Part shown: one piece after another, positions 1 through 64,000 of the stretch
How positions within the stretch are numbered: the stretch's first letter is position 1
Layout of the letters: each line of letters begins with the position of its first letter
DNA from: Bacteroidota bacterium
GTDB taxonomy: Bacteria; Bacteroidota; Bacteroidia; Sphingobacteriales; Sphingobacteriaceae
DNA length: 64,000 bases
NCBI GenBank assembly: GCA_018828585.1
Contig: JAHJVW010000128.1
Location: 1-64,000 of the forward strand
Reading direction: 5' to 3'
Position numbers and translations under genes: made by a program
The notes under the pieces: generated by a model
The model's input: only the letters and a program-made list of their open reading frames with translations
Told to the model about the DNA's origin: nothing
The model's database searches: none

Positions 1-1
1 C

Positions 2-445
2 AACTTAACGGGTACCTACAATTTTGTAAATGCCTTTTTACCAAATCTAACTTTATCAAAAAATAAAGTCAAACATATTTTAATTACTTCATCTGTTTTG
101 GCAAGGTTGGGGGTTGTAAATTACACGGCTTACTGCGCATCTAAAGCAGGTTTATTGGGCTTAATGCGGTCTTGGGCGATGGAGTTTGCGCCTAAAAATA
201 TTTTGGTAAATGCGATTGCGCCAGGTTGGGTAGACACCGATATGGCGCAACAAGGTTTGCAAGGCATAGCCGATGGAATTGGAATTAGCAAAGCTGAGTT
301 TTTTGATATGGCGATGCAAAGCGTTCCGTTGAAAAAGATGAGCCAGCCACAAGAAATTGCCGATTTGGTTTCTTATTTATTAAAGCAAAAGTCCATCACC
401 GGCCAAACTATTGATATTAATGCAGGGTCTGTGATGAATAGTTAA
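2..445 (+). CDS. SDR family oxidoreductase, 5'-truncated
   Basis: This is the C-terminal 147 residues of a short-chain dehydrogenase/reductase cut by the window edge. The ORF track begins at an internal TTG (98), but the frame is open to base 2. The visible part holds the SDR catalytic serine (ITSS, visible residue 31), the YxxxK motif 13 residues later (YCASK) and the PG..T cofactor and substrate segment. The C-terminal ITGQTIDINAG is typical of FabG-like NAD(P)H-dependent reductases. The Rossmann glycine motif lies outside the window, so cofactor preference and substrate cannot be judged. The family is certain; the exact reaction is not. Confidence 0.9.
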   Translation, partial: NLTGTYNFVNAFLPNLTLSKNKVKHILITSSVLARLGVVNYTAYCASKAGLLGLMRSWAMEFAPKNILVNAIAPGWVDTDMAQQGLQGIADGIGISKAEFFDMAMQSVPLKKMSQPQEIADLVSYLLKQKSITGQTIDINAGSVMNS

Positions 446-561
446 TTCTAGCAAAAAGAATGAAAGGCAAAGATTTTTATGTCCTATTTGTTGACGAAAC
501 TTTAACAAATTCTTAAAGTTCTAAATTCTACATTTGCGGCGAAATTAAGTGCCATGAAACC

Positions 562-607
562 TATATGGGCTTGCGGCATATAAAATGCTATGAAATAAGC
601 CCATATA
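562..607. repeat. Intergenic hairpin with 11-bp perfect arms
   Basis: TATATGGGCTT at 562-572 is the exact reverse complement of AAGCCCATATA at 597-607, with a 24-nt loop. There is no U-run on either side, so it is not a classical terminator. It follows the SDR gene and could be an RNA 3' structure or a palindromic repeat. It shares only the AGCCCAT core with the REP element near 28.2 kb. Confidence 0.4.
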
Positions 608-639
608 TGCTTTATAGCCTATAAAATCAAATATCACTA

Positions 640-774
640 ATGAAAAAAGAAATTAGATTTGTTATTCAGTTTATAGGAATCTCCGTTTTATCATTGGTGA
701 TTGCCTGTTCTTTAAGCTCTACAAAAACGCATCATCGAGAAATAAAAAAAATAGAAGTCAAGAAAAATCGTTAA
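640..774 (+). CDS. Small predicted lipoprotein, 44 aa
   Basis: This short ORF is absent from the ORF track. It begins ATG AAA AAA GAA, has a hydrophobic stretch at residues 7-22 and a lipobox-like LVIAC with Cys23 as the predicted lipidated residue. A short basic tail (KIEVKKNR) follows. The mature peptide would be only about 22 residues. It is convergent with, and overlaps by 4 bp, the gene ending at 771. No homologue is recognised. A signal-peptide-like start followed by a lipobox makes a real gene plausible, but the length leaves doubt. Confidence 0.45.
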   Translation: MKKEIRFVIQFIGISVLSLVIACSLSSTKTHHREIKKIEVKKNR

Positions 775-1757
775 ACCAAAGGAAGTTCGATTTCCTCTGC
801 TGGTAAAAAAGCTCCATTGTCATCCAATAAATAAGTCTTTGGTTTTTCAGGGTTTTTAATGATTTCTAAAAGCAGGAAATTCCATCTTTTCCAGAAATTT
901 TCTACCACTTGCCCATAAATTTTAAAATTCCAATTATCGAAAATTGGTTTGGCATCCATTCCTCTTAAAGGCATTGCTTCTATAAAAATGGCTTCATCCG
1001 TTGGAATAATGTGATATTCGGGTAAACGATTAAATAGATACGCCGAGTAAAAAACTCGGGCACAAAGCTCTTCAAACTGGATAGGATGTAAGGTTTTTCC
1101 TTCGATTTTATTCCAGATTTCTTCGTGGTATTTTTTATTTGCTCCGTTATCCTGCAGGTTAACCAGCAGACCAAAATCTTTCATCCGCAAAGAGAATGTA
1201 AGGGTATTGATTTCATCGCGGTAAGCAAATTCATCTTCGTCATTATTCACTTTACAGATGAAAATACTGTAGGGCTTAAAATCTTCAAAAACCACATTTT
1301 GATTTACCGATTGTAGCATGGTATGTACAGCGCCAAATTTATGAATCAGACTTTGGGAAATATTAAATCCTTCAGCAAAAGCATTTTGTTGTTTAATTGC
1401 GGCTTGAATTTCTTTGAAAATAAGACCATAAACCATTTTCGCTACCCATTTGAAAATTAGGGTTTCGTCTAAACTTTTCACTCCATCAAATCCTTTTTCA
1501 AAAGCTTGCTGAATTTGCCTTTCTAAAACTTCAAAATTGTTTTTAACATGAGAGGAACAAGGTATTTTGATATCGGCGTAAGTCAAAAAACTTTCATCCA
1601 ACATCTTAAAAGGCTTCTCATCTAGCTGGTAAGAATCAGATAGCCAATCTGCGAAAATGGAAAGCGTTTCCCCTGAATTTATTTTTTCACCACTCAAAAA
1701 ACAATGGTTATCATCAAAACGCATTTTCTGAAACGGGTGATAGAGCGACTGCAGCAT
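771..1757 (-). CDS. Conserved hypothetical protein, 328 aa
   Basis: I do not recognise a named family. The product has no signal peptide and no membrane segment, so it should be cytoplasmic. It is rich in aromatic and acidic residues and has a Cys near the N-terminus (NHCFLSGEKI), reminiscent of the start of HNH-like or zinc-ribbon proteins, but no second Cys pair follows. The ATG at 1757 is the first in-frame start, and the coding frame is clean over its whole length. The AlkB-like gene lies 41 bp upstream on the same strand, so co-transcription is likely, but this does not establish a repair role. Confidence 0.7.
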   Translation of the reverse strand: MLQSLYHPFQKMRFDDNHCFLSGEKINSGETLSIFADWLSDSYQLDEKPFKMLDESFLTYADIKIPCSSHVKNNFEVLERQIQQAFEKGFDGVKSLDETLIFKWVAKMVYGLIFKEIQAAIKQQNAFAEGFNISQSLIHKFGAVHTMLQSVNQNVVFEDFKPYSIFICKVNNDEDEFAYRDEINTLTFSLRMKDFGLLVNLQDNGANKKYHEEIWNKIEGKTLHPIQFEELCARVFYSAYLFNRLPEYHIIPTDEAIFIEAMPLRGMDAKPIFDNWNFKIYGQVVENFWKRWNFLLLEIIKNPEKPKTYLLDDNGAFLPAEEIELPLV

Positions 1758-1798
1758 TTTGCAAAATTACAAATTTGCAATTGGTAGATTAGTAATGT

Positions 1799-2398
1799 TT
1801 ATGCCATCATTTTCCTAAAAGTGAGGTTAATTCTTGGTTTCAATATTTTTTTACTTTTGGGTAAATAATGCTGCCAATACTTTTGTGTTTCGCCTTTCAT
1901 TTCTAGTAAACTTCCACCTTCTAAAATCAAAGCAATATTTTGTTTGTTTTCTTTGTGCTTTAAACTAAATTTTCTTCCGGCTCCAAAACTTAAAGAGGCA
2001 ATACTACTATTGGGAACAATAGATTTCTCATCATCACTATGCCAACCCATTCCTTCTTCTCCGTTGTGATATAAGTTTAATAAACAAGCATTATAGTTTT
2101 CATTGGTAATTTCTTCGACCTTGGTTTTCAAGTTCAACAATTCGTTGGTAAAAGCTAAACCCACTTTTGTGCTTTTTGAATAGGTATAAGAAATTCCGTC
2201 TTCAGCAAACCAAGCCACCTTTCGTTTAGTGATTATTCGTTTTCCAAAAATAAAAACCTCGTCACTTTCCCATGGAATTTCAGTTAATAAATAATTATGA
2301 AACTTGCTGATTTCATTTTCATCAAAAACTCGTGGATGATAATAAACCACCCCATCAAAAGGTAAAAAGTTAAGCGGTAATTTTTCATTAGGCTTCAT
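1799..2398 (-). CDS. alkB: AlkB-like alpha-ketoglutarate-dependent dioxygenase
   Basis: This is a 199-aa AlkB-family Fe(II)/2-oxoglutarate dioxygenase, expected to remove alkyl groups from damaged nucleobases by oxidative dealkylation. The iron ligands are visible as HxD in WHSDDE (His120, Asp122) and the distal His177 (WQHYLP). Arg189 and Arg195 of the terminal RINLTFR match the 2-oxoglutarate and substrate-contacting arginines. The length suits the short bacterial and ALKBH2/3-like group. It is divergent from the DUF427 gene, with only 71 bp between the start codons. The family call is secure; the preferred lesion is not known. Confidence 0.9.
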   Translation of the reverse strand: MKPNEKLPLNFLPFDGVVYYHPRVFDENEISKFHNYLLTEIPWESDEVFIFGKRIITKRKVAWFAEDGISYTYSKSTKVGLAFTNELLNLKTKVEEITNENYNACLLNLYHNGEEGMGWHSDDEKSIVPNSSIASLSFGAGRKFSLKHKENKQNIALILEGGSLLEMKGETQKYWQHYLPKSKKILKPRINLTFRKMMA

Positions 2399-2469
2399 TT
2401 TTGCACTCCTTTTTAAATCAATTTAAGCTGTAAGCTGTTGCAATTTACAAAGACTAAAATCAAAAAATT

Positions 2470-2754
2470 ATGAAAGCCACTTGGAACGGACAAACAATTG
2501 CCGAAAGTAAACACACTATTGTTATTGAGAACAACCATTACTTTCCCGAATCAGACATTAAAAAGGAATTCTTTAAATCTTCTGAAACGCATAGCACCTG
2601 CCCTTGGAAAGGTGTCGCCTCTTATTATAGTATAGCTGTTAACGGACAAGAAAATAAGGATGCCGCATGGTATTATCCCGAACCTAAAGACGCAGCCAAA
2701 GAGATTAAAAATTATGTGGCTTTTTGGAAGGGCGTAAAAGTAGAACAATCATGA
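2470..2754 (+). CDS. DUF427 domain-containing protein
   Basis: This 94-aa protein is a complete single DUF427 domain. It shows the family pattern YFP, then CPWKG, then AAWYYPEP, then the YVAFW ending. Its function is unknown; the family is a small cytoplasmic beta-rich fold. The stop codon overlaps the ATG of the downstream flavoprotein (ATGA), so the two are translationally coupled. This suggests a shared job in handling a small molecule or redox stress, but that is inference. Confidence 0.88.
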   Translation: MKATWNGQTIAESKHTIVIENNHYFPESDIKKEFFKSSETHSTCPWKGVASYYSIAVNGQENKDAAWYYPEPKDAAKEIKNYVAFWKGVKVEQS

Positions 2755-4124
2755 AAAATTTTGATGCCATAGTGATTGGGGCTGGGCAAGCTGGGGTGCC
2801 TTTAGCTAAAAAGCTAGCTCAGGCTGGAAAAAAAGTAGCCGTTATAGAGAAAAGGTGGATTGGTGGAACTTGTATTAACGATGGTTGCTCTTCAACAAAA
2901 ACTATGATTGCATCTGCTCGTGTGGCTCATTTAACTAGAAATGGAAAAAGATGGGGTGTTGAAACTGACTGTGTTAACATCAATTATAAAACCATATTGG
3001 CCAGAAAAAATGAGATTGTGGAATCTTTTAGAGGCGGTGCAACGAAAGGATTGGAGAATGCTCCTAATTTGGAAATTATTTTTGGTAACGCTTCTTTTAT
3101 CGATCATCATCAAATACTGATTAAATCTGATGAAGGAGAAATTGAAATAGAAGGAGAATTGATTTTTATTAATACGGGTTGTTCACCTCATATTCCCGAA
3201 ATTGAAGGAGTAAAAGAAACGGAATATCTTACTTCTACCTCTTTACTCGAATTAGAAGAAATTCCAAAGCATCTAATTATTGTTGGTGGTGGTTATATCT
3301 CACTAGAAATGGGACAAATGATGAGTCGTTTTGGTGCAAAAGTCACCATCCTCGAAAGAGGAAAAACGCTATTACCTAAAGAAGATGATGACGTTTGCGA
3401 AGTGATTACAGAAGTTTTCAAAAAAGAAGGCATAGCGGTTCATACACATGCTGAAGTAACTGCCATCAGTGGGAAGCAACAGAAAAAAGTGACTGCCAAT
3501 ATTAAAGGCAAGGAGCAAACTTTTACGGGCAGTCATATTCTCTTGGCATCCGGCAGAGCGCCACAAACTAAAACCTTGAGATTGACATTTGCTGGCGTGG
3601 AGACCGATGAAAGAGGTTATATTAAAGTTGATGAAAAACTAAAAACGACCGCTCCAAATATTTATGCTTTGGGAGATGTTAAAGGTGGACCTGCTTTTAC
3701 ACAAATTGCTTACAATGATTTCGTAATAGTTAGTAAAAACCTTTTAGAAAAAGGAGACATGACAACTAAGGGTAGACCTATTCCCTATTGTATGTTTACT
3801 GATCCTCAATTGGGCCGTGTTGGTCTTTCAGAAACACAAGCCAAAGAAAAGGGGCTTAATTATAAAGTAGCAAAAATACCAATGATTCATGTTGCCCGAG
3901 CTTTAGAAACTGGCGAAACTGCAGGATATATAAAGGCAATTGTTGATGCAGATAGTAAACAAATTTTAGGCGCCGCAGTAGTTGGAACGGAGGGTGGAGA
4001 AATCATGTCTATTTTACAAATTGCCATGTTGGGGAACATCACTTATGAACAAATTCGCTATAATATTTTTGCCCATCCGCTATATGCCGAATCGCTCAAT
4101 AACTTATTCATGTCTTTCGATTAA
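2751..4124 (+). CDS. MerA-like FAD-dependent pyridine nucleotide-disulfide oxidoreductase
   Basis: This is a 457-aa class I flavoprotein disulfide reductase. The N-terminus holds the FAD motif GAGQAG and the redox pair Cys41/Cys46 (GGTCINDGC). A second nucleotide-binding GGGYIS lies near the middle, then the ALGDV FAD motif, then a dimerisation domain ending in HPLYAES with the conserved His-Pro and Glu. I moved the start from 2724 to the ATG at 2751, which overlaps the DUF427 stop. It resembles mercuric reductase but lacks both the N-terminal HMA domain and the C-terminal vicinal cysteines needed to bind Hg(II). It is better described as a MerA-like or soluble transhydrogenase/dihydrolipoamide-dehydrogenase-like enzyme of unknown substrate. 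Confidence 0.85.
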   Translation: MKNFDAIVIGAGQAGVPLAKKLAQAGKKVAVIEKRWIGGTCINDGCSSTKTMIASARVAHLTRNGKRWGVETDCVNINYKTILARKNEIVESFRGGATKGLENAPNLEIIFGNASFIDHHQILIKSDEGEIEIEGELIFINTGCSPHIPEIEGVKETEYLTSTSLLELEEIPKHLIIVGGGYISLEMGQMMSRFGAKVTILERGKTLLPKEDDDVCEVITEVFKKEGIAVHTHAEVTAISGKQQKKVTANIKGKEQTFTGSHILLASGRAPQTKTLRLTFAGVETDERGYIKVDEKLKTTAPNIYALGDVKGGPAFTQIAYNDFVIVSKNLLEKGDMTTKGRPIPYCMFTDPQLGRVGLSETQAKEKGLNYKVAKIPMIHVARALETGETAGYIKAIVDADSKQILGAAVVGTEGGEIMSILQIAMLGNITYEQIRYNIFAHPLYAESLNNLFMSFD

Positions 4125-4341
4125 AATGATAAAACACTGCTGTTCTGTACTTAAAAATCAATAGATTGGTCCAAAATCGAGGTATTCTAGCGCATTTTAC
4201 TCATTTGACATTCTTACCTGCTGAGTAATAATTCTCAAGATTTTTCAATAGCCAAAATAATTCTGCTGCTTTTTAAAATAAATAAATGGCAATATTTTTA
4301 ACATTACTCTGTTTTATTAAGAAAATCTAAAAATTAAAAGA

Positions 4342-4923
4342 ATGAAAAAGTTATTATTAGTTGCGTTTGCAGTATTGATGACCTCGGCTGGGGCGTTTGC
4401 ACAGTTTCATTTAGGAGCTAAAGCAGGATTAAATTATAATACCATTAAAGCACAAGACAACCAGTTTAATGAGTCTGGTGTTTTAGGTTATCAAATTGGT
4501 GTTTGGGCCAGAGTTGGAAAGAGTTTTTATTTACAACCAGAAATCTATGTTGGGTCTAAAGGCTCTAATATCACCTTTTCTACAGGTTCTACTACTACAC
4601 AAGAAAAGCAAAAATTCACCACCCTAGATGTCCCTCTATTGCTAGGAACCAGAATTGGCTCTGACAAATTGAATTTAAGGTTAATGGCTGGTCCATCCTT
4701 TCAGTTTTTATTGGATGATAATAGTAGCGCTTTTTCACAAGCCACCAATCCTGACTTTTATAAATACAAAACTTTTGTAACCAATGGACAGGTTGGCGCA
4801 GGAGTTGATTTAGGCAATATTTCTGTTGACTTAAGATATGAAGCTAGCTTACAAGATATCAATAAAAATAACGGACAAAAGCAAAGTTTACTACACTTAA
4901 GTTTAGGTTTTAAATTCTTTTAA
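4342..4923 (+). CDS. Outer-membrane beta-barrel protein (PorT-like)
   Basis: The 193-aa product has a clear signal peptide ending near AGAFAQ and then an alternating hydrophobic pattern typical of an eight-stranded OmpA/OmpX-like barrel. It ends in LGFKFF, the aromatic terminus recognised by the BAM machinery. The start FHLGAKAGLNYN matches the Bacteroidetes porin-family/PorT-like beta-barrel group. It stands alone, with 217 bp of gene-free AT-rich sequence upstream and a strong bidirectional terminator downstream. Its function is unknown; many relatives are abundant outer-membrane proteins. Confidence 0.82.
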   Translation: MKKLLLVAFAVLMTSAGAFAQFHLGAKAGLNYNTIKAQDNQFNESGVLGYQIGVWARVGKSFYLQPEIYVGSKGSNITFSTGSTTTQEKQKFTTLDVPLLLGTRIGSDKLNLRLMAGPSFQFLLDDNSSAFSQATNPDFYKYKTFVTNGQVGAGVDLGNISVDLRYEASLQDINKNNGQKQSLLHLSLGFKFF

Positions 4924-4936
4924 GAATTTTAAGAGC

Positions 4937-4978
4937 ATTAAAAAGCCATCCACGAAATTTCGTGGATGGCTTTTTAAT
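4937..4978. terminator. Bidirectional terminator, 42-bp perfect palindrome
   Basis: ATTAAAAAGCCATCCACGAAA is followed directly by its exact reverse complement. The GC-rich stem GCCATCCACGAAA is flanked by A5 on the left and T5 on the right, so it works as an intrinsic terminator in both directions. It sits between the convergent genes ending at 4923 and 4983. Confidence 0.9.
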
Positions 4979-4982
4979 GAAT

Positions 4983-5633
4983 TTATTTACAGTCTGCCAA
5001 TAGCATAGCATTTCTTTCTTTCCCCCAATCTGGCATCATTTCGTTTGTTGGTTTAAAAGCTTCAAACTTTTTAGCTGCTTCTGTTAATAATGGTTTTGCG
5101 GCATCTTTACCTCCACCAAAAGCTTCTGGAGTATAGAATGTGTTTTGTGCAATAACAAAATAAGGACGTGGATTTTCTGGGTTTAATGCTTTTGCTTTTT
5201 CTAAATAGCCCATTGCCTCGCCCATTCCATTTTGCATACGAGCCATTGGGTTTACATATATTTTCATGAAACTGATATACCCTTTAAGTGCCCATATTTC
5301 GCCTTCAGCTGGTTTTAAGATTTCAGCTTTTCCAACTAATTCTAATGCTTTATCTAAAACGGCATCTTTCTCGTTTGGGTCTTGTAAGGTTGTATTGTTA
5401 ATTAACTGACTATAAGCAGCGTAGTAATAAGGTAACCATTCCGTTTTTGCTATTCCTCCGATTCGCTCGAATTGGTTAGAAGCTGCAACATAATCTGCTC
5501 CTGTTTTGGCATCGTTAAACGATTGTAAAGCATTTTTCATGGCTGCCACATACTTTGCATCTTGTGCGTTTGTTACTGATGCAAATAATATTACGATTAA
5601 TGTAATAATGGTGGTTTTTAAGTCCTTTTTCAT
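4983..5633 (-). CDS. Secreted TPR-like protein
   Basis: The 216-aa product has an N-terminal signal peptide (ending near VTNAQ) and an alpha-helical body with TPR-like spacing. One stretch, AMGYLEKAKALNPENPRPYF, is a good TPR unit. It is probably periplasmic. It lies 59 bp downstream of a TonB-dependent receptor gene on the same strand and ends at a strong terminator, so the two form a transcription unit. Receptor-TPR pairs are common in this phylum. The role of the TPR partner here, perhaps protein scaffolding in the periplasm, is inference. Confidence 0.78.
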   Translation of the reverse strand: MKKDLKTTIITLIVILFASVTNAQDAKYVAAMKNALQSFNDAKTGADYVAASNQFERIGGIAKTEWLPYYYAAYSQLINNTTLQDPNEKDAVLDKALELVGKAEILKPAEGEIWALKGYISFMKIYVNPMARMQNGMGEAMGYLEKAKALNPENPRPYFVIAQNTFYTPEAFGGGKDAAKPLLTEAAKKFEAFKPTNEMMPDWGKERNAMLLADCK

Positions 5634-5692
5634 GATTTTTTATTTGGTTAATTTGTGATGAGTTGAATAGTTTATTGGTAAAAAATGATATT

Positions 5693-7798
5693 TTAGTTTT
5701 TATATGTATTGTCTCCAATGGTGATGAACATCCCTAAAAAGATACTTCTGAGTGCTGGTGGTTGAATAGCTTCTCGGTATTGCCCGTCAGTTGAATAATG
5801 ATAACCATAAACATTTTTAAATCCCGGTAAGTTGCTAACTGAAGCATAGATAACAGTATATTTATTGAAAACCCTAGTGAGGTAACTTACATTTACACTT
5901 AAATTCTGATACGTTTTGGTTTTATCGCTCATAAATTCAATAGCATTTGGATTGTAAAATGGGCGACCAGAAGCAACACTATAAGTTGCACCAACATAAG
6001 ATTTCAGTTTAGAAAAGAATTGCTTGTAAACAATGTTTAAACTGTGTTTTGCACCGAAATCTGGTGTTACTTCTGTTGGATAATTTCTAAAATCTCTTTT
6101 GGTATCTAAGTAGGAATAAGATATCCAATAGTCTACCCCTTTAAAAGTTTTTTTATCCCTCCAGAATAAATCAATCCCTCTAGCATATCCAAATCCATTG
6201 TTGTTTAAATTGGGTGTTGATTTAACTAAATCAGCATATTTTTTATAATAAGCTTCAATTCTAAAGGTTTGTCCATTTGCCATTTTCTGAAAATTAGCTA
6301 GGTAATGTGTTGCTTTTTGGAAACCTAACTGATTGGTTTGAACCAAATATTGATCTTCTGGATTTTGAAAAAACTCACCATAAGCCAATGAAACCTGACT
6401 GGATTTTCCTGTTTTATAAGCCAGTGATAAACGTGGTGCCAAATTATTTAGATTTAAATAAGATGAATGCTCCGCCCTTAAGCCAACCCTGGCGACCAAT
6501 GCGTTGGAAAGAAAAATATCGCTTTCTGCGTAGGCAGAGAATAATTGGTCGTTGTACGCTCTTGATAATCCATTCCAAGATTCATCGCGGTGACTATTTA
6601 GCCAGTCGCCGCCAAATTTGAGGGTTGATAATTGTCCAATGTATCTAGTAAAAGTAGTTTTGCCTTGTAACAGTCTGTCTTGGCGACCATAACTATTGAT
6701 AGCTTGTAAACCAATATCCTTATTGTTGCTTGCAGAAAATCCTGAGATAATTTTCCAATCGTTCCCGATATAATCCTGATAAGTTAAATTGGTATAAAAA
6801 TTATTGTTTGTATTGCTAAACAAGCTTTTTTGTTGTGAATTTAAATCAGCTGTGTTTAAGCTTACCTCTGATTTTGAATATTCTGAGTAAGACTTTAACA
6901 TTCCGGTTTTAGATGTTTTCCATTTATAAATAACAGTTCCACCTGCAGATGCAGGTTCTGTATTCCAATCTGTTTCTTGTTTGAAAATAGAGAATGCTGG
7001 TTTTAAATTGATATAACTTCCGCCGATGCTTAAGGCTGAATTTTTAAATCTGATGGTTTGATCTATTCCCAAGCCTACCGTCATTACCGAAACATCTGTA
7101 GTTGTTTTTTCGGGTAAATCTTTGCTTTCTAATATCAATGCTGATGATAAAGCCTGGCCATAAACAGCCGAATATCCACCCGCTGAGAAAGTTGTTCCTT
7201 TAAATAAAAATGGGCTAAATCTTCCTCTTGAAGCGATATCTGGTAATTGTGTATTGAAAGGGTTTTTCACTAACAATCCATCGAAATAGGTATTGGTTTC
7301 TGCTGCTGACCCTCCCCTTACAAATAAACCACTTTCTCCTGCTGCTGGCTGTGTGCCAGGTAAAGTTTGCAATGCCGCATAAACATCTGCCTGTGCACCT
7401 GCCGTGGTGGCTACATCTAAAGAATTTAAAACCACTCCTTTTTTAGAATCACTGGCTTCAAATGTTCCAGCTGTAATGGTCACTGCGTTTAAAGCGTTAA
7501 GTTTTTCCTTTAATATTAAATTGAGTTGTAAAGTTGTTCCTTTTAGGATGATTTTAGTACTATCAGTTCCAAATCCAATTGCCGAAAAAACCAACCACTG
7601 TTCTCCACTTTCGTTTGATTTAAAAGTGAATTTTCCAGTACTATCAGAACTTGTGCCATCGTACGAATCCTTAATAGAAATGCTAACTCCCGATATTGGA
7701 TTGGATTTGGCATCCTTTACAATTCCATTGATCATGGTTTGTGCTTGGCTTTCGCCGATGATAATAAAAAGTGTAAAGAATAAAATAAGCTTTTTCAT
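5693..7798 (-). CDS. TonB-dependent receptor with CarboxypepD-regulatory domain
   Basis: This 701-aa outer-membrane receptor has a signal peptide (ending near GESQAQ), a CarboxypepD_reg-like beta-sandwich (about residues 22-100), a plug domain with LFVRGGS and YFDGLLV, and a C-terminal barrel. It is shorter than SusC proteins and no susD gene adjoins it, so it belongs to the siderophore/vitamin/unknown-ligand type rather than to a glycan SusCD system. It is the first gene of a two-gene unit with the TPR protein. The ligand cannot be inferred from the sequence. Confidence 0.88.
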   Translation of the reverse strand: MKKLILFFTLFIIIGESQAQTMINGIVKDAKSNPISGVSISIKDSYDGTSSDSTGKFTFKSNESGEQWLVFSAIGFGTDSTKIILKGTTLQLNLILKEKLNALNAVTITAGTFEASDSKKGVVLNSLDVATTAGAQADVYAALQTLPGTQPAAGESGLFVRGGSAAETNTYFDGLLVKNPFNTQLPDIASRGRFSPFLFKGTTFSAGGYSAVYGQALSSALILESKDLPEKTTTDVSVMTVGLGIDQTIRFKNSALSIGGSYINLKPAFSIFKQETDWNTEPASAGGTVIYKWKTSKTGMLKSYSEYSKSEVSLNTADLNSQQKSLFSNTNNNFYTNLTYQDYIGNDWKIISGFSASNNKDIGLQAINSYGRQDRLLQGKTTFTRYIGQLSTLKFGGDWLNSHRDESWNGLSRAYNDQLFSAYAESDIFLSNALVARVGLRAEHSSYLNLNNLAPRLSLAYKTGKSSQVSLAYGEFFQNPEDQYLVQTNQLGFQKATHYLANFQKMANGQTFRIEAYYKKYADLVKSTPNLNNNGFGYARGIDLFWRDKKTFKGVDYWISYSYLDTKRDFRNYPTEVTPDFGAKHSLNIVYKQFFSKLKSYVGATYSVASGRPFYNPNAIEFMSDKTKTYQNLSVNVSYLTRVFNKYTVIYASVSNLPGFKNVYGYHYSTDGQYREAIQPPALRSIFLGMFITIGDNTYKN

Positions 7799-7905
7799 AT
7801 CGTTGTAATTGTTTAACGATATAAAAGTGTGGCTTTAGTGGTTCTTTAAAAAGGTGTTTTAGACGAGCGGCGGAGAATAGAAGGTGAACGGAGGAATTTT
7901 TAGGA

Positions 7906-7940
7906 TAAAAAAAATCTCCATCCTAGAAAGATGGAGATTT
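7906..7940 (-). terminator. Intrinsic terminator of the susC-susD-DUF4397 operon
   Basis: AAATCTCCATC (7912-7922) pairs with GATGGAGATTT (7930-7940) across a 7-nt loop. On the minus strand the hairpin is followed by a T8 run. It lies 22 bp after the stop of the DUF4397 gene. Confidence 0.9.
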
Positions 7941-7961
7941 GAATACCTTTTATGTAAGAAG

Positions 7962-8774
7962 CTATCTATTTACAATTAATGTAAGTCCGGGAGCAGCCGC
8001 AACAGTTCTTGCTGGAGTAAAACCAGGAATGGTATAGGTTGCATTAAAACCTCTTGAAAAATAAGTATAAGCCTTACCTGCAACAGCTGTTAGATTTATA
8101 GATGAACCTACATTAGTGTTGGTACCAGTAGATTTTAGTTGAAACTGATAAGGAGTTCCTACAGCAGTTGCATCAATAGCGATAAAATCTTTAGAAGTTC
8201 CTTTCGCAACATTAGAAAAAATTGCAGTTGATGATGTAGGATTAACTGCCCCATCAGGAATTACACCTGAATAGAAATCCATCGCTGTTCCATCTGGCAT
8301 TGCGTTAACAAATCTAATGAACGCCTTTCCTGCTGTTTGAACTGGTATTTTATCTTCTATTAATAATCCAGATATTGTTGCCCCAGGAGAGCCTACCACA
8401 AAAATGCTGTAATATTTATCAGCTTCAAATGTTGAGGCATTTGTTGATAAAACATTTCCATATGCAATATTTGGTGCAGTAGTTGGAATTGTAGCTGGTG
8501 TATTAACTACGGCTTTTACTGTTAAGCTTCCAGGTGATGATAAGCTATATTCAGTAAGCGGAAAACGGCTTATGAAAGCTATTGTGCTCCCATTAATTTT
8601 TACATCATTTACCAATACATCAAGATTTGGCGATCCAGGTAATGCATTAACAACAGTAATTCTGGTTTTATTAGTTACAATTTCTTGTGTAGGTTTAATC
8701 TCATTCTTATCACAAGCACTGATGATTATGCTTATCGAGAAGATGATGGACCATATTTTATATGTTATTTTCAT
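7962..8774 (-). CDS. DUF4397 domain lipoprotein
   Basis: This 270-aa lipoprotein has a signal peptide and lipobox (IIISAC) and two Ig-like repeats of the DUF4397 type. Each repeat begins with the pattern IRFVNAMPD or ITVVNALPG followed by a D-x-x-x-G segment. It is last in the operon after susC and susD and is terminated by the hairpin at 7.9 kb. Position and lipidation suggest a cell-surface accessory protein that helps capture the ligand of the SusCD transporter. No enzymatic residues are apparent. Confidence 0.85.
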   Translation of the reverse strand: MKITYKIWSIIFSISIIISACDKNEIKPTQEIVTNKTRITVVNALPGSPNLDVLVNDVKINGSTIAFISRFPLTEYSLSSPGSLTVKAVVNTPATIPTTAPNIAYGNVLSTNASTFEADKYYSIFVVGSPGATISGLLIEDKIPVQTAGKAFIRFVNAMPDGTAMDFYSGVIPDGAVNPTSSTAIFSNVAKGTSKDFIAIDATAVGTPYQFQLKSTGTNTNVGSSINLTAVAGKAYTYFSRGFNATYTIPGFTPARTVAAAPGLTLIVNR

Positions 8775-8797
8775 GATTATTTCTTTAAGATTAACAT

Positions 8798-10375
8798 TTA
8801 TTTAGGGGTAACAAACCAAGGTTCTTTGGTATGATAATCTAATGCTAATGCGCCAATAACGTTTAAAGCATCTACATTCCAAACATATTCAGAATTATAT
8901 CTGGGTCTTATTCTATAGGCCAGTTTACCACCGTTATTTTGATACAAAGGAGGAGTAACAAAGCCTTGATAAACATTGGTATCATATTTAAACCTGCGCA
9001 TATCAGCCCAAACATCTAAATTTCCGTAAACAAAAGAAGCAATCATTTTCTGTTGCATAATGTCACTCATTTTTAATGTTGCAGGAGTTTGTGCCACAGC
9101 TGGACTCAATAAATATGCCGCTTTAGCGGTTGGAGTGATGTAATTCAGAGATGATACATTTGAATTTGCTAAAGGTGGATTACTTACAAAATCTAAGCTT
9201 GCTGTAATGCCTTGCTTGTATGCGGCTAAAGCAGCTGCATTACCTGAATTATTGTTCTTCCTAAATAGCGCCTCGGCTTTCATAAATTGCGTTTGTGCAT
9301 AGGTAAGAATAACACCTCTAGAATTATCTCTAAAAATATATTTTGTTGCTGTACCTGCAACTGGTAACGGAGCAGAAACTGGAGTACCCCATAAGTATGG
9401 GATTTTTAAAGCTGTCGAATTCACATCTCCTTTAGTTGCTTCAACGCCTCTATATACACCATCACTTGAGGGCGCTAATAATTGCGCTAGCCTAGGATCT
9501 AATTTATTATCAGGATTAGTAGAACCCGTTAAAATTCTTCCATCCAATAGTTTAACCATGTAATCTGATTGACGGAAAGAGTTTAAATTTTGTCTTGCTG
9601 GTCCCCAGAAGTTAGAATCTCCTGATGAAGATCCATTACACTGGATAGTTGCGTTATCATCATTATTTGCAAAAGATTTATCAACATATTCCACTACTTT
9701 ATCGGCGTTATAAGTTGTAGTATTTGATCTGTGAGCAGCATTAATAGCTAAAACACCATAAACAAATTTTATCCATTTTGCTCGATCACCGTAGTACATA
9801 TAATCCCCTCTTGCTAAATTTACTTGAGAAACTGCCCCGTCGGTACGATTAAGGTTTGTCAAAGCTAGATTGCATAATCTAACTACCTCATCATAAACTT
9901 CTTCTTGTTTATCATAATCGAATTTCGCTCTCGTTCCGTCCCATGCTTCTTTGAGAATCATTTCGCCATAAATATCAGTACTGGTTTGCCAGCTCCATGC
10001 CCGAATGGCATAAGCAACTCCCGCATAATCCCATTTTTGACCTGCCAAAGCATCTTCCAACATCAAATCAATGTTTGTTCCAATAGCAAAGTAATGTTGG
10101 CGCCATTTTTCTCCAGGAGTATCAGAACCTGGATTGTATCCCTGTGACTCGAAAACATTATTTGCTGCACCTGAACCCCATATTTGAGCATATTGACCTA
10201 CCGCTCGGGCATCAAACCATTCTCCTCTTTCCATATTTGCCAAAATTGGAGCCAATAGGTTTGCAGCATCAGTTTTTTGAGGGTTATTTGGACTCACATT
10301 GACATCCAAATAATTTTTACAACCACTTGCTAAAATTATGGTTGCTAGTAATATTGAGAATTTTATCTTTTTCAT
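8798..10375 (-). CDS. SusD/RagB family nutrient-binding lipoprotein
   Basis: The 525-aa protein starts with a signal peptide and lipobox (ILASGC, Cys19). It continues with KNYLDVNVSPNNP, the hallmark beginning of the SusD_2-type subfamily. The helical TPR-like body binds substrate and caps the SusC barrel at the cell surface. It lies 12 bp downstream of the SusC gene, so the two are co-transcribed. The subfamily is often tied to peptides or amino-sugar-containing ligands rather than starch. The linked AnmK/NagB genes make peptidoglycan or amino-sugar fragments a reasonable guess. Confidence 0.92.
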   Translation of the reverse strand: MKKIKFSILLATIILASGCKNYLDVNVSPNNPQKTDAANLLAPILANMERGEWFDARAVGQYAQIWGSGAANNVFESQGYNPGSDTPGEKWRQHYFAIGTNIDLMLEDALAGQKWDYAGVAYAIRAWSWQTSTDIYGEMILKEAWDGTRAKFDYDKQEEVYDEVVRLCNLALTNLNRTDGAVSQVNLARGDYMYYGDRAKWIKFVYGVLAINAAHRSNTTTYNADKVVEYVDKSFANNDDNATIQCNGSSSGDSNFWGPARQNLNSFRQSDYMVKLLDGRILTGSTNPDNKLDPRLAQLLAPSSDGVYRGVEATKGDVNSTALKIPYLWGTPVSAPLPVAGTATKYIFRDNSRGVILTYAQTQFMKAEALFRKNNNSGNAAALAAYKQGITASLDFVSNPPLANSNVSSLNYITPTAKAAYLLSPAVAQTPATLKMSDIMQQKMIASFVYGNLDVWADMRRFKYDTNVYQGFVTPPLYQNNGGKLAYRIRPRYNSEYVWNVDALNVIGALALDYHTKEPWFVTPK

Positions 10376-10387
10376 AATTATTTTTCT

Positions 10388-13300
10388 TTAAAGCCCAACT
10401 CTTAAACCAAATGAAAATGTTCTTGGAGTTGATAATGCACCATAATCAAACCCGGCAGCTCCTGAGCCTAAGGTTGAAGAGTTTGTTCCGTTTACATTTG
10501 GATCAGCACCGGAGTAATTGGTAATCATAAAAACATCGGTTCCTGTAAAGAAAACACTAGCGGTTTTAAATACTTTTTGCTTTTGCAATAAACTAGTTGG
10601 AAATCCATAGCTTAATGTAAAGTCTTGCAAACGAACCCAATTAACATTTTTTTCAATAAAATCCGACTCTATACTTGCGGAAGTATAAAAGTTTTGATTG
10701 TAGTATGGAGTTACTTGAATAGTATTAATAGTGGGTGTTGCGGAATTTTGTAAACCATCATTTAACACCCCAGGTACGATAATAGGTTGTTCTCTATTCT
10801 CAGTTCTTTTACTCAATCCTAATCGGGTTAATAACAGTTCGTTTCCGTTAAATACATCTCCTCCTTTTCTGATGTCAAACAAGAAAGATAAACTCACATT
10901 TTTATAAGTAAATCTATTTATTAAACCAACTATGAAATCGGGTTGACGGTCACCTGTAATTTTAAAAACACCATTAGAAACTGGCAAACCAGTTGTAGGG
11001 CTTATTAATACTTGGCCATTATTGTTTCTTGCGTAGTCATAGCTTCCAATTGAAGTTGTAGAGCCTCCAGGGAATAAGCTTGCTCTCGCATTAGCATATA
11101 ACCAAGTGTCTGAATTATAGTATTCTGGTAAATCGGCAGGAAGTTTTACGACTTTCCCTCTAGCTCGTGTAAAATTAATATCAGAATTCCATGTGAAATT
11201 AGCCGTTTTTACAGGTGTAGAAGTTAATTGAATTTCAACTCCTGAGTTTTCAATAGTACCACCATTAATGTATTGAAGAACAAATCCTCCACCGTAACTA
11301 ATTCTAGGGGCTATAATTTGATTGGTTGGCTTGGTATTATAGTAAGCAACGTCTAATCCTAACCTGCCTTTAAAGAATTGCAATTCTGTACCGACCTCAA
11401 AAGATTTTACTTTTTCAGGAACTAAAAAAGGATTACCCCCAAAAACACTGTACTGGAAACCACCACCTGTAGTAGATTGTGAATCTAAGTTTGTTCCTGT
11501 CTTATATGGCGGCGCATCTTTTCCAACCTCGGCATAAGAAGCCCTTAATTTACCATAAGATAAAATTTTACTGCCTTTTAGTGCAGGTAGTTGAGTGAAC
11601 TCAAAACTACCTCCTACAGATGGGTAAAAAAAGGATTGATTTTCTTTAGGTAAGGTTGAAGAATAATCGTTTCTTCCGGTCACCTGAAGGTTTACCATAT
11701 CTTTCCAATTTAAATTAAATCTACCAATTAAAGCTAGCCTCCTTCTTTGTGTAATGGTTGATTTGGCTCTTTGACTTGTTGGGTCGGTATTGTTGATTCC
11801 ATTAAAAGCTAATTCAAAAAATTTCTCGCCGTAAATTGTATTTACTTCATCTTTGGTGTCAAAAGCCTCGCCTCCTAATGCCAATGTTCCTCTAAAATCT
11901 CTAATGGTTTTTTTAGCAGTTGCAAAAAATGAACCATTTAAGAGCAAATTATTATCAGTATAATTTTCTAAAATCCCTCTAGCACTAATTCCACTAGTGG
12001 AGTTAAAACCGTTTAAAGGAGAGTTTTGAGAAGCCGTACTAAACGGACTAATTAGCGAATTACCTAACGTATTATAGAAATCGGCACCAACCAATCCCCT
12101 TAAATTTAACCACTTATATGCATCATAGGATAAGTCTAAATTGCCAACCATTCTGTTGGTCTTATCTTTATTTACATTATTATTAATATCAAAGAAGGGA
12201 TTATCAGTATCAGAACCATCATTTGACGCTCTTAATCTTCTTCTAGTTCCATCAGGATTTAGATACACCCTAACATCATCATCAGCAGGCCAGGTTAATA
12301 AATTTAAAAAAGTTCCTGTAGCTCCTTTATTGTTTTTTTCTGTTTGATTATTAAAATAGTTAAAAGATCCGGAAGCCTTAAATTTTTCAGAAACTTTGGT
12401 TGCTCCAGATAATCTAACTGAAACTCTTTGATTAGAAGTTCCTGGGAAAACACCGTCAGCTTTCCTATATTGAGTAGAAACTCTGAAAGTTGTGGTTTCA
12501 CTTCCACCATCAAAACTTAAATTATGTTGTTGACTAGCACCCGTTCTAAAAAAACTTCCGTTATTGTCAAAAATTTGAGTGCCTGTAGTAAAACGAGGTC
12601 CAAATGCTGATCTAACATTTATATCTTGAACGCCGTTTATACCTCTTCCATAGGAGGTTTGAATTTCTGGAAAGCGATATACGTTTGAGAAGCTAAAGTT
12701 GTTATCATAAGAAATTGAACCTACACCTGCTTTACCTTTTTTGGTAGTGATAATGATTGCACCTGAAGCAGCATCAGAACCATAGAGTGCTGCTGCTTCA
12801 GGGCCTTTTAGAACTGTAACACTAGCAATGTCATTCGGGTTAATATCACCCGCTCTATTTAAATAATCAGCATTTCTGTTTGGTCCATCGGACGCAAGCG
12901 CTCCTTGTCCAAAGGTGCTATTGTCAATTCTAATACCATCAATGATAAATAATGGCTGATTATTGCCTCCTATAGAATTTACACCTCTAAGAACAATAGA
13001 TGAGCTTGCTCCAGGGTTACCGCTTGTACTTGTTACTGTTAGACCCGCTACTCTACCTTGTAAGGCATTAAGAAAATTTTCTCTTTGAGTATCTGCAATG
13101 TCTTTACCCTGAACTGTTTGTGTTGCTGTTACCAAATCTTTCTTCAGTGCACTTTGACCAAAGCCTAAGACAACCACTTCTCCTAAAGCTTTAGCATCTT
13201 GTTTTAACACAACATTAATTTGGTTTGCGACTCCAACCGTTTTTTCCTGATTTAAGGTCCCTAAAAAGGAGAAAACAAGTACGTCTCCCGCTTTTGCTCG

Positions 13301-13489
13301 AATACTATATTTTCCGGATACATCCGTTTGAGTGCCTATAGACGATCCCTTGATCTTTACGGAAACCCCAGGCAATGGTAATCCGTCTTCAATTGAAGTT
13401 ACTGTTCCAGTAATCGTTTTTTCCTGAGCGTTAACAAACCCGATCAAAAAAAACATTCCGAAAAGTAACAGAAGTAAGTTTTTTTTCAT
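10388..13489 (-). CDS. SusC/RagA family TonB-linked outer-membrane transporter
   Basis: The 1033-aa product has a signal peptide (ending near FVNAQ), a CarboxypepD_reg-like domain (about residues 24-100) and the SusC-type plug with LQGRVAGL, SIVLRG and FIIDGIRI. A long barrel follows, ending in FSFGLRVGL. I moved the start from 13540 to the ATG at 13489, because it begins directly with the charged-hydrophobic signal peptide (MKKNLLLLLF). It heads an operon with susD and the DUF4397 gene. A 20-bp operator-like sequence lies about 80 bp upstream, shared with the deoR-type and nagB/anmK regions. Confidence 0.92.
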   Translation of the reverse strand: MKKNLLLLLFGMFFLIGFVNAQEKTITGTVTSIEDGLPLPGVSVKIKGSSIGTQTDVSGKYSIRAKAGDVLVFSFLGTLNQEKTVGVANQINVVLKQDAKALGEVVVLGFGQSALKKDLVTATQTVQGKDIADTQRENFLNALQGRVAGLTVTSTSGNPGASSSIVLRGVNSIGGNNQPLFIIDGIRIDNSTFGQGALASDGPNRNADYLNRAGDINPNDIASVTVLKGPEAAALYGSDAASGAIIITTKKGKAGVGSISYDNNFSFSNVYRFPEIQTSYGRGINGVQDINVRSAFGPRFTTGTQIFDNNGSFFRTGASQQHNLSFDGGSETTTFRVSTQYRKADGVFPGTSNQRVSVRLSGATKVSEKFKASGSFNYFNNQTEKNNKGATGTFLNLLTWPADDDVRVYLNPDGTRRRLRASNDGSDTDNPFFDINNNVNKDKTNRMVGNLDLSYDAYKWLNLRGLVGADFYNTLGNSLISPFSTASQNSPLNGFNSTSGISARGILENYTDNNLLLNGSFFATAKKTIRDFRGTLALGGEAFDTKDEVNTIYGEKFFELAFNGINNTDPTSQRAKSTITQRRRLALIGRFNLNWKDMVNLQVTGRNDYSSTLPKENQSFFYPSVGGSFEFTQLPALKGSKILSYGKLRASYAEVGKDAPPYKTGTNLDSQSTTGGGFQYSVFGGNPFLVPEKVKSFEVGTELQFFKGRLGLDVAYYNTKPTNQIIAPRISYGGGFVLQYINGGTIENSGVEIQLTSTPVKTANFTWNSDINFTRARGKVVKLPADLPEYYNSDTWLYANARASLFPGGSTTSIGSYDYARNNNGQVLISPTTGLPVSNGVFKITGDRQPDFIVGLINRFTYKNVSLSFLFDIRKGGDVFNGNELLLTRLGLSKRTENREQPIIVPGVLNDGLQNSATPTINTIQVTPYYNQNFYTSASIESDFIEKNVNWVRLQDFTLSYGFPTSLLQKQKVFKTASVFFTGTDVFMITNYSGADPNVNGTNSSTLGSGAAGFDYGALSTPRTFSFGLRVGL

Positions 13490-13569
13490 GTTAAAAATTT
13501 TAAGGTTAAGTATTATTTCTTTGAAAGTGCAGTTTTTCAAGACAATAATAGGATAAAGATTAGATAATT

Positions 13570-13589
13570 TGCATAATAACGCAAATTAT
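13570..13589. promoter_or_regulatory. Candidate regulator operator A, upstream of susC
   Basis: TGCATAATAACGCAAATTAT places TGCA and CGCA exactly 10 bp apart, one helical turn. The site also lies in an inverted repeat (13564-13589, 9-bp arms ATAATTTGC/GCAAATTAT, 8-nt spacer). The same 20-bp pattern YGCAWWAWMHCGCARAWWAW occurs upstream of the DeoR-type gene and between anmK and nagB. Confidence 0.5.
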
Positions 13590-13734
13590 TATCACAATTT
13601 TTTTTACTATATTAGTGTATTATTTACACAAATAAATATTGTAACCTATTATAATACAGATTTTTAAGTTGTTAATATTATTTTTTATTTATCTGTTTTA
13701 TCTAAAAAAAGATATCAAAATGTTTTATATAAGC

Positions 13735-13754
13735 CGCAAAAACTCGCAGAAAAA
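13735..13754. promoter_or_regulatory. Candidate regulator operator B, upstream of deoR-type gene
   Basis: CGCAAAAACTCGCAGAAAAA has two CGCA cores 10 bp apart. A further TGCAGA core follows 20 bp later (13765) and a reversed core TTGCGTT at 13794-13800. DeoR-family proteins commonly bind direct repeats with about one-turn spacing, so autoregulation is plausible. The 353-bp gap 13490-13842 otherwise holds only AT-rich sequence and the -7 element at 13823. Confidence 0.5.
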
Positions 13755-13822
13755 TCTAATTTAATGCAGACTCATAATTTTATTTACTGGTAATTGCGTT
13801 TTTTTATTCTAGAATCAAAAAT

Positions 13823-13830
13823 TATATTTG
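13823..13830 (+). promoter_or_regulatory. Candidate -7 promoter element of deoR-type gene
   Basis: TATATTTG matches the Bacteroidota -7 consensus TANNTTTG and lies 12 bp before the ATG. A good -33 TTTG is not seen at the usual spacing. The reversed TTGCG core at 13794 would overlap the -33 area. Confidence 0.4.
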
Positions 13831-13842
13831 AAAAAAAAGTAG

Positions 13843-14589
13843 ATGTTAAAAAAAGAGCGCCAAACCTACATCATGAAGCAGATAAATCTGCACAATAAAG
13901 TACTTTCATCAGATTTGAGTCAACAATTAGATGTATCTGAGGATACAATAAGAAGAGACTTAAATGAATTAGACGAAGCTGGTAAATTATTAAAAGTGCA
14001 TGGCGGAGCGCTCTCAAAATCTTTCCATTTCCCTTTTCATCAAAATGAAGTTTATGCCCAAGAGTCCAAAAGGCAAGTGGCTTTAAAAGCCATTAACTTA
14101 ATTAAAGAGGGGATGGTTGTTTTAACTGGTGGTGGAACTACCATGATTGAAATGGCAAAATTGATGCCTGAAGAACTCGATGCAACTTTCTTTACAATTA
14201 GCCCGCTGGTTGCTTTAGAATTGGCAGAACATCCTCGTCTAACAGTAATTCTAATAGGAGGTCAATTATCCAAAAATGCTCAAATTAATATCGGCGCTAG
14301 GGTTATCAACGATTTATCTGAAATAAAAGTTGATATCTGTTTTTTAGGAGCTAATGGAATTGATTTTAAAGAGGGAATTACTGATTCTGACTGGGAGGTA
14401 GTACAGGTAAAAAAAGCAATGATTAAATCAACAGCAAAAGTGGTGATTTTGAGTATCGCTGAAAAGTTAAACTCTGTTCAAAAAATGAGGGTTTGTGGAT
14501 TAAATCAAGTCACTCATTTTATAACTGATTTAGATCCTGGAAGCGAAGATTTAGCTCCTTTTAAAGATGGAAACATTCAAATTTTTTAA
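13843..14589 (+). CDS. DeoR/GlpR family transcriptional regulator
   Basis: The 248-aa protein has an N-terminal winged HTH (about residues 5-58, with SSDLSQQLDVSEDTIRRDL as the helix-turn-helix). Its C-terminal effector domain is of the phosphosugar-sensing DeoRC type, with the TGGGTTMIEMA and LIGGQLSKNAQ segments. Such proteins usually repress sugar genes until a phosphorylated sugar binds. It sits between the susC operon and anmK/nagB, and each of these control regions has a matching operator-like sequence, including its own. A phosphorylated amino sugar such as MurNAc-6-P or GlcN-6-P is the likely effector, by inference. Confidence 0.9.
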   Translation: MLKKERQTYIMKQINLHNKVLSSDLSQQLDVSEDTIRRDLNELDEAGKLLKVHGGALSKSFHFPFHQNEVYAQESKRQVALKAINLIKEGMVVLTGGGTTMIEMAKLMPEELDATFFTISPLVALELAEHPRLTVILIGGQLSKNAQINIGARVINDLSEIKVDICFLGANGIDFKEGITDSDWEVVQVKKAMIKSTAKVVILSIAEKLNSVQKMRVCGLNQVTHFITDLDPGSEDLAPFKDGNIQIF

Positions 14590-15773
14590 TTTGGGAAACT
14601 AATCTTACCCATACTTTTAGTTTGATCTCCAAAAGCTTCGTAATCTCCAGCAACCGTTTCATTTGCCAAAATTGCGAAAAGTACTGTTTCTTTGGCATCT
14701 GGATGAATCATTAAATCACTCGTACTTTTAAAAATTGCAAATGGAACTAACCCTTCTAAATTTTTCATCAACAATGGATTTTGAAAACCACCACCACTAG
14801 TATAAACCACGGGATGAGTAGTGTGATCAAAGATTTGATTGATAGCTACGGAAATCCCTTCAGCTGTAAAGCGATTAAGGGTTGCCATTATATCTTCTGC
14901 TTTCAGGTTGTTTTTATTAGATTTTTCAATCGCATTTTCCAAATACTTTAAATTAAACAGTTCTGGTCCTGTAGTTTTTGGAAGTTGTTGATTGAAAAAC
15001 GGATGATTTAATAATTCATTCAGTAATTCAGTATCGACTACACCTTCTAATGCCATTGAAGCATTCAAATCATAATATTTATTTCCCGTTACTTTTAGAA
15101 TAAATTGATCCATTAAGGTATTTCCAGGTCCAACATCTGTGCTTATTGCATTTGCAAATACAGCATCTTTTTTTAAAATGGTAAAATTCGCGATTCCACC
15201 AATATTTAATAAAATGCGGTTTTCTGCGTTATTTCTAAATAAAAGATAATCACCATATAGGGCTAGGGGAGCTCCTTCCTTTCCTTCAGCTATGTTTTTT
15301 TGTCTAAAATCACTTATGGTAATAATTCCTGTTTGCACAGCAATATAATCGCCGTCTCCTATTTGTAAGGTAGCGTTTAGAGGGTTGGCGTCATTTCTAA
15401 GTCGAGCCGGAGAATGATAGATGGTTTGCCCATGACTAGCTATTAAATCAATAGCCTCAGATTTCAAATTTTGTTGGATTAAAAATTGATTTACGGAGTT
15501 AGAAAAATGTTGAGCAATTTCAATATTAAGTAGGCTAATCAATTCCAAATCTGTTTCTTTTAAAAAACAAATTTCTTTTAATTTATGCTTAAATGCTACT
15601 GAATAAGGAAAGCTTTCAAAAGCTAACAAGTCAACTTTTACCGCTAATCCATTACCGCTAATTTTACACAAACCGACATCAACTCCGTCTAATGATGTAC
15701 CAGACATTAAACCAATTATTAATCGGTCCTTTTTTTTAGCTATTTCACACAGTTTGCTAACTTGTTTATTCAT
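14586..15773 (-). CDS. anmK: Anhydro-N-acetylmuramic acid kinase
   Basis: AnmK phosphorylates and opens 1,6-anhydro-MurNAc from peptidoglycan turnover to give MurNAc-6-phosphate. The 395-aa protein begins with the ATPase-fold phosphate loop IIGLMSGTSLDGVDVGL. It also has the ASHGQTIYHSP segment, ILLNIGGIANFT, DVGPGNTLMD and the YTSGGG nucleotide-binding loop. The length is slightly above the usual 370. It ends convergently with the DeoR-type gene, overlapping it by 4 bp, and is divergent from nagB across a 139-bp region with operator C. This places it in an amino-sugar recycling locus. Confidence 0.93.
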   Translation of the reverse strand: MNKQVSKLCEIAKKKDRLIIGLMSGTSLDGVDVGLCKISGNGLAVKVDLLAFESFPYSVAFKHKLKEICFLKETDLELISLLNIEIAQHFSNSVNQFLIQQNLKSEAIDLIASHGQTIYHSPARLRNDANPLNATLQIGDGDYIAVQTGIITISDFRQKNIAEGKEGAPLALYGDYLLFRNNAENRILLNIGGIANFTILKKDAVFANAISTDVGPGNTLMDQFILKVTGNKYYDLNASMALEGVVDTELLNELLNHPFFNQQLPKTTGPELFNLKYLENAIEKSNKNNLKAEDIMATLNRFTAEGISVAINQIFDHTTHPVVYTSGGGFQNPLLMKNLEGLVPFAIFKSTSDLMIHPDAKETVLFAILANETVAGDYEAFGDQTKSMGKISFPN

Positions 15774-15830
15774 TATTTTTAAACTTTATAGATCACAAGA
15801 TAAGACAATAAGGGTTAAATATTTTTAAAT

Positions 15831-15850
15831 TGCAATAAACCGCAAATAAA
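15831..15850. promoter_or_regulatory. Candidate regulator operator C, between anmK and nagB
   Basis: TGCAATAAACCGCAAATAAA repeats the TGCA/CGCA cores at 10-bp spacing seen at operators A and B. A further AACGCAGAATAAAA copy begins at 15868, just upstream of the nagB -7 element, where a bound repressor would block RNA polymerase. Its place between divergent genes could serve both. Confidence 0.5.
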
Positions 15851-15888
15851 AACTATTTTCATCAAAAAACGCAGAATAAAATATTTTG

Positions 15889-15896
15889 TATATTTG
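15889..15896 (+). promoter_or_regulatory. Candidate -7 promoter element of nagB fusion
   Basis: TATATTTG fits TANNTTTG and ends 16 bp before the ATG. The CGCAGAATAAAA half-site occupies the stretch 16-19 bp upstream, consistent with repression by steric block. Confidence 0.45.
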
Positions 15897-15912
15897 GTTA
15901 AATTATTAATCT

Positions 15913-17835
15913 ATGGCTCGTTTAAACCTTCTAGAATCAACCCGTTTTGAAAAATTACCTGTTACTGTTTATGAAAACGAACAGGATGCCTGCAAAAAAG
16001 TAGCCGCAAAAATTGCAGCATTGATTCATTCTAAGAATGAAAAAATGGAAAAGACCTTTTTGGGTTTGGCAACAGGCGCTACCCCAATTGGGGTCTATAC
16101 TGAGCTGATAAGACTACACAAACAGGAGGGATTAAGCTTCAAAAATGTGGTCACATTTAATTTGGATGAATATTATCCAATGCAGTCGAATGCTGAGCAA
16201 AGCTATGTGCGTTTCATGAACGAGCAATTGTTCAACCACATAGATATACTTCCAAATAATATCAATATTCCGGATGGAACCCTAACAACTGAAGAAGTTC
16301 CTCAATTTTGTCTTAATTACGAAAAGAAAATTACTGCTTATGGCGGTCTAGATTTACAGGTTTTAGGTATCGGAAGAACTGGTCACATTGGTTTTAACGA
16401 ACCCGGTTCGGCACCAAATTCTGGAACAAGAATGGTTACTTTGGATGATTTAACCAGAAAAGATGCTGCAAAAGATTTTGGAGGAAAAGCTAATGTTCCA
16501 ACAAAAGCAATCACCATGGGTGTTGGAACTATTTTTAAAGCAAAGGAAATAATTCTAATGGCTTGGGGAAGCAAAAAAGCACCCATCATTAAAAAAGCAG
16601 TTGAAGGGGAATTATCTGGCGAAGTACCAGCCACCTATTTGCAACTTTCGGATAATGTTGAATTTGTTCTTGATCGTGATGCCGCTTCCCTACTCACTCG
16701 TTTTGATACTCCATGGTTAGTGAAGGATTGTGTTTGGGATGATAAATTAATTAAAAAAGCTGTAATCTGGCTGGCCAATACCGTACAGAAACCTATATTA
16801 AAATTGACTGAAGAAGACTACAACAGCCATGGGATGGCTCAGCTGGCCACAGAGAAGGGCCCCGTTTACAATATAAATATCCATATTTTTAATTTATTGC
16901 AACACACCATCACCGGGTGGCCGGGTGGTAAACCAAATGCTGATGATAGTCAGCGGCCAGAAAGAGCCGAACCAGCGATCAAGCGTTCTATCGTATTCTC
17001 TCCGCATCCAGACGATGATGTAATTTCTATGGGCGGTACTTTCATTCGTTTGGTAGATCAGGGTCATGATGTTCATGTGGCTTATCAAACTTCGGGAAAT
17101 AATGCGGTGTGGGATGACGATGCTTTAAGATATCTAGAGTTTAATATAGATATGGCTAAAACGTTGGGTAAACCCGATGCTGAAATGGAACAACTTCATG
17201 AGAAACTTAAAGTATTTACCCAATCGAAAAATCCTAATCAAAATGATCCAGAAGAACTGAAACAAATAAAAGGATTGATAAGAAAAGGCGAAGCAACAGC
17301 AGGTGCAAGGTATTGTGGTTTAAATGATGATCATATACACTTTATGAATATGCCTTTTTATGAGAAAAGAAAATCGAGCAGAAAGAATGAAGTTTCTGAG
17401 GACGATGTCAAAGTAACTATTGACTTTTTGCAGAGCATAAAACCACAGCAAATATTTGCCGCAGGAGATTTTGCCGACCCCCATGGAACACATAAAATAT
17501 GTTTCGAGGCTATAAAAAGAGCCATGGAAAAACTAAGGAAGACAGAAAAATGGGCCAAAGATTGTTGGGTTTGGTTGTACAGGGGGGCGTGGCATGAGTG
17601 GGAAATCCATGAAATTGAAATGGCAGTTCCGTTGTCTCCCAAAGAATTAGAGCGAAAAAGAAATGCCATTTTTAAACACCAATCTCAAAAAGATCGTCCG
17701 GTTTTTCCGGGTGATGATTCTCGTGAGTTTTGGGTAAGAGCCGAAGAACGAAACAGAGATACCGCCAAGCAATATGATGATTTGGGCCTAGCAAACTATG
17801 AGGCTATGGAAGCTTTTGTAAAATGGAAATTTTAA
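15913..17835 (+). CDS. nagB: Glucosamine-6-phosphate deaminase-like / PIG-L deacetylase-like fusion
   Basis: This 640-aa protein joins two domains. Residues about 15-265 are NagB-like, converting GlcN-6-P to Fru-6-P and ammonia, with GLATGATPIGVY and NLDEYY (Asp85). GHIGFNEPGS carries His158 and Glu163. Residues about 355-630 are a PIG-L/LmbE-type metal-dependent deacetylase fold with SPHPDDD (His365, Asp367/368) and DPHGTH. In E. coli NagB the residue two before the catalytic His is Asp; here it is Thr (GRTGH), so activity may differ. The same architecture occurs in Bacteroides, annotated as NagB-like. The fusion could deacetylate GlcNAc derivatives and then deaminate them, by inference. Confidence 0.9.
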   Translation: MARLNLLESTRFEKLPVTVYENEQDACKKVAAKIAALIHSKNEKMEKTFLGLATGATPIGVYTELIRLHKQEGLSFKNVVTFNLDEYYPMQSNAEQSYVRFMNEQLFNHIDILPNNINIPDGTLTTEEVPQFCLNYEKKITAYGGLDLQVLGIGRTGHIGFNEPGSAPNSGTRMVTLDDLTRKDAAKDFGGKANVPTKAITMGVGTIFKAKEIILMAWGSKKAPIIKKAVEGELSGEVPATYLQLSDNVEFVLDRDAASLLTRFDTPWLVKDCVWDDKLIKKAVIWLANTVQKPILKLTEEDYNSHGMAQLATEKGPVYNINIHIFNLLQHTITGWPGGKPNADDSQRPERAEPAIKRSIVFSPHPDDDVISMGGTFIRLVDQGHDVHVAYQTSGNNAVWDDDALRYLEFNIDMAKTLGKPDAEMEQLHEKLKVFTQSKNPNQNDPEELKQIKGLIRKGEATAGARYCGLNDDHIHFMNMPFYEKRKSSRKNEVSEDDVKVTIDFLQSIKPQQIFAAGDFADPHGTHKICFEAIKRAMEKLRKTEKWAKDCWVWLYRGAWHEWEIHEIEMAVPLSPKELERKRNAIFKHQSQKDRPVFPGDDSREFWVRAEERNRDTAKQYDDLGLANYEAMEAFVKWKF

Positions 17836-17861
17836 TGCTTTGGTTTAAATTTTTTGGTTAT

Positions 17862-17892
17862 AAAGTCGTGGAAATCTCTACGACTTTTTTTT
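17862..17892 (+). terminator. Intrinsic terminator after nagB fusion
   Basis: AAAGTCGTGGA and TCTACGACTTT form an 11-bp stem with one G-U pair and a 4-nt loop, followed by T8. It separates nagB from the DUF5009 gene, which would need its own promoter or read-through. Confidence 0.9.
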
Positions 17893-17942
17893 AATTAAAA
17901 AACCCTAAATTTAAATAACCTATAAACTTAAATTTAAACAAC

Positions 17943-19073
17943 ATGACCCCTGCTCCTGAACTAAAAAAGAGACTGCTTTCATTAGATGTTTTTAGAGGAA
18001 TTACCGTTGCCGCCATGATTTTGGTAAATAATCCAGGAGATTGGAGATATATTTATGCTCCTTTAGAACACTCAGAATGGAATGGTTGCACACCAACAGA
18101 CCTAATATTTCCTTTTTTCTTATTTATAGTTGGTGTATCCATAGTTTATGCGCTTTCAGGGAAGAAAGTAGACGCTTCTAATCATTCAAAAGTCTTGCTT
18201 TCCGTTTTTAAAAGAGCGGCGATTTTATTTGGATTAGGATTATTGCTATCCTTATTTCCTTTCTTTGATTTTTCTGTTGTCCGCATTCCCGGCGTTTTAA
18301 CTAGAATTGCAATAGTATATCTCATCACTGCAATTCTATTTATCAAGTTTAATGAAAAAGTGCTTTTTAGATTGTTTATAGGGTTACTTTTGATTTATTG
18401 GTTGGTAATGACCCTAATTCCTGTACCAGGTATAGGTTTACCTAATTTAGAGCCAGAAACAAACCTTGGTGCTTGGTTAGACCGTACTATTTTTACAGAA
18501 GCCCACTTATGGAAACCTAGTAAAACCTGGGACCCTGAAGGTTTATTAAGTACACTTCCTGCAGTGGCAACGGGTTTATTCGGAATATTAATCGGCCTAA
18601 CCTTAAAGTCAAAACAGCGAACTGATGAAAACAAAGTTGCATGGATGTTTACCTATGGTTTAATTGCGGCTTTAGCTGGTTTGGTTTTAGATTTAGTTTT
18701 TCCTATCAATAAATCTTTATGGACAAGCTCCTTTGTATTGTATACCGGCGGATTGGCTAGTATGGCTTTGGGCTTATGCTATTGGTTAATAGATGTGAAA
18801 GGCTTCACTAAATTTACTAAGCCTTTTGTTATATATGGTGTAAATGCGATTACTGTTTATTTTGCCTCAGGAATTATTGCAAGGTCAATGACCCTTATTT
18901 ATGTACCATTAAATGGTAAAGACGTAACATTAAAAGGCTGGTTTTATGAACAATTTTTCACTCCTTATTTTTCGCCTTATAACGCATCTTTAGCTGGAGC
19001 AATCACCTTCGTATTAATCTGGTTATTGATTTTATGGATAATGTATAGAAAGAACATCATTATCAAAGTTTAA
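17943..19073 (+). CDS. DUF5009 / HGSNAT-like membrane acyltransferase family (NagX-like)
   Basis: This 376-aa inner-membrane protein has about ten hydrophobic segments. The N-terminal signature RLLSLDVFRGITVAAMILVN and then WNGCTPTDLIFPFFLFIVG is that of the DUF5009 family. The family is related to human heparan-alpha-glucosaminide N-acetyltransferase and to NagX of bacterial chitin/GlcNAc loci. A role in acetylating or transporting amino sugars across the inner membrane fits its place after nagB. No DeoR-type operator is seen right upstream. The family is secure; the biochemical role is not. Confidence 0.87.
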   Translation: MTPAPELKKRLLSLDVFRGITVAAMILVNNPGDWRYIYAPLEHSEWNGCTPTDLIFPFFLFIVGVSIVYALSGKKVDASNHSKVLLSVFKRAAILFGLGLLLSLFPFFDFSVVRIPGVLTRIAIVYLITAILFIKFNEKVLFRLFIGLLLIYWLVMTLIPVPGIGLPNLEPETNLGAWLDRTIFTEAHLWKPSKTWDPEGLLSTLPAVATGLFGILIGLTLKSKQRTDENKVAWMFTYGLIAALAGLVLDLVFPINKSLWTSSFVLYTGGLASMALGLCYWLIDVKGFTKFTKPFVIYGVNAITVYFASGIIARSMTLIYVPLNGKDVTLKGWFYEQFFTPYFSPYNASLAGAITFVLIWLLILWIMYRKNIIIKV

Positions 19074-19172
19074 GGAGATTAGGTGTTTTACGAACAGCTA
19101 TAAGAAAACTTTATATCCTTAAAATTGCTTAAAGGTTGATGTTCCTATTGTTTCTGATTTAAAAATCAAGAT

Positions 19173-19718
19173 TTACTGATTAAACTGAATTGGCCCAGCT
19201 CCTTGTTTTATTTCATAATAACTAAAATCCTCGGTAGCCCAAAAACTAGTTCCAGATATTGTTGCTTTATCTGTGGTAATTGTTACCACACGATTAGAAT
19301 AGAATCTCTTTAAATTCTCATCCCAAATTAACTCTTCTGATTTAAATGTTTTTCCTTCGGCATTAGTAGCTACAACATTCTTCTTTAACTCTATAATTTT
19401 TTCATTTTCTTTTCGGATAGCGTATTCGGAAGTTACTTTGCTGGTTTGCTTCAGATTGTCATCGTAAAAAATAACCACTATACCTTTAGGCATCTCATAA
19501 AATGGATTTTTAGCTGTTTTATGATTATATAATATAGGAGTAGTTAATCTAGCCTTAACTCTTGCCGAATCGCTGTAGATGATTTCAGCTCCTTTAGTAA
19601 TTTCTATTTCTTCCTTTTGTTTAAGTTCAATCTGTTTTACCTTACTCATATCATTTTCACAAGCGGCAAAGCACAAGCTTAAAATTCCAAAAATGATATA
19701 TTTTTTGGCTTTAAACAT
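19173..19718 (-). CDS. lptC: LptC-like LPS export lipoprotein
   Basis: The 181-aa product has a signal peptide with lipobox LCFAAC and a beta-jellyroll of the LptC/OstA type (about residues 40-165). It shows the pattern of YSDSARVKARL, then YDDNLKQTSKVTSEYAI, then the SEELIWDE repeat. LptC forms part of the periplasmic bridge carrying LPS to the outer membrane. Bacteroidetes LptC proteins are often lipoproteins rather than single-pass membrane proteins, as here. It lies 5 bp after the barrel gene, in the purQ-coaX-OMP-lptC operon. Confidence 0.85.
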   Translation of the reverse strand: MFKAKKYIIFGILSLCFAACENDMSKVKQIELKQKEEIEITKGAEIIYSDSARVKARLTTPILYNHKTAKNPFYEMPKGIVVIFYDDNLKQTSKVTSEYAIRKENEKIIELKKNVVATNAEGKTFKSEELIWDENLKRFYSNRVVTITTDKATISGTSFWATEDFSYYEIKQGAGPIQFNQ

Positions 19719-19723
19719 CTCGA

Positions 19724-21016
19724 TTAATCATACTTATATTTCTGGAACCACCTATCGTTAATGGTAAAACCTAATTTAATATTGATAAATTTCTCTTTTA
19801 CTAGGTTATTATCAAGTGTCCCTTTTTTACCGAACTCGGTACTTAAGTTAATTTTATAAAAAGCTGTGCGGGCCGAAATTAATGGAAATCCGAATCCAAA
19901 ATTTATTGATTTTACATCAATATCCTTATTATTAATATTCAGATACGTTTTATCATAATTGATTCCAAAACGATAGTCAATCAATTTAATATAATTAGTC
20001 ACCGCTTTAATATTTGGAGTAATTTGACCGCCTACAGAAAAACCCCAAGTATTATTTAAATTCCCATTGGTTCCGTTTAAGCTATACTGAGACCACTTTG
20101 CTAATCTTAAATCGGCACCAACAACCCACTTGTTAATTTTCTCTATACTAAATCCAAAATTATGATTGGTAGGCATAACCAACTTCCCTTTTGCACCATC
20201 TACAAACGCAATGGTATCAGTCCTAAACTCAGTATTTGTTTTATAATCTTTTTGATATCTTGTAAATAACGTTTTGTTGCTTGTGTTGAAAGATGTTTTT
20301 GCACCGCCTGTATAACCCACAGTTAAACGAGTATCATCATTTAAAAGTTTTATATACTGAACGCCAAAATCAAAGTTTAGGCCCCCTATACTTAAATCAT
20401 TTTGCGACTTAGAATTTAAAAATCCTGCATATTTTTGGTATTCAGCAGCTCTGGTTTCTTTTAAATCGCCAAAAATATAGCTCATGTTTACACCAACGTT
20501 CAAATGCTTTCCAATACCAATCCCATAACCCAGGTAAGCCTTAGATAAGCCGCCTTCACCAGAGTAAATTTGACTTACCTTAAAAGTATCTACTGAAATA
20601 ACGTTTTGAGATTGATAACCTAAATTACTAAAAGGCAATAGTCCGAAGCTAAACGCTGATTTTTTAGTAATAGGCACAGCAAAAGTAAAATGACTTAATG
20701 CTGAGTTGAAGCTTTTTTCAGACAAACTTCCTTTACTCAGGTTTTGAAAATCTGCCGAAGCTCCTACATCAAAGGCTGTCAATCTAATTTGAGAATAGGA
20801 AGCTGGATTTGACACGTTGATATTTTGATATCCACCAAAACTACTGATACCATAAGCTAAGTTTCCCATTGCCCTAAACTGAGGAAGATAGCTTCCTTTA
20901 ATATTACCAACTCCAAATTTCGAATACGGAGAGTTGGTAGTAGATTGTGCATTTACATTAATCGCAAACATTACAATAAACGATAATGCCAGAATATATT
21001 TTTTATTTAAAATCAT
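19724..21016 (-). CDS. Predicted outer-membrane beta-barrel protein
   Basis: The 430-aa product has a signal peptide (ending near INVNAQ) and starts the mature part with the Bacteroidetes-type STTNSPYSKFGVGNI. Many alternating strands follow, with the size and pattern of FadL-like or PorV-like barrels, but I cannot assign the family. I prefer the ATG at 21016 over 21031 because it puts the basic signal-peptide start right at the N-terminus. It overlaps the end of coaX by 14 bp and precedes lptC by 5 bp, so it is in the same operon. Its function is unknown. Confidence 0.75.
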   Translation of the reverse strand: MILNKKYILALSFIVMFAINVNAQSTTNSPYSKFGVGNIKGSYLPQFRAMGNLAYGISSFGGYQNINVSNPASYSQIRLTAFDVGASADFQNLSKGSLSEKSFNSALSHFTFAVPITKKSAFSFGLLPFSNLGYQSQNVISVDTFKVSQIYSGEGGLSKAYLGYGIGIGKHLNVGVNMSYIFGDLKETRAAEYQKYAGFLNSKSQNDLSIGGLNFDFGVQYIKLLNDDTRLTVGYTGGAKTSFNTSNKTLFTRYQKDYKTNTEFRTDTIAFVDGAKGKLVMPTNHNFGFSIEKINKWVVGADLRLAKWSQYSLNGTNGNLNNTWGFSVGGQITPNIKAVTNYIKLIDYRFGINYDKTYLNINNKDIDVKSINFGFGFPLISARTAFYKINLSTEFGKKGTLDNNLVKEKFINIKLGFTINDRWFQKYKYD

Positions 21017-21752
21017 GCTGATAATTAACAACTGTATTTAAACCAATCAAAACCAGATTGGGCTCATGTAAAATTAAGTGCGCAAAGATGCTATTTTTAA
21101 ACCTCGAATCAAAAAACGCGGCATCCCCACCACAAAGTATAATCTTCGTTTCTTTGTTATTATTTAATTCTTGTTTGATAAACCCCTCTAATTCGTAAAT
21201 CAATCCATTTATTACCCCCGAAAGAATGGCCTCGTTGGTGTTTTTGCCATATGCACTTTTATAATCCGAATCAAAACTTACTAACGGTAATTTTGATGTG
21301 AAATGATGCATGGCTTCAAATCTCATGTTAATACCCGGAGAAATACTTCCTCCGTTATATATAGCCTTTTCATTAATTCCATCATAGGTAATACAAGTTC
21401 CAGCATCAATCACTAAAACTTTTTGTTTAGGATAAATTTTATTTGCCCCAATTACCGCTGCCAATCTATCTAATCCTAATGTTGTTGGGCTTTCATATTT
21501 GTTATCAATAGGTATAAAAACCGAATGGTTAAATTTTATATAGTTGAAATTACTTTTCAAATACTCTTCATCCAAACCTATATTTTTTCTGACTGATGAG
21601 ATGATCAAATTTTCAATCTGATATTTCTCTTTCAGTTTTTGAAGATCCTGATCACAATAATCGATTGCTTTATCACTTAAAATAATACTATCCTGATCAA
21701 AAACAGCAATTTTTGTTGAAGAATTACCAATATCAACAACAAGGTTGATCAT
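21003..21752 (-). CDS. coaX: Type III pantothenate kinase
   Basis: CoaX phosphorylates pantothenate in the first step of CoA synthesis. The 249-aa protein has the N-terminal DIGNSSTKIAVFD phosphate loop, the central GLDRLAAVIGA and DAGTCITYD motifs and the GGSISPG segment of the ASKHA fold. All three EXXK-type III signatures are intact. It overlaps purQ by 1 bp and the downstream barrel gene by 14 bp, which shows a tightly packed operon. Confidence 0.95.
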   Translation of the reverse strand: MINLVVDIGNSSTKIAVFDQDSIILSDKAIDYCDQDLQKLKEKYQIENLIISSVRKNIGLDEEYLKSNFNYIKFNHSVFIPIDNKYESPTTLGLDRLAAVIGANKIYPKQKVLVIDAGTCITYDGINEKAIYNGGSISPGINMRFEAMHHFTSKLPLVSFDSDYKSAYGKNTNEAILSGVINGLIYELEGFIKQELNNNKETKIILCGGDAAFFDSRFKNSIFAHLILHEPNLVLIGLNTVVNYQHDFK

Positions 21753-22444
21753 TAGGCGTTCACCATTGATAAAATTGACTCGAACAAAACTAATCCATCT
21801 TCATTTCCTAAAATTGGGTCTGCGGCTCTTTCTGGATGAGGCATCATTCCAAAAACATTTCTTCCTGGATTACACACGCCGGCAATATTTCCAATAGATC
21901 CATTTGGGTTAGATTCAGCGGTAATGTTTCCGTTCTCATCACAGTATCTAAACAAAATCTGATCACGATCATTCAACTTTTTCAGTTCATCTGCTTGAGC
22001 ATAGAAATTTCCTTCGCCATGTGCAATAGGAATTTTCAAAGCTTTATCAGGATCAATCTTGGCGGTTATTAAGCTATTAGTGGTAACTGCTCTTAAATGA
22101 ACGTTTTTACAAATAAACTTTCTACTGGCATTATGTAATAAGCCACCGGGTAATAAACCCGCCTCTGTTAAAATTTGAAAGCCATTACAAACACCCAAAA
22201 CATAACCTCCTTTATTTGCAAAAGAAATAACCTCTTGCATGATAGGTGAAAAACGAGCAATTGCGCCAGAACGTAAATAATCTCCGTATGAAAATCCGCC
22301 AGGTAATGCTACAAAATCCACGTTTTGCAAATCATGATCTTTGTGCCAAAGCGGAACAACTTCCTGACCAAGAATTTTTTGAAAAACGTAAATTAAATCT
22401 TGGTCACAATTAGAACCTGGAAAAACAACAACGCCAACTTTCAT
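21752..22444 (-). CDS. purQ: Phosphoribosylformylglycinamidine synthase subunit PurQ
   Basis: PurQ is the glutaminase subunit of FGAM synthase and feeds ammonia to PurL in purine synthesis. The 230-aa class I amidotransferase shows VVFPGSNCDQD, LPGGFSYGDYLR, the nucleophile Cys86 in GVCNGFQIL and the catalytic HPE in MMPHPERA. The length fits the stand-alone PurQ, so this organism should use the three-part PurS/PurL/PurQ enzyme rather than the large fused PurL. It is first in the operon with coaX. Confidence 0.96.
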   Translation of the reverse strand: MKVGVVVFPGSNCDQDLIYVFQKILGQEVVPLWHKDHDLQNVDFVALPGGFSYGDYLRSGAIARFSPIMQEVISFANKGGYVLGVCNGFQILTEAGLLPGGLLHNASRKFICKNVHLRAVTTNSLITAKIDPDKALKIPIAHGEGNFYAQADELKKLNDRDQILFRYCDENGNITAESNPNGSIGNIAGVCNPGRNVFGMMPHPERAADPILGNEDGLVLFESILSMVNA

Positions 22445-22548
22445 TTTATTTAGTAGTAATGGTAAATCCGCAATTAATTTGCTACAAAACTATCAAAATT
22501 TAGCAGTTTAACGGCTGATTATCTGTTAAAAAAAGTTAAACAATTACT

Positions 22549-23529
22549 TTAGAAAAACTGAAAGTAAATGATGAATCCAACAATGATGAGAAAGAAAGAT
22601 TCATAAGCCCATTTCTTCTTAGCGGTTATAAAGTAATAGGAAAGTAATGTGGATATGGGTATTACACATAAAAGGAAATGGTTAATTCTAAAATCGGATT
22701 TAAGATAAAAAGATAACGCCGCAATAACGAAAACGAAAAATACTAATTGGAGGAATTTTCTAATGAGGATATAACTCCTGAAGAAGTTTTGTCTGATTTG
22801 GAGAAATCCCAAAATCATGACAATAACTATTGGGAATAAAACAATGTAATCCATCACATTAATTTTGATGTAAAAAGGAAACTTGTTAGAAAGTGGTTTC
22901 CAGATCTCATAAAAATCTAACAGATGTCCATTCCAGAAATAATACACACCTAAAAAGAAAACAATTGTTAGGTATCCAATTAAAGCACCTATCCATTCTC
23001 TCCAATTAAAGGGTTTCAAAATAATAAGAGATGCCCACAACAAAACAAGAAACAGTACAAAAGGAAAATAAAAAATTGTACCAATGGCGACTACCAAGCC
23101 TAAATCAAATAAGGTAGAAATAGATACCGACTCTTTATACGCTTGTAAAATTTTATGAATGATAAATAGAATAAAATAATTACAAATTAGTGGTGGAGAC
23201 AATAATAGAAATGGCGAGAAAACGCTAGAGCAAATGATATAAAATAACGCAGGGATAAAAGAAGATTTCCCTAAAACATTCAGATTGTTAATGATTCTAT
23301 TGAATAATAATGCTTGGGAGAAAACAATTAATCCTGCTAAAGTTATATTTAGTGTAGGTGACAAAGCATCTTTGATGTTCAAAGGAATAAGTAAACGAGA
23401 AAAAAGCTCTAAAAACCCTGAATTCACATTATTTGGTAAATGCATAAAAATTCCAATCCTTAAAATAATTAGAAGGATTAATAGGAGAAGGATATTAATG
23501 AAATTTAAATTCCTGAATTGCTGAATCAT
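22549..23529 (-). CDS. DUF6427 family integral membrane protein
   Basis: The 326-aa protein is almost entirely hydrophobic, with about nine or ten predicted transmembrane helices and short charged loops. The arrangement matches the DUF6427 family of Bacteroidota, which is often found near upp and envelope genes. No catalytic motif stands out. It lies between purQ and the glycosyltransferase on the same strand, with 45 bp to the latter's end. A role in cell-envelope assembly is only suggested by context. Confidence 0.75.
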   Translation of the reverse strand: MIQQFRNLNFINILLLLILLIILRIGIFMHLPNNVNSGFLELFSRLLIPLNIKDALSPTLNITLAGLIVFSQALLFNRIINNLNVLGKSSFIPALFYIICSSVFSPFLLLSPPLICNYFILFIIHKILQAYKESVSISTLFDLGLVVAIGTIFYFPFVLFLVLLWASLIILKPFNWREWIGALIGYLTIVFFLGVYYFWNGHLLDFYEIWKPLSNKFPFYIKINVMDYIVLFPIVIVMILGFLQIRQNFFRSYILIRKFLQLVFFVFVIAALSFYLKSDFRINHFLLCVIPISTLLSYYFITAKKKWAYESFFLIIVGFIIYFQFF

Positions 23530-23574
23530 GCTTGAATTTTGCAGGTACGCAATAATAAGGATAATCTATAATAA

Positions 23575-24582
23575 CTAGGCTAAATTGAGTTTTTTACCCG
23601 CAAAGGTTTGTACTAATTGTTCGACAATGCCTGCTGTTTGATTTGGAAAATCAACAATAATTTTTTGTTCAGCACTTATCCATTTTTTTAAAGATTCCGT
23701 AAACTCTATATCGATTTTATGAATGACTGGAACCCCCATTAAACGGGCGGCTTCAGCATTACATTCTTGTTCAAATTGATTTTTCATGGGTATCATCAGC
23801 ACTTTCTTACCAAGATAAAGTGCCTCTGCCGGACCTTCAAAACCTCCGCCAGTAAGTAAGCCTTCGCAGTTTTCTAAGCTTTTATTGAAAAGTTCGTTAT
23901 CTATGTGTTTCACTTGAACGTTGCCGTTTTGATAAGGCGTTCTTTGATGTTTGCTAAAAACTTGCCACTTTACTTCAGGCACTGACAGTAGGTATTTTAC
24001 TAAAAGCTTATCGTCTACCGCTGGAAGATAAACGGTGTAATAACCGTGGTTTTGTGGATCAAGATTTCTAATCTCACTTCTAATTACTGGTGTATGAATA
24101 AAATCATCATACGATTGAAAATGAAAACCAACATGCTCTGTTGTTGGCGCATAATATTTTAATATAATTTCAGCATATTTTTCTCTTTTAGCCGGGCGGG
24201 GAGTTTTATCAGATAAAAAAGATGCTTGATGGCTTAACGAAACACTTCTAATTTTTTTTAACCGACAAGCCCAAGCTGTTAAGGGTTCAAAATCATTGAT
24301 GATTAAATCATAATCTTCTAATGGGATGGAATGCATGTCTTTCCAAAATTGACGAAGATTCATCACCTTAAAGGTTTTCCAATAATCTATTCCGCCTTTT
24401 TTTCCAAAAATATAACTAAAGCCATGAAACTGATATTTTAATGGTTGCGATAATGAAACATCAGCTTGTGTGCCACTTACTAATAAATCTAATTCCCCAT
24501 ATTGTTGCAAAAGCGGCACAATTTCTCTTGCTCTGCTGATGTGTCCATTTCCAGTTCCTTGTATGGCATAAAGTATTTTCAT
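23575..24582 (-). CDS. Glycosyltransferase family protein (GT28-like/MJ1255-like)
   Basis: The 335-aa product begins MKILYAIQGTGNGHISRA, the donor-loop start typical of UDP-sugar transferases of the MurG/GT28-like fold. It carries the C-terminal nucleotide-sugar site LLTGGGFEGPAEALYLGKK. No transmembrane segment is seen, so it works at the cytoplasmic membrane face or in the cytosol. It is 12 bp downstream of the LpxH-like gene, so a shared role in lipid A or glycolipid synthesis is plausible. The acceptor is unknown. Confidence 0.82.
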   Translation of the reverse strand: MKILYAIQGTGNGHISRAREIVPLLQQYGELDLLVSGTQADVSLSQPLKYQFHGFSYIFGKKGGIDYWKTFKVMNLRQFWKDMHSIPLEDYDLIINDFEPLTAWACRLKKIRSVSLSHQASFLSDKTPRPAKREKYAEIILKYYAPTTEHVGFHFQSYDDFIHTPVIRSEIRNLDPQNHGYYTVYLPAVDDKLLVKYLLSVPEVKWQVFSKHQRTPYQNGNVQVKHIDNELFNKSLENCEGLLTGGGFEGPAEALYLGKKVLMIPMKNQFEQECNAEAARLMGVPVIHKIDIEFTESLKKWISAEQKIIVDFPNQTAGIVEQLVQTFAGKKLNLA

Positions 24583-24594
24583 AAGAAATTCTTA

Positions 24595-25437
24595 TTAAAC
24601 AACTTCTTGTTTAAATTTTTCAAAAAGCTCTTTAACATCCAACATATCATTCAAGTTTTCAATATCATGTGTATCGTCATCTTCTTTCGTAAATTGGCTC
24701 GCATCAAATTTATAAATATCCCAAACACCGTTTTGATATTCTAAAGAAGTTAAACTTTCTACCCAATCACCAGAATTCAAGTAGGTCACACTTCCTTTAT
24801 CTGTTTTAATTTCTCTGATTTCAGGGTGATGAATATGTCCGCATATTACAAAAGCATATCCTTTTTCAATAGCTAATTCAGCAGCTGTTTGCTCAAACTG
24901 ATTAATAAATTTCACTGCCTCTTTTACACTTGCTTTTATTTTTTGCGAGAATGAATATTTTTTCTTACCCATTTTGGTTAAAAACCAATTTGTAATGCTG
25001 TTGATATGTATCAATGTATCATAACCTACTGCGCCAAGTTTAGCTAACCATTTCGAGTGCTGCATGGTCACATCAAAAATATCACCATGGAAAACCCACG
25101 CCTTATTTCCGTCTAAATTTAAAACCAATTTATTTAATAGCTGAAAAACCCCCAAATTAAAATCGGCAAATTTTCTTAACATTTCATCATGATTTCCTGT
25201 AAGGTAATAAACAGGAACACCATCAGTCACGAATTTTAAGATTTTACGAATCACTTTCATGTGATCTTCTGGAAAATAAGATTTACTGAATTGCCAGATA
25301 TCAATAATGTCCCCATTCAAAATCAACATTTTTGGCTTAATACTTTTTAAGTATTTTAGAAGCTCTTTGGCATGACTACCATAGGTACCCAAATGCACAT
25401 CAGATATAACTACAATATCGATTTCTCTTTTAGACAT
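24595..25437 (-). CDS. UDP-2,3-diacylglucosamine diphosphatase-like metallophosphoesterase
   Basis: This 280-aa calcineurin-type phosphoesterase has the whole metal-binding set. This is SDVHLG near the N-terminus, LNGDIIDIW, LTGNHD, HGDIFD and the C-terminal CGHIHHPE. The architecture matches LpxH-like proteins of Bacteroidota that hydrolyse UDP-2,3-diacylglucosamine in lipid A synthesis. The downstream glycosyltransferase supports an envelope role. Other metallophosphoesterase activities are possible, so the symbol is withheld. Confidence 0.85.
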   Translation of the reverse strand: MSKREIDIVVISDVHLGTYGSHAKELLKYLKSIKPKMLILNGDIIDIWQFSKSYFPEDHMKVIRKILKFVTDGVPVYYLTGNHDEMLRKFADFNLGVFQLLNKLVLNLDGNKAWVFHGDIFDVTMQHSKWLAKLGAVGYDTLIHINSITNWFLTKMGKKKYSFSQKIKASVKEAVKFINQFEQTAAELAIEKGYAFVICGHIHHPEIREIKTDKGSVTYLNSGDWVESLTSLEYQNGVWDIYKFDASQFTKEDDDTHDIENLNDMLDVKELFEKFKQEVV

Positions 25438-25526
25438 GACAGAAAATTTTAAATAATTTGCGAGGGTAGCTATTATATAGCCTTGATTTTAAGACTTCAG
25501 GTAGAAGTAATTTATTTACTAAATCA

Positions 25527-25631
25527 TTAATCCTTTTCTTCTTCAATTTTTAAATCAAAAGGGCTAAAATAAAATGCCGCAACAGCAATTAAAGCAATTA
25601 CAACAACACCATAATAAAACAAGTCCATCAT
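25527..25631 (-). CDS. Small single-pass membrane protein, 34 aa
   Basis: This minus-strand ORF is too short for the ORF track. It starts with two ATG codons, then DLFYYG and a 15-residue hydrophobic stretch (VVVIALIAVAAFYF), then SPFDLK and an acidic tail IEEEKD. The layout of one helix plus a charged tail is that of bacterial small membrane proteins. It lies in the 344-bp gap between the LpxH-like and DinB genes; the rest of that gap shows no gene. No homologue is recognised, and the start could be either ATG. Confidence 0.55.
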   Translation of the reverse strand: MMDLFYYGVVVIALIAVAAFYFSPFDLKIEEEKD

Positions 25632-25781
25632 TATATAGATTTTAACAAATGTCTAACAAATACATTACCATAAAGTTAATAATGTGTTAAATGTTAAATT
25701 TCTCAACTTATTAATTTTGAATAGTTTAACGAAGAAAAGTCTAGTTGGTTTTTCTAATGAAACAAAATGTCAATTAGTTGA

Positions 25782-26303
25782 CTATTGATGAAGCATTTTG
25801 CTGATTCTGGTGATTTGTTTTTGATGATGTTTGGTGTGAATGAAAATAAATCGCAACCATGATTTTGCATCTAAAAAGCCTAATCTGGGGTGTTTTATTT
25901 TATATTTAGGGTCAAACTTTTTAAAATCGGCCAATAAAGTATTCAATTTCTTTTTGAATTTGACGATTAAATTAGACGCTTCTTCTTTTGATATTTTTTT
26001 AACTGCTGCGGCTATATTTGCTGGAGCTTTTATTTTACCGGGAGGAAATCTTCCAAAAAAAAGAATCAATCGTACTTTCCAATGAGGCTTTCTGATTTTG
26101 ATATCAGCTGTTTTATTTAAGCATTTTTCTAATGCGATAAGTGACATATAGTTTGCGCCCAGAATGTGAGAGTAAACTTCGGAATACGACCAAACCCCTT
26201 CCGCTGGGTTTTGAAGAAAAGCTTCCTCAGAAACTGTTTTCAAAAATTCTTCATAAAACTTAATTGAATGTTGAATTTTATTGATGTCGCCTTTTAAACT
26301 CAT
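25782..26303 (-). CDS. DinB family protein
   Basis: The 173-aa protein is a four-helix-bundle DinB/DfsB-like domain. The metal-binding histidines are in YSHILGAN (helix 2) and in FIHTKHHQKQ (helix 4). Members include thiol transferases and damage-induced proteins; the substrate here is unknown. It overlaps the yjjG stop/start by 4 bp (26300-26303), so it is translated with the upstream HAD gene. Confidence 0.85.
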   Translation of the reverse strand: MSLKGDINKIQHSIKFYEEFLKTVSEEAFLQNPAEGVWSYSEVYSHILGANYMSLIALEKCLNKTADIKIRKPHWKVRLILFFGRFPPGKIKAPANIAAAVKKISKEEASNLIVKFKKKLNTLLADFKKFDPKYKIKHPRLGFLDAKSWLRFIFIHTKHHQKQITRISKMLHQ

Positions 26304-26995
26304 AGAATTCGTGTTAGTTCTTCCAAATGGTTGATATGCCAGCTTACATCTTCGGGTATTTCGGCAAAATTCGGATTAAAATAAATCGCATCCATTCCAA
26401 AATTTAGTGCTCCTCTCACATCAGCTTCTATGCTATCTCCAATCATTAAACTTTGCTGAGTAGATGCTTTTGCCTTATCTATTGCGTATTGAAAAATGGC
26501 TTTATCTGGTTTGTTAATTCCAAGCACCTCAGAGATAATGACATTTTGAAAATACGGGGTTAGGTTGGTGTTTTTTACTTTATACTCCGTTGATTCTTTG
26601 AATCCGTTTGAGATGAGATGTAATTTATATTTCTGCTGAAGATAGGTCAATGTTTCATGCGTATGCGGAAACAAATTAGATTTTGTTGGGCAGATGTTTA
26701 CATAATCATCCTCGAACTGAGAGGGAATTATGCTTTCATCTAAGCCTAAATCCAAAAACGTTTTTTTGAAACGGGTTTCTCTTAATGCCTCTTTGGTGAT
26801 TTTTCCTAAATGATAATCAGCCCAAAGTTGATGATTGTTTTTGGTATAGGTCTCGATAAAAATATCACAAGAGTTTAAACCTAAATTTTCGAGCTGGTAA
26901 TTAAAATAAAGTTCGCTTAAAGTTTCTTCAGCGTTTTTATCGAAGTCCCATAAAGTATGGTCGAGATCGAAGAAAATATGTTGATATGATTTCAA
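26300..26995 (-). CDS. yjjG: YjjG family noncanonical pyrimidine nucleotidase
   Basis: This 231-aa HAD-superfamily phosphatase has motif I DLDHTLWDFD (both catalytic Asp residues), motif II in LISNG, a Lys in KPDKAIF, and motif IV MIGDSIEAD. The length and the WDFDKNAEETL cap segment match YjjG, which removes phosphate from noncanonical pyrimidine nucleotides. Its neighbour upp is also a pyrimidine-salvage gene. Exact specificity is inferred from the family. Confidence 0.88.
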   Translation of the reverse strand: MKSYQHIFFDLDHTLWDFDKNAEETLSELYFNYQLENLGLNSCDIFIETYTKNNHQLWADYHLGKITKEALRETRFKKTFLDLGLDESIIPSQFEDDYVNICPTKSNLFPHTHETLTYLQQKYKLHLISNGFKESTEYKVKNTNLTPYFQNVIISEVLGINKPDKAIFQYAIDKAKASTQQSLMIGDSIEADVRGALNFGMDAIYFNPNFAEIPEDVSWHINHLEELTRIL

Positions 26996-27078
26996 TTTTA
27001 AGATTTGAGAATGAGTAAATAAATTTCAATCAAAGCTATGGATAAATTAGTTGAAAGATTACTGAATTAAAAACTGAA

Positions 27079-27723
27079 CTAAACCTTCTCGCCAAAAGCT
27101 AAATCTCCGGCATCACCCAAACCAGGAACTATGTAAGCTTTGGTGGTCATTTCCTCATCAATTGCACCTAACCATAAATTGGCTTTAGGTAAATTTGCTT
27201 TGATGTGTTCAACTCCTTCTTGGCTGGCGATTACAGCAACAATGTGCAATGTTTTTATTTTATAATTGGCTAATAATTCTTTACAACAAAGTACCATACT
27301 TTTACCTGTGGCCAGCATTGGATCTGAAATAATAACCGTTTTTCCTTCCAAATCTGGAGTAGAAACATATTCCATTTGAATTACGAAATCGCCTGACTTC
27401 TTTGTTTTTCGATAGGCGGATATAAAAGCGGATTCAGCTTTATCAAAAACATTTAATAAACCTTGGTGTAATGGTAGGCCGGCTCTTAAGATCGTCGCTA
27501 AAACCGGCATGTTAGGAAGCATATTGATGTTTGCTAAACCTAGCGGGGTTTGTACCTCAAATTCCTCATAAGTCAGTTTTTTACTGATTTCATAAGCGAA
27601 AATTTCCCCCATTCTTTCTAAATTTCTTCGAAAGCGCATACTGTCTTGCTGGACATCGCCATCTCTTAACTCAGCTAAGAAATGATTGGCAATACTATTG
27701 GTTTTGTTTAACAAAAACATCAT
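27079..27723 (-). CDS. upp: Uracil phosphoribosyltransferase
   Basis: Upp converts uracil and PRPP to UMP in pyrimidine salvage. The 214-aa protein shows the RRNLERMGEIFAYEI start, the ILRAGLPL motif, the PRPP loop VIISDPMLATGKSM and the C-terminal YIVPGLGDAGDLAFG uracil-binding segment. The length is normal. The ORF offers two adjacent ATG codons, so the start is uncertain by one residue. It precedes yjjG by 83 bp on the same strand and follows the transposase by 16 bp. Confidence 0.94.
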   Translation of the reverse strand: MMFLLNKTNSIANHFLAELRDGDVQQDSMRFRRNLERMGEIFAYEISKKLTYEEFEVQTPLGLANINMLPNMPVLATILRAGLPLHQGLLNVFDKAESAFISAYRKTKKSGDFVIQMEYVSTPDLEGKTVIISDPMLATGKSMVLCCKELLANYKIKTLHIVAVIASQEGVEHIKANLPKANLWLGAIDEEMTTKAYIVPGLGDAGDLAFGEKV

Positions 27724-27739
27724 GCTCTAATTTACGATT

Positions 27740-28174
27740 TTAGGATTGGTCTAATCCATATAATTTTAAAAATCCATTATATTCTCGTTCGAATGTCTTT
27801 TTTGAATGATGTTGTTTTTGATTCTTTATATATCTAAAAACTTGATCTAATCCGGATTCGCCAATTGAAAATGCCGCATAACCTGTTTGCCAAAGAAATT
27901 TATCTGGAATTAGATTTTGCTCATTAATAAAATGAGATGAACTGCCCTTAATTTGTTTAATAATTTCTGCTATTGATTTTTGTGGATTCAATAAAAATAA
28001 ACAATGTATATGATCAAGCATTCCATTAATTATCCTAACTGGACAACCCAATTCTTTTAATTGACTATAAATGAAATCATGAAGAGCAGTTTCTATCTCT
28101 TGTGAAATCAGAGGCTGACGGTCTTTTGTTGCCCCAATAGCATGTATCCAAATTTTATTATAGGAATGGGACAT
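27740..28174 (-). CDS. REP-associated tyrosine transposase (IS200-like, RAYT)
   Basis: The 144-aa Y1-type HUH nuclease has the His-x-His motif DHIHCLF and a candidate catalytic tyrosine in RYIKNQKQHH. It is a domesticated-type RAYT rather than a full IS200/IS605 element, because no tnpB partner or element ends are seen. Two palindromes lie just upstream (28205-28222 and 28238-28269), the usual position of cognate REP sequences. It is only 16 bp from upp, which suggests long-term residence. It may be active on REP sequences elsewhere in the genome. Confidence 0.85.
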   Translation of the reverse strand: MSHSYNKIWIHAIGATKDRQPLISQEIETALHDFIYSQLKELGCPVRIINGMLDHIHCLFLLNPQKSIAEIIKQIKGSSSHFINEQNLIPDKFLWQTGYAAFSIGESGLDQVFRYIKNQKQHHSKKTFEREYNGFLKLYGLDQS

Positions 28175-28204
28175 AATTGATATTTAAAAATAAATTTATC
28201 ATTT

Positions 28205-28222
28205 AAACCATTAAAATGGTTT
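28205..28222. repeat. Palindrome near RAYT start (REP-like)
   Basis: AAACCATT and AATGGTTT are 8-bp perfect arms around AA. The element shares AAACCAT with the REP-like hairpin 15 bp further on. It lies 30 bp upstream of the RAYT start codon. Confidence 0.45.
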
Positions 28223-28237
28223 TTTCTATCCTATTTC

Positions 28238-28269
28238 ATATAGCCCATGGTTTAAACCGTGGGCTATAT
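28238..28269. repeat. REP-like palindrome upstream of RAYT
   Basis: ATATAGCCCATGGTTT (28238-28253) is followed at once by AAACCGTGGGCTATAT (28254-28269), a 16-bp near-perfect inverted repeat with one G-T position. Together with the smaller palindrome at 28205 it resembles the paired REP elements that flank REP-associated tyrosine transposases. Other copies would be expected elsewhere in the genome but are not seen in this window. Confidence 0.65.
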
Positions 28270-28300
28270 AAATCATCATTTATTGAATGGATTTATCCAT

Positions 28301-29557
28301 TTATTGTTCTAATTGCATTTCCATCATTTTTAGATAAACACCTCTCCAACCTTTCCAAGTGCCAAAATCATTGATCGATTCATTATGCCAAAGGCTGATA
28401 AAATCACCCCTTACTTTTTCGACATTAATGATGAGTTCATTCAACAGATGAATAGCTTCTTCGGGCGATAAGCCCAAATATTTCTTTAATGTTTGGTCCA
28501 TTACTGTGATTGGATGAACCAGTAAATCCGTAATAAATTCTTTCTCTAAATCGTACCAAAAAAACGACGTACAGGTACCTGCTCTAAAACCCGGAACATC
28601 AGCGAAAGCCATAGAGTAATCTTCTTTTATCCCAGCAGCAATTAAATTTCGATAGGTTTTGGGAAAGCTTAACATCAAATAGTGTTGTCGACTTATGCTG
28701 ATTTTTCTTTCCGCTATTTTGAAAAGTGCATTCTTTTCGGTTCTAATTGCGGTTGGGTTTTCATTTGAAAAATAAGAAGGATGTAAACCCACTGGATGAT
28801 TTTCACTGAGCTCTTTAATGATGTCCTTAAAAAGCTGATGATCTATTGAAGGAGCTTGATCATTTTCATGTTGATTACTCATCAAAAAGAAATAGATGGT
28901 TTTGGTACCGAACTGCAAATCCCAATCTGATATTTGTTGATAAACATCAAAAGGATCAGCATCTAGCCGATAACGTATCTTTTTAGCTTTTTGTTTAAAA
29001 AAAGAATCTGTCAGGTAATAATAAGGTCGATCTATATCTATGGTGGGTTGAAAGTAGAATCGACGTTTTGCAATCCTAAAATCACTAAATCTGCTTCTCA
29101 ATAATTTGGCAATTTCAAAAGCCCACTCATCAATTACCGGATGATATAAAAATCCATTTTTATATGCCAACGATGATTTTCCCTCAAATCGGTTATGCTC
29201 GTCTCTTTGTTTGTTTGTGTATTCTTCGTATCTGCTTAACAAGTAAAACGAGGCCGAGAAAATATCAGCATTGAAAACCGAATTTTTAACTAGAAATGGA
29301 ATCTGTTTGCCATTTACGTCGGCGAAAGCTAAATCAATTTTTTGAACAGCCTTTGATAAAATAAAAGAATGGCTTTTAAAATGGATTTCGTCTCCCAAAG
29401 GTTCCTCTGAATAAGAAATTTTCGCGTCTTCATAACTGTCGAAGGCCTCTTGAATCTGTGTAAAGGCAATATCTACCGCAAGAATATTCTCAAATATATG
29501 CTGAAAGACATATGCAATACGAGGATTTAAATGTGGAGTGAAAACTAGTAAAGCCAT
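28301..29557 (-). CDS. Polysaccharide deacetylase-like family protein
   Basis: The 418-aa cytoplasmic protein, begun at the second Met (MALLVFTP) rather than 29608, has the organisation of Bacteroidota polysaccharide-deacetylase-like proteins. After an N-terminal domain it carries TIDIDRPYYY (NodB-type Asp motif), then HPVGLHPSY and FRAGTC (metal His and active-site Arg patterns), and finally SLWHNESIND with the catalytic His. The product is not exported by any visible signal. Such proteins are often near LPS or capsule genes; here the neighbours are upp and uvrB, so the substrate is unknown. Confidence 0.78.
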   Translation of the reverse strand: MALLVFTPHLNPRIAYVFQHIFENILAVDIAFTQIQEAFDSYEDAKISYSEEPLGDEIHFKSHSFILSKAVQKIDLAFADVNGKQIPFLVKNSVFNADIFSASFYLLSRYEEYTNKQRDEHNRFEGKSSLAYKNGFLYHPVIDEWAFEIAKLLRSRFSDFRIAKRRFYFQPTIDIDRPYYYLTDSFFKQKAKKIRYRLDADPFDVYQQISDWDLQFGTKTIYFFLMSNQHENDQAPSIDHQLFKDIIKELSENHPVGLHPSYFSNENPTAIRTEKNALFKIAERKISISRQHYLMLSFPKTYRNLIAAGIKEDYSMAFADVPGFRAGTCTSFFWYDLEKEFITDLLVHPITVMDQTLKKYLGLSPEEAIHLLNELIINVEKVRGDFISLWHNESINDFGTWKGWRGVYLKMMEMQLEQ

Positions 29558-29660
29558 GGAAAAGTAAAAATGCGATAATAATCCGAGCCTTCCTAAACCA
29601 AATGGCACTTATTTTCGTCTTTGTAAGTGAGCATTAATTGTTCATGTATAAGGTTTGACG

Positions 29661-29695
29661 AGGGGATTTGTCTGTAAAGACGAATCCCTTTTTTT
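29661..29695 (+). terminator. Terminator-like hairpin upstream of uvrB
   Basis: AGGGGATTTGTCT pairs with AGACGAATCCCTT (two G-U positions) across a 4-nt loop and is followed by T5. No plus-strand gene ends here, since the upstream gene is divergent. It may end an antisense or small RNA, or act as an attenuator in the uvrB leader. Confidence 0.6.
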
Positions 29696-29731
29696 ACGAT
29701 TTCTCTACTGATTTTAATTTTATCTTTGAAA

Positions 29732-31765
29732 ATGGATTTTAAAATTTCTTCTGATTATTCCCCAACTGGCGATCAACCAACTGCTATCAAACAATTGGTA
29801 TCAGGTGTAAAGTCAGGAGAAAATTATCAAACATTATTAGGAGTAACCGGCTCTGGTAAAACATTTACCATAGCCAATGTAATTGAGCAAACACAAAAAC
29901 CAACACTCATCCTAAGTCATAATAAGACATTGGCAGCTCAACTTTACGGTGAGTTTAAGCAATTTTTTCCTGATAATGCGGTGAATTATTTTGTTTCTTA
30001 CTATGATTATTACCAGCCCGAAGCATTTTTACCAACCACCAATACTTACATAGAAAAGGATCTTCAAATCAACGAGGAGATTGAAAAATTACGTTTAAGG
30101 ACAACCTCCTCTTTAATGTCTGGTCGAAGAGATGTAATTGTGGTTTCATCTATTTCTTGTATTTATGGTATGGGTAATCCCGAAGATTTTTCAAACTCGG
30201 TTTTCCGTTTTGGCGTGGGAACCAAAATTAGTCGGAATGCGTTTTTACATCGCTTAGTGGAGATTTTATATTCTCGAACTACGGCCGATTTTAAGCGAGG
30301 AACATTCCGTGTAAAAGGCGATACTGTCGATATTTATCCTGCCTACTTAGATTTAGCTTATCGCATTTCTTTTTTTGGTGATGATATTGAAGAGATGACA
30401 GTAATAGATCCAGCGAGTGGAAAAACTATTGAAAAAATGGATCAGGTTGCGATTTTCCCAGCAAATTTATTCGTTACGCCAAGAGATCGATTTACCTCGG
30501 TAATGCATGAAATTGGAGAAGATATGGTGTCCAGAAAGGCACAATTTGAAACTGAAGGACGCTTTTTAGAGGCTAAAAGGTTAGAGGAGCGCACCAATTA
30601 CGATATGGAAATGATGCGAGAATTAGGTTATTGCTCTGGAATTGAAAATTACTCTCGCTATTTTGATGGTCGTAAACCCGGAGCTAGACCTTTCTGTTTG
30701 CTAGATTATTTTCCGGATGATTATCTGATGGTGATTGATGAAAGTCACGCTACTGTTCCACAAATCAGAGCAATGTATGGCGGTGATAGATCAAGGAAAT
30801 TATCGTTAGTTGAATATGGTTTCCGTTTACCAGCAGCTTTAGATAACCGACCTTTAAATTTTAACGAATTTGAAACTTTAGCACCACAAACTATTTATGT
30901 AAGCGCCACACCTGGTGATTATGAAATGGAAAAAACTGAAGGTGTTTTTGTGGAGCAAGTGATTCGACCAACAGGCTTATTAGATCCGATAATAGATGTT
31001 CGTCCGGTTGGAAACCAAGTGGATGATTTATTGGAAGAAGTAGATAAAACCATCAAAATGGGTGATCGTATTTTGGTGACAACTTTGACCAAAAGGATGG
31101 CTGAGGAGTTAGCGAAATATATGGATCGTTTAAACATTAAAGTGCGATACATCCATTCGGAAATAAAGACTTTAGAGCGTGTGGAAATTTTGCGTGGTCT
31201 GCGCTTGGGCGAGTTTGATGTTTTAATTGGGATCAACCTATTAAGGGAAGGCTTAGATTTACCTGAAGTTTCTTTGGTCGCTATTTTAGATGCAGATAAA
31301 GAGGGTTTCCTTCGGTCAGAAAGGTCATTGATTCAAACGATTGGTCGGGCGGCAAGAAACGATAGGGGTAGAGTAATTATGTATGCCGACAAAATCACGG
31401 ATTCTATGCGAATCACGATGGATGAGACCAACCGACGTCGCGAAAAACAAATCAAATACAATGAAAAGCATGGGATTACACCTAGAACCGTGGGTAAAAC
31501 CCGTAGCGAAATTATCGAGCAAACTTCCATAATGGATTTCAAAGGTGGTGTTCAGCAAATCTATCAAGAAGATACTGCCGAAGCGACTTTGGCGGCCGAT
31601 CCAATTGTTCAATACATGACCAAGCCCGAGTTGAAAAAATCACTCGAAAACACTAAAAAAGAAATGTTGACTGCCGCGAAAGAGATGAATTTTTTATTGG
31701 CTGCAAAACTTCGCGACGAAATGTTTGCGCTCGAGAAAATGATTGAAGAGAAATTCGAGAAGTAA
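29732..31765 (+). CDS. uvrB: Excinuclease ABC subunit B
   Basis: UvrB is the damage-verifying helicase-like subunit of nucleotide excision repair. The 677-aa protein has Walker A GVTGSGKT (residues 37-44), the beta-hairpin YYDYYQPEAF, DESH (Walker B), the NLLREGLD and QTIGRAARN helicase motifs and a C-terminal UVR domain for UvrC contact. I moved the start to the ATG at 29732 because the track's 29726 begins with TTG. A TATCTTTG motif ends 3 bp before this ATG, too close for a normal leader. Confidence 0.96.
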   Translation: MDFKISSDYSPTGDQPTAIKQLVSGVKSGENYQTLLGVTGSGKTFTIANVIEQTQKPTLILSHNKTLAAQLYGEFKQFFPDNAVNYFVSYYDYYQPEAFLPTTNTYIEKDLQINEEIEKLRLRTTSSLMSGRRDVIVVSSISCIYGMGNPEDFSNSVFRFGVGTKISRNAFLHRLVEILYSRTTADFKRGTFRVKGDTVDIYPAYLDLAYRISFFGDDIEEMTVIDPASGKTIEKMDQVAIFPANLFVTPRDRFTSVMHEIGEDMVSRKAQFETEGRFLEAKRLEERTNYDMEMMRELGYCSGIENYSRYFDGRKPGARPFCLLDYFPDDYLMVIDESHATVPQIRAMYGGDRSRKLSLVEYGFRLPAALDNRPLNFNEFETLAPQTIYVSATPGDYEMEKTEGVFVEQVIRPTGLLDPIIDVRPVGNQVDDLLEEVDKTIKMGDRILVTTLTKRMAEELAKYMDRLNIKVRYIHSEIKTLERVEILRGLRLGEFDVLIGINLLREGLDLPEVSLVAILDADKEGFLRSERSLIQTIGRAARNDRGRVIMYADKITDSMRITMDETNRRREKQIKYNEKHGITPRTVGKTRSEIIEQTSIMDFKGGVQQIYQEDTAEATLAADPIVQYMTKPELKKSLENTKKEMLTAAKEMNFLLAAKLRDEMFALEKMIEEKFEK

Positions 31766-31803
31766 CAATTCACAAGAATTAAGGTCAAATTGCGTTAAAG
31801 AAT

Positions 31804-31811
31804 TATATTTG
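31804..31811 (+). promoter_or_regulatory. Possible -7 promoter element before DUF4834 gene
   Basis: TATATTTG fits TANNTTTG and ends 6 bp before the ATG at 31818. A transcript from it would be almost leaderless. The usual -33 TTTG is absent, so this is tentative. Confidence 0.25.
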
Positions 31812-31817
31812 CAAACC

Positions 31818-32090
31818 ATGGGATTATTACGTTTTTTATTCATAACCATCACCGTAATTTATATCATAAGAATTCTGGCTCGCCTTTTTATGCCTTTTTT
31901 ATTCAGAAAGGCAGCTGAAAAGATGACCGAGAAGATGAATAATCAATCCGGACAACAACAAGCTAACTATCAAAGTACCACTAAAAAACCAGAAGGAACC
32001 ATCTCTGTAGATTATGTTCCGCCTAGGGAGAAAAAAAAGCCGAAGCTGGATAATGCAGGTGACTTTGTAGATTATGAAGAAGTGAAATAA
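31818..32090 (+). CDS. DUF4834 family small membrane protein
   Basis: The 90-aa protein starts at the ATG at 31818, not the upstream alternative at 31743. One membrane helix follows (LLRFLFITITVIYIIRILARLF), then an amphipathic, charged stretch (EKMTEKMNN) and a C-terminal low-complexity region ending in DYEEVK. The layout is that of the DUF4834 family of Bacteroidota, function unknown. It follows uvrB by 52 bp on the same strand, so they may be co-transcribed. Confidence 0.75.
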   Translation: MGLLRFLFITITVIYIIRILARLFMPFLFRKAAEKMTEKMNNQSGQQQANYQSTTKKPEGTISVDYVPPREKKKPKLDNAGDFVDYEEVK

Positions 32091-32135
32091 ATCTAAAATT
32101 AACTTTAGTAAGCAATTTTATCTAGGTTTGGATAT

Positions 32136-32921
32136 TTACGCTTCTAGCTCTCCTTCAAAAACCATTTTTGCTGGCCCTTCTAAAAATATATTGGTGAATT
32201 TTTTTCCATCATAATCAAAACGGATATTCAATTCGCCACCTAAAACTTTTATGGAAGTTTCGATTTTACCAGTCTGATTTTTGGCAAGGGCATTTGCTAA
32301 GGCAACAGCTGTGACACCAGTTCCACAGGCGTAAGTTTCATCTTCGACACCGCGTTCGTAAGTACGCACAAAAAGATGATCACCTTTATCTTCAACAAAA
32401 TTAATGTTGATTCCTTCTTTCTTGTAGGTGTCATTGTATCTGATCGCCCGTCCTTCTTCAAAAACATTTTTATCAGTAATCGTCAAATCAAATTTGATAT
32501 AATGTGGCGATCCAGTATTGATGACATAAGCATCACCATCTCTTTTGATCACATCAACATCAATCATTTGTAAACTTACCCAGTCCCCAGAATCTGCAAT
32601 TTTGGCATAATGTGGTCCGTCAACTGCCACAAAATTTGTCTCCGAATCAATAATTCCCAATTGTTTTGCAAATGCCACAATGCAGCGCCCGCCGTTGCCA
32701 CACATACTGCTGGGTTGTCCATCAGCATTGTAATAAACCATTTTAAAATCAAAACCTTCGGCGGGTTCAATAAACATAATCCCATCTCCACCAACGCCAA
32801 ATCTACGGTCACAAATTTGTTCCAAAATTTTTGGTTGGTGGTGATTAAAGCTTAAATCACGGTTATCCACCATGATAAAGTCATTCCCGGCTCCCTGATA
32901 TTTAAAAAAAGATAATTTCAT
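32136..32921 (-). CDS. dapF: Diaminopimelate epimerase
   Basis: DapF converts LL-diaminopimelate to meso-diaminopimelate for lysine and peptidoglycan synthesis. The 261-aa protein shows GAGNDFIMVDN, GGDGIMFI, the first catalytic Cys in MCGNGGRC and the second in YACGTGV. The length is normal. It is on the minus strand alone, facing the DUF4834 gene, with no strong terminator visible between them. Confidence 0.95.
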   Translation of the reverse strand: MKLSFFKYQGAGNDFIMVDNRDLSFNHHQPKILEQICDRRFGVGGDGIMFIEPAEGFDFKMVYYNADGQPSSMCGNGGRCIVAFAKQLGIIDSETNFVAVDGPHYAKIADSGDWVSLQMIDVDVIKRDGDAYVINTGSPHYIKFDLTITDKNVFEEGRAIRYNDTYKKEGININFVEDKGDHLFVRTYERGVEDETYACGTGVTAVALANALAKNQTGKIETSIKVLGGELNIRFDYDGKKFTNIFLEGPAKMVFEGELEA

Positions 32922-33129
32922 TTCTCATACAAAAATCCACAAAAATAAAACATAAAACAATTTGCCTGTTAATTCCTTGTTTTAGCTGGGTGCGTTTTTT
33001 ACTTTCCAATTATTACAATAGATTAAGTTTTTTAACACTTTTTAACACTAACTTAAATAACATATACTTGCAAAAAACGTCTATTAGGTATTATTTTTGA
33101 TGAATATTTGAACATAAAAGGAAAAAACA

Positions 33130-34668
33130 ATGAAAGGTAATATGAAAAAAATAGGAATTACACTTTTAACAGCATTTGTAGGAGGAGCTGTTGCATTGGG
33201 TGCTTACATGTTTATTGCCAATAAATCAATGAACGGAATGAGTTTGGCAGATCGACAGAAAGTTTATTTCGCCAATAACCCTTTAGACGTTCCTGAACCA
33301 ACAGGTACGCTAGATTTTTCACAAGCGGCAGCAGCGGTTTCGCCTGGCGTTGTCCATGTAAGGACAACTTATAATAGGTCAATGGCGCAAAATGGAGGCA
33401 ATGATGCATTTGGCGACATGTTTCAGGATTTCTTTGGCAAAAGAAGACAACAACAATCTCAAGATTCTCCGCCCCCAATGGGAAAAGGATCCGGTGTGAT
33501 TGTCACTCAGGATGGTTATATCATGACCAATAATCATGTCGTTAAAGACGCGGAAAAGATTGAAGTAATTTTAACTGATAAAAGAGTTTTACAAGCTAAA
33601 GTAATTGGAAGAGATGAAAACACTGATTTAGCATTAATAAAAGTAAACGCAAGTGATTTGCCAATTGTTAAGTTAGGTAATTCTGATGATGTGAAAGTGG
33701 GTCAATGGGTTTTAGCAGTAGGCTATCCATTAACTTTAGAATCAACAGTTACGGCGGGTATTGTAAGTGCAAAAGCTCGTCAGATTGGAATTTTAGCACC
33801 AGAAATAGATAGAAATAATTATGACCCTAGTAATCCACCAACAAACTCATCCATCGAATCATTTATTCAAACTGATGCGGTAATTAATCGTGGTAACAGC
33901 GGTGGCGCTTTGGTAAACACAAAAGGAGAACTGATTGGAATTAACTCTGCTATTGCCTCTCAATCAGGCGTATACGAAGGGTATGGTTTTGCTATTCCAG
34001 TAAATTTAGCCAGAAAAGTGATGGATGATTTCTTGAAATATGGAGAAGTTAAACGTGGTTTTATTGGCGTAACTTTTCAAGAATTGAATGCAGATAACAA
34101 TAAGCAATTCAATACTTCAGAAATTGATGGTTTGTATGTAAACTCTACTATAAAAGATGGCGCAGCAGACAAAGCAGGAATCGAGAAAGGTGATATCATT
34201 AAAAAGTTAGATGGAAATGATATCAGCACTTCAGCAGAGCTACAGGTTAAAGTTGCATTACTTCATCCTGGAGATAAAGTGAGTTTAGGAGTTTTAAGGG
34301 ATGGAAAAATGAAAACTTTTAACCTTACCTTAAAGGGTGACGAAGGTATGAAGTTGGCAGGTAACTCAAATGCACCAGCTGTTGAAGAAGTAGTGAATAG
34401 CTTAGGCGGAACATTTGCTCCTTTAAATGATAATTTGAAGAAGAAATATGGTGTAGGGTCTGGAGTGGTTGTTACCAGTGTTTCGCCTGGCAAAGTATTC
34501 GATATGTACGATATGCCAAAAGGAACAGTAATTACATCTATTAACGGCAAGGGAGTTAATAATAATGATCAGATTATGTCGGCATTAAAATCTGACGATA
34601 AAATGGTTTCTCTACAGGGTTTTGTACCTGATGGAAGTCGTTTCAGGGTAACATTCCCCATAAAATAA
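33130..34668 (+). CDS. htrA: Do/DegP-family serine endoprotease
   Basis: This 512-aa HtrA-type periplasmic protease has a single N-terminal membrane anchor or signal (about residues 7-30) and a trypsin-like domain with the His136/Asp166/Ser257 triad (TNNHVV, ENTDLAL, RGNSGGA). Two C-terminal PDZ domains follow (about 300-400 and 425-510). It degrades and refolds damaged envelope proteins. A glutamine-rich linker (KRRQQQSQDS) lies before the catalytic domain. A terminator follows at once. The Bacteroidota protein is usually anchored rather than released. Confidence 0.93.
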   Translation: MKGNMKKIGITLLTAFVGGAVALGAYMFIANKSMNGMSLADRQKVYFANNPLDVPEPTGTLDFSQAAAAVSPGVVHVRTTYNRSMAQNGGNDAFGDMFQDFFGKRRQQQSQDSPPPMGKGSGVIVTQDGYIMTNNHVVKDAEKIEVILTDKRVLQAKVIGRDENTDLALIKVNASDLPIVKLGNSDDVKVGQWVLAVGYPLTLESTVTAGIVSAKARQIGILAPEIDRNNYDPSNPPTNSSIESFIQTDAVINRGNSGGALVNTKGELIGINSAIASQSGVYEGYGFAIPVNLARKVMDDFLKYGEVKRGFIGVTFQELNADNNKQFNTSEIDGLYVNSTIKDGAADKAGIEKGDIIKKLDGNDISTSAELQVKVALLHPGDKVSLGVLRDGKMKTFNLTLKGDEGMKLAGNSNAPAVEEVVNSLGGTFAPLNDNLKKKYGVGSGVVVTSVSPGKVFDMYDMPKGTVITSINGKGVNNNDQIMSALKSDDKMVSLQGFVPDGSRFRVTFPIK

Positions 34669-34687
34669 TATTTTTGAATGATAAATT

Positions 34688-34722
34688 AAAGTCCTGATGT
34701 TTAATCCCTTCAGGACTTTTTT
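34688..34722 (+). terminator. Intrinsic terminator after htrA
   Basis: AAAGTCCTGA and TCAGGACTTT form a 10-bp perfect stem with a 12-nt loop, followed by T6. It lies 20 bp after the htrA stop codon. Confidence 0.88.
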
Positions 34723-34734
34723 ATTTTTTTGGTT

Positions 34735-35382
34735 ATGCTAAAAAAAGCTTGTGCTTTCCGTTTTAGAGGAGAAGAATTGTTGCTACTCGCCGAAAAGGGA
34801 ATTTGGTTTCCTGCTTATCAGACTTTAATGGTTTCTGATACGCACCTTGCAAAAGGAGCTCATTTTAGAAAATCTGGTATTGCCATACCTAAAGCGCTGG
34901 CTCAACAAGAACTTTCTCTTTTATCCGACATGATAGATCAAATCAACCCTAAAAGGTTGATTTTTTTAGGTGATCTTTTCCATAGCGACATCAATAACGA
35001 CTTTTCTTGGTTTAGCCTCTGGCGAGAAATGCATCAACAAATTGAAATGGTCCTCATTAAAGGGAATCATGATTTCTTACCTATTCACTTTTATCAAACT
35101 TTAAAAATGGAGGTTATCGATACAATGATCTTAGGTCCTTTCAAATTGATGCATGCACCACCTAAACAAGACACAGAAAAGTATCTCTTAACTGGGCATA
35201 TACACCCCGGAATAAGAATTAATGGAAAAGCTAGACAGGGAATTACGTTGCCCTGTTTTTACTTTGGAGACACTTTTGGTATTCTTCCCGCCTTTGGAAA
35301 GTTTACCGGCAAAGCATTATTAAAGCCTAAATCAACAGACAAAATATTTGCTATCGTTGGTGATAAAGTAATGTTACTTTAG
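34735..35382 (+). CDS. pdeM: Ligase-associated DNA damage response endonuclease PdeM
   Basis: The 215-aa metallophosphoesterase has the motifs SDTHLAKGAHFRKSG, LGDLFHSD, KGNHD and LTGHIHPG. This set, with the AHFRK extension after motif I, is typical of PdeM, the nuclease found in clusters with DNA ligase, an Lhr-like helicase and an exonuclease-like protein. None of those partners is in this window, so the gene stands alone here. I moved the start from the TTG at 34729 to the ATG at 34735. Confidence 0.87.
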   Translation: MLKKACAFRFRGEELLLLAEKGIWFPAYQTLMVSDTHLAKGAHFRKSGIAIPKALAQQELSLLSDMIDQINPKRLIFLGDLFHSDINNDFSWFSLWREMHQQIEMVLIKGNHDFLPIHFYQTLKMEVIDTMILGPFKLMHAPPKQDTEKYLLTGHIHPGIRINGKARQGITLPCFYFGDTFGILPAFGKFTGKALLKPKSTDKIFAIVGDKVMLL

Positions 35383-35486
35383 AGCTGAGAGGTGATAATT
35401 TTAACGAATATTATTTATAACGTTTCTAAATAGTTGTTAAATTACCAAATACACTAAGGTTAGTGAATATTTTATTTTATAATAAA

Positions 35487-35494
35487 TACTTTTG
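35487..35494 (+). promoter_or_regulatory. Candidate -7 promoter element of sdhCAB
   Basis: TACTTTTG fits TANNTTTG and lies 31 bp upstream of the sdhC ATG at 35526, giving a leader of about 25 nt. The sequence about 20 bp further upstream lacks a clear TTTG. Confidence 0.4.
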
Positions 35495-35525
35495 CAGTTC
35501 AAAAAAACCTTTTAAATACCAAATA

Positions 35526-36293
35526 ATGAGTAATTTTTCAAAAGCTTTCTCTTCAACACTCGGGAGAAAATTGATCATGTGCTTAACCGGTCTATTTTTA
35601 TGTTCTTTCTTGATCGTTCATTTAACTGGTAATTTTCAGTTGTTTAAAAATGATGGCGGATTAGCATTTAACCAATATGCTCATTTCATGACTCACTTTA
35701 CACCAATCAAAGTGGTTTCTTATCTGTTGTATAGCTCCATCCTTATTCATACGATTTGGGCTTTAATCATTACCCTAAAAAATAAAAAAGCAAGACCAGT
35801 GGCTTATGCTATCACTCCAAAAGACGGAAGTATTTGGTCTTCTAGAAATATGGGGGTTTTAGGTACCATCTTATTCGTTTTTATTGTGGTTCACATGGCG
35901 AATTTTTGGTACAAATATCATCAAGGTTATACGCCACTTATAGAATACAGAACAGATTTAAACTCAGGTGCGACAATGAGCCGCACCATCAGTGAATCAG
36001 AATTTACTGGTTACGTAAGTTATATTGACAATGGAATAGAAATCACAAAATCAGAAGATTTATATCTGGAAGTTTCTAATGCTTTTCAGCAGTGGTGGCT
36101 AGTTTTGTTTTACGTCATTGCAATGGCTGCACTATCATTTCACTTGGTGCATGGTTTCCAAAGTGCTTTTCAAACTTTAGGTTGGAATAATAGCAAATAT
36201 AGACCGCTAATAAAATTTATTGGAGTATGGATCTTTTCGATTTTAATCCCAATTGGTTTTGCAGCAATGCCCATATATTTCTTTTTTAAATAA
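35526..36293 (+). CDS. sdhC: Succinate dehydrogenase cytochrome b subunit
   Basis: This 255-aa membrane anchor of complex II has five hydrophobic helices and conserved histidines for two hemes in VHLTGN, HFMTHF, IHTIWAL, VHMANF and HLVHGF. This single-subunit diheme type is used by Bacteroidota and by fumarate reductases of Wolinella type. It passes electrons between succinate and the menaquinone pool. I moved the start from 35463 to the ATG at 35526 (MSNFSKAFSS), where family members begin. It is the first gene of sdhCAB. Confidence 0.93.
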   Translation: MSNFSKAFSSTLGRKLIMCLTGLFLCSFLIVHLTGNFQLFKNDGGLAFNQYAHFMTHFTPIKVVSYLLYSSILIHTIWALIITLKNKKARPVAYAITPKDGSIWSSRNMGVLGTILFVFIVVHMANFWYKYHQGYTPLIEYRTDLNSGATMSRTISESEFTGYVSYIDNGIEITKSEDLYLEVSNAFQQWWLVLFYVIAMAALSFHLVHGFQSAFQTLGWNNSKYRPLIKFIGVWIFSILIPIGFAAMPIYFFFK

Positions 36294-36358
36294 GATAATC
36301 AGGTAATGCCTAAACAATTAGATTTTACTTTTTGTTAGGTTAAATAAAATAGATTAAG

Positions 36359-38322
<1,964 letters not shown>

Positions 38323-38331
38323 CTCTATACA

Positions 38332-38365
38332 AACTACTCAATACCCAATACTAACTACTCAATAC
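38332..38365. repeat. Direct repeat in the sdhA-sdhB spacer
   Basis: AACTACTCAATAC occurs twice (38332-38344 and 38353-38365), 21 bp apart. Upstream, at 38294-38323, the motif AAAAAGT/AGAAAGT is repeated several times. The spacer has little else, and it does not disturb the operon order. Such short repeats may arise by slippage or act as a translation-level spacer. Confidence 0.6.
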
Positions 38366-38372
38366 TAAAAAA

Positions 38373-39131
38373 ATGAGTGGACACATGAACTTGACGTTAA
38401 AAGTATGGCGTCAAAAAAATAGTACATCAACAGGAAAATTCGTGACTTATAAAGCCGAAGAAATTTCGCCTGATATGTCATTTTTAGAAATGCTGGATGT
38501 AGTGAACGAAGGTTTGGTAAAGAAAAAAGAAGAACCTATTCAATTTGACCATGATTGCCGCGAAGGAATTTGTGGGATGTGTTCTTTGGTGATTAACGGA
38601 GAGCCTCACGGACCTAAACGAGCAACTACTACTTGTCAACTGCACATGCGTTCTTTTAAAGATAAAGATACCATTGTAATTGAACCGTGGAGAGCCAATT
38701 CTTTTCCTGTGGTAAAAGATTTAGCGGTGGATCGTTCTGCATTTGATAGAATTCAACAAGCGGGAGGTTATGTTTCTGTGGGAACTGGTGGTGTACCAGA
38801 TGCTAATGAAATCGCAATTCCTAAAGTAATTGCTGACGAAGCTTTTAATTCGGCTACTTGTATTGGTTGTGGCGCTTGTGTTGCAGCCTGTAAAAACGCC
38901 TCAGCTATGCTATTCGTTTCTGCTAAAATTTCTCAATATGCGATGCTACCACAAGGTCAGCCAGAGCGTTACCAAAGAGCAGAAGCTATGGTGATGAAAA
39001 TGGACGAAGAAGGTTTCGGAAGTTGTACCAATACTTACGCATGTGAAGCACAATGTCCTAAAGAAATTAAAGTAACAAACATTGCAAGAATGAATCGCGA
39101 GTTCTTTACAGCGGAATTCATAAAGGGATAA
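38373..39131 (+). CDS. sdhB: Succinate dehydrogenase iron-sulfur subunit
   Basis: The 252-aa protein carries three Fe-S clusters that link SdhA FAD to the SdhC hemes. The [2Fe-2S] motif is CREGICGMC, followed by a further Cys in TCQLHM. The ferredoxin-like domain has [11 protein letters not shown] and a later CEAQCP. The N-terminus fits the Bacteroidota/epsilonproteobacterial type, matching the single diheme SdhC. It is the last gene of the operon, followed by a terminator. Confidence 0.95.
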
Positions 39132-39157
39132 TAAACGATTTTTTGTTAATTTTTGAG

Positions 39158-39187
39158 AACGCATTTCCATTTTGGAGATGCGTTTTT
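39158..39187 (+). terminator. Intrinsic terminator of sdhCAB
   Basis: AACGCATTTCCA and TGGAGATGCGTT form a 12-bp stem with one G-U pair and a 3-nt loop, followed by a T-rich tract (TTTTTG). It lies 26 bp after the sdhB stop codon. Confidence 0.85.
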
Positions 39188-39297
39188 GTTTTAATGATAT
39201 TTAAGATTGATAATTGTATTATTTCTATCACTTTAAGTAATGATTTTGTTTATTCTGCAGCACTTTGTTAGCTTTAGGTATAAAAATTTATAACGAC

Positions 39298-40293
39298 ATG
39301 AAACTTATAAAATCAATTGCCTCATTAATTTTAATAGCTGGAACAACCTGCTCTTTAAAAGCACAAACCTATAAAGCCGATGAACCTTTTGCACACACTT
39401 TTTCTATTGTAGCTCGTGATCCTGTAACTGGTGAAATGGCTGTTGGCGTTCAAAGTCATTGGTTTTCGGTAGGTACCTCAGTTTCTTGGGCCGAGGCTGG
39501 TGTTGGGGCCGTAGCGACTCAATCCTTCACCAATAAATCTTTTGGAATACGTGGTTTAGCTTTATTAAAATCAGGAAAAACCGCACAAGAAGCTTTAGAT
39601 ATTTTATTGAGTGATGATCCCGGTAGAGAAGTTCGTCAAGTGGCAATTGTTGACAATAAAGGAAATGTAGCTGTACATACCGGAAGCGGTTGCGTTCAGT
39701 ACGCCGGACACATCAAAGGGGATCAATATTCAGTTCAATCCAATATGATGCTAACTGATAAAGTTCCAGCAGCGATGTCTAAAGCTTTTGAGGCTTCAAA
39801 AGGAAAGCCCTTGGCTCAGCGAGTAATGACCGCTTTAAAGGCAGGGCAAGCAGCGGGTGGAGATATTCGTGGTAAGCAAAGTGCAGCAATGTTGGTTGTT
39901 CCGGCAGTGTCGAAAAACGAGCCTTGGAACGAGCGGACAGTTGATTTACGTGTGGACGATTCTACCGCTCCGCTCCCAGAATTAGAAAGATTACTGAAAG
40001 TTCATGAAGCCTATCAGTTTATGAACGAAGGAGATTTAGCGGTAGAGCATAACGACATGAATAAGGCGATGCAATTATATGGATCAGCCATGAAGATGTT
40101 TCCAAATAATTTAGAAATGCAATATTGGACAGCCGTAACACTTGCGAACGATAAGCAAGTTGCTAAAGCTTTACCTATGTTCAAAAAAGTTTTTGCTCAA
40201 AATAGTAATTGGAAAGAGATGACCAAAAGACTTCCTAAAGTGAATCTCCTAACAGTTTCTAATTCAGAATTAAAACTAATATTAGCTCAATAG
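39298..40293 (+). CDS. Secreted DUF1028 domain protein with TPR-like C-terminus
   Basis: This 331-aa protein has a signal peptide (ending near CSLKAQ) and a DUF1028 domain (about residues 30-235), an Ntn-hydrolase-like fold. The start HTFSIVARDPVTGEMAVGVQSH is diagnostic of the family. The C-terminal 90 residues look like tandem TPR helices (AMQLYGSAMKMFPNN). I moved the start from 39265 to the ATG at 39298. DUF1028 proteins are often annotated as putative secreted hydrolases of unknown substrate. The gene stands alone between two terminators. Confidence 0.85.
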   Translation: MKLIKSIASLILIAGTTCSLKAQTYKADEPFAHTFSIVARDPVTGEMAVGVQSHWFSVGTSVSWAEAGVGAVATQSFTNKSFGIRGLALLKSGKTAQEALDILLSDDPGREVRQVAIVDNKGNVAVHTGSGCVQYAGHIKGDQYSVQSNMMLTDKVPAAMSKAFEASKGKPLAQRVMTALKAGQAAGGDIRGKQSAAMLVVPAVSKNEPWNERTVDLRVDDSTAPLPELERLLKVHEAYQFMNEGDLAVEHNDMNKAMQLYGSAMKMFPNNLEMQYWTAVTLANDKQVAKALPMFKKVFAQNSNWKEMTKRLPKVNLLTVSNSELKLILAQ

Positions 40294-40310
40294 AACTGGG
40301 TTGTTTAAAG

Positions 40311-40338
40311 GCCTTATCATTTTGGTAAGGCTTTTTTT
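40311..40338 (+). terminator. Intrinsic terminator after DUF1028 gene
   Basis: GCCTTATC pairs with GGTAAGGC (one G-U pair) across a 5-nt loop, and T7 follows. It lies 17 bp after the stop codon. Confidence 0.85.
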
Positions 40339-40411
40339 GCTTTCCTACTCATTACAAAACAACGAGGTTATCAATTTGTAATTATCATATAAATCATCAA
40401 TTAAAAATATC

Positions 40412-41431
40412 ATGAAATATAATATTTTAGGAAATACAGGTTTAAAAGTATCTGAATTGTGCTTAGGCACCATGACTTTTGGAGGCGGTGATGGAATGTG
40501 GAAAGCGATCGGTCAACTACCACAAAAAGAAGTAAACGAAATTGTAAAACTTTCTACAGATGGCGGAATTAATTTTATTGATACCGCAAACGTTTACAGT
40601 GAAGGAATTAGTGAGCAAATGACAGGAAAAGCCATCAAAGACTTGGGTTTGAATCGACACGATTTAGTAATTGCTACCAAAGTGCGAGGAAAAATGAATG
40701 AAGGTCCAAACGGAAGTGGATTAACCAAAAAGCATATCCTTCAACAAGCAGATGAAAGTTTAAAGCGTTTGGGTATGGATTATATCGATCTATATCAAAT
40801 ACATGGTTTTGATCCAATTACACCATTTGAGGAAACTTTAGCAGCTTTAGATAATTTAGTTAGCAGTGGTAAAGTAAGATATATTGGTTGTAGCAATTTG
40901 GCTGCTTGGCATATCATGAAAGCTTTAAGTGTTTCAGAAAGGGAACGTTTTGTTAAATTCATTTCCTTACAAGCTTATTATACCATTGCAGGGAGAGATT
41001 TGGAACGTGAAATAGTTCCGCTTTTATTAGATCAAAAGTTAGGTTTGATGGTTTGGAGCCCTTTGGCAGGCGGATTATTGAGCGGTAAATTTGATAGAAA
41101 CTCTTCTCCTGAAGATAGTAGAAGAGTAAATTTTGATTTCCCTCCCGTAAATAAAGATAAAGCGTTTGATATTGTAGATGTGATGCGTCCGATTGCTGAA
41201 AGTAAAGGTGTTTCGGTTGCTCAAATTGCATTGGCTTGGTTGCTACATCAAAAGGTAGTGAGTTCTGTCATTATTGGTGCTAAAAAAGTGTCCCAGTTAG
41301 AAGATAATTTGAAAGCTGTTGATGTGAAATTAACAGAAGCAGAATTATTTAATTTGGATGAAGTTAGTAAATTACCAGCAGAGTACCCAGGGTGGATGAT
41401 TGAACGACAAGGTGGGGATAGAAGAGCATAA
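40412..41431 (+). CDS. Aldo/keto reductase
   Basis: The 339-aa NADPH-dependent reductase has the AKR fold with the LGLGTMTFGG-like start (LCLGTMTFGG) and the catalytic DTANVYSEG (Asp and Tyr). Lys is in ATKVRG, His in LYQIHG, and the NADPH site is SSVIIGAKKVSQLEDN. It belongs to the Tas/YghZ-like group. The substrate is unknown. It is a single-gene unit after the DUF1028 terminator, and the next gene is on the opposite strand. Confidence 0.92.
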   Translation: MKYNILGNTGLKVSELCLGTMTFGGGDGMWKAIGQLPQKEVNEIVKLSTDGGINFIDTANVYSEGISEQMTGKAIKDLGLNRHDLVIATKVRGKMNEGPNGSGLTKKHILQQADESLKRLGMDYIDLYQIHGFDPITPFEETLAALDNLVSSGKVRYIGCSNLAAWHIMKALSVSERERFVKFISLQAYYTIAGRDLEREIVPLLLDQKLGLMVWSPLAGGLLSGKFDRNSSPEDSRRVNFDFPPVNKDKAFDIVDVMRPIAESKGVSVAQIALAWLLHQKVVSSVIIGAKKVSQLEDNLKAVDVKLTEAELFNLDEVSKLPAEYPGWMIERQGGDRRA

Positions 41432-41511
41432 TTTTAGCATAAAATCTTCATGTCGGTGCGAAGTCGAAGCCTCTTTACATTTCGACTCCGCTAAATGTGA
41501 TCTATATTTTT

Positions 41512-42345
41512 TTATTGAAGCGCAGCTTCCCACCCAATAATAGCAGTTTTTCTTGTTGGTCCCCATAGATAACCACCAAATTCACCCGTAGATTGAATGA
41601 CCCGGTGACATGGAATTAAAAATGCAACGGGGTTGCTTCCAATAGCTGTTCCAACAGCTCTGGATGCTTTTGGGTTTTCGATTTCCTGCGCTATTGTACC
41701 ATATGTAGTTAAGTTTCCTATAGGTATTTTCAGAAGTGCTTCCCAAACTTTTAGTTGAAATACTGTTCCTTTCAAATGCAGCTTTAACTGACTTTTCTCT
41801 TTCCAATCTTTAGAAAAAATGAGTAGTGCTTGTTGATGTAATTTATTTGAAAGTTGGTAAAATTCGGCATTTGGAAAATGCGATTTCAGATTTAATATTT
41901 CCTTTTCTTTGTCATCGGCGAAAGCCATAAAACAAATTCCTTTTGCTGTACATGCGATTAGAATACCCCCGAAAGGGCTTTGATAGAATTGATAATCGAT
42001 ATTTAAATTTTCGCCACCATTTTTAAACTCTCCAGGAGTCATCCCCTCGATACTGACAAACAAATCATGCAAACGAGAAGTACCAGACAGCCCAGTTTGA
42101 AAAGCTACATCAAAAAGAGTGCTTTCTTTCTTTTGTAATAACTGCTTAGCATGTTTGAGACTGATGAATTGCAGAAACTTTTTAGGACTTACACCTGCCC
42201 AATCAGTAAAAATCTTTTGAAAGTGAAATGGACTTACGTTTATCCTTTCAGCGATTTCATCTAAACTGGGTTGCTGTTTATAATTTTGCCTGATATAGTC
42301 AATGGCCTCAGCAATGCGCTGATAGTTAATTTGCTCCTGATTCAT
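41512..42345 (-). CDS. AraC-type HTH / O6-alkylguanine-DNA alkyltransferase fusion (Ada-like)
   Basis: The 277-aa protein combines an AraC-type HTH (about residues 12-107) with an alkyltransferase domain. The acceptor Cys246 is in IPCHRVI. It lacks the N-terminal Cys4 zinc domain (AdaA) of E. coli Ada that senses methylphosphotriesters. It may therefore repair O6-alkylguanine and regulate by a different trigger, or the HTH may bind constitutively. The alkyltransferase ending GGYLWG fits the family. The gene stands alone. Confidence 0.92.
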   Translation of the reverse strand: MNQEQINYQRIAEAIDYIRQNYKQQPSLDEIAERINVSPFHFQKIFTDWAGVSPKKFLQFISLKHAKQLLQKKESTLFDVAFQTGLSGTSRLHDLFVSIEGMTPGEFKNGGENLNIDYQFYQSPFGGILIACTAKGICFMAFADDKEKEILNLKSHFPNAEFYQLSNKLHQQALLIFSKDWKEKSQLKLHLKGTVFQLKVWEALLKIPIGNLTTYGTIAQEIENPKASRAVGTAIGSNPVAFLIPCHRVIQSTGEFGGYLWGPTRKTAIIGWEAALQ

Positions 42346-42459
42346 TTCAAAATAAAGGTATCAGCAAATGTTCAATTTTAAAATCTGTTTCTTGCGCTTT
42401 TTATCTTAATTTTTGCCTTAATGCCGAATATTCCCATCTTTATAGCACAAGATCAAAGT

Positions 42460-43485
42460 ATGAAAATTACAGCTAAAGCTTTTGAGCTCCAATTAAAATA
42501 TCCATTTACCATTGCTAAATTTTCTAGAACTTCTACTCCATTAATGTTGCTAGAGATACAACATGAGGGTTTTAAAGGTCTGGGCGAGGCATCAATGGTT
42601 CCATACATGGGTGAAAGTTTAGAAACAGCGACTGCTTTTTTAAAAAAAGTAGATTTGTCTGGATTTTCTTTTCCTTTCAATATGGAAGAAATTATTACCT
42701 ATTTGGATGATTTAGCTCCAGGACAACCAGCAATTAAGGCAGCTATTGATATTGCTTTACATGATTTATCTGGAAAAATTTCTGATCGACCTTGTTATCA
42801 AATGTTTGGGTCTTCGCCGGATTTAATGCCGCTAACAACCTTCACGATTGGTATTGATATTCCGGAAGTTATCATTAAGAAAGTAAATGACGCTCTGGCA
42901 GATGACTTTCGATTAATTAAAATTAAATTAGGTAGAGATACCGATAAATTACTCATTGAAACCATTAGGTCTGTAACAGATTTACCTTTATATGTAGATG
43001 CCAATCAAGGCTGGACAGACAGAAATGAGGGACTAGAAATGGCGCATTGGTTAAAAGAGCAAGGAGTTTTATTGATAGAACAACCTATGCTTAAAGATGA
43101 TATTGATGGAAATGCATGGTTAACAGAAAGAAGCCCAATCCCAATTATAGGAGACGAGGCTGTACAGCGCTTGGCTGATGTTCCAAAAGCAAAAGGTGTT
43201 TACCACGGAATCAATATTAAACTCATGAAATCTGCAGGAATGTATGAGGGTTTTAAAATGATTAAAGCCGCTCGCGAAAATAATTTAAAAATATTAATAG
43301 GTTGCATGAGCGAAACAAGTATAGGGACTTTAGCTGGAGCAGCACTAGCGCCACTTTGTGATTGGGCGGACTTAGATGGTCCTTTCTTAACATCAAATAA
43401 TCCTTATCAAACGCCTAAATTTAAAAAGGGAAAGTATATCTTGAATCACAAACCAGGCTTAGGAGTTGAGTTAAAATCTAGCTAA
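42460..43485 (+). CDS. Dipeptide epimerase (L-Ala-D/L-Glu type)
   Basis: This 341-aa enolase-superfamily enzyme has the N-terminal capping domain and a barrel with KIKLG (Lys acid/base), VDANQGW, IEQPM and IGDEA as Asp/Glu/Asp metal ligands, and NIKLMKSAG with the second Lys. This is the muconate-lactonizing subgroup that includes L-Ala-D/L-Glu epimerases acting on peptidoglycan-derived dipeptides. I moved the start from 42421 to the ATG at 42460. Peptidoglycan recycling would link it in function to anmK. Exact dipeptide specificity cannot be read. Confidence 0.87.
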   Translation: MKITAKAFELQLKYPFTIAKFSRTSTPLMLLEIQHEGFKGLGEASMVPYMGESLETATAFLKKVDLSGFSFPFNMEEIITYLDDLAPGQPAIKAAIDIALHDLSGKISDRPCYQMFGSSPDLMPLTTFTIGIDIPEVIIKKVNDALADDFRLIKIKLGRDTDKLLIETIRSVTDLPLYVDANQGWTDRNEGLEMAHWLKEQGVLLIEQPMLKDDIDGNAWLTERSPIPIIGDEAVQRLADVPKAKGVYHGINIKLMKSAGMYEGFKMIKAARENNLKILIGCMSETSIGTLAGAALAPLCDWADLDGPFLTSNNPYQTPKFKKGKYILNHKPGLGVELKSS

Positions 43486-43556
43486 AAATTCACATAAACT
43501 TAACTGTTATATTGCTTTTAGATTAACTAAAACGTCCTTTTCATTATTATAAATGA

Positions 43557-43564
43557 TAACTTTG
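43557..43564 (+). promoter_or_regulatory. Candidate -7 promoter element of gltX
   Basis: TAACTTTG fits TANNTTTG and lies 56 bp before the ATG. A leader of about 50 nt would follow. Confidence 0.4.
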
Positions 43565-43620
43565 TGTGATATCAAGAAATTGCATGGTTTTTGTAATTCC
43601 TTACAAAAATAATTTATCAA

Positions 43621-45144
43621 ATGGAAAGTACAGTAAGAGTAAGATTTGCCCCCAGCCCTACTGGAGGTCTTCATATAGGTGGCGTAAGGACTATTTTGTT
43701 CAATTACCTTTTCGCTAAGCAAAATAATGGAAAGTTTATTCTAAGAATAGAAGATACGGACCAAACCCGTTTTGTAAAAGGCGCCGAAGATTATATTTAT
43801 AGTTGTTTAGATTGGTGCGGCATAAAAGCCGATGAAAGTACGAGAGCGGGTGGTGATTATGGGCCTTATCGCCAAAGTGAAAGAAAATCTATCTATCGTC
43901 AATATGCAGAGCAATTGGTTAAATCGGGTTATGCTTATTATGCGTTTGATACTTCGGATGAACTGGAGTGCAAAAGGCAAGTGACCGAAAATTTTAGATA
44001 TGATCAAAATACACGTCAAACACTTAGAAACTCCTTAAATATTCCGCATGAAGCGGCTGAGAATTTAATTAAAGAAGGAGCTCCACATGTCATAAGAATC
44101 AAAATGCCAAAAGATGAGCAAATTCATTTTACAGATATGATTCGTGGTGATGTTAGCTTTAGCAGTAACGATGTTGATGATAAAGTTTTATTAAAAGCTG
44201 ATGGAATGCCGACCTATCATTTAGCAGTTGTGGTTGATGATTATTTGATGAAAATCACGCATGCTTTTAGGGGCGAAGAGTGGTTGCCATCTGCTCCAAT
44301 TCATATTTTATTATGGAGATATTTAGGATGGGCCGCTGATATGCCACAATGGGCTCATTTACCATTAATTTTGAAGCCAAACGGAAATGGAAAACTGAGT
44401 AAACGCGATGGAGAAAAGTTTGGTTTCCCCGTTTATCCCATCAATTGGATTGATCCTGCAAGCAGAAAAAAAGCAGACGGATTTTTAGAGGTGGGTTTTT
44501 TGCCCGAAGGCTTTATCAATATGTTAGCCATGTTGGGCTGGAATGATGGTACCGAGCAGGAAATCTTTAGTATGGATGATTTAATTGCTAAATTCTCAAT
44601 GGAAAGGATCCACAAAGGAGGAGCTAAATTCGATTACGAAAAAGCAAAATGGTATAATCAAGAGTGGATTAAAATAAGCAGTGCAAAACGACTTTTGAGC
44701 CCAGTTAAAGATGCTCTAAATAATGCTCATATTCAGGATTTCTCAGATAATCAATTGCTCAGTGTCATAGATTTGGTGAAAGAGCGATGTGTTTTATTAA
44801 CCGATTTTGTTGAACAGGGTTCTTTCTTTTTTAAAGCACCAGATAAATACGACACCAATTCTGTAAAACCAAAATGGAATGATGATAAAGAAGAATTTTT
44901 TAAAGCTTTCGCTGATGAATTAAAATCAGGTGAATTTTTGGATAGTGCCTCGTTAGAAACTAATTTTAAAGACTTAGCCACTAAAAAAGGTCTAAAAGTA
45001 GGGGACGCAATGTTGCCCTTCAGGATCATGTTGGTTGGAGGAAAATTTGGTCCACAAGTGTTTGATATTGCTCATCAAATAGGCAAAGACGAAACGATAA
45101 ACAGAATAAATCAAGCTTTAGAGGCTTTTGAAAAATATAAATAA
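43621..45144 (+). CDS. gltX: Glutamate--tRNA ligase
   Basis: GltX charges tRNA-Glu with glutamate. The 507-aa class I synthetase has the HIGH-type motif PSPTGGLHIGG and the KMSKS-type motif KLSKRDG. A long anticodon-binding C-terminal domain follows. The length matches bacterial GluRS. Whether it also mischarges tRNA-Gln is not seen here; it would depend on the presence of GlnRS or GatCAB elsewhere. The gene is alone, with an AT-rich 153-bp spacer after it that holds small weak hairpins only. Confidence 0.96.
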   Translation: MESTVRVRFAPSPTGGLHIGGVRTILFNYLFAKQNNGKFILRIEDTDQTRFVKGAEDYIYSCLDWCGIKADESTRAGGDYGPYRQSERKSIYRQYAEQLVKSGYAYYAFDTSDELECKRQVTENFRYDQNTRQTLRNSLNIPHEAAENLIKEGAPHVIRIKMPKDEQIHFTDMIRGDVSFSSNDVDDKVLLKADGMPTYHLAVVVDDYLMKITHAFRGEEWLPSAPIHILLWRYLGWAADMPQWAHLPLILKPNGNGKLSKRDGEKFGFPVYPINWIDPASRKKADGFLEVGFLPEGFINMLAMLGWNDGTEQEIFSMDDLIAKFSMERIHKGGAKFDYEKAKWYNQEWIKISSAKRLLSPVKDALNNAHIQDFSDNQLLSVIDLVKERCVLLTDFVEQGSFFFKAPDKYDTNSVKPKWNDDKEEFFKAFADELKSGEFLDSASLETNFKDLATKKGLKVGDAMLPFRIMLVGGKFGPQVFDIAHQIGKDETINRINQALEAFEKYK

Positions 45145-45297
45145 AGACTCTTGAAAAATGCAGCGCCTTTATTTATTCAGTATTTAAAAAATTCAGAATA
45201 TACTCAATATTATATTGAATATTTAAGCGTTATCTCTCAAACTTTATTGAGGGTAAACTCAGCATTACACGGTTAAGTTATTAAACAGCATTAAATC

Positions 45298-45720
45298 ATG
45301 GATAGGAAAGATTTTTTAACCGCAATTGGAATGGGTGCGGCATCTGTCGCGGTTTTTAATTGTATAGGTTGTGCAAAGGGCTCAACAGGCAGTCCTTCAA
45401 CTCCAGCGCCTACAAATGTAAATTTCACTTTAGATTTAACGACAGCGGCAAACGCTGCATTAACTAATAATGGTGGTTATATTTATAATAATGGGGTTAT
45501 TGTAGCCCGTACCACAACAGGCGCTTATATTGCCGTGTCACAAACTTGCCGACATGAGAGTACCTCTGTTATTTATAGAGCTAATCAAAATCAGTTTTAC
45601 TGCCAAAGACATGGTGCTACTTATTCAGAAACTGGTGTTTCTGCAGGTATAATAACTAATCTACCTTTAACTAAATACAACACGCAACTTACTGGTACAA
45701 ATCTTCGTATCTTCTCTTAG
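45298..45720 (+). CDS. Rieske [2Fe-2S] domain protein
   Basis: The 140-aa protein has a hydrophobic N-terminus (residues 6-25) with DRKDFL and a Cys-rich FNCIGCAK that may be a lipobox. The C-terminal domain holds the two cluster-binding boxes CRHEST and CQRHGATYS. It is a Rieske ferredoxin-like domain on the outer face of the inner membrane or attached to the outer membrane. There is no catalytic partner with Rieske oxygenase features. It begins the five-gene unit with a thioredoxin, ApbE, DUF4266 and DUF3570, 18 bp before the thioredoxin gene. Confidence 0.87.
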   Translation: MDRKDFLTAIGMGAASVAVFNCIGCAKGSTGSPSTPAPTNVNFTLDLTTAANAALTNNGGYIYNNGVIVARTTTGAYIAVSQTCRHESTSVIYRANQNQFYCQRHGATYSETGVSAGIITNLPLTKYNTQLTGTNLRIFS

Positions 45721-45738
45721 CATACTAAATTAAAAATC

Positions 45739-46167
45739 ATGAAATTATTGAGTATCTTTTTTTTATCCTTAGTGGTATCAGGAAACATTTGGGTTTTAGA
45801 TTTTAAACAAGCAGAAACAGAAGCTAAGCAAAGTCATAAATATATCTTGATTAACTTTTCGGGGTCTGATTGGTGCGGCCCATGTATTCGTACACACAAA
45901 GAAATTTTTGAAAAAGACGCTTTCGAGGATTATGCCAATAAAAATTTGATCTTAGTTAGAGCTGATTTTCCACGATTGAAAAAGAATCAACTTTCGGCTG
46001 ATCAGCTGAAGAAAAACAATGATTTAGCCGTTAAATACAATCCAGATGGAGACTTTCCTTTAACTGTCTTAACAGACGAAAATGGTAAAGTGATCAAAGA
46101 ATGGAAAGGATTTCCTGATTGTTCTCCAGAAGAATTTGTAAAGAAAGTGGAAAATGCCATTAACTGA
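45739..46167 (+). CDS. Secreted thioredoxin family protein
   Basis: The 142-aa protein has a short signal peptide (residues about 1-18) and a thioredoxin-like fold with the redox motif SDWCGPC and the cis-proline region DFPLTV. The close WCGPC context fits the DUF255/Thioredoxin_7-like group found with ApbE operons. It should act in the periplasm, reducing disulfides of a partner. Its stop overlaps the ApbE start by 14 bp, so the two are translationally coupled. Confidence 0.88.
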   Translation: MKLLSIFFLSLVVSGNIWVLDFKQAETEAKQSHKYILINFSGSDWCGPCIRTHKEIFEKDAFEDYANKNLILVRADFPRLKKNQLSADQLKKNNDLAVKYNPDGDFPLTVLTDENGKVIKEWKGFPDCSPEEFVKKVENAIN

Positions 46168-47101
46168 TTCATCCAAACTTCAGGTTTTTAAGCAAGCAAT
46201 GAAATTGATGGGTAATCAATTCGAGATTTCTGTGGTTGCTGAAGATGAAGCTTTCGCCGATGAAAAAATAAACGACGCTGTTGCTGAAATTAAACGAATT
46301 GAGCAATTACTCACCACTTTTAGGCATGATAGTCAAACGAATCAAATCAATGAAAACGCAGGAATTAAACCTGTCAAGATAGATTCAGAAGTTTTTCACT
46401 TAATTCAACGCTCTTTACGTATTTCAGAAATTAGTCAAGGAGCATTTGATATTACTTATGGCTCCTTAGATAAACGTTTCTGGAATTTCGATAAAGACAT
46501 GGATAGCTTACCCGATAAAGAATTAGCAAAACAATCCGTAGCGTTAATCAATTACAAAAACGTCATTTTAGATGCTGAGGGTCAGACAGTTTTTTTAAAA
46601 GAAAAAGGAATGCGAATTGGCTTTGGTGGTATAGGCAAAGGTTACGCAGCCGATCGAGCAAAAAGACTTTTGCAAGAGGCTGGTGTAGCAAATGGTATTG
46701 TAAATGCCTCAGGAGATTTAGTAACTTGGGGATTACAGCCCAATGGTCAACCCTGGACAGTGGGCATTGCAGATCCTGAACATAAATTAAAGTCCTTTTC
46801 TTATATGAATATCAGTAATATGGCCATTGCCACCTCTGGTAATTACGAGAAGTTTGCAGTAATTAATGGTAAAAAGTATTCCCATACGATTGATCCTCAT
46901 ACTGGTTTTCCGGTAGCTGGAATTAAAAGTGTGAGCATTATCTGTCCACAAGCTGAGCTCGCAGATGCATTGGCTACTCCTGTTACAGTGATGGGTGTTG
47001 AGGTTGGATTAAATTTAATTAATCAATTAAATAATGTTGCATGTATTATTATTGATGATGATAATAAGCTGTATACATCAAAAAATATAAATATTAACTA
47101 A
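46154..47101 (+). CDS. apbE: FAD:protein FMN transferase (ApbE family)
   Basis: ApbE transfers FMN from FAD onto Thr/Ser of target flavoproteins. The 315-aa protein has the MGNQFEI start, the FDITYGSL segment, DPHTGFPV and the GFGGIGKGYAADRA flavin-site loop with NASGDL. Unlike most ApbE proteins it shows no signal peptide or lipobox, and the frame cannot be extended upstream because it lies inside the thioredoxin gene. It may therefore be cytoplasmic, or exported by another route. It sits between thioredoxin and DUF4266, and no classic DGxTGAT target is obvious among the neighbours. Confidence 0.9.
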   Translation: MPLTDSSKLQVFKQAMKLMGNQFEISVVAEDEAFADEKINDAVAEIKRIEQLLTTFRHDSQTNQINENAGIKPVKIDSEVFHLIQRSLRISEISQGAFDITYGSLDKRFWNFDKDMDSLPDKELAKQSVALINYKNVILDAEGQTVFLKEKGMRIGFGGIGKGYAADRAKRLLQEAGVANGIVNASGDLVTWGLQPNGQPWTVGIADPEHKLKSFSYMNISNMAIATSGNYEKFAVINGKKYSHTIDPHTGFPVAGIKSVSIICPQAELADALATPVTVMGVEVGLNLINQLNNVACIIIDDDNKLYTSKNININ

Positions 47102-47134
47102 ATAAAAAGCTGAATGCAAATCGTTCATATAAAA

Positions 47135-47353
47135 ATGAAAAGAATAACCCCTTATGTAATTTTGGCATTATCACTCGTTGCCTTTAGTTCTTGTAGTCAT
47201 GTTAAAGCTTATGAGAAAATGAAATTAAAAGATGCTGAAATGGAGCTTGGTGCTAGAAGAGCTGAAAAGTTTGAGCAAAATTTTCAGCTTTATCGAGAGG
47301 GTTCATCTGGCGCAAATGGTGGAAAAAGTGGTGGTGGTTGTGGTTGTAACTAA
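47135..47353 (+). CDS. DUF4266 domain lipoprotein with GGGCGCN terminus
   Basis: The 72-aa lipoprotein has the lipobox VAFSSC, then a short helix-rich middle with KLKDAEMELG and a glycine-rich C-terminus ending GGGCGCN. The two closely spaced Cys residues near the end could bind a metal or cofactor or carry a modification. The DUF4266 family is uncharacterised and commonly neighbours DUF3570 and ApbE genes. I moved the start from 47114 to the ATG at 47135. It is 33 bp after apbE and 17 bp before the DUF3570 gene. Confidence 0.85.
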   Translation: MKRITPYVILALSLVAFSSCSHVKAYEKMKLKDAEMELGARRAEKFEQNFQLYREGSSGANGGKSGGGCGCN

Positions 47354-47370
47354 ATCTTTTAATTGTTGAT

Positions 47371-48573
47371 ATGAAATACATTTCATTAACCTTAGTTACA
47401 CTCTATTTAAGTATAGCGGCAAGCTTTGCACAGACCATTAAAAGGGATACTGTGCCATATGAAAAGCAAAAATTAAAGTTTGAGCAAGCAGACTTGGTGA
47501 ATAGTTACTACCATCAAGACGGTAATAATTCCGCTGTAACAGGTGGAATAGGAACAGAAAAATTAACTGATTTTTCAAATACATTCGATTTACAATTATC
47601 GCGTTACGGTAAAACAGGTTTAAAACACACTTATAATTTTGAAGTCGGTTTCGACGCTTATACTTCAGCTTCATCAGACAATATTGATCCTAATACCCGT
47701 ACTGGTCCATCCTATTCCGACGTGAGAATATATCCTTCCATTAGCTGGGATATTGCCAATGAACAAAAAGGACATAGTTTTGGATTTGATGTTTCTACGT
47801 CACATGAGTTTGATTATTCTTCTTTTGGAGGAGGCTTGCATTATTCTAAATCTTCAAAAGATAAAAACACTGATTTTGATATTAAAATAAAGGCGTTTTT
47901 TGATACTTGGAAAGTAATTCTTCCAATAGAGCTTAGACCAGATAATTTTGGTGGTCCAGGCTACCAACAAAATGACCGGGCACCAAGAAATTCTTTTAGT
48001 GGGGCATTAAGTTTGTCACATGTTTTCACCAAGAATTTTCAAGCCCTTATAATGGTTGAACCTGCTTACCAGCAAGGATTATTGGCTACCAGATATCAAA
48101 GGGTATATTTTAACAACTTGGCATCTAGAGCTGAATATTTACCAGATAACCGACTAAAATTACCAATAGGGGCAAGATTAAATTACTTTTTAGGAGATAA
48201 TTTAGTATTCCGTTCTTTCCTTAGATATTATACGGATGATTGGGGAATTAAATCTGAAACAGCCGAGTTAGAAACGGCAATTAAATTAAATCCTTTTGCA
48301 TCAATAAGCCCATTTTACAGATATTATCAACAATCAGCAGCAGATTATTTTGCCGCCTACGCAAAACACTCTGCTAACGATAACTTTTATACAAGTGATT
48401 ATGATCTATCTAAATTTCATAGCAATTATTATGGCGCTGGAATTAGATTTGCACCACCAACAGGAGTTTTGGGTATATCGAGAGTCTCTATGATTGAACT
48501 GCGATATGGACATTATACGAGGAGTAATGGTTTAAACTCCAATATAGTGAGTATTAACCTCCGATTTAAATAA
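47371..48573 (+). CDS. DUF3570 outer-membrane barrel-like protein
   Basis: The 400-aa protein has a signal peptide (ending near ASFAQ) and then a long series of alternating strands like an outer-membrane barrel. It ends in SINLRFK. The FEQADLVNSYYHQDGNNSAVTGG start is characteristic of DUF3570, a family found with DUF4266. It is the last gene of the redox operon and ends at a terminator. It is a good candidate for the outer-membrane port or receptor of the system, but nothing shows its cargo. Confidence 0.87.
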   Translation: MKYISLTLVTLYLSIAASFAQTIKRDTVPYEKQKLKFEQADLVNSYYHQDGNNSAVTGGIGTEKLTDFSNTFDLQLSRYGKTGLKHTYNFEVGFDAYTSASSDNIDPNTRTGPSYSDVRIYPSISWDIANEQKGHSFGFDVSTSHEFDYSSFGGGLHYSKSSKDKNTDFDIKIKAFFDTWKVILPIELRPDNFGGPGYQQNDRAPRNSFSGALSLSHVFTKNFQALIMVEPAYQQGLLATRYQRVYFNNLASRAEYLPDNRLKLPIGARLNYFLGDNLVFRSFLRYYTDDWGIKSETAELETAIKLNPFASISPFYRYYQQSAADYFAAYAKHSANDNFYTSDYDLSKFHSNYYGAGIRFAPPTGVLGISRVSMIELRYGHYTRSNGLNSNIVSINLRFK

Positions 48574-48604
48574 AAAAAGCCTCGATTAATATTCGAGGTC
48601 TTTT
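48573..48604. terminator. Bidirectional terminator after DUF3570 gene
   Basis: CCTCGA and TCGAGG form a short GC stem with a 7-nt AT loop, with A7 on the left and T4 on the right. It ends both the redox operon and the convergent pirin gene. Confidence 0.7.
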
Positions 48605-48618
48605 CTACTTACAGCAAA

Positions 48619-49329
48619 TTATCCCATCGGAACTTCAATAATTAACACTTTAGAATCAAGCTTTGTGTTAATCTTGACTTCAGTAATCTCATAAATACCA
48701 ATCGCATCTCTATTTTTTAATTCCTTTTGGCCAGTTTCTATACCTCCTTCTAAAAGGAAAATATATACTCCATTATTCTTATCCTTTAGTTGATAGGTAA
48801 ATTCTTTTTCTGCATCTAAATTTCCTAAAGAAAAATAAGCATCTTGGTTAATCCAAATGCTTTTAGCATCTTTTTCTGGTGAAACTACAGTTAAAAAGTT
48901 GTTTTTCTTTTCATCCTCTGTGAAAGATTTTTGCTCATATCTTGGAGCAATGTTAACTTCCTTAGGGAAAACCCAAATTTGCAAGAATTTTACAGCATCT
49001 TCTTTCGAAGCATTATATTCAGAATGAGAAATACCAGTTCCTGCAGACATGATTTGCACATCTCCTTGCTTGATGATCGCTTCTCTTCCTGTACTGTCAT
49101 TATGTATTAAAGCTCCTGATAATGGAATGCTAACGATCTCCATGTTATCATGAGGATGTGTTCCGAAACCCATTCCTTTCTCAACATGATCATCATTTAA
49201 AACTCTTAACAAACCAAAATTCATCTTTTCTGCGTTGTGAAACTTGCCAAAACTAAATGAGTGGTAACTGTTTAGCCAACCGAAACTATTGAAGCCTCTG
49301 CCGCCTGCTGGGTGAAATACTGTTTTCAT
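48619..49329 (-). CDS. Pirin family protein
   Basis: This 236-aa bicupin has the pirin metal site with THPHDNMEIV and GISHSEYN supplying the His and Glu ligands. The FNSFGWLNSYHSFSFG N-terminus is typical of the YhhW-like group with quercetinase-type activity. The role in this organism is not known. It is a single gene convergent with the redox operon. Confidence 0.92.
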   Translation of the reverse strand: MKTVFHPAGGRGFNSFGWLNSYHSFSFGKFHNAEKMNFGLLRVLNDDHVEKGMGFGTHPHDNMEIVSIPLSGALIHNDSTGREAIIKQGDVQIMSAGTGISHSEYNASKEDAVKFLQIWVFPKEVNIAPRYEQKSFTEDEKKNNFLTVVSPEKDAKSIWINQDAYFSLGNLDAEKEFTYQLKDKNNGVYIFLLEGGIETGQKELKNRDAIGIYEITEVKINTKLDSKVLIIEVPMG

Positions 49330-49421
49330 AATTTCTAATTTATAATCAATTATACGTGTTTAAACATACAATTTTTATACCAAAACAATAATAATTAAGT
49401 TTACATCATAAATAACTGTAA

Positions 49422-50081
49422 ATGAGTAATAAAAAATCAATAATACTTGGCGCTAGCGGACTAATTGGCAGTAAATTATTGCTAATTTTACTTGAAAACG
49501 AAAACTACTCTGAGGTTAAAATCTTCATCAGAAAACTATTACCAATAGAGCATCCTAATCTTATTCAAATCATTACGGATTTCGACCACCTGGAAATGAT
49601 CAATTCAGAAATTAATTCCCATGTGATTTTTTGTTGTCTGGGTTCAACTAAGAAAAAAACTCCGGACTTAACTGAGTATAGAAAGATAGACCATGATTAT
49701 CCCTTATATTTTGCTAAACAGGGTTTAAAAAGTGAATTAATCCAATACCATATCGTTTCTGCATTAGGTGCAAATGCTCAATCTTCAAATTTCTATACAA
49801 AAATGAAGGGAGAGACAGAAGATGATTTAAAAGAGTTAGGAATACCCGCTTTATACATTTATCAACCTTCCTTTTTAGAAGGAAACAGAAAAGAAAATCG
49901 TCCCTTAGAAAAAATCATGATGCCAATCATGAAGCTTGTTAACATTCTTTTGGTTGGTGGTTTAAGAAAATATCAAAGCATTTCTGCAAAAAGTGTTGCC
50001 AAAGCGATGTTAAATGAATCAATTAAAAATAAAAGCGGCATCTTTGTACTTGAATCAGATAAAATCAAAGAATTAGCGTGA
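49422..50081 (+). CDS. NAD(P)H-binding oxidoreductase-like protein
   Basis: The 219-aa protein has a Rossmann GASGLIGS motif and the layout of the atypical SDR group related to HTATIP2, including VSALGANAQSSNFYTKMKG. The YxxxK pattern appears as FYTKMKG. No membrane segment is seen. The GTG of the downstream ABC-F gene overlaps its TGA, so the two are coupled. The substrate is unknown; it may bind a nucleotide without catalysis. Confidence 0.83.
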   Translation: MSNKKSIILGASGLIGSKLLLILLENENYSEVKIFIRKLLPIEHPNLIQIITDFDHLEMINSEINSHVIFCCLGSTKKKTPDLTEYRKIDHDYPLYFAKQGLKSELIQYHIVSALGANAQSSNFYTKMKGETEDDLKELGIPALYIYQPSFLEGNRKENRPLEKIMMPIMKLVNILLVGGLRKYQSISAKSVAKAMLNESIKNKSGIFVLESDKIKELA

Positions 50082-51937
50082 GTATCGTATCAGCAGAACA
50101 ATTAGGACATGCCTTTAATGATTATTGGCTTTTTAAAAATTTAACATTTGGTATCCAACAAGGCCAGAGAGTGGCGCTAGTTGGTATAAATGGGGCGGGG
50201 AAATCCACTCTATTAAAGTTATTGGCAGAAAAAATTACACCAACAGAAGGAAAAGTGGTAAAAGCTAAAGATATCCGTTTTGGATATTTAGAACAAGATC
50301 CTCAATTCCAATCTGGTCAATCTATCAGCGACTTTATTTTTAGTTTAGATAACCGACAACAACAAATTATTAGAGAGTACGAAGAGCTCTTAGAAAATGA
50401 AAACCCAGACGTTGATGAAATTAACAGATTGACGGAAGAGCTAAGTAATTTAGAAGCTTGGGAATATGAGCATCAAATCAAGACGATTTTAGGACGGTTA
50501 GATATTCATCATTTGGATCAAAAAATAGACACCTTATCGGGTGGCCAGAAAAAGCGATTAAGTTTGGCTAAACTGCTAATAGACGACCCAGATGTTTATG
50601 TAATTGATGAGCCCACCAATCATTTAGATATTGATACCATAGAGTGGTTAGAGAGCTTTCTTACTTCAGGAGGAAAAACAATTCTAATGGTTACCCACGA
50701 CAGGTATTTCTTAGATAATGTTTGTAATGAAATTATAGAATTAGAAAATGGCAATGTATATACCTATAAAGGTAAATATGCTTATTATCTAGAGAAAAAG
50801 GCAGAGCAAGACGCAATCAACAGTACTGTTTTAGCAAAGAATAAAAATTTGTTAAAAAAAGAATTAGAATGGATGCGCAGAATGCCGCAAGCTAGAGGAA
50901 CAAAATCAAAAGCAAGAATTGATTCCTTTTATGATTTAGAAAATAATACAAAAGGTCAGTTTACGAAAGAGACTGTTTTGTTAGACGTTAAAGTAAGTCG
51001 ACAAGGAAAACAAATTCTGGAAATTGAACATATTTCCAAAATCTTTCAAGGAAAAGAAATCTTAGAAAACTTTTCTTATGTCTTTAAAAAAGGTGATAAA
51101 ATTGGTCTGACTGGTAAAAATGGGACGGGAAAATCCACTTTATTAAATATCATCACCAATGAGTTAAAACCAGATTCGGGTCGTGTTAAAAAAGGGGAAA
51201 CAACTGTTTTTGGCTATTATCATCAATCTGGTTTAAGTTTCGATGAAAGCGAAAGAGTGATAGACGTCATAAAAAACATTGCTGAATTTATAGTAATGTC
51301 TGATGGTAAAACTATTTCCGCTTCTCAGCTTTTGACACATTTTCTATTTCCCCCTAAAAAGCAGCATGGATTTGTGAGTTTATTAAGTGGTGGAGAAAAG
51401 AAAAGACTCCACTTAATGAAAGTATTAATCAAAAACCCAAATTTTCTAATTTTAGATGAGCCCACTAATGATTTAGATATAGACACTTTGAATGTTTTAG
51501 AGGAGTTTTTAGAAAATTATCCTGGCGTTTTAGTCTTGGTTTCTCACGATAGATATTTAGTGGACAAATTAACAGAGCAGCTATTCGTTTTGGAAGGAAA
51601 TGGTCAAATTCGAATTTATAACGGAAATTATTCTTCTTATAGAATCGAACAAGAACAATTAAAGACTCAGCAAAAGGAAGCAAAGACAAGCCCAATTATA
51701 GAAATTAAAAAAGAAAGTACGAAACCAAAGTTATCTTATAAAGAACAAAGGGAATTAAAGACGCTGGAAGAAGAAATTGAAGTGGTTGAAAAACAGATTG
51801 AAGATTTAACCAATAAACTCAATAATCCCAAAGCTAACCACGAAGATTTAAGTTCTTTAGCTCAGGAAATTGAAGAACGAAATAAATCGTTAGAAGCGAA
51901 GTCATTTAGATGGATTGAGTTAAGTGAATTAATATGA
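50078..51937 (+). CDS. ABC-F family ATP-binding protein (Uup-like)
   Basis: This 619-aa soluble protein has two ABC domains with Walker A GINGAGKS and GKNGTGKS. The signatures are LSGGQKKR and LSGGEKKR, each followed by a Walker B ending in DEPTNHLD or DEPTNDLD. A C-terminal coiled coil (about residues 545-615) is typical of Uup. Such proteins act on the ribosome rather than in transport. It starts with GTG at 50078, inside the preceding stop codon, and overlaps the next small gene by 4 bp. It is not an antibiotic-resistance ABC-F by any visible feature. Confidence 0.92.
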   Translation: MSIVSAEQLGHAFNDYWLFKNLTFGIQQGQRVALVGINGAGKSTLLKLLAEKITPTEGKVVKAKDIRFGYLEQDPQFQSGQSISDFIFSLDNRQQQIIREYEELLENENPDVDEINRLTEELSNLEAWEYEHQIKTILGRLDIHHLDQKIDTLSGGQKKRLSLAKLLIDDPDVYVIDEPTNHLDIDTIEWLESFLTSGGKTILMVTHDRYFLDNVCNEIIELENGNVYTYKGKYAYYLEKKAEQDAINSTVLAKNKNLLKKELEWMRRMPQARGTKSKARIDSFYDLENNTKGQFTKETVLLDVKVSRQGKQILEIEHISKIFQGKEILENFSYVFKKGDKIGLTGKNGTGKSTLLNIITNELKPDSGRVKKGETTVFGYYHQSGLSFDESERVIDVIKNIAEFIVMSDGKTISASQLLTHFLFPPKKQHGFVSLLSGGEKKRLHLMKVLIKNPNFLILDEPTNDLDIDTLNVLEEFLENYPGVLVLVSHDRYLVDKLTEQLFVLEGNGQIRIYNGNYSSYRIEQEQLKTQQKEAKTSPIIEIKKESTKPKLSYKEQRELKTLEEEIEVVEKQIEDLTNKLNNPKANHEDLSSLAQEIEERNKSLEAKSFRWIELSELI

Positions 51938-52191
51938 GTTTATCAAACTGGATAGCTTCATTTGGCGTAGGTATTTTACTAATTGCATTCTTCTTAAACA
52001 TTTATGGATTTATAGACAATAAAAATAAAGTTTATGTTTTATTAAATGCTATTGGTGGTATAATTAGCGGCTATGCGTCTTGGATGATTGGCTTCTATCC
52101 GTTTGTTGTTTTAAATATTATATGGTCTTTCACCTCTATATTATCGCTGTTTAAAAAATCTGTTCCACGTGAAACATTCAAACCCGAGTAA
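51934..52191 (+). CDS. Small membrane protein (CBU_0592-like)
   Basis: The 85-aa protein has three predicted membrane helices. A loop region (IDNKNKVYVLLNAIGG) fits the CBU_0592 family of small membrane proteins of unknown role. Its start overlaps the ABC-F stop by 4 bp. The C-terminal residues SVPRET are encoded by a perfect parS sequence (52161-52176), so the DNA may be constrained at that point for a non-coding reason. Confidence 0.75.
   Translation: MSLSNWIASFGVGILLIAFFLNIYGFIDNKNKVYVLLNAIGGIISGYASWMIGFYPFVVLNIIWSFTSILSLFKKSVPRETFKPE
52161..52176. other. parS-like ParB-binding site 1
   Basis: TGTTCCACGTGAAACA matches the parS consensus TGTTNCACGTGAAACA at every position. It lies at the 3' end of the small membrane-protein gene, in frame as V-P-R-E-T. 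It is 86 bp from site 2. Two intact sites this close are unlikely by chance. Confidence 0.82.
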
Positions 52192-52227
52192 AGAAAACAA
52201 GATAAATTTTTATAAGAAAGATAAGCT

Positions 52228-52235
52228 TATCTTTG
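52228..52235 (+). promoter_or_regulatory. Candidate -7 promoter element of mnmG
   Basis: TATCTTTG fits TANNTTTG. The predicted start point near 52241 is just upstream of parS site 2, so the mnmG leader contains the ParB site. Confidence 0.45.
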
Positions 52236-52246
52236 TAACTTAAGTA

Positions 52247-52262
52247 TGTTTCACGTGAAACA
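52247..52262. other. parS-like ParB-binding site 2
   Basis: TGTTTCACGTGAAACA is a perfect 16-bp palindrome, identical to the canonical bacterial parS. It lies in the 5' leader of mnmG, 11 bp before its ATG. ParB bound here would sit at the mnmG transcription start. Confidence 0.85.
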
Positions 52263-52273
52263 AAGAATAAATT

Positions 52274-54136
52274 ATGTTTAAGCAATACGATGTTATAGTT
52301 GTTGGTGGAGGTCATGCCGGATGCGAAGCTGCTGCTGCCGCAGCGAATCTTGGATCTTCTGTTCTACTAGTAACCATGAACATGGGAACTATTGCACAAA
52401 TGAGTTGTAACCCAGCAATGGGCGGAGTAGCTAAGGGACAAATATTAAGAGAGATTGATGCAATGGGCGGTTATTCTGGAATTATTGCCGATAAAACCAC
52501 CATACAATTCAGAATGCTTAATCGTTCAAAAGGACCGGCGATGTGGTCTCCTCGTACACAAAACGACAGAATGAGATTCGCTGAAGAATGGCGCTTGGCT
52601 TTAGAAAAAACACCAAATGTAGACTTTTGGCAAGATATGGTGTCTGGCTTATTGGTTGAGAACGGTGTGGTTTGTGGTGTTAAAACAAGTTTGGGGGTAG
52701 AAATTACTGCCAATGCGGTAGTCTTAACAAACGGCACCTTTTTGAATGGAATTATACATATTGGTGAAAAGAAGATGGGCGGTGGAAGAACAGGGGAAAA
52801 AGCCGCAACAGGAATTACTGAGCAATTAGTAGAACTTGGATTTGAATCAGGTAGGATGAAAACCGGAACTCCTCCCAGAGTGGATGGAAGATCTCTAGAC
52901 TATTCTAAAATGGAAGAACAATGGGGAGATGAGGATGGTGGCAAATTTTCCTATACAGACACAGAAACTCCAAAAGAACAAAGATGCTGTTGGATTACTT
53001 ACACCAATGCTGCTGTTCACGAAACCTTGAAAGAAGGCTTCGAAAGATCTCCAATGTTTACAGGTAGAATTAAAGGATTAGGACCAAGATATTGCCCTTC
53101 CATTGAGGATAAGATCAACCGTTTTGCAGAAAGAGAAAGACACCAAATATTTGTTGAGCCAGAAGGTTGGAATACGGTAGAGATTTACGTTAACGGATTT
53201 TCTACTTCTCTTCCAGAAGATATACAATTAAAAGCACTGAGGTTAATCCCTGGTTTTGAAAACGCTAAAATGTTTAGACCTGGTTATGCGATTGAATACG
53301 ATTTCTTCCCTCCTACTCAATTGAAATTAAGTTTAGAAACAAAATTAATAAAGAACCTTTTCTTTGCAGGACAAATTAATGGAACAACAGGTTATGAGGA
53401 GGCGGCAGCACAAGGGTTTATTGCTGGATTAAATGCACATCAAAGTATTAATAATAAAGAATCGGTCGTTCTAAAGCGCTCCGAATCTTATATTGGTGTT
53501 TTAATAGACGACTTAGTAACGAAAGGAACTGATGAACCCTATAGAATGTTCACATCTAGGGCCGAACATCGTCTTTTATTAAGACAAGACAACGCAGACG
53601 AAAGATTAACACCTCTAGCTTTTAATTTAGGCTTAGTAAATGAAGAAAGATTAGATAAGGTCAAAGAGAAAGTGAAAAATTCGGAAAAGATAATTTCATT
53701 AACAAAAGAAATTTCCATTTCTGAGGCAGACGCAAATTCAATTTTAGAAGAATTAGGAACATCACAAATCTCACAACGTTTTAAACTCTATGCTTTACTA
53801 GGAAGACCTCAGGTTAATATTAAAGATCTTAGAAGGATGAGTCCTGATTTTGATTCCAAATTAAATGAATTTGATAAAGAAACTATCGAACAAGCAGAAA
53901 TTAAAGTGAAGTATAATAGTTACTTTGAAAAAGAGTTAGAGATTGTAGAGAAGATGAAAAAAATGGAAGACAAAGATATTAATCCTGAATTTAATTATCA
54001 TAATTTACAATCGCTATCTAAAGAAGCAAGAGAAAAATTAATGAAGATAAAACCGAAAACTTTAGGGCAAGCATCAAGAATTTCTGGTGTTACACCTTCG
54101 GATATCTCAGTTTTAATGGTTCATCTTTCAAGATAA
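52274..54136 (+). CDS. mnmG: tRNA uridine-5-carboxymethylaminomethyl(34) synthesis enzyme MnmG
   Basis: MnmG (GidA), with MnmE, modifies U34 of certain tRNAs using FAD and a folate donor. The 620-aa protein has the FAD motif [14 protein letters not shown], the conserved SCNPAMGG loop, GTFLNG and the C-terminal helical region ending [15 protein letters not shown]. It is often located near the replication origin in bacteria, which fits the parS pair at its start. Downstream is a lipoprotein gene on the same strand, 127 bp away. Confidence 0.96.
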
Positions 54137-54263
54137 GATAAAATACTGTTAATCAGTTAATTATAAATTTTGTGTTTAAGCGGTTATTTTTTAATCCGAG
54201 ACATAATCTTCATAAAAACAAAAAAATTAAATATAAAGCTTAAAAACAGGCTCAAATAAAAAA

Positions 54264-55877
54264 GTGAAAAAACCATCTGTTTATATCGTCCTATTTTGCT
54301 CTCTTTTGCTATTTTCTTGCGCAAGTTTGCAGCAACCTCAAGGCGGACCAAAAGATATGCTAGCGCCAAAAGTTTTAGAAGAGTCTCCAAAAAATTTAAG
54401 CACCAATTTTAAAGGAGATAAGATTGATATCACTTTTGATGAATATTTTAAACTGTCAAGTGAATTTACTGAGATCAGTATCTCCCCGTCTTTAGAAATT
54501 ACACCAGTCTATAAAATAAAGAAAAAAGTTTTAGAAATAGTATTCAAAGATTCTCTTGAAAAAAACACCACTTACACCATAAACTTTGGAAAGGCAATTC
54601 AGGATGTTAATGAGTCTAACGTCTTAAAAAATTACAGTTATGTTTTTGCTACTGGGCCTGTCTTAGATTCGCTACAGATAAGTGGAACAATTATTAGCTC
54701 TAACGATATTAAGCCTGTTAAAGATGCAACAGCTTTTCTTTTTCATATAGAACAAGATACTTTATTCGGAAAAAAGAAATCATCACTTTTTACGACAACA
54801 GATAGTGCCGGTCATTTTAGTCTTAAAAATTTAAAAGAGGGAAAGTATACCATTTATGGACTGAAAGAAGCTAATCCTGACAGAATTTACAATTCACCAA
54901 ATGAGGAAATTGCTTTTTTGAGAGATCCTATAAATTTAGTAAAAGATACTTCTGATATTATATTAAAATTATTTAAAGGAATTCCCGAACGACTTAGAAT
55001 ACTTGATAAAAAGATAGAAAAGGACGGTAGAATAACCTACATTTTTAATAAACCCATTAAAAAACCTTCGATTACTTTTATAGACCCAATAAATCTGAAA
55101 GATCCTATTATTAATTTTTCTAACAAAGGCGACACCGCATCGGTTTGGTTGAGAAGTTATGATTTTGATTCGCTTAAAGTAGCTATTAACTCTGACAAGG
55201 TAGCCCTAGATACTATTAAACTGACCAGAAGTAAAAAGGATACTTATGAGAGAACCATTTTATTTAGTAATAATTTATCTGGTGGGAAAATAACACCTGG
55301 AAAATCTTTACAACTGACTTTTAATTTACCTATTGAAAATATCAGCAAGCAGTCTGTAGAGTTGCTAGAAGATTCTATTCCAAAAACTGGATTTGTCATC
55401 AATCAATTAAGTCAATCAAATCTGGTTTATACCGTATCATATCCATGGAAAATAAAAAAACTATACACCCTGAAATTCAATGAAGGAGCAATTAAAGACA
55501 TTTACAATACGGCTAACAAGCCACTTAAATTAGATTTTGAATTAGACGAAGTAGAAAATTATGGCAATCTTTCCTTAAATATTGTTAAAGAAGACAGTAC
55601 AAAAACCTATATTCTTCAATTGTTTAATTCAGCCAAAAACCTTTATAAAGAAGAAATAATTAAAGAAAATAAAACTATTATTTTTAATAATATCCCTATT
55701 AGCAAATATACATTGAGAGTTATTGAGGATGCTAATAATAACGGTGAATTTGACACTGGAAATGTGAAGCTAAAAACTCAACCTGAAAAAGTTTGGTTTT
55801 TTGATAAGGAAATTATTACAAGGGCTAACTGGGATAGGGAGGAGAAAATTATTATTCCTAAAAAATTTTCTGATTAA
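54264..55877 (+). CDS. Ig-like domain (Big_5) lipoprotein
   Basis: The 537-aa product begins with a GTG start, a signal peptide with lipobox LLFSC and a stretch KDMLAPKVLEESP. An Ig-like Big_5 domain follows (about residues 35-135), with DITFDEYFKLS and NTTYTINFGKAI, and later beta-rich repeats include a carboxypeptidase-regulatory-like segment (GHFSLKNLKEGKYTIYG). It is probably attached to the outer membrane. The function is unknown. It follows mnmG on the same strand and ends close to the convergent carbonic anhydrase gene. Confidence 0.82.
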   Translation: MKKPSVYIVLFCSLLLFSCASLQQPQGGPKDMLAPKVLEESPKNLSTNFKGDKIDITFDEYFKLSSEFTEISISPSLEITPVYKIKKKVLEIVFKDSLEKNTTYTINFGKAIQDVNESNVLKNYSYVFATGPVLDSLQISGTIISSNDIKPVKDATAFLFHIEQDTLFGKKKSSLFTTTDSAGHFSLKNLKEGKYTIYGLKEANPDRIYNSPNEEIAFLRDPINLVKDTSDIILKLFKGIPERLRILDKKIEKDGRITYIFNKPIKKPSITFIDPINLKDPIINFSNKGDTASVWLRSYDFDSLKVAINSDKVALDTIKLTRSKKDTYERTILFSNNLSGGKITPGKSLQLTFNLPIENISKQSVELLEDSIPKTGFVINQLSQSNLVYTVSYPWKIKKLYTLKFNEGAIKDIYNTANKPLKLDFELDEVENYGNLSLNIVKEDSTKTYILQLFNSAKNLYKEEIIKENKTIIFNNIPISKYTLRVIEDANNNGEFDTGNVKLKTQPEKVWFFDKEIITRANWDREEKIIIPKKFSD

Positions 55878-55878
55878 T

Positions 55879-55908
55879 CTTTAGTAGTATTATTCCTAAT
55901 ACCTAAAG
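55879..55908. terminator. Weak convergent hairpin
   Basis: CTTTAG and CTAAAG, with inner GTATT and AATAC, form a bulged stem between the convergent genes ending at 55877 and 55910. There is no strong T-run, so termination here is uncertain. Confidence 0.35.
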
Positions 55909-55909
55909 C

Positions 55910-56419
55910 TTATTTAAACCAACCCGAATACATTACATAGTTGTGAGGAAGCTTTTTCAACATTTCCTTTTGTTCCTCTGTTAGCGGCTTAATTTTCTTC
56001 GCTGGGACACCTGCGTATAAATATCCCGATTCACAAATAGTGTTCTCTAGAACAACAGCTCCTGCAGCAATAATGACGAATTCATTAACCATTGCATGGT
56101 CCATTACAATTGCTCCCATACCGATCAAAACGTGGTCTTTCAAAGTGCAACCATGAACCAAAGCATTATGTCCAATAGATACATAACTCCCAATAGTGGT
56201 TGCCGCTTTTAAATAAGTGGCGTGGATAACTGCACCGTCTTGAATATTTGTAAAGTCTCCAATTTTAATAAAATTTACATCTCCACGAATAACTGCGTTA
56301 AACCAAACTGAACAATTGTTCCCCATAGAAACATCGCCAATAATCGTACAATTCTCAGCAATGAAACAATCTGTTCCCCATGATGGATTTTTATCCTCAA
56401 CTGGTAAAATAAGTGCCAT
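55910..56419 (-). CDS. Gamma-carbonic anhydrase family protein
   Basis: The 169-aa left-handed beta-helix protein has hexapeptide repeats with metal-binding His in VIHATY, GHNALVHGC and so forth. The RGDVNFIKIGDFTNIQDG segment is typical of the gamma-class carbonic anhydrase/YrdA group. Whether it is a true carbonic anhydrase or only a family member is not certain. Its start overlaps nadB by 1 bp, so the two genes form a unit. Confidence 0.9.
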   Translation of the reverse strand: MALILPVEDKNPSWGTDCFIAENCTIIGDVSMGNNCSVWFNAVIRGDVNFIKIGDFTNIQDGAVIHATYLKAATTIGSYVSIGHNALVHGCTLKDHVLIGMGAIVMDHAMVNEFVIIAAGAVVLENTICESGYLYAGVPAKKIKPLTEEQKEMLKKLPHNYVMYSGWFK

Positions 56420-58014
56420 TATAAAATAGTATCTGTTAATGTTTCTTGGTGATTTGGATAATCTGTTGTATAGTGTAAACCCCTACTCTCTTTACGTTCC
56501 ATTGCTGATTTAATGACAATGTAAGAAACTTGAATGAGGTTTCTTAATTCACAAAGTTTTACAGATAATTTTGTCTTCTTATAGAAATCTTCAGTTTCCT
56601 CATACAAGAGACCTAATCTCCTCATTGCTCTCTCTAATCTGAAATCAGAACGAACGATTCCTACATAATCACTCATCATCTTTTGCATTTCGCGAATGTT
56701 ATGGGTAACTAAAATGTCTTCATTAGAAAGTTGGGTGTTTTTATCGTTCCAGTCTGGTATATTTTCAGGAATATTGAATTCACTTAACCTATCTTTTGCA
56801 TCTAAATATATACGATGCGCAAAAACTAGTGCCTCTAGTAAAGAATTGGAAGCCAATCGATTAGCACCATGCAAACCTGTTGAAGTTACTTCCCCACAAG
56901 CATACAATCTTTTTATGGAAGACTGGCCATTTTCATCAACCATTACGCCACCACACATATAATGACAAGCTGGTGTAACTGGTATCATATCTTTGGTCAT
57001 ATCTAACCCAATTGACAAGCATTTAGCATAAATATTAGGAAAATGAATTAACAAATCTTCCTTTTTACGATGTCGAATATCTAGATAAACAAAGTCATCT
57101 CCAGACTTTTTCATCTCATTATCAATAGCTCTTGCAACAATATCGCGTGGAGCTAAAGATCCACGCTCATCGTATTCATACATAAACTCTACACCGTCTT
57201 TTCTTTTTAAGACACCACCAAAACCTCTAACCGCTTCGGAAATTAAAAAAGAGGGATATTCTCCAGGATTATACAAAGCAGTTGGGTGAAACTGGATAAA
57301 TTCCATATTTCTAATTTTTGCTTTTGCCCGATATGCCATAGCAACACCATCACCTGTGGCAATTGTTGGATTAGTAGTAGAGCTATAAATATGACCAGCA
57401 CCTCCGGCTGCTAATAATGTAACCTTAGATAGAAATTTATCAATTTTACCTGTTTTAGTATCTAAGGCGTAAGCTCCGTAACATTCAATATCATTAGAAT
57501 GGCGATTTACAAAATCGCCTAAATGGTGTTGCGTAATTAAATCAACCACAAAATAGTGTGACAACAATTCTATATTAGTATTCTCATGTATTTCAGCCAA
57601 TAAGGATCTTTCTATCTCAAAACCCGTTATATCTTTATAATGAAGTACCCGATGTTCTGAATGTCCACCTTCTTTAGCTAAATCATAAACTCCACCTTTG
57701 GTTTTATCAAAGTTTGCACCATACTCAATAATCTCATTAATACGGGCAGGACCTTCCCTTACAACAACTTCAACAACCAATTTATCACAAAGACCGTCTC
57801 CTGCTATTAAAGTATCTTGTATATGCTTGTCAAACGAATCATCCTTTTTATCCACAACAACTGCTACTCCACCTTGAGCATACTTAGTGTTAGATTCATC
57901 CTCATTAGATTTTGTAACTATCAGAACCTTACCATATTGTGCAGCCTTAATGGCAAAACTAAGACCAGCTATTCCAGATCCTATTACTAAGAAATCAACA
58001 TTTTTTATTTTCAT
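56419..58014 (-). CDS. nadB: L-aspartate oxidase
   Basis: NadB oxidises L-aspartate to iminoaspartate, the first step of de novo NAD synthesis. The 531-aa flavoprotein has the FAD motif GSGIAGLSFAIKA, the TKYAQGGVAVV loop and the catalytic segment HPTALYNPG with the conserved Arg in APRDIVARAID. It is divergent from nadA across a 440-bp gap. The pair makes quinolinate together; nadC is not in the window. Confidence 0.95.
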   Translation of the reverse strand: MKIKNVDFLVIGSGIAGLSFAIKAAQYGKVLIVTKSNEDESNTKYAQGGVAVVVDKKDDSFDKHIQDTLIAGDGLCDKLVVEVVVREGPARINEIIEYGANFDKTKGGVYDLAKEGGHSEHRVLHYKDITGFEIERSLLAEIHENTNIELLSHYFVVDLITQHHLGDFVNRHSNDIECYGAYALDTKTGKIDKFLSKVTLLAAGGAGHIYSSTTNPTIATGDGVAMAYRAKAKIRNMEFIQFHPTALYNPGEYPSFLISEAVRGFGGVLKRKDGVEFMYEYDERGSLAPRDIVARAIDNEMKKSGDDFVYLDIRHRKKEDLLIHFPNIYAKCLSIGLDMTKDMIPVTPACHYMCGGVMVDENGQSSIKRLYACGEVTSTGLHGANRLASNSLLEALVFAHRIYLDAKDRLSEFNIPENIPDWNDKNTQLSNEDILVTHNIREMQKMMSDYVGIVRSDFRLERAMRRLGLLYEETEDFYKKTKLSVKLCELRNLIQVSYIVIKSAMERKESRGLHYTTDYPNHQETLTDTIL

Positions 58015-58454
58015 AATTTCTATTTACACACTTATATAATTTTATGTGTATAAAGTACTTAAAGGTGTTAATTATAGGTGAGCAAATTATCAAAAGTTTT
58101 AATAAATGTGAATAACCTTGATTAATGTTATAACACACTTAAATTTTTCAATTACTTACTACAAGTATTAGTATAAGTAGTTAACTTTTCTAAAATTAAA
58201 TCGATTAACGGTATAAAATTTTAAAATAATTTTTGCTTTTTAAAATACTCCTGATAATCAGTGTGATAATATTAAATTAATGTTAATAAAATGTTAGCCT
58301 TATTTAAATTTTGATATTTCAAACAAAAATAGAGCAAACTTATACACCAAACTAACACCTTAATAAATAATAAGTTCTTCTAATAAAGTAAATTGTTTGT
58401 TATTAAATTAGTGGATAAAGCTAATTTTGAATTGTTAAATTTGTTCAACGAAAA
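58015..58454. other. Candidate replication origin (oriC) between nadB and nadA
   Basis: This AT-rich 440-bp gap has no gene. It holds two perfect DnaA boxes on the same strand, TGTGTATAA (58045-58053) and TGTGAATAA (58107-58115), both matching TTATNCACA on the reverse strand. Two more have one mismatch: TTATACACC (58340-58348) and AGTGGATAA (58410-58418). Between them are AT-only tracts such as TTTAAATTTTGATATT that could serve as an unwinding element. parS sequences lie 5.8 kb to the left and 0.9 kb to the right. dnaA and dnaN are not in the window, so the call rests on motifs alone. Confidence 0.5.
58436..58443 (+). promoter_or_regulatory. Candidate -7 promoter element of nadA
   Basis: TAAATTTG fits TANNTTTG and ends 11 bp before the nadA ATG. 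There is no good -33 element. It lies at the edge of the candidate origin region. Confidence 0.35.
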
Positions 58455-59447
58455 ATGAATATAGCAGAGGAAATTAATTTAAAAGGTTTTGTTGATGAAG
58501 CCATCAGTCCAACTTTAGATCTTTTTAGTGAAATTGAAAAGTTAAAAAAAGAAAAGAACGCAGTTATTCTAGCGCATTACTATCAAGAAACTGATATACA
58601 AGATATTGCAGATTATATAGGTGATAGTTTAGGATTATCGCAAGAAGCTGCTAAAACAGATGCTAAGGTGATAGTTTTTGCTGGAGTACATTTTATGGCC
58701 GAAACGGCAAAGATTTTATCTCCAGATAAAAAGGTTTTATTACCTGATAGTAAAGCAGGTTGTTCACTTTCTGATAGTTGCCCACCTCATTTATTTAAAA
58801 AATTTAAAGAGAAATATCCAGATCATTTAGTAATTACTTATGTAAATTGTACTGCAGAGTTAAAAGCTTTGAGTGATATTGTTTGTACCTCGAGTAATGC
58901 TGTTCAAATTGTAGAATCATTACCTAAAGATCAGAAAATAATATTCGGACCTGATAAAAATTTAGGTGCTTACGTGATAAAGAAAACAGGACGCGATATG
59001 GTATTGTGGAATGGTGCATGTATGGTTCATGAAATATTTGCCCGAGAAAAAATATTTAAATTAAAACAAAGACATCCAAATGCTAAATTTATTGCACATC
59101 CTGAGTGTGAGGAGGTTGTGTTAGAAATGGCTGATTATATTGGTTCTACAACTGGATTATTAAAATATACGATCAACAATCCTGCAAAAGAATTTATAGT
59201 TGCAACCGAGTCAGGTATTATCCACCAAATGGAAAAATCAAATCCTGATAAAACTTTCATCCCAGCTCCACCCAATAACAGTTGTGCTTGTAACGATTGT
59301 CCACACATGAAACGCAATACTTTAGAAAAGCTTTACTTATGTTTAAAAAATGAGCTGCCAGAAGTTGATGTTCCACGTGAAATAATTGAAAAGGCAAGGA
59401 AACCCATTGAGCGAATGTTAGAAATTTCTGCTAAATTAGGTTTGTAA
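58455..59447 (+). CDS. nadA: Quinolinate synthase
   Basis: NadA condenses iminoaspartate with dihydroxyacetone phosphate to quinolinate. The 330-aa [4Fe-4S] enzyme has the [11 protein letters not shown] start, Cys ligands in [11 protein letters not shown] and WNGACMVHE, and a terminal CACNDCPHM. Tyr and His active-site residues are present. It is divergent from nadB. A parS-like sequence with one mismatch (59369-59384) is encoded in frame as V-P-R-E near its C-terminus. Confidence 0.96.
59369..59384. other. parS-like site 3, one mismatch, in nadA
   Basis: TGTTCCACGTGAAATA differs from the parS consensus only at position 15 (C to T). It is in frame as V-P-R-E-I. With sites 1 and 2 it flanks the candidate origin on both sides. 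Confidence 0.55.
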
Positions 59448-59566
59448 ACCTGAAACTTTTTAAAGGGTTTTAGTATATATATTTTTATAATCCTAAGCTA
59501 TATAAATAGCAAACTAAAAGAACAAAAAAAAAGGGATGTCGATTCAATATTTAATGCGAACTGTCT

Positions 59567-61141
59567 ATGAAACAATTATTTTTATTGATTTTTATAGTAG
59601 AAATATTTACCGCCTGTCTATCCACAAAACAGTATAATTCAAAAATAAAAGCTAAGCATGCACCTGAAGAGTTAAAGCGTGATTTAGATATTATTAAAAA
59701 CTCTTTAGAAGAGGCACATCCAGGAGTTTATTGGTATATATCTAAACCTAATTTAGATTTTAAATTCGATAGTGTAAAAAATCTGTTAACAGATTCCTTA
59801 TCGAGCATAGAATTTTATAGAATGATTGCACCTGTTGTTGCAGCTGTAAAATGTGGACATACCCGATTGGTTTATCCTGGTATTAAACTAAGTAATTCAC
59901 AAAAAGATAGTATTAAAAATGAAGGTAAAGCACCATTATCTCAACTCTATTATTTTGTAGATAACGATAGAATTTATGTTCCATTTGTTAATGATAGGAA
60001 TTTCATAAAACCTATAAAAGGAGCAGAAATATTAGCTATTGACAGTGTTCCCTCATCAGAAATTATCAAACAAACTAAAAGACTATTTTCATCTGATGGT
60101 TATAATAAAACCTTTTATAATCAAGTATTAGATCAGTCATTTGCAGCGTATTATTATCTAAAATACACTAGAAAAGATTCTTCATTACTTACTTTGAAAA
60201 AAGCGGATAGCACCTATAACTATTATATAAAAACCATTAAACCTCAAAAGCGCAAAGAAAAACCAAAGATTTTATCAGCTGAAGAAAATAAAAAGGATAA
60301 GGAGCAGAAAAAGTTGGCTAATAAAATTAAGAATAGAAACAGGTATAAAGGAATAGATAGTGAAGGTAAGTCAATTTTAAACTTAAGTTACGATTCAATT
60401 GTAAATAATACCGCTATCATTAAAGTAAAAAGCTTCTCTTTCGATCACTCTAACTTTCATCGATTTTTTAGAGAAAGCTTTAAAGAAATCAAAGAGAAAC
60501 AGATCCAAAATGTAATTTTAGATTTAAGAGACAACGGGGGTGGAAATTTAATGAGTTGTAATCTACTATTTAGGTATTTATATAATCAACCACATCAATA
60601 CACAGGGAGAGCATACATTAAAAATCTAAATTTCGAAAATTCTAAATATTTAGATGATCCATTATTTTATAAAGTTTTAGGAAAAGTTTTTTATCCATCT
60701 TTTTGGTTGGCCTCTCAAATTTTAACCAGAAAAGATAGTATAGGGAAATACACTTATATTCTGACTGGTCGTTCTATTAAACCTAAAAAGTATGTTTACA
60801 ACAAAAACTTAACTGTTTTAATAAATGGGTATTCTTTTTCTGCGACTTCGCTTTTATCGGCAAACTTGCAGCAGGTTAACCGTGGAACTTTTATCGGCGA
60901 AGAAACAGGCGGTGGGTATAATAAATGTACAGCTGGAAGTATCCCCTTTCTCGTTTTACCAGAGACAAAATTAAAACTTCGCTTACCTTTAAAAGTGATA
61001 CAAACCGTTAAACAAAGACTTTTAGAAGGTAGAGGTGTTTTTCCAGAATATCCCGTAGAAGAAAATTTCATAGATGTTTTAAATAAAAGGGATAGATATC
61101 TAGAAAAAGCGAGAGAGTTGATTAAGGTTAACAGTAGATGA
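59567..61141 (+). CDS. S41 family peptidase, lipoprotein
   Basis: The 524-aa protein has a signal peptide with lipobox FTACLS and a C-terminal S41-type (Tsp/CtpA-like) protease domain. The catalytic Ser is in INGYSFSATS, and LDLRDNGGGN is the conserved loop. Before it lies a helical N-terminal region with HPGVYWY. An unusual lysine-rich insert (KPQKRKEKPKILSAEENKKD and following) separates the two. It is likely on the cell envelope. The gene is alone with its own spacer. The substrate is unknown. Confidence 0.88.
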   Translation: MKQLFLLIFIVEIFTACLSTKQYNSKIKAKHAPEELKRDLDIIKNSLEEAHPGVYWYISKPNLDFKFDSVKNLLTDSLSSIEFYRMIAPVVAAVKCGHTRLVYPGIKLSNSQKDSIKNEGKAPLSQLYYFVDNDRIYVPFVNDRNFIKPIKGAEILAIDSVPSSEIIKQTKRLFSSDGYNKTFYNQVLDQSFAAYYYLKYTRKDSSLLTLKKADSTYNYYIKTIKPQKRKEKPKILSAEENKKDKEQKKLANKIKNRNRYKGIDSEGKSILNLSYDSIVNNTAIIKVKSFSFDHSNFHRFFRESFKEIKEKQIQNVILDLRDNGGGNLMSCNLLFRYLYNQPHQYTGRAYIKNLNFENSKYLDDPLFYKVLGKVFYPSFWLASQILTRKDSIGKYTYILTGRSIKPKKYVYNKNLTVLINGYSFSATSLLSANLQQVNRGTFIGEETGGGYNKCTAGSIPFLVLPETKLKLRLPLKVIQTVKQRLLEGRGVFPEYPVEENFIDVLNKRDRYLEKARELIKVNSR

Positions 61142-61195
61142 AATCTATCATTCCAATAAAATTTAGCATTTTTGTAATCAAAAAATCGAATAAAG

Positions 61196-62245
61196 ATGTT
61201 TGAGCAAACAGAAAAGACTGAGATCCAAAAATTAGGTGAATTTGGTTTAATTGACCATTTGACAAAACATATCCAAATCAAAAATAAAAGTACTACAAAA
61301 GGTGTGGGTGATGATGCGGCAGTACTAGATTTTAGTGGAAAAAAGATCTTGATTTCTACTGATATGTTGCTAGAAGGAATTCATTTTGACTTAGCTTTTA
61401 CACCATTAAAGCATTTGGGTTATAAAGCAATCCAAGTGAACCTTAGTGACATTTATGCCATGAATGGTATTGCTTCTCAGGTTACTGTTTCCTTAGGTTT
61501 TTCCAGCAAATTTCCTTTAGAAGCTATTGAAGAATTATACGCTGGTATGTTATTGGCTTGTGAAAAATTCAATGTGGACTTAGTAGGCGGCGACACGACT
61601 TCTTCCCGCCAAGGCTTAGTGATTTCTGTAACCAGCATAGGCTATGCCGAAGAAAAGGACATTGTGTATAGAGATGGAGCTGAGGAAGGGGATTTGATAT
61701 GTGTTTCGGGAGATTTAGGAGGGGCTTATGTAGGATTACAATTACTAGAAAGAGAAAAACAAGTTTTTTTAAGTAACCCAAACATTCAGCCTGATTTAGA
61801 AGGGAAAGATTACATCGTTGAAAGACAATTAAAACCTGAGGCTAGATTAGATATTGTGGATTTATTAAATAAAATGGGGATTAAGCCAACAGCTATGATT
61901 GATGTTTCAGATGGTTTAGCTTCTGAAATTTTACACATTACGCGTCAATCAAAAAAAGGATGTAAAATATATGAGGAGAAAATCCCTTTAGACCCAATGA
62001 CCGTGGAAACGGCTAGGGAATTTGGTTTAGACCCAACCGTTTGTGCATTGAATGGCGGCGAAGATTATGAGCTTTTGTTTACTATCAAGCAAGCTGATTA
62101 TGACCGCATGAAGCATGATGTAGATATTTCAATCATAGGATATATTACAGAAGAAAGTGCTGGTAATTATTTGATTACAAAAGCAGGAAATATCCACGAA
62201 TTGAAAGCACAAGGCTGGAATGCATTTACTTCAACACAAAGTTAA
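61196..62245 (+). CDS. thiL: Thiamine-monophosphate kinase
   Basis: ThiL phosphorylates thiamine monophosphate to the active diphosphate. The 349-aa protein has the AIR-synthase-like fold with GVGDDAAVLD, STDMLLEGIHFDL, LVGGDTTSS and MIDVSDGLASE. It starts 54 bp after the S41 gene. There is no visible TPP riboswitch upstream. It precedes the MaoC-like gene by 4 bp. Confidence 0.93.
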   Translation: MFEQTEKTEIQKLGEFGLIDHLTKHIQIKNKSTTKGVGDDAAVLDFSGKKILISTDMLLEGIHFDLAFTPLKHLGYKAIQVNLSDIYAMNGIASQVTVSLGFSSKFPLEAIEELYAGMLLACEKFNVDLVGGDTTSSRQGLVISVTSIGYAEEKDIVYRDGAEEGDLICVSGDLGGAYVGLQLLEREKQVFLSNPNIQPDLEGKDYIVERQLKPEARLDIVDLLNKMGIKPTAMIDVSDGLASEILHITRQSKKGCKIYEEKIPLDPMTVETAREFGLDPTVCALNGGEDYELLFTIKQADYDRMKHDVDISIIGYITEESAGNYLITKAGNIHELKAQGWNAFTSTQS

Positions 62246-62249
62246 TAAC

Positions 62250-62708
62250 ATGGTTACAATTAATAATTATGAAGAGTTTGAAGCCTATTTAGGTAAAGAA
62301 ATGGGAGTATCTGAATGGCATAGAATTGAGCAGCCTCAAATCAATTTATTTGCTAATGCGACCTTAGATCATCAATGGATTCATACTGATGCTGAAAGAG
62401 CAGCAACAGAAAGTCCTTTTCAAAAAACAATTGCGCATGGTTATTTGACGCTTTCTTTGATTCCGTTTTTATGGAAACAAATTGTGAGTATTCAAAATCT
62501 TAAAATGGAAATCAACTACGGAATTGAAAAATTAAGGTTTGCCCAAGCCGTAACGGTTGATAGTGAAGTAAGGTTAAAAGTTAAATTGACATCAATAGCC
62601 AATTTAAGAGGCGTAACTAAAGCAAATATTGGTATTGAATTAGAAGTGAAAGATCAAAAAAAGCCAGCGTTTTCTGGTGAGGTTGTTTTCTTATATCATT
62701 TTATTTAA
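62250..62708 (+). CDS. MaoC-like (R)-specific hydratase family protein
   Basis: The 152-aa hot-dog fold protein has the hydratase motif with NLFANATLDHQWIHTD (Asp/His active site) and AHGYLTLSL. These fit the MaoC/PhaJ-like group that hydrates enoyl thioesters. I moved the start from 62220 to the ATG at 62250 (MVTINNYEEF). It is 4 bp after thiL, so co-transcribed, although the functions are unrelated. The acyl substrate is unknown. Confidence 0.9.
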   Translation: MVTINNYEEFEAYLGKEMGVSEWHRIEQPQINLFANATLDHQWIHTDAERAATESPFQKTIAHGYLTLSLIPFLWKQIVSIQNLKMEINYGIEKLRFAQAVTVDSEVRLKVKLTSIANLRGVTKANIGIELEVKDQKKPAFSGEVVFLYHFI

Positions 62709-62737
62709 TAGCTTTAGTATCATTTTACTTTAATGTC

Positions 62738-64000
62738 TTGCCAAAATCTAAAAATAATATTAGAGCATATTGGAACTTCTTAATAGGAGACGCTAAACAT
62801 TTTACTTTAGAGAGCAGGGTTTTTCATTCCTTTTCTATCACTGGACTTATAATTTGTGTTTTAGAAGTTTTAATAAATATTGGTATAAATTTTTATGAAT
62901 CAGCAATCATCTGTGTAGCCATTTTTTTAGTTCACGGATCTATTTTTTTATTAAGCAGGAAAAGGAATAACCTAAATTTAGCCATATTATTAACAGGATT
63001 TGAGTGTAATATTTTTCTGGGAGTAGCTTATTTTATAAGTGCAGGTATAGAGGGGCCTGTTATGCTTTTTTTTATATCTACATTATTCTTAATGTCTAGC
63101 ATATCTAAAGCTAAACAAGTTAAATTTTGGGTAGTAGTAAACATTTTTACTGCCATTTCAATTGGTTTAATAGAATATTATTATCCGAAATCTATTATAA
63201 GTACCTATTCTTCAAGATCGGACTTATTTATAGATAATATTTCCACGTATGTTGTTTGTGTTATTTTAGTTAGTTCGGGGATATATTATATTAAATCCGC
63301 TTATCGCAAACAAAATAAACACCTAAAAGAAAATACGGCTCAACTTATCAATTCTAATAAAGAGAAAGACAAACTTTTTTCAATTATTTCTCATGATGTA
63401 AAAGCCCCTTTAAATGCAATAAAGCAATACTTGGAGTTTTTAAATGAGGGCTTGCTAACACCACAAGAGAAAAATTATATGGAAGGAGAACTTTTAAAAA
63501 CAACCACAAGCACTCAAAACTTATTAGAAAATTTATTAGAGTGGTCCAAAATTCAAATAGACGGAATACCAATTAGTATAGATTATTTGAATCTTTTTGA
63601 AACGCTGAGGGATACTTTGGATTATGCAAAGAGTATGTGTGCTAAAAAAAAAATAATTTTTATTACAGACATCAATAAGGATTTAGTGTGCTTTTCGAAT
63701 AGCTATATGATACAATTGGTTCTTAGAAACCTGTTAAATAATGCTATAAAATTTACACCAAAAGAGGGTTTAATACATATAGGAACTATTATAGAAGACA
63801 AACAATGTAAAATTTATATTAAGGATAACGGGGTTGGTATAGCTGAAGATAAAAAAGACCAAATATTTTCTTTAAATGTTAAATCGACAGCGGGAACTGA
63901 AAACGAATCGGGGACAGGATTAGGCTTAGTATTGTGTAAAGAATATATGGATAAGCTGGGCGGAGCGATTACTTTTGAAAGTGAACCAAAATTAGGAACA
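62738..64000 (+). CDS. Membrane-bound sensor histidine kinase, 3'-truncated
   Basis: This frame is missing from the ORF track because it runs off the window and appears to begin at TTG (62738). The first ~190 residues hold about six hydrophobic segments (for example SITGLIICVLEVLINIG), a membrane sensor domain of the 7TM-like kind. Then comes a coiled linker (KENTAQLINSNKEKDK) and a HisKA with SIISHDVKAPLNAI. An HATPase follows with N-box NLLNNAIKF, G1 DNGVGI and G2 GTGLGLVLC. The frame is still open at base 64000. No response regulator is seen. The start codon is uncertain. Confidence 0.85.
   Translation, partial: MPKSKNNIRAYWNFLIGDAKHFTLESRVFHSFSITGLIICVLEVLINIGINFYESAIICVAIFLVHGSIFLLSRKRNNLNLAILLTGFECNIFLGVAYFISAGIEGPVMLFFISTLFLMSSISKAKQVKFWVVVNIFTAISIGLIEYYYPKSIISTYSSRSDLFIDNISTYVVCVILVSSGIYYIKSAYRKQNKHLKENTAQLINSNKEKDKLFSIISHDVKAPLNAIKQYLEFLNEGLLTPQEKNYMEGELLKTTTSTQNLLENLLEWSKIQIDGIPISIDYLNLFETLRDTLDYAKSMCAKKKIIFITDINKDLVCFSNSYMIQLVLRNLLNNAIKFTPKEGLIHIGTIIEDKQCKIYIKDNGVGIAEDKKDQIFSLNVKSTAGTENESGTGLGLVLCKEYMDKLGGAITFESEPKLGT

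Follow-up and report, generated by a model that had tools for sequence, protein, structure and literature searches.

In the locus studied here, a susCD pair, a gene of the DeoR family and genes of amino-sugar metabolism lie next to each other, and the question it raises is whether three similar 20-bp sequences in its control regions are the operators of the DeoR-type protein encoded among them. The window, by which we mean the whole analysed stretch of 64,000 nucleotides, belongs to a 3.58-Mb genome of the family Sphingobacteriaceae. AnmK and NagB carry out steps in the metabolism of 1,6-anhydroMurNAc and of GlcN-6-P, and the usual control of susCD genes is exerted by SusR, HTCS or sigma/anti-sigma systems.

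The Genes and the Three Sites

The genes of the locus, together with two promoter boxes of the Bacteroidota −7 type, are the following:

7962–8774, minus strand: DUF4397 protein (PF14344)
8798–10375, minus strand: susD-like lipoprotein (PF12771)
10388–13489, minus strand: susC, SusC/RagA-type TonB-linked outer-membrane receptor (TIGR04056, 622 bits, cut-off 368)
13823–13830, plus strand: TATATTTG, −7-type promoter box of deoR, present also in genomes G138 and G084
13843–14589, plus strand: deoR, DeoR-family regulator of 248 aa (PF08220 and PF00455, both over their cut-offs)
14586–15773, minus strand: anmK, anhydro-N-acetylmuramic acid kinase (PF03702, 323 bits)
15889–15896, plus strand: TATATTTG, −7-type promoter box of nagB, TAnnTTTG in all genomes compared
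15913–17835, plus strand: nagB-like glucosamine-6-phosphate deaminase fused to a PIG-L domain (NF002557, 1040 bits, cut-off 384)
17943–19073, plus strand: nagX-like membrane acyltransferase (best NCBIfam match NF046061, 192.8 bits, under the cut-off of 480)

Judging from gene spacing, the DUF4397 gene probably belongs to one operon with susC and susD. The nagX-like gene probably forms one with nagB. The DeoR protein combines an N-terminal HTH_DeoR domain (PF08220, 60.2 bits against a cut-off of 21) with a C-terminal DeoRC sensor domain (PF00455, 131.1 bits against 31.8). The candidate sites, scored with a matrix derived from other genomes, are as follows:

13570–13589, plus strand: candidate operator 1, TGCATAATAACGCAAATTAT, on the susC side of the susC–deoR divergent region (20.4 bits)
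13735–13754, plus strand: candidate operator 2, CGCAAAAACTCGCAGAAAAA, upstream of deoR (20.7 bits)
13765–13769, plus strand: half-site TGCAG, 30 bp (three helical turns) past the start of operator 2, kept in G138
15209–15228, minus strand: doubtful operator-like sequence within anmK, CGCAGAAAACCGCATTTTAT (19.8 bits)
15831–15850, plus strand: candidate operator 3, TGCAATAAACCGCAAATAAA, between anmK and nagB (21.2 bits)
15870–15874, plus strand: half-site CGCAG, 39 bp past the start of operator 3

The original prediction had placed the three sites at 13570, 13735 and 15831, upstream of susC, upstream of deoR and between anmK and nagB, with their cores 10 bp apart. The positions proved exact on the plus strand, the GCA cores are separated by exactly 10 bp in all three sites, and the placement relative to the genes (susC ATG at 13489, deoR start at 13843, anmK at 15773, nagB at 15913) is right. 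Of the two extra half-sites that it had named, the one at 13765 stands as TGCAG, whereas the other needed correction, since 15868 is the start of aaCGCAG and CGCAG itself begins at 15870.

Form of the Element

Counts over 25 sites give an element that reads roughly YGCA-N-AAA-M-H-YGCA-A-W-W with an A-rich stretch before it. The run of A that follows the core stays on the same strand in nearly all sites; the unit repeats every 10 bp, and in one case, TGCATAAAGACGCAAAAACACGCA in G144, three units follow each other in a row. Given this strand bias and the 10-bp period, we read the element as a direct repeat and not as a palindrome. A perfect inverted repeat of 9 bp (ATAATTTGC, 8 bp, GCAAATTAT) can also be read in the region of operator 1 at 13564–13589; it was rejected as the functional form, being lost in G065 and G084 while the direct repeat is kept in both.

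Motifs composed of two imperfect direct repeats with a 10–11-bp period have been described for RhaR proteins of the DeoR family (PMC3870299), and our element fits that definition, with two imperfect direct repeats spaced by about one helical turn. The RhaR regulons resemble the present case further in that a DeoR-family protein governs a local sugar regulon, but they comprise rhamnose genes, while here the core is YGCAWAAAMH and the element accompanies amino-sugar genes, a susCD pair and promoters of the Bacteroidota type (PMC3870299).

Could the Resemblance Be Due to Chance?

The resemblance of the three sites might reflect nothing but coincidence among A+T-rich promoter DNA. The consensus first proposed is perfectly matched three times in the genome, always at this locus, and twice more at one mismatch. 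At up to two mismatches, however, there are 35 genome matches against 18 for the reversed pattern, and the consensus is loose, with W at many positions, and circular, having been derived from the three sites themselves. For this reason an independent weight matrix was built from relatives' sites only, with 21 training sites, all from other genomes. This matrix ranks the three sites first to third in the window (20.4–21.2 bits), followed by the sequence inside anmK at 19.8 bits, and the next score in the window is 12.9. The genome-wide scans used degenerate patterns.

Sequences upstream of the orthologues of deoR and of nagB, drawn from about 30 genomes of the family, provided a second line of evidence. 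Fifty-seven such regions, all from genomes other than that of the window and that of its nearest relative, contain YGCA-N6-YGCA 26 times, whereas 300 dinucleotide shuffles gave 0.9 on average and never more than 4. Same-strand YGCA pairs are found at spacing 10 as many as 28 times (mean over spacings 4–45, 2.5), at spacing 9 once and at spacing 11 never. The shuffles and the independent matrix refute an origin by chance, the spacing counts and the conservation across genera also speak against it, and we give it practically no weight.

The match within anmK was considered as a fourth operator and rejected. It is constrained by the codons that it contains (it encodes AENRI), among the orthologues read the pattern is kept only in G084, and it is probably a coding coincidence.

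Conservation in Related Genomes

Thirty deoR loci were examined. The element is present in all 13 divergent susC–deoR intergenic regions and at deoR in none of the 17 loci without an adjacent susC. The divergent regions often carry two elements, all in one orientation, and in eight of the 13 each of the two genes has at least one copy on its side; among the closest relatives of the window the copies lie about 80 bp before susC and 108–110 bp before deoR. Counterparts of operator 1 could be aligned in G138, G065 and G084, and those of operator 2 are found at the same distance in G138 and G084. Upstream of nagB the element occurs in seven other genomes and in G143. The extra half-site near nagB that had been pointed out in the original prediction turned out to be conserved as well, since a third half-site stands at +39/+40 of the nagB element in the window and in four other genomes (G138, G065, G084 and G077).

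Conservation upstream of both the regulator and its presumed targets is accordingly found in other genomes, though not in every genome that bears the DeoR protein. In G086, G098, G103 and G113 the element stays at susC or nagB with deoR not adjacent. Twelve nagB-bearing genomes without a detected deoR have no operator upstream of nagB, one of them offering only 14 bp of upstream sequence. G143 has the operator with no deoR detected, in a genome that is 77% complete and on a contig that ends 866 bp upstream of nagB. Many genomes of the family encode a DeoR protein with the same recognition helix (VSEDTIRRDLNEL) and have no sites at deoR or nagB, from which it follows either that their sites lie elsewhere or that the recognition helix does not settle the specificity.

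Site-less orthologues with this helix were recorded at loci L046–L050 and L052–L060. In the KVHGGA stretch after the helix-turn-helix, Y replaces H in 12 of the 17 site-less loci, and H is kept in all 13 site-bearing ones. In the g4 genomes (L072, L079, L080, L086) the sequences before nagB are CGCACACGATTGCA-like and look like a different kind of element, perhaps a LacI-type palindrome; they were left out of the matrix, and nagB may have come under another regulator there.

Other Candidate Sites in the Genome

A relaxed pattern matches 20 places in the genome, compared with six for the reversed control. Only five intergenic matches reach at least 20 bits, and four of these are at susC, deoR or anmK/nagB. 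The five comprise the three sites of the locus, one on contig C121 and one on contig C46. A match of 21.0 bits at C46:31431, 40 bp before the gene for a 414-aa protein, is common only to the window's genome and its nearest relative G138, and was not counted. By matrix scoring, murQ and nagA of this genome have no site.

On contig C121 the site CGCATAAAGACGCAAATTAT (G000:C121:2521–2540; L005, L151) precedes the susC of a second susCD pair by 29 bp, and a very similar site is found before a more distantly related susC near deoR in G103 (L156, L180). In the closest relatives no orthologue of the C121 susC passed the threshold, and its orthologues in G021, G042 and G124 are without the site; it is a likely, not a certain, target of the regulon.

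Two further matches were seen in other genomes. In G042 and G124, which represent one genus (L158, L163), TGCATAAAAATGCAATT lies 54 bp before an aspS-like gene (aspartyl-tRNA synthetase, N-terminal sequence only), and in G001 (G001:C34:493537, L174) TGCATAAAGCTGCAAAT lies 72 bp before an HSP70-like gene; what appears to be the orthologue of that gene lies beside the C121 susC site in the genome of the window.

Discussion

We consider it probable that the DeoR-type protein encoded at 13843 has its operators in the three sites; it would most likely act as a repressor that an amino-sugar 6-phosphate releases. That the sites are operators of this protein, as the original prediction had it, is favoured by footprinting across genomes, by the site at the regulator's own promoter, by the near-confinement of the sites to the locus and one further susCD pair, and by the 10-bp repeat form; the link to this particular protein is one that we infer. 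Each site directly repeats the unit YGCAWAAAMH every 10 bp, or about one helical turn, and additional half-sites follow downstream at about the same helical face; the protein would contact successive turns. The DeoR protein would control its own gene, the susCD uptake operon, anmK and nagB–nagX, and probably the second susCD pair on contig C121. Binding of GlcN-6-P, GlcNAc-6-P or MurNAc-6-P to the DeoRC domain would release the presumed repressor, and uptake and catabolism of cell-wall amino sugars would then rise together.

It is improbable, in our judgement, that the operators, though real, belong to a different transcription factor whose gene lies elsewhere, with deoR as only one of its targets. 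Such a factor would fit the genomes in which the sites are not adjacent to deoR and the many DeoR orthologues that have the same helix and no site nearby. Against it stand the sites that 13 genomes or loci have at deoR itself, the conserved neighbourhood, which includes no other regulator gene, the repeat form, which fits the DeoR family, and the absence of nagB operators from 12 genomes without a detected deoR.

With the DeoR protein as the binding factor, the sign of its action has to be considered. Most of the DeoR-family proteins that have been studied are repressors, but FucR of E. coli, which acts on the L-fucose operon, is an activator, and our protein might likewise recruit RNA polymerase to the same operators when a phosphosugar is bound. 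The position of the operators is compatible with this, the pair starting 56–78 bp before the nagB −7 box in every lineage (58 bp in the window, start to start) and 88 bp before that of deoR, and among NCBIfam models FucR (NF007720) scores second-best for the protein. That match, however, reaches only 122.3 bits against a cut-off of 259, the conserved half-site at 15870 lies downstream of where the −33 region of nagB is expected and upstream of its −7 box, and in G084 operator 1 shares positions with a −7-type box, TATATTTG, of the susC strand. The last two positions fit repression; activation seems to us unlikely, although it deserves more attention than a foreign binding factor, and repression is the reading that we retain.

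The class of effector is suggested by the neighbouring genes anmK, nagB, nagA and murQ, which point to an amino-sugar 6-phosphate; besides MurNAc-6-P and GlcN-6-P, which had been put forward before, GlcNAc-6-P belongs on the list of candidates. The deoR orthologue adjoins nagA in G028 and a gene for a GHL10 glycosyl hydrolase in G086. In G113 (L206, G113:C5:172000–190000) a cluster of susC, susD and genes for a PKD protein, GHL10, murQ and a sodium symporter, with a divergent deoR at its end, has one operator, before susC, and looks like a locus for the uptake of peptidoglycan sugars. Salvage of cell-wall amino sugars appears to be the thread common to these deoR neighbourhoods, and the neighbouring genes suggest cell-wall amino sugars as the substrate of SusCD.

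AgaR is a DeoR-family repressor of amino-sugar (GalNAc) genes, and MurR, of the RpiR/SIS family, is the repressor of murQP in E. coli. Our protein shares with AgaR the family and the connection to amino-sugar catabolism, and the AgaR curated model does match it, but at 118.3 bits it is far under the cut-off of 260 and the target genes differ. MurR is alike as a local regulator of cell-wall amino-sugar salvage; it belongs to an unrelated protein family and has no susCD among its genes. In Bacteroides thetaiotaomicron the use of sialic acid and GlcNAc is regulated by NanR of the ROK family (PMC3878776). NanR comes from the same phylum and acts on GlcNAc-linked genes, but it is of an unrelated protein family, and that work names no DeoR-family regulator. 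No DeoR regulon for these genes was found described in the open-access literature. The operator would be of a type already known for the DeoR family, and the regulon appears to be new.

We are inclined to think, with only slight preference, that members of this family couple SusCD uptake to cell-wall-sugar salvage directly through a one-component DeoR regulator, in a hitherto undescribed regulon for scavenging peptidoglycan sugars. The salvage side of this coupling would be represented by anmK and nagB here and by the susCD–GHL10–murQ–symporter cluster in a relative, and peptidoglycan-derived sugars are the likely substrate of these SusCD transporters, given that in G103 and G113 their neighbours include GHL10 and murQ. 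For a family in which none was found described, the data provide a testable operator motif and regulon of an amino-sugar regulator. They suggest that some susCD pairs answer to a simple one-component regulator; if the coupling is true, a simple phosphosugar sensor replaces the SusR, HTCS or sigma/anti-sigma control of susCD.

Follow-up and report, generated by a model that had tools for sequence, protein, structure and literature searches.

A NagB-PIG-L fusion protein encoded in the window, a stretch of 64,000 nucleotides from a Bacteroidota genome of the family Sphingobacteriaceae, probably converts GlcNAc-6-P to GlcN-6-P and then to Fru-6-P on a single polypeptide, with the PIG-L domain acting as a non-homologous stand-in for NagA. 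It is also reasonably likely that NagA was displaced by the PIG-L half, as a GlcNAc-6-P deacetylase, in most of the fusion-bearing Bacteroidota. An earlier note on this gene had raised the idea of a bifunctional deacetylase-deaminase, which is well supported by comparative genomics, namely by the absence of NagA, the operon context and the existence of half-inactive copies, along with the domain content, the intact catalytic sets and the distribution of the fusion. From these computed lines of evidence, we infer both catalytic activities, GlcNAc-6-P as the substrate of the PIG-L domain and any transfer of the intermediate from one active site to the other.

The protein is predicted to be a cytoplasmic bifunctional amino-sugar enzyme. 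GlcNAc-6-P would be supplied either from MurNAc-6-P, via AnmK and MurQ, or by import and phosphorylation of GlcNAc; the C-terminal, metal-dependent, LmbE-like PIG-L domain would remove the acetyl group, and the N-terminal NagB domain would then convert GlcN-6-P to fructose-6-phosphate and ammonia. The PIG-L domain would thus replace the unrelated amidohydrolase NagA in most fusion-bearing Bacteroidota, the organism of the window being one that keeps NagA as well. If this is correct, the missing GlcNAc-6-P deacetylase step is filled in approximately three quarters of the fusion-bearing Bacteroidota genomes, and peptidoglycan recycling (AnmK, MurQ) and chitin/GlcNAc utilization are tied to one two-step enzyme that combines the roles of NagA and NagB for cell-wall and chitin sugars. 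A sugar-6-phosphate substrate would then enter the LmbE superfamily, and a specific, testable function would be assigned to the C-terminal portion of the proteins of a large family that is now named only 'deaminase-like', which is the useful result of this analysis.

Domain architecture and family membership

The fusion gene (positions 15,913-17,835, forward strand) starts with ATG and encodes 640 amino acids. The protein is unexceptional within an already catalogued domain-fusion family: the NCBIfam model NF002557/PRK02122 ('glucosamine-6-phosphate deaminase-like protein') covers residues 6-640 at 1040 bits (cut-off 384). Because this match extends end to end, and the architecture is conserved in 153 fusions, a chance or truncated fusion was ruled out. 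There is no structural difference from the catalogued family, the C-terminal half of which has no assigned activity; the architecture is known in the phylum, as had been suggested. Literature searches for the fusion, and for a PIG-L domain combined with a GlcN-6-P deaminase in Bacteroidetes, yielded no biochemical characterization, in agreement with the previous remark that its biochemistry is not well defined. Deletion of Flavobacterium johnsoniae nagB, an annotated GlcN-6-P deaminase gene, had no effect on chitin utilization, with three more nagB-like genes present in the genome, and expression of the product in Escherichia coli failed (PMC5127042).

The NagB-type deaminase domain spans approximately residues 20-262 (positions 15,970-16,698, forward strand), as delineated by Pfam (Glucosamine_iso, PF01182, residues 22-244, E = 1.5e-17), TIGR00502 (nagB; 249.5 bits, cut-off 236.9) and structural modeling. 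In the AlphaFold2 model of the full-length protein (mean pLDDT 84), the best Foldseek match of this half by target-normalized TM-score (0.95) is Bacillus subtilis NagB (2bkv). The predicted PIG-L/LmbE-type deacetylase domain occupies approximately residues 360-540 (positions 16,990-17,532, forward strand) and matches PF02585 at residues 360-537 (E = 6e-17, 62.8 bits). When this half was modeled separately (pLDDT 81), nearly all Foldseek matches at E <= 0.001 were LmbE-type proteins (best E = 7e-9, target TM-scores 0.5-0.7), with diacetylchitobiose deacetylases (Dac) ranking first among the LmbE-type enzymes, in agreement with the profile search. Neither PF01979 nor TIGR00221 matched the fusion in the Pfam and NCBIfam searches, which indicates that it contains no amidohydrolase (NagA) domain. 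Thus, the fusion may act like NagA, yet it is not a member of the NagA family.

The NagB active site

The catalytic Asp, His and Glu and the phosphate-binding Arg and Lys are all present in the window protein. Residues D85, H158 and E163 correspond to D72, H143 and E148 of the hexameric E. coli NagB, and R182 and K222 to its phosphate-binding R172 and K208. These residues are conserved among the 153 aligned fusions (D85 and H158 in 151 each, E163 and K222 in all 153, R182 in 139), as is E86 (in 151-153). The alignment verifies the previously noted substitution in the motif GIGRTGHIGFNEP (GRTGH): Thr156 (codon act, positions 16,378-16,380, forward strand), located two positions before the catalytic His158 (positions 16,384-16,386, forward strand), is the equivalent of E. 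coli Asp141. Asp is found in this position in the NagB of Vibrio cholerae (NDGH) and Borrelia (PDGH), and Asn in that of B. subtilis (RNGH). In the fusions, the position is occupied by Thr (110), Asn (21), Ser (20) or Val (2) but never by Asp. Stand-alone NagB proteins of Bacteroidota have Asp in 22 of 31 cases and Asn in 8, the latter being the residue of a second type of stand-alone NagB; the sole Thr comes from a fusion (L043) that was read in a shorter frame.

GlcNAc-6-P is an allosteric activator of the E. coli enzyme, and the residues listed as binding it include Asp141 (PMC4281351). The residues of this allosteric site are not kept in the fusion, where Asp141 is replaced by Thr156 and Lys160 by Val175; the C-terminal helix that ends the chain of the hexameric NagB and contributes to the site is replaced by the linker and the PIG-L domain. 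The fusion resembles the monomeric B. subtilis NagB (about 42% identity and a non-Asp residue ahead of the catalytic GH, in addition to the high TM-score), although the latter lacks a PIG-L domain and has Asn where the fusion has Thr. The nagB and gamA genes of B. subtilis encode GlcN-6-P deaminase isozymes (PMC3648570). Given that a non-Asp residue is also found in this active enzyme, Thr156 points to a NagB of the non-allosteric type rather than to a new substrate. Judging by the alignment, the Thr156 change is unremarkable and usual for the fusion family.

The PIG-L domain

The first motif of the PIG-L domain, SPHPDDDVISMGGT (HPDDD; H365-P-D367-D368, positions 17,005-17,016, forward strand), contains the predicted metal-ligand His, general-base Asp and metal-ligand Asp. 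The second motif, DPHGTH (D522-P-H524-G-T-H527, positions 17,476-17,493, forward strand), is the second half of the predicted metal site, with either H527 or H524 as the third ligand. Both the fusion of the deaminase to a PIG-L-like domain and these motifs, which had been pointed out before, were confirmed by the domain and family searches. Many PIG-L/LmbE relatives contain HPDH where the fusion has HGTH. The metal site of LmbE proteins consists of HxD1D2 and a distant His, with D1 as the general base (PMC4101496), and that of Pyrococcus Dac of His40, Asp42, Asp43 and His151 (PMC9779004); the same pattern is present in the fusion. H365, D368, D522, H524 and H527 are found in all 153 fusions and the predicted general base D367 in 151, and this conservation argues for catalysis. 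The spacing between the second and third ligands is 158 residues with H527 or 155 with H524, compared to 97-148 in characterized members, a range that is not strictly defining; in the model, the domain includes an extra helical stretch, and the gap exceeds that of the characterized members by approximately 10 residues.

The nearest solved relatives in both profile and fold searches are the Dac enzymes (CE14 of the LmbE/PIG-L superfamily), which share the PHPDD-VI-MGGT motif and the fold with the fusion and deacetylate GlcNAc and its oligomers, (GlcNAc)2 best and GlcNAc less efficiently (PMC9779004). The relationship is distant, with only 18-20% identity and a target TM-score of about 0.6, and Dac differ from the fusion by the absence of the HGTH signature, of the approximately 158-residue gap and of an attached NagB domain. 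NagA, the GlcNAc-6-P deacetylase of the amidohydrolase superfamily (TIGR00221), is proposed to share with the PIG-L half the reaction and the position in the pathway, but belongs to an unrelated fold and family and is missing from most genomes that encode the fusion.

Distribution of the fusion, NagA and MurQ

Among 297 genomes drawn evenly across Bacteroidota, the fusion was detected in 122. NagA was found in 43 genomes above the TIGR00221 cut-off and in 9 more as weaker full-domain matches; a protein query retrieved the identical 52 genomes. NagA is absent from 91 of the 122 fusion genomes, compared to 8 of the 25 genomes that encode only a stand-alone NagB (Fisher p = 9e-5), and accordingly present in 31 of the former (including that of the window) and 17 of the latter. 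At the level of GTDB families, tallied by hand and providing only a coarse correction for relatedness, any NagA is present in 6 of the 27 fusion families vs. 6 of the 6 stand-alone families (p = 8e-4). MurQ is encoded in 121 of the 122 fusion genomes. Its presence alone is weak evidence because it is also found in 67 of the 150 genomes without either kind of NagB.

A strict rule that MurQ must pair with either NagA or the fusion was rejected given that 63 of these 150 NagB-less genomes (of the 297 sampled) encode MurQ but not NagA. In these 63 genomes, GlcNAc-6-P is perhaps reused directly through GlcNAc-1-P.

Operon context in relatives

Several NagA-less genomes carry the fusion in clusters for peptidoglycan recycling. 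In three of them (L140-L142), a NagZ-type GH3 glycosidase, an AmpG-family permease, a GHL10 hydrolase and the fusion are encoded co-directionally, with a DeoR regulator and MurQ in divergent orientation; AnmK is located at the end of this cluster in L141 and L142. In two more (L138 and L139), a BadF-type sugar kinase, MurQ, a small protein and the fusion are arranged in one direction. These assignments are based on profile searches for single representatives (L138, L140 and L141), the other loci being assigned by matching start sequences. Altogether, MurQ adjoins the fusion in 5 cases in 80 genomes, compared to approximately 0.2 expected. The GlcNAc operons of other lineages combine the fusion with NagP and a GH20 hexosaminidase (NagP-fusion-GH20 or fusion-NagP-NagX-GH20), and NagA is absent from all 12 genomes with such NagP/GH20 fusion operons. 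DeoR genes flank the fusion in relatives too. A different arrangement is found in a member of Flavobacteriia (G068): here, NagA adjoins the fusion, and the operon, which is of the sialate type, also encodes a sialate esterase and an acylglucosamine 2-epimerase.

The BadF-type kinase genes near MurQ and the fusion (L138: 9,099-9,941; L139: 8,950-9,792; divergent) encode proteins with weak similarity to NagK (33.5 bits) and could be MurNAc or GlcNAc kinases.

Natural half-inactive copies

The alignment of the 153 fusions includes four copies in which one of the two active sites is disrupted. Two of these (L097: 1,477-3,465, and L145; genomes G230 and G238) combine a NagB half that carries D85Y, T156V and H158N with a complete PIG-L site; both genomes encode a canonical stand-alone NagB (L116 and L114) and MurQ, and lack NagA. 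In the other two (L202 and L203; genomes G108 and G203), the general base of the PIG-L domain is lost (D367A) and the NagB site is complete. Each of these genomes encodes a second, intact fusion (L093 and L085), and each D367A copy adjoins a stand-alone PIG-L gene (PF02585); in G203, a ROK kinase is located there as well. The co-occurrence of half-inactive copies with substitute genes suggests that each half is dispensable when another gene can supply its activity. Such a pattern would be anticipated for two catalytic halves that act in succession.

In the regions of the D367A copies (L207: 5,602-8,581 and L208: 6,402-10,194, the latter with the ROK kinase), the adjacent stand-alone PIG-L genes encode proteins with a signal-like N-terminus.

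Alternative functions

It is possible, albeit rather unlikely, that the NagB half is a normal GlcN-6-P deaminase whereas the PIG-L half deacetylates another molecule that feeds the same pathway, such as free GlcNAc, diacetylchitobiose, or a muramyl or nucleotide sugar. The substrate preference of the Dac enzymes (PMC9779004) is compatible with such a role, and so are the retention of NagA alongside an intact PIG-L domain in some fusion genomes, including that of the window, and the adjacency of NagA and the fusion in G068. These observations are countered by the location of the fusion next to MurQ, the product of which is GlcNAc-6-P, in NagA-less genomes, by the utilization of GlcN-6-P by the partner domain in the same chain, and by the absence of NagA from most of the fusion carriers, all of which favor GlcNAc-6-P as the substrate.

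A non-catalytic PIG-L domain, functioning as a GlcNAc-6-P sensor or a structural module that regulates the deaminase and succeeds the allosteric site of E. coli NagB, appears highly improbable. Such a succession would fit the activation of the E. coli enzyme by GlcNAc-6-P with the involvement of Asp141 (PMC4281351) and the replacement of Asp141 and Lys160 in the fusion, but the metal ligands and the general base are conserved beyond the needs of binding, the copies with a ruined deaminase site (L097 and L145) keep the PIG-L domain, and those that lost the PIG-L base (L202 and L203) have a separate PIG-L gene alongside. There is similarly little to be expected from the idea, suggested with regard to the substrate by the earlier note, that the replacement of Asp by Thr redirects the NagB domain to another sugar phosphate or another reaction. 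The position indeed lies close to the catalytic His (two residues ahead of it), and hexameric NagB proteins typically carry Asp there. Nevertheless, Thr, Asn or Ser are general in the fusion family, Asn is present both in B. subtilis NagB, from a species with two GlcN-6-P deaminase isozymes, the products of nagB and gamA (PMC3648570), and in the second type of stand-alone NagB of Bacteroidota, the remaining catalytic and phosphate-binding residues are all kept, and the fusion is the sole NagB in the genome of the window. The changed-substrate interpretation was therefore dismissed.

The locus in the window and the host genome

The locus in the window (contig JAHJVW010000128.1 of assembly GCA_018828585.1) is a reduced form that consists of a SusC-like gene, a DeoR-family regulator (positions 13,843-14,589, forward strand; identified by Pfam and by comparison with relatives), a divergent gene for the anhydro-MurNAc kinase AnmK (positions 14,586-15,773, reverse strand; Pfam/NCBIfam), the fusion, and a gene for a NagX-like transmembrane glucosamine N-acetyltransferase (HGSNAT_cat; positions 17,943-19,073, forward strand; Pfam/NCBIfam and relatives). 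The host genome additionally encodes a NagA with the canonical motifs EGPF, GHS, THLFNAM and TDA (L134: 5,833-6,924, contig C13). The nagA gene is located inside a translation gene cluster and not with amino-sugar genes, between rpsI/rpsB/tsf-like genes upstream and pyrH/frr-like genes downstream (names derived from the sequence). Since this NagA appears intact, the PIG-L domain of the fusion would either duplicate its action on GlcNAc-6-P or act on another sugar in this organism; redundancy with NagA is possible for the window's own genome. The PIG-L site stays intact in the window fusion despite the presence of NagA in the same genome.

A terminator-like hairpin of 11 pairs with a T tail is located directly 3' of the fusion gene (positions 17,862-17,887, forward strand); the search identified 5 terminator-like sites over both strands, compared to 1.9 expected. 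The NagX-like gene directly follows the predicted deacetylase gene here and in several relatives, so that opposite acetylation steps would be encoded side by side, perhaps operating on different sides of the membrane.
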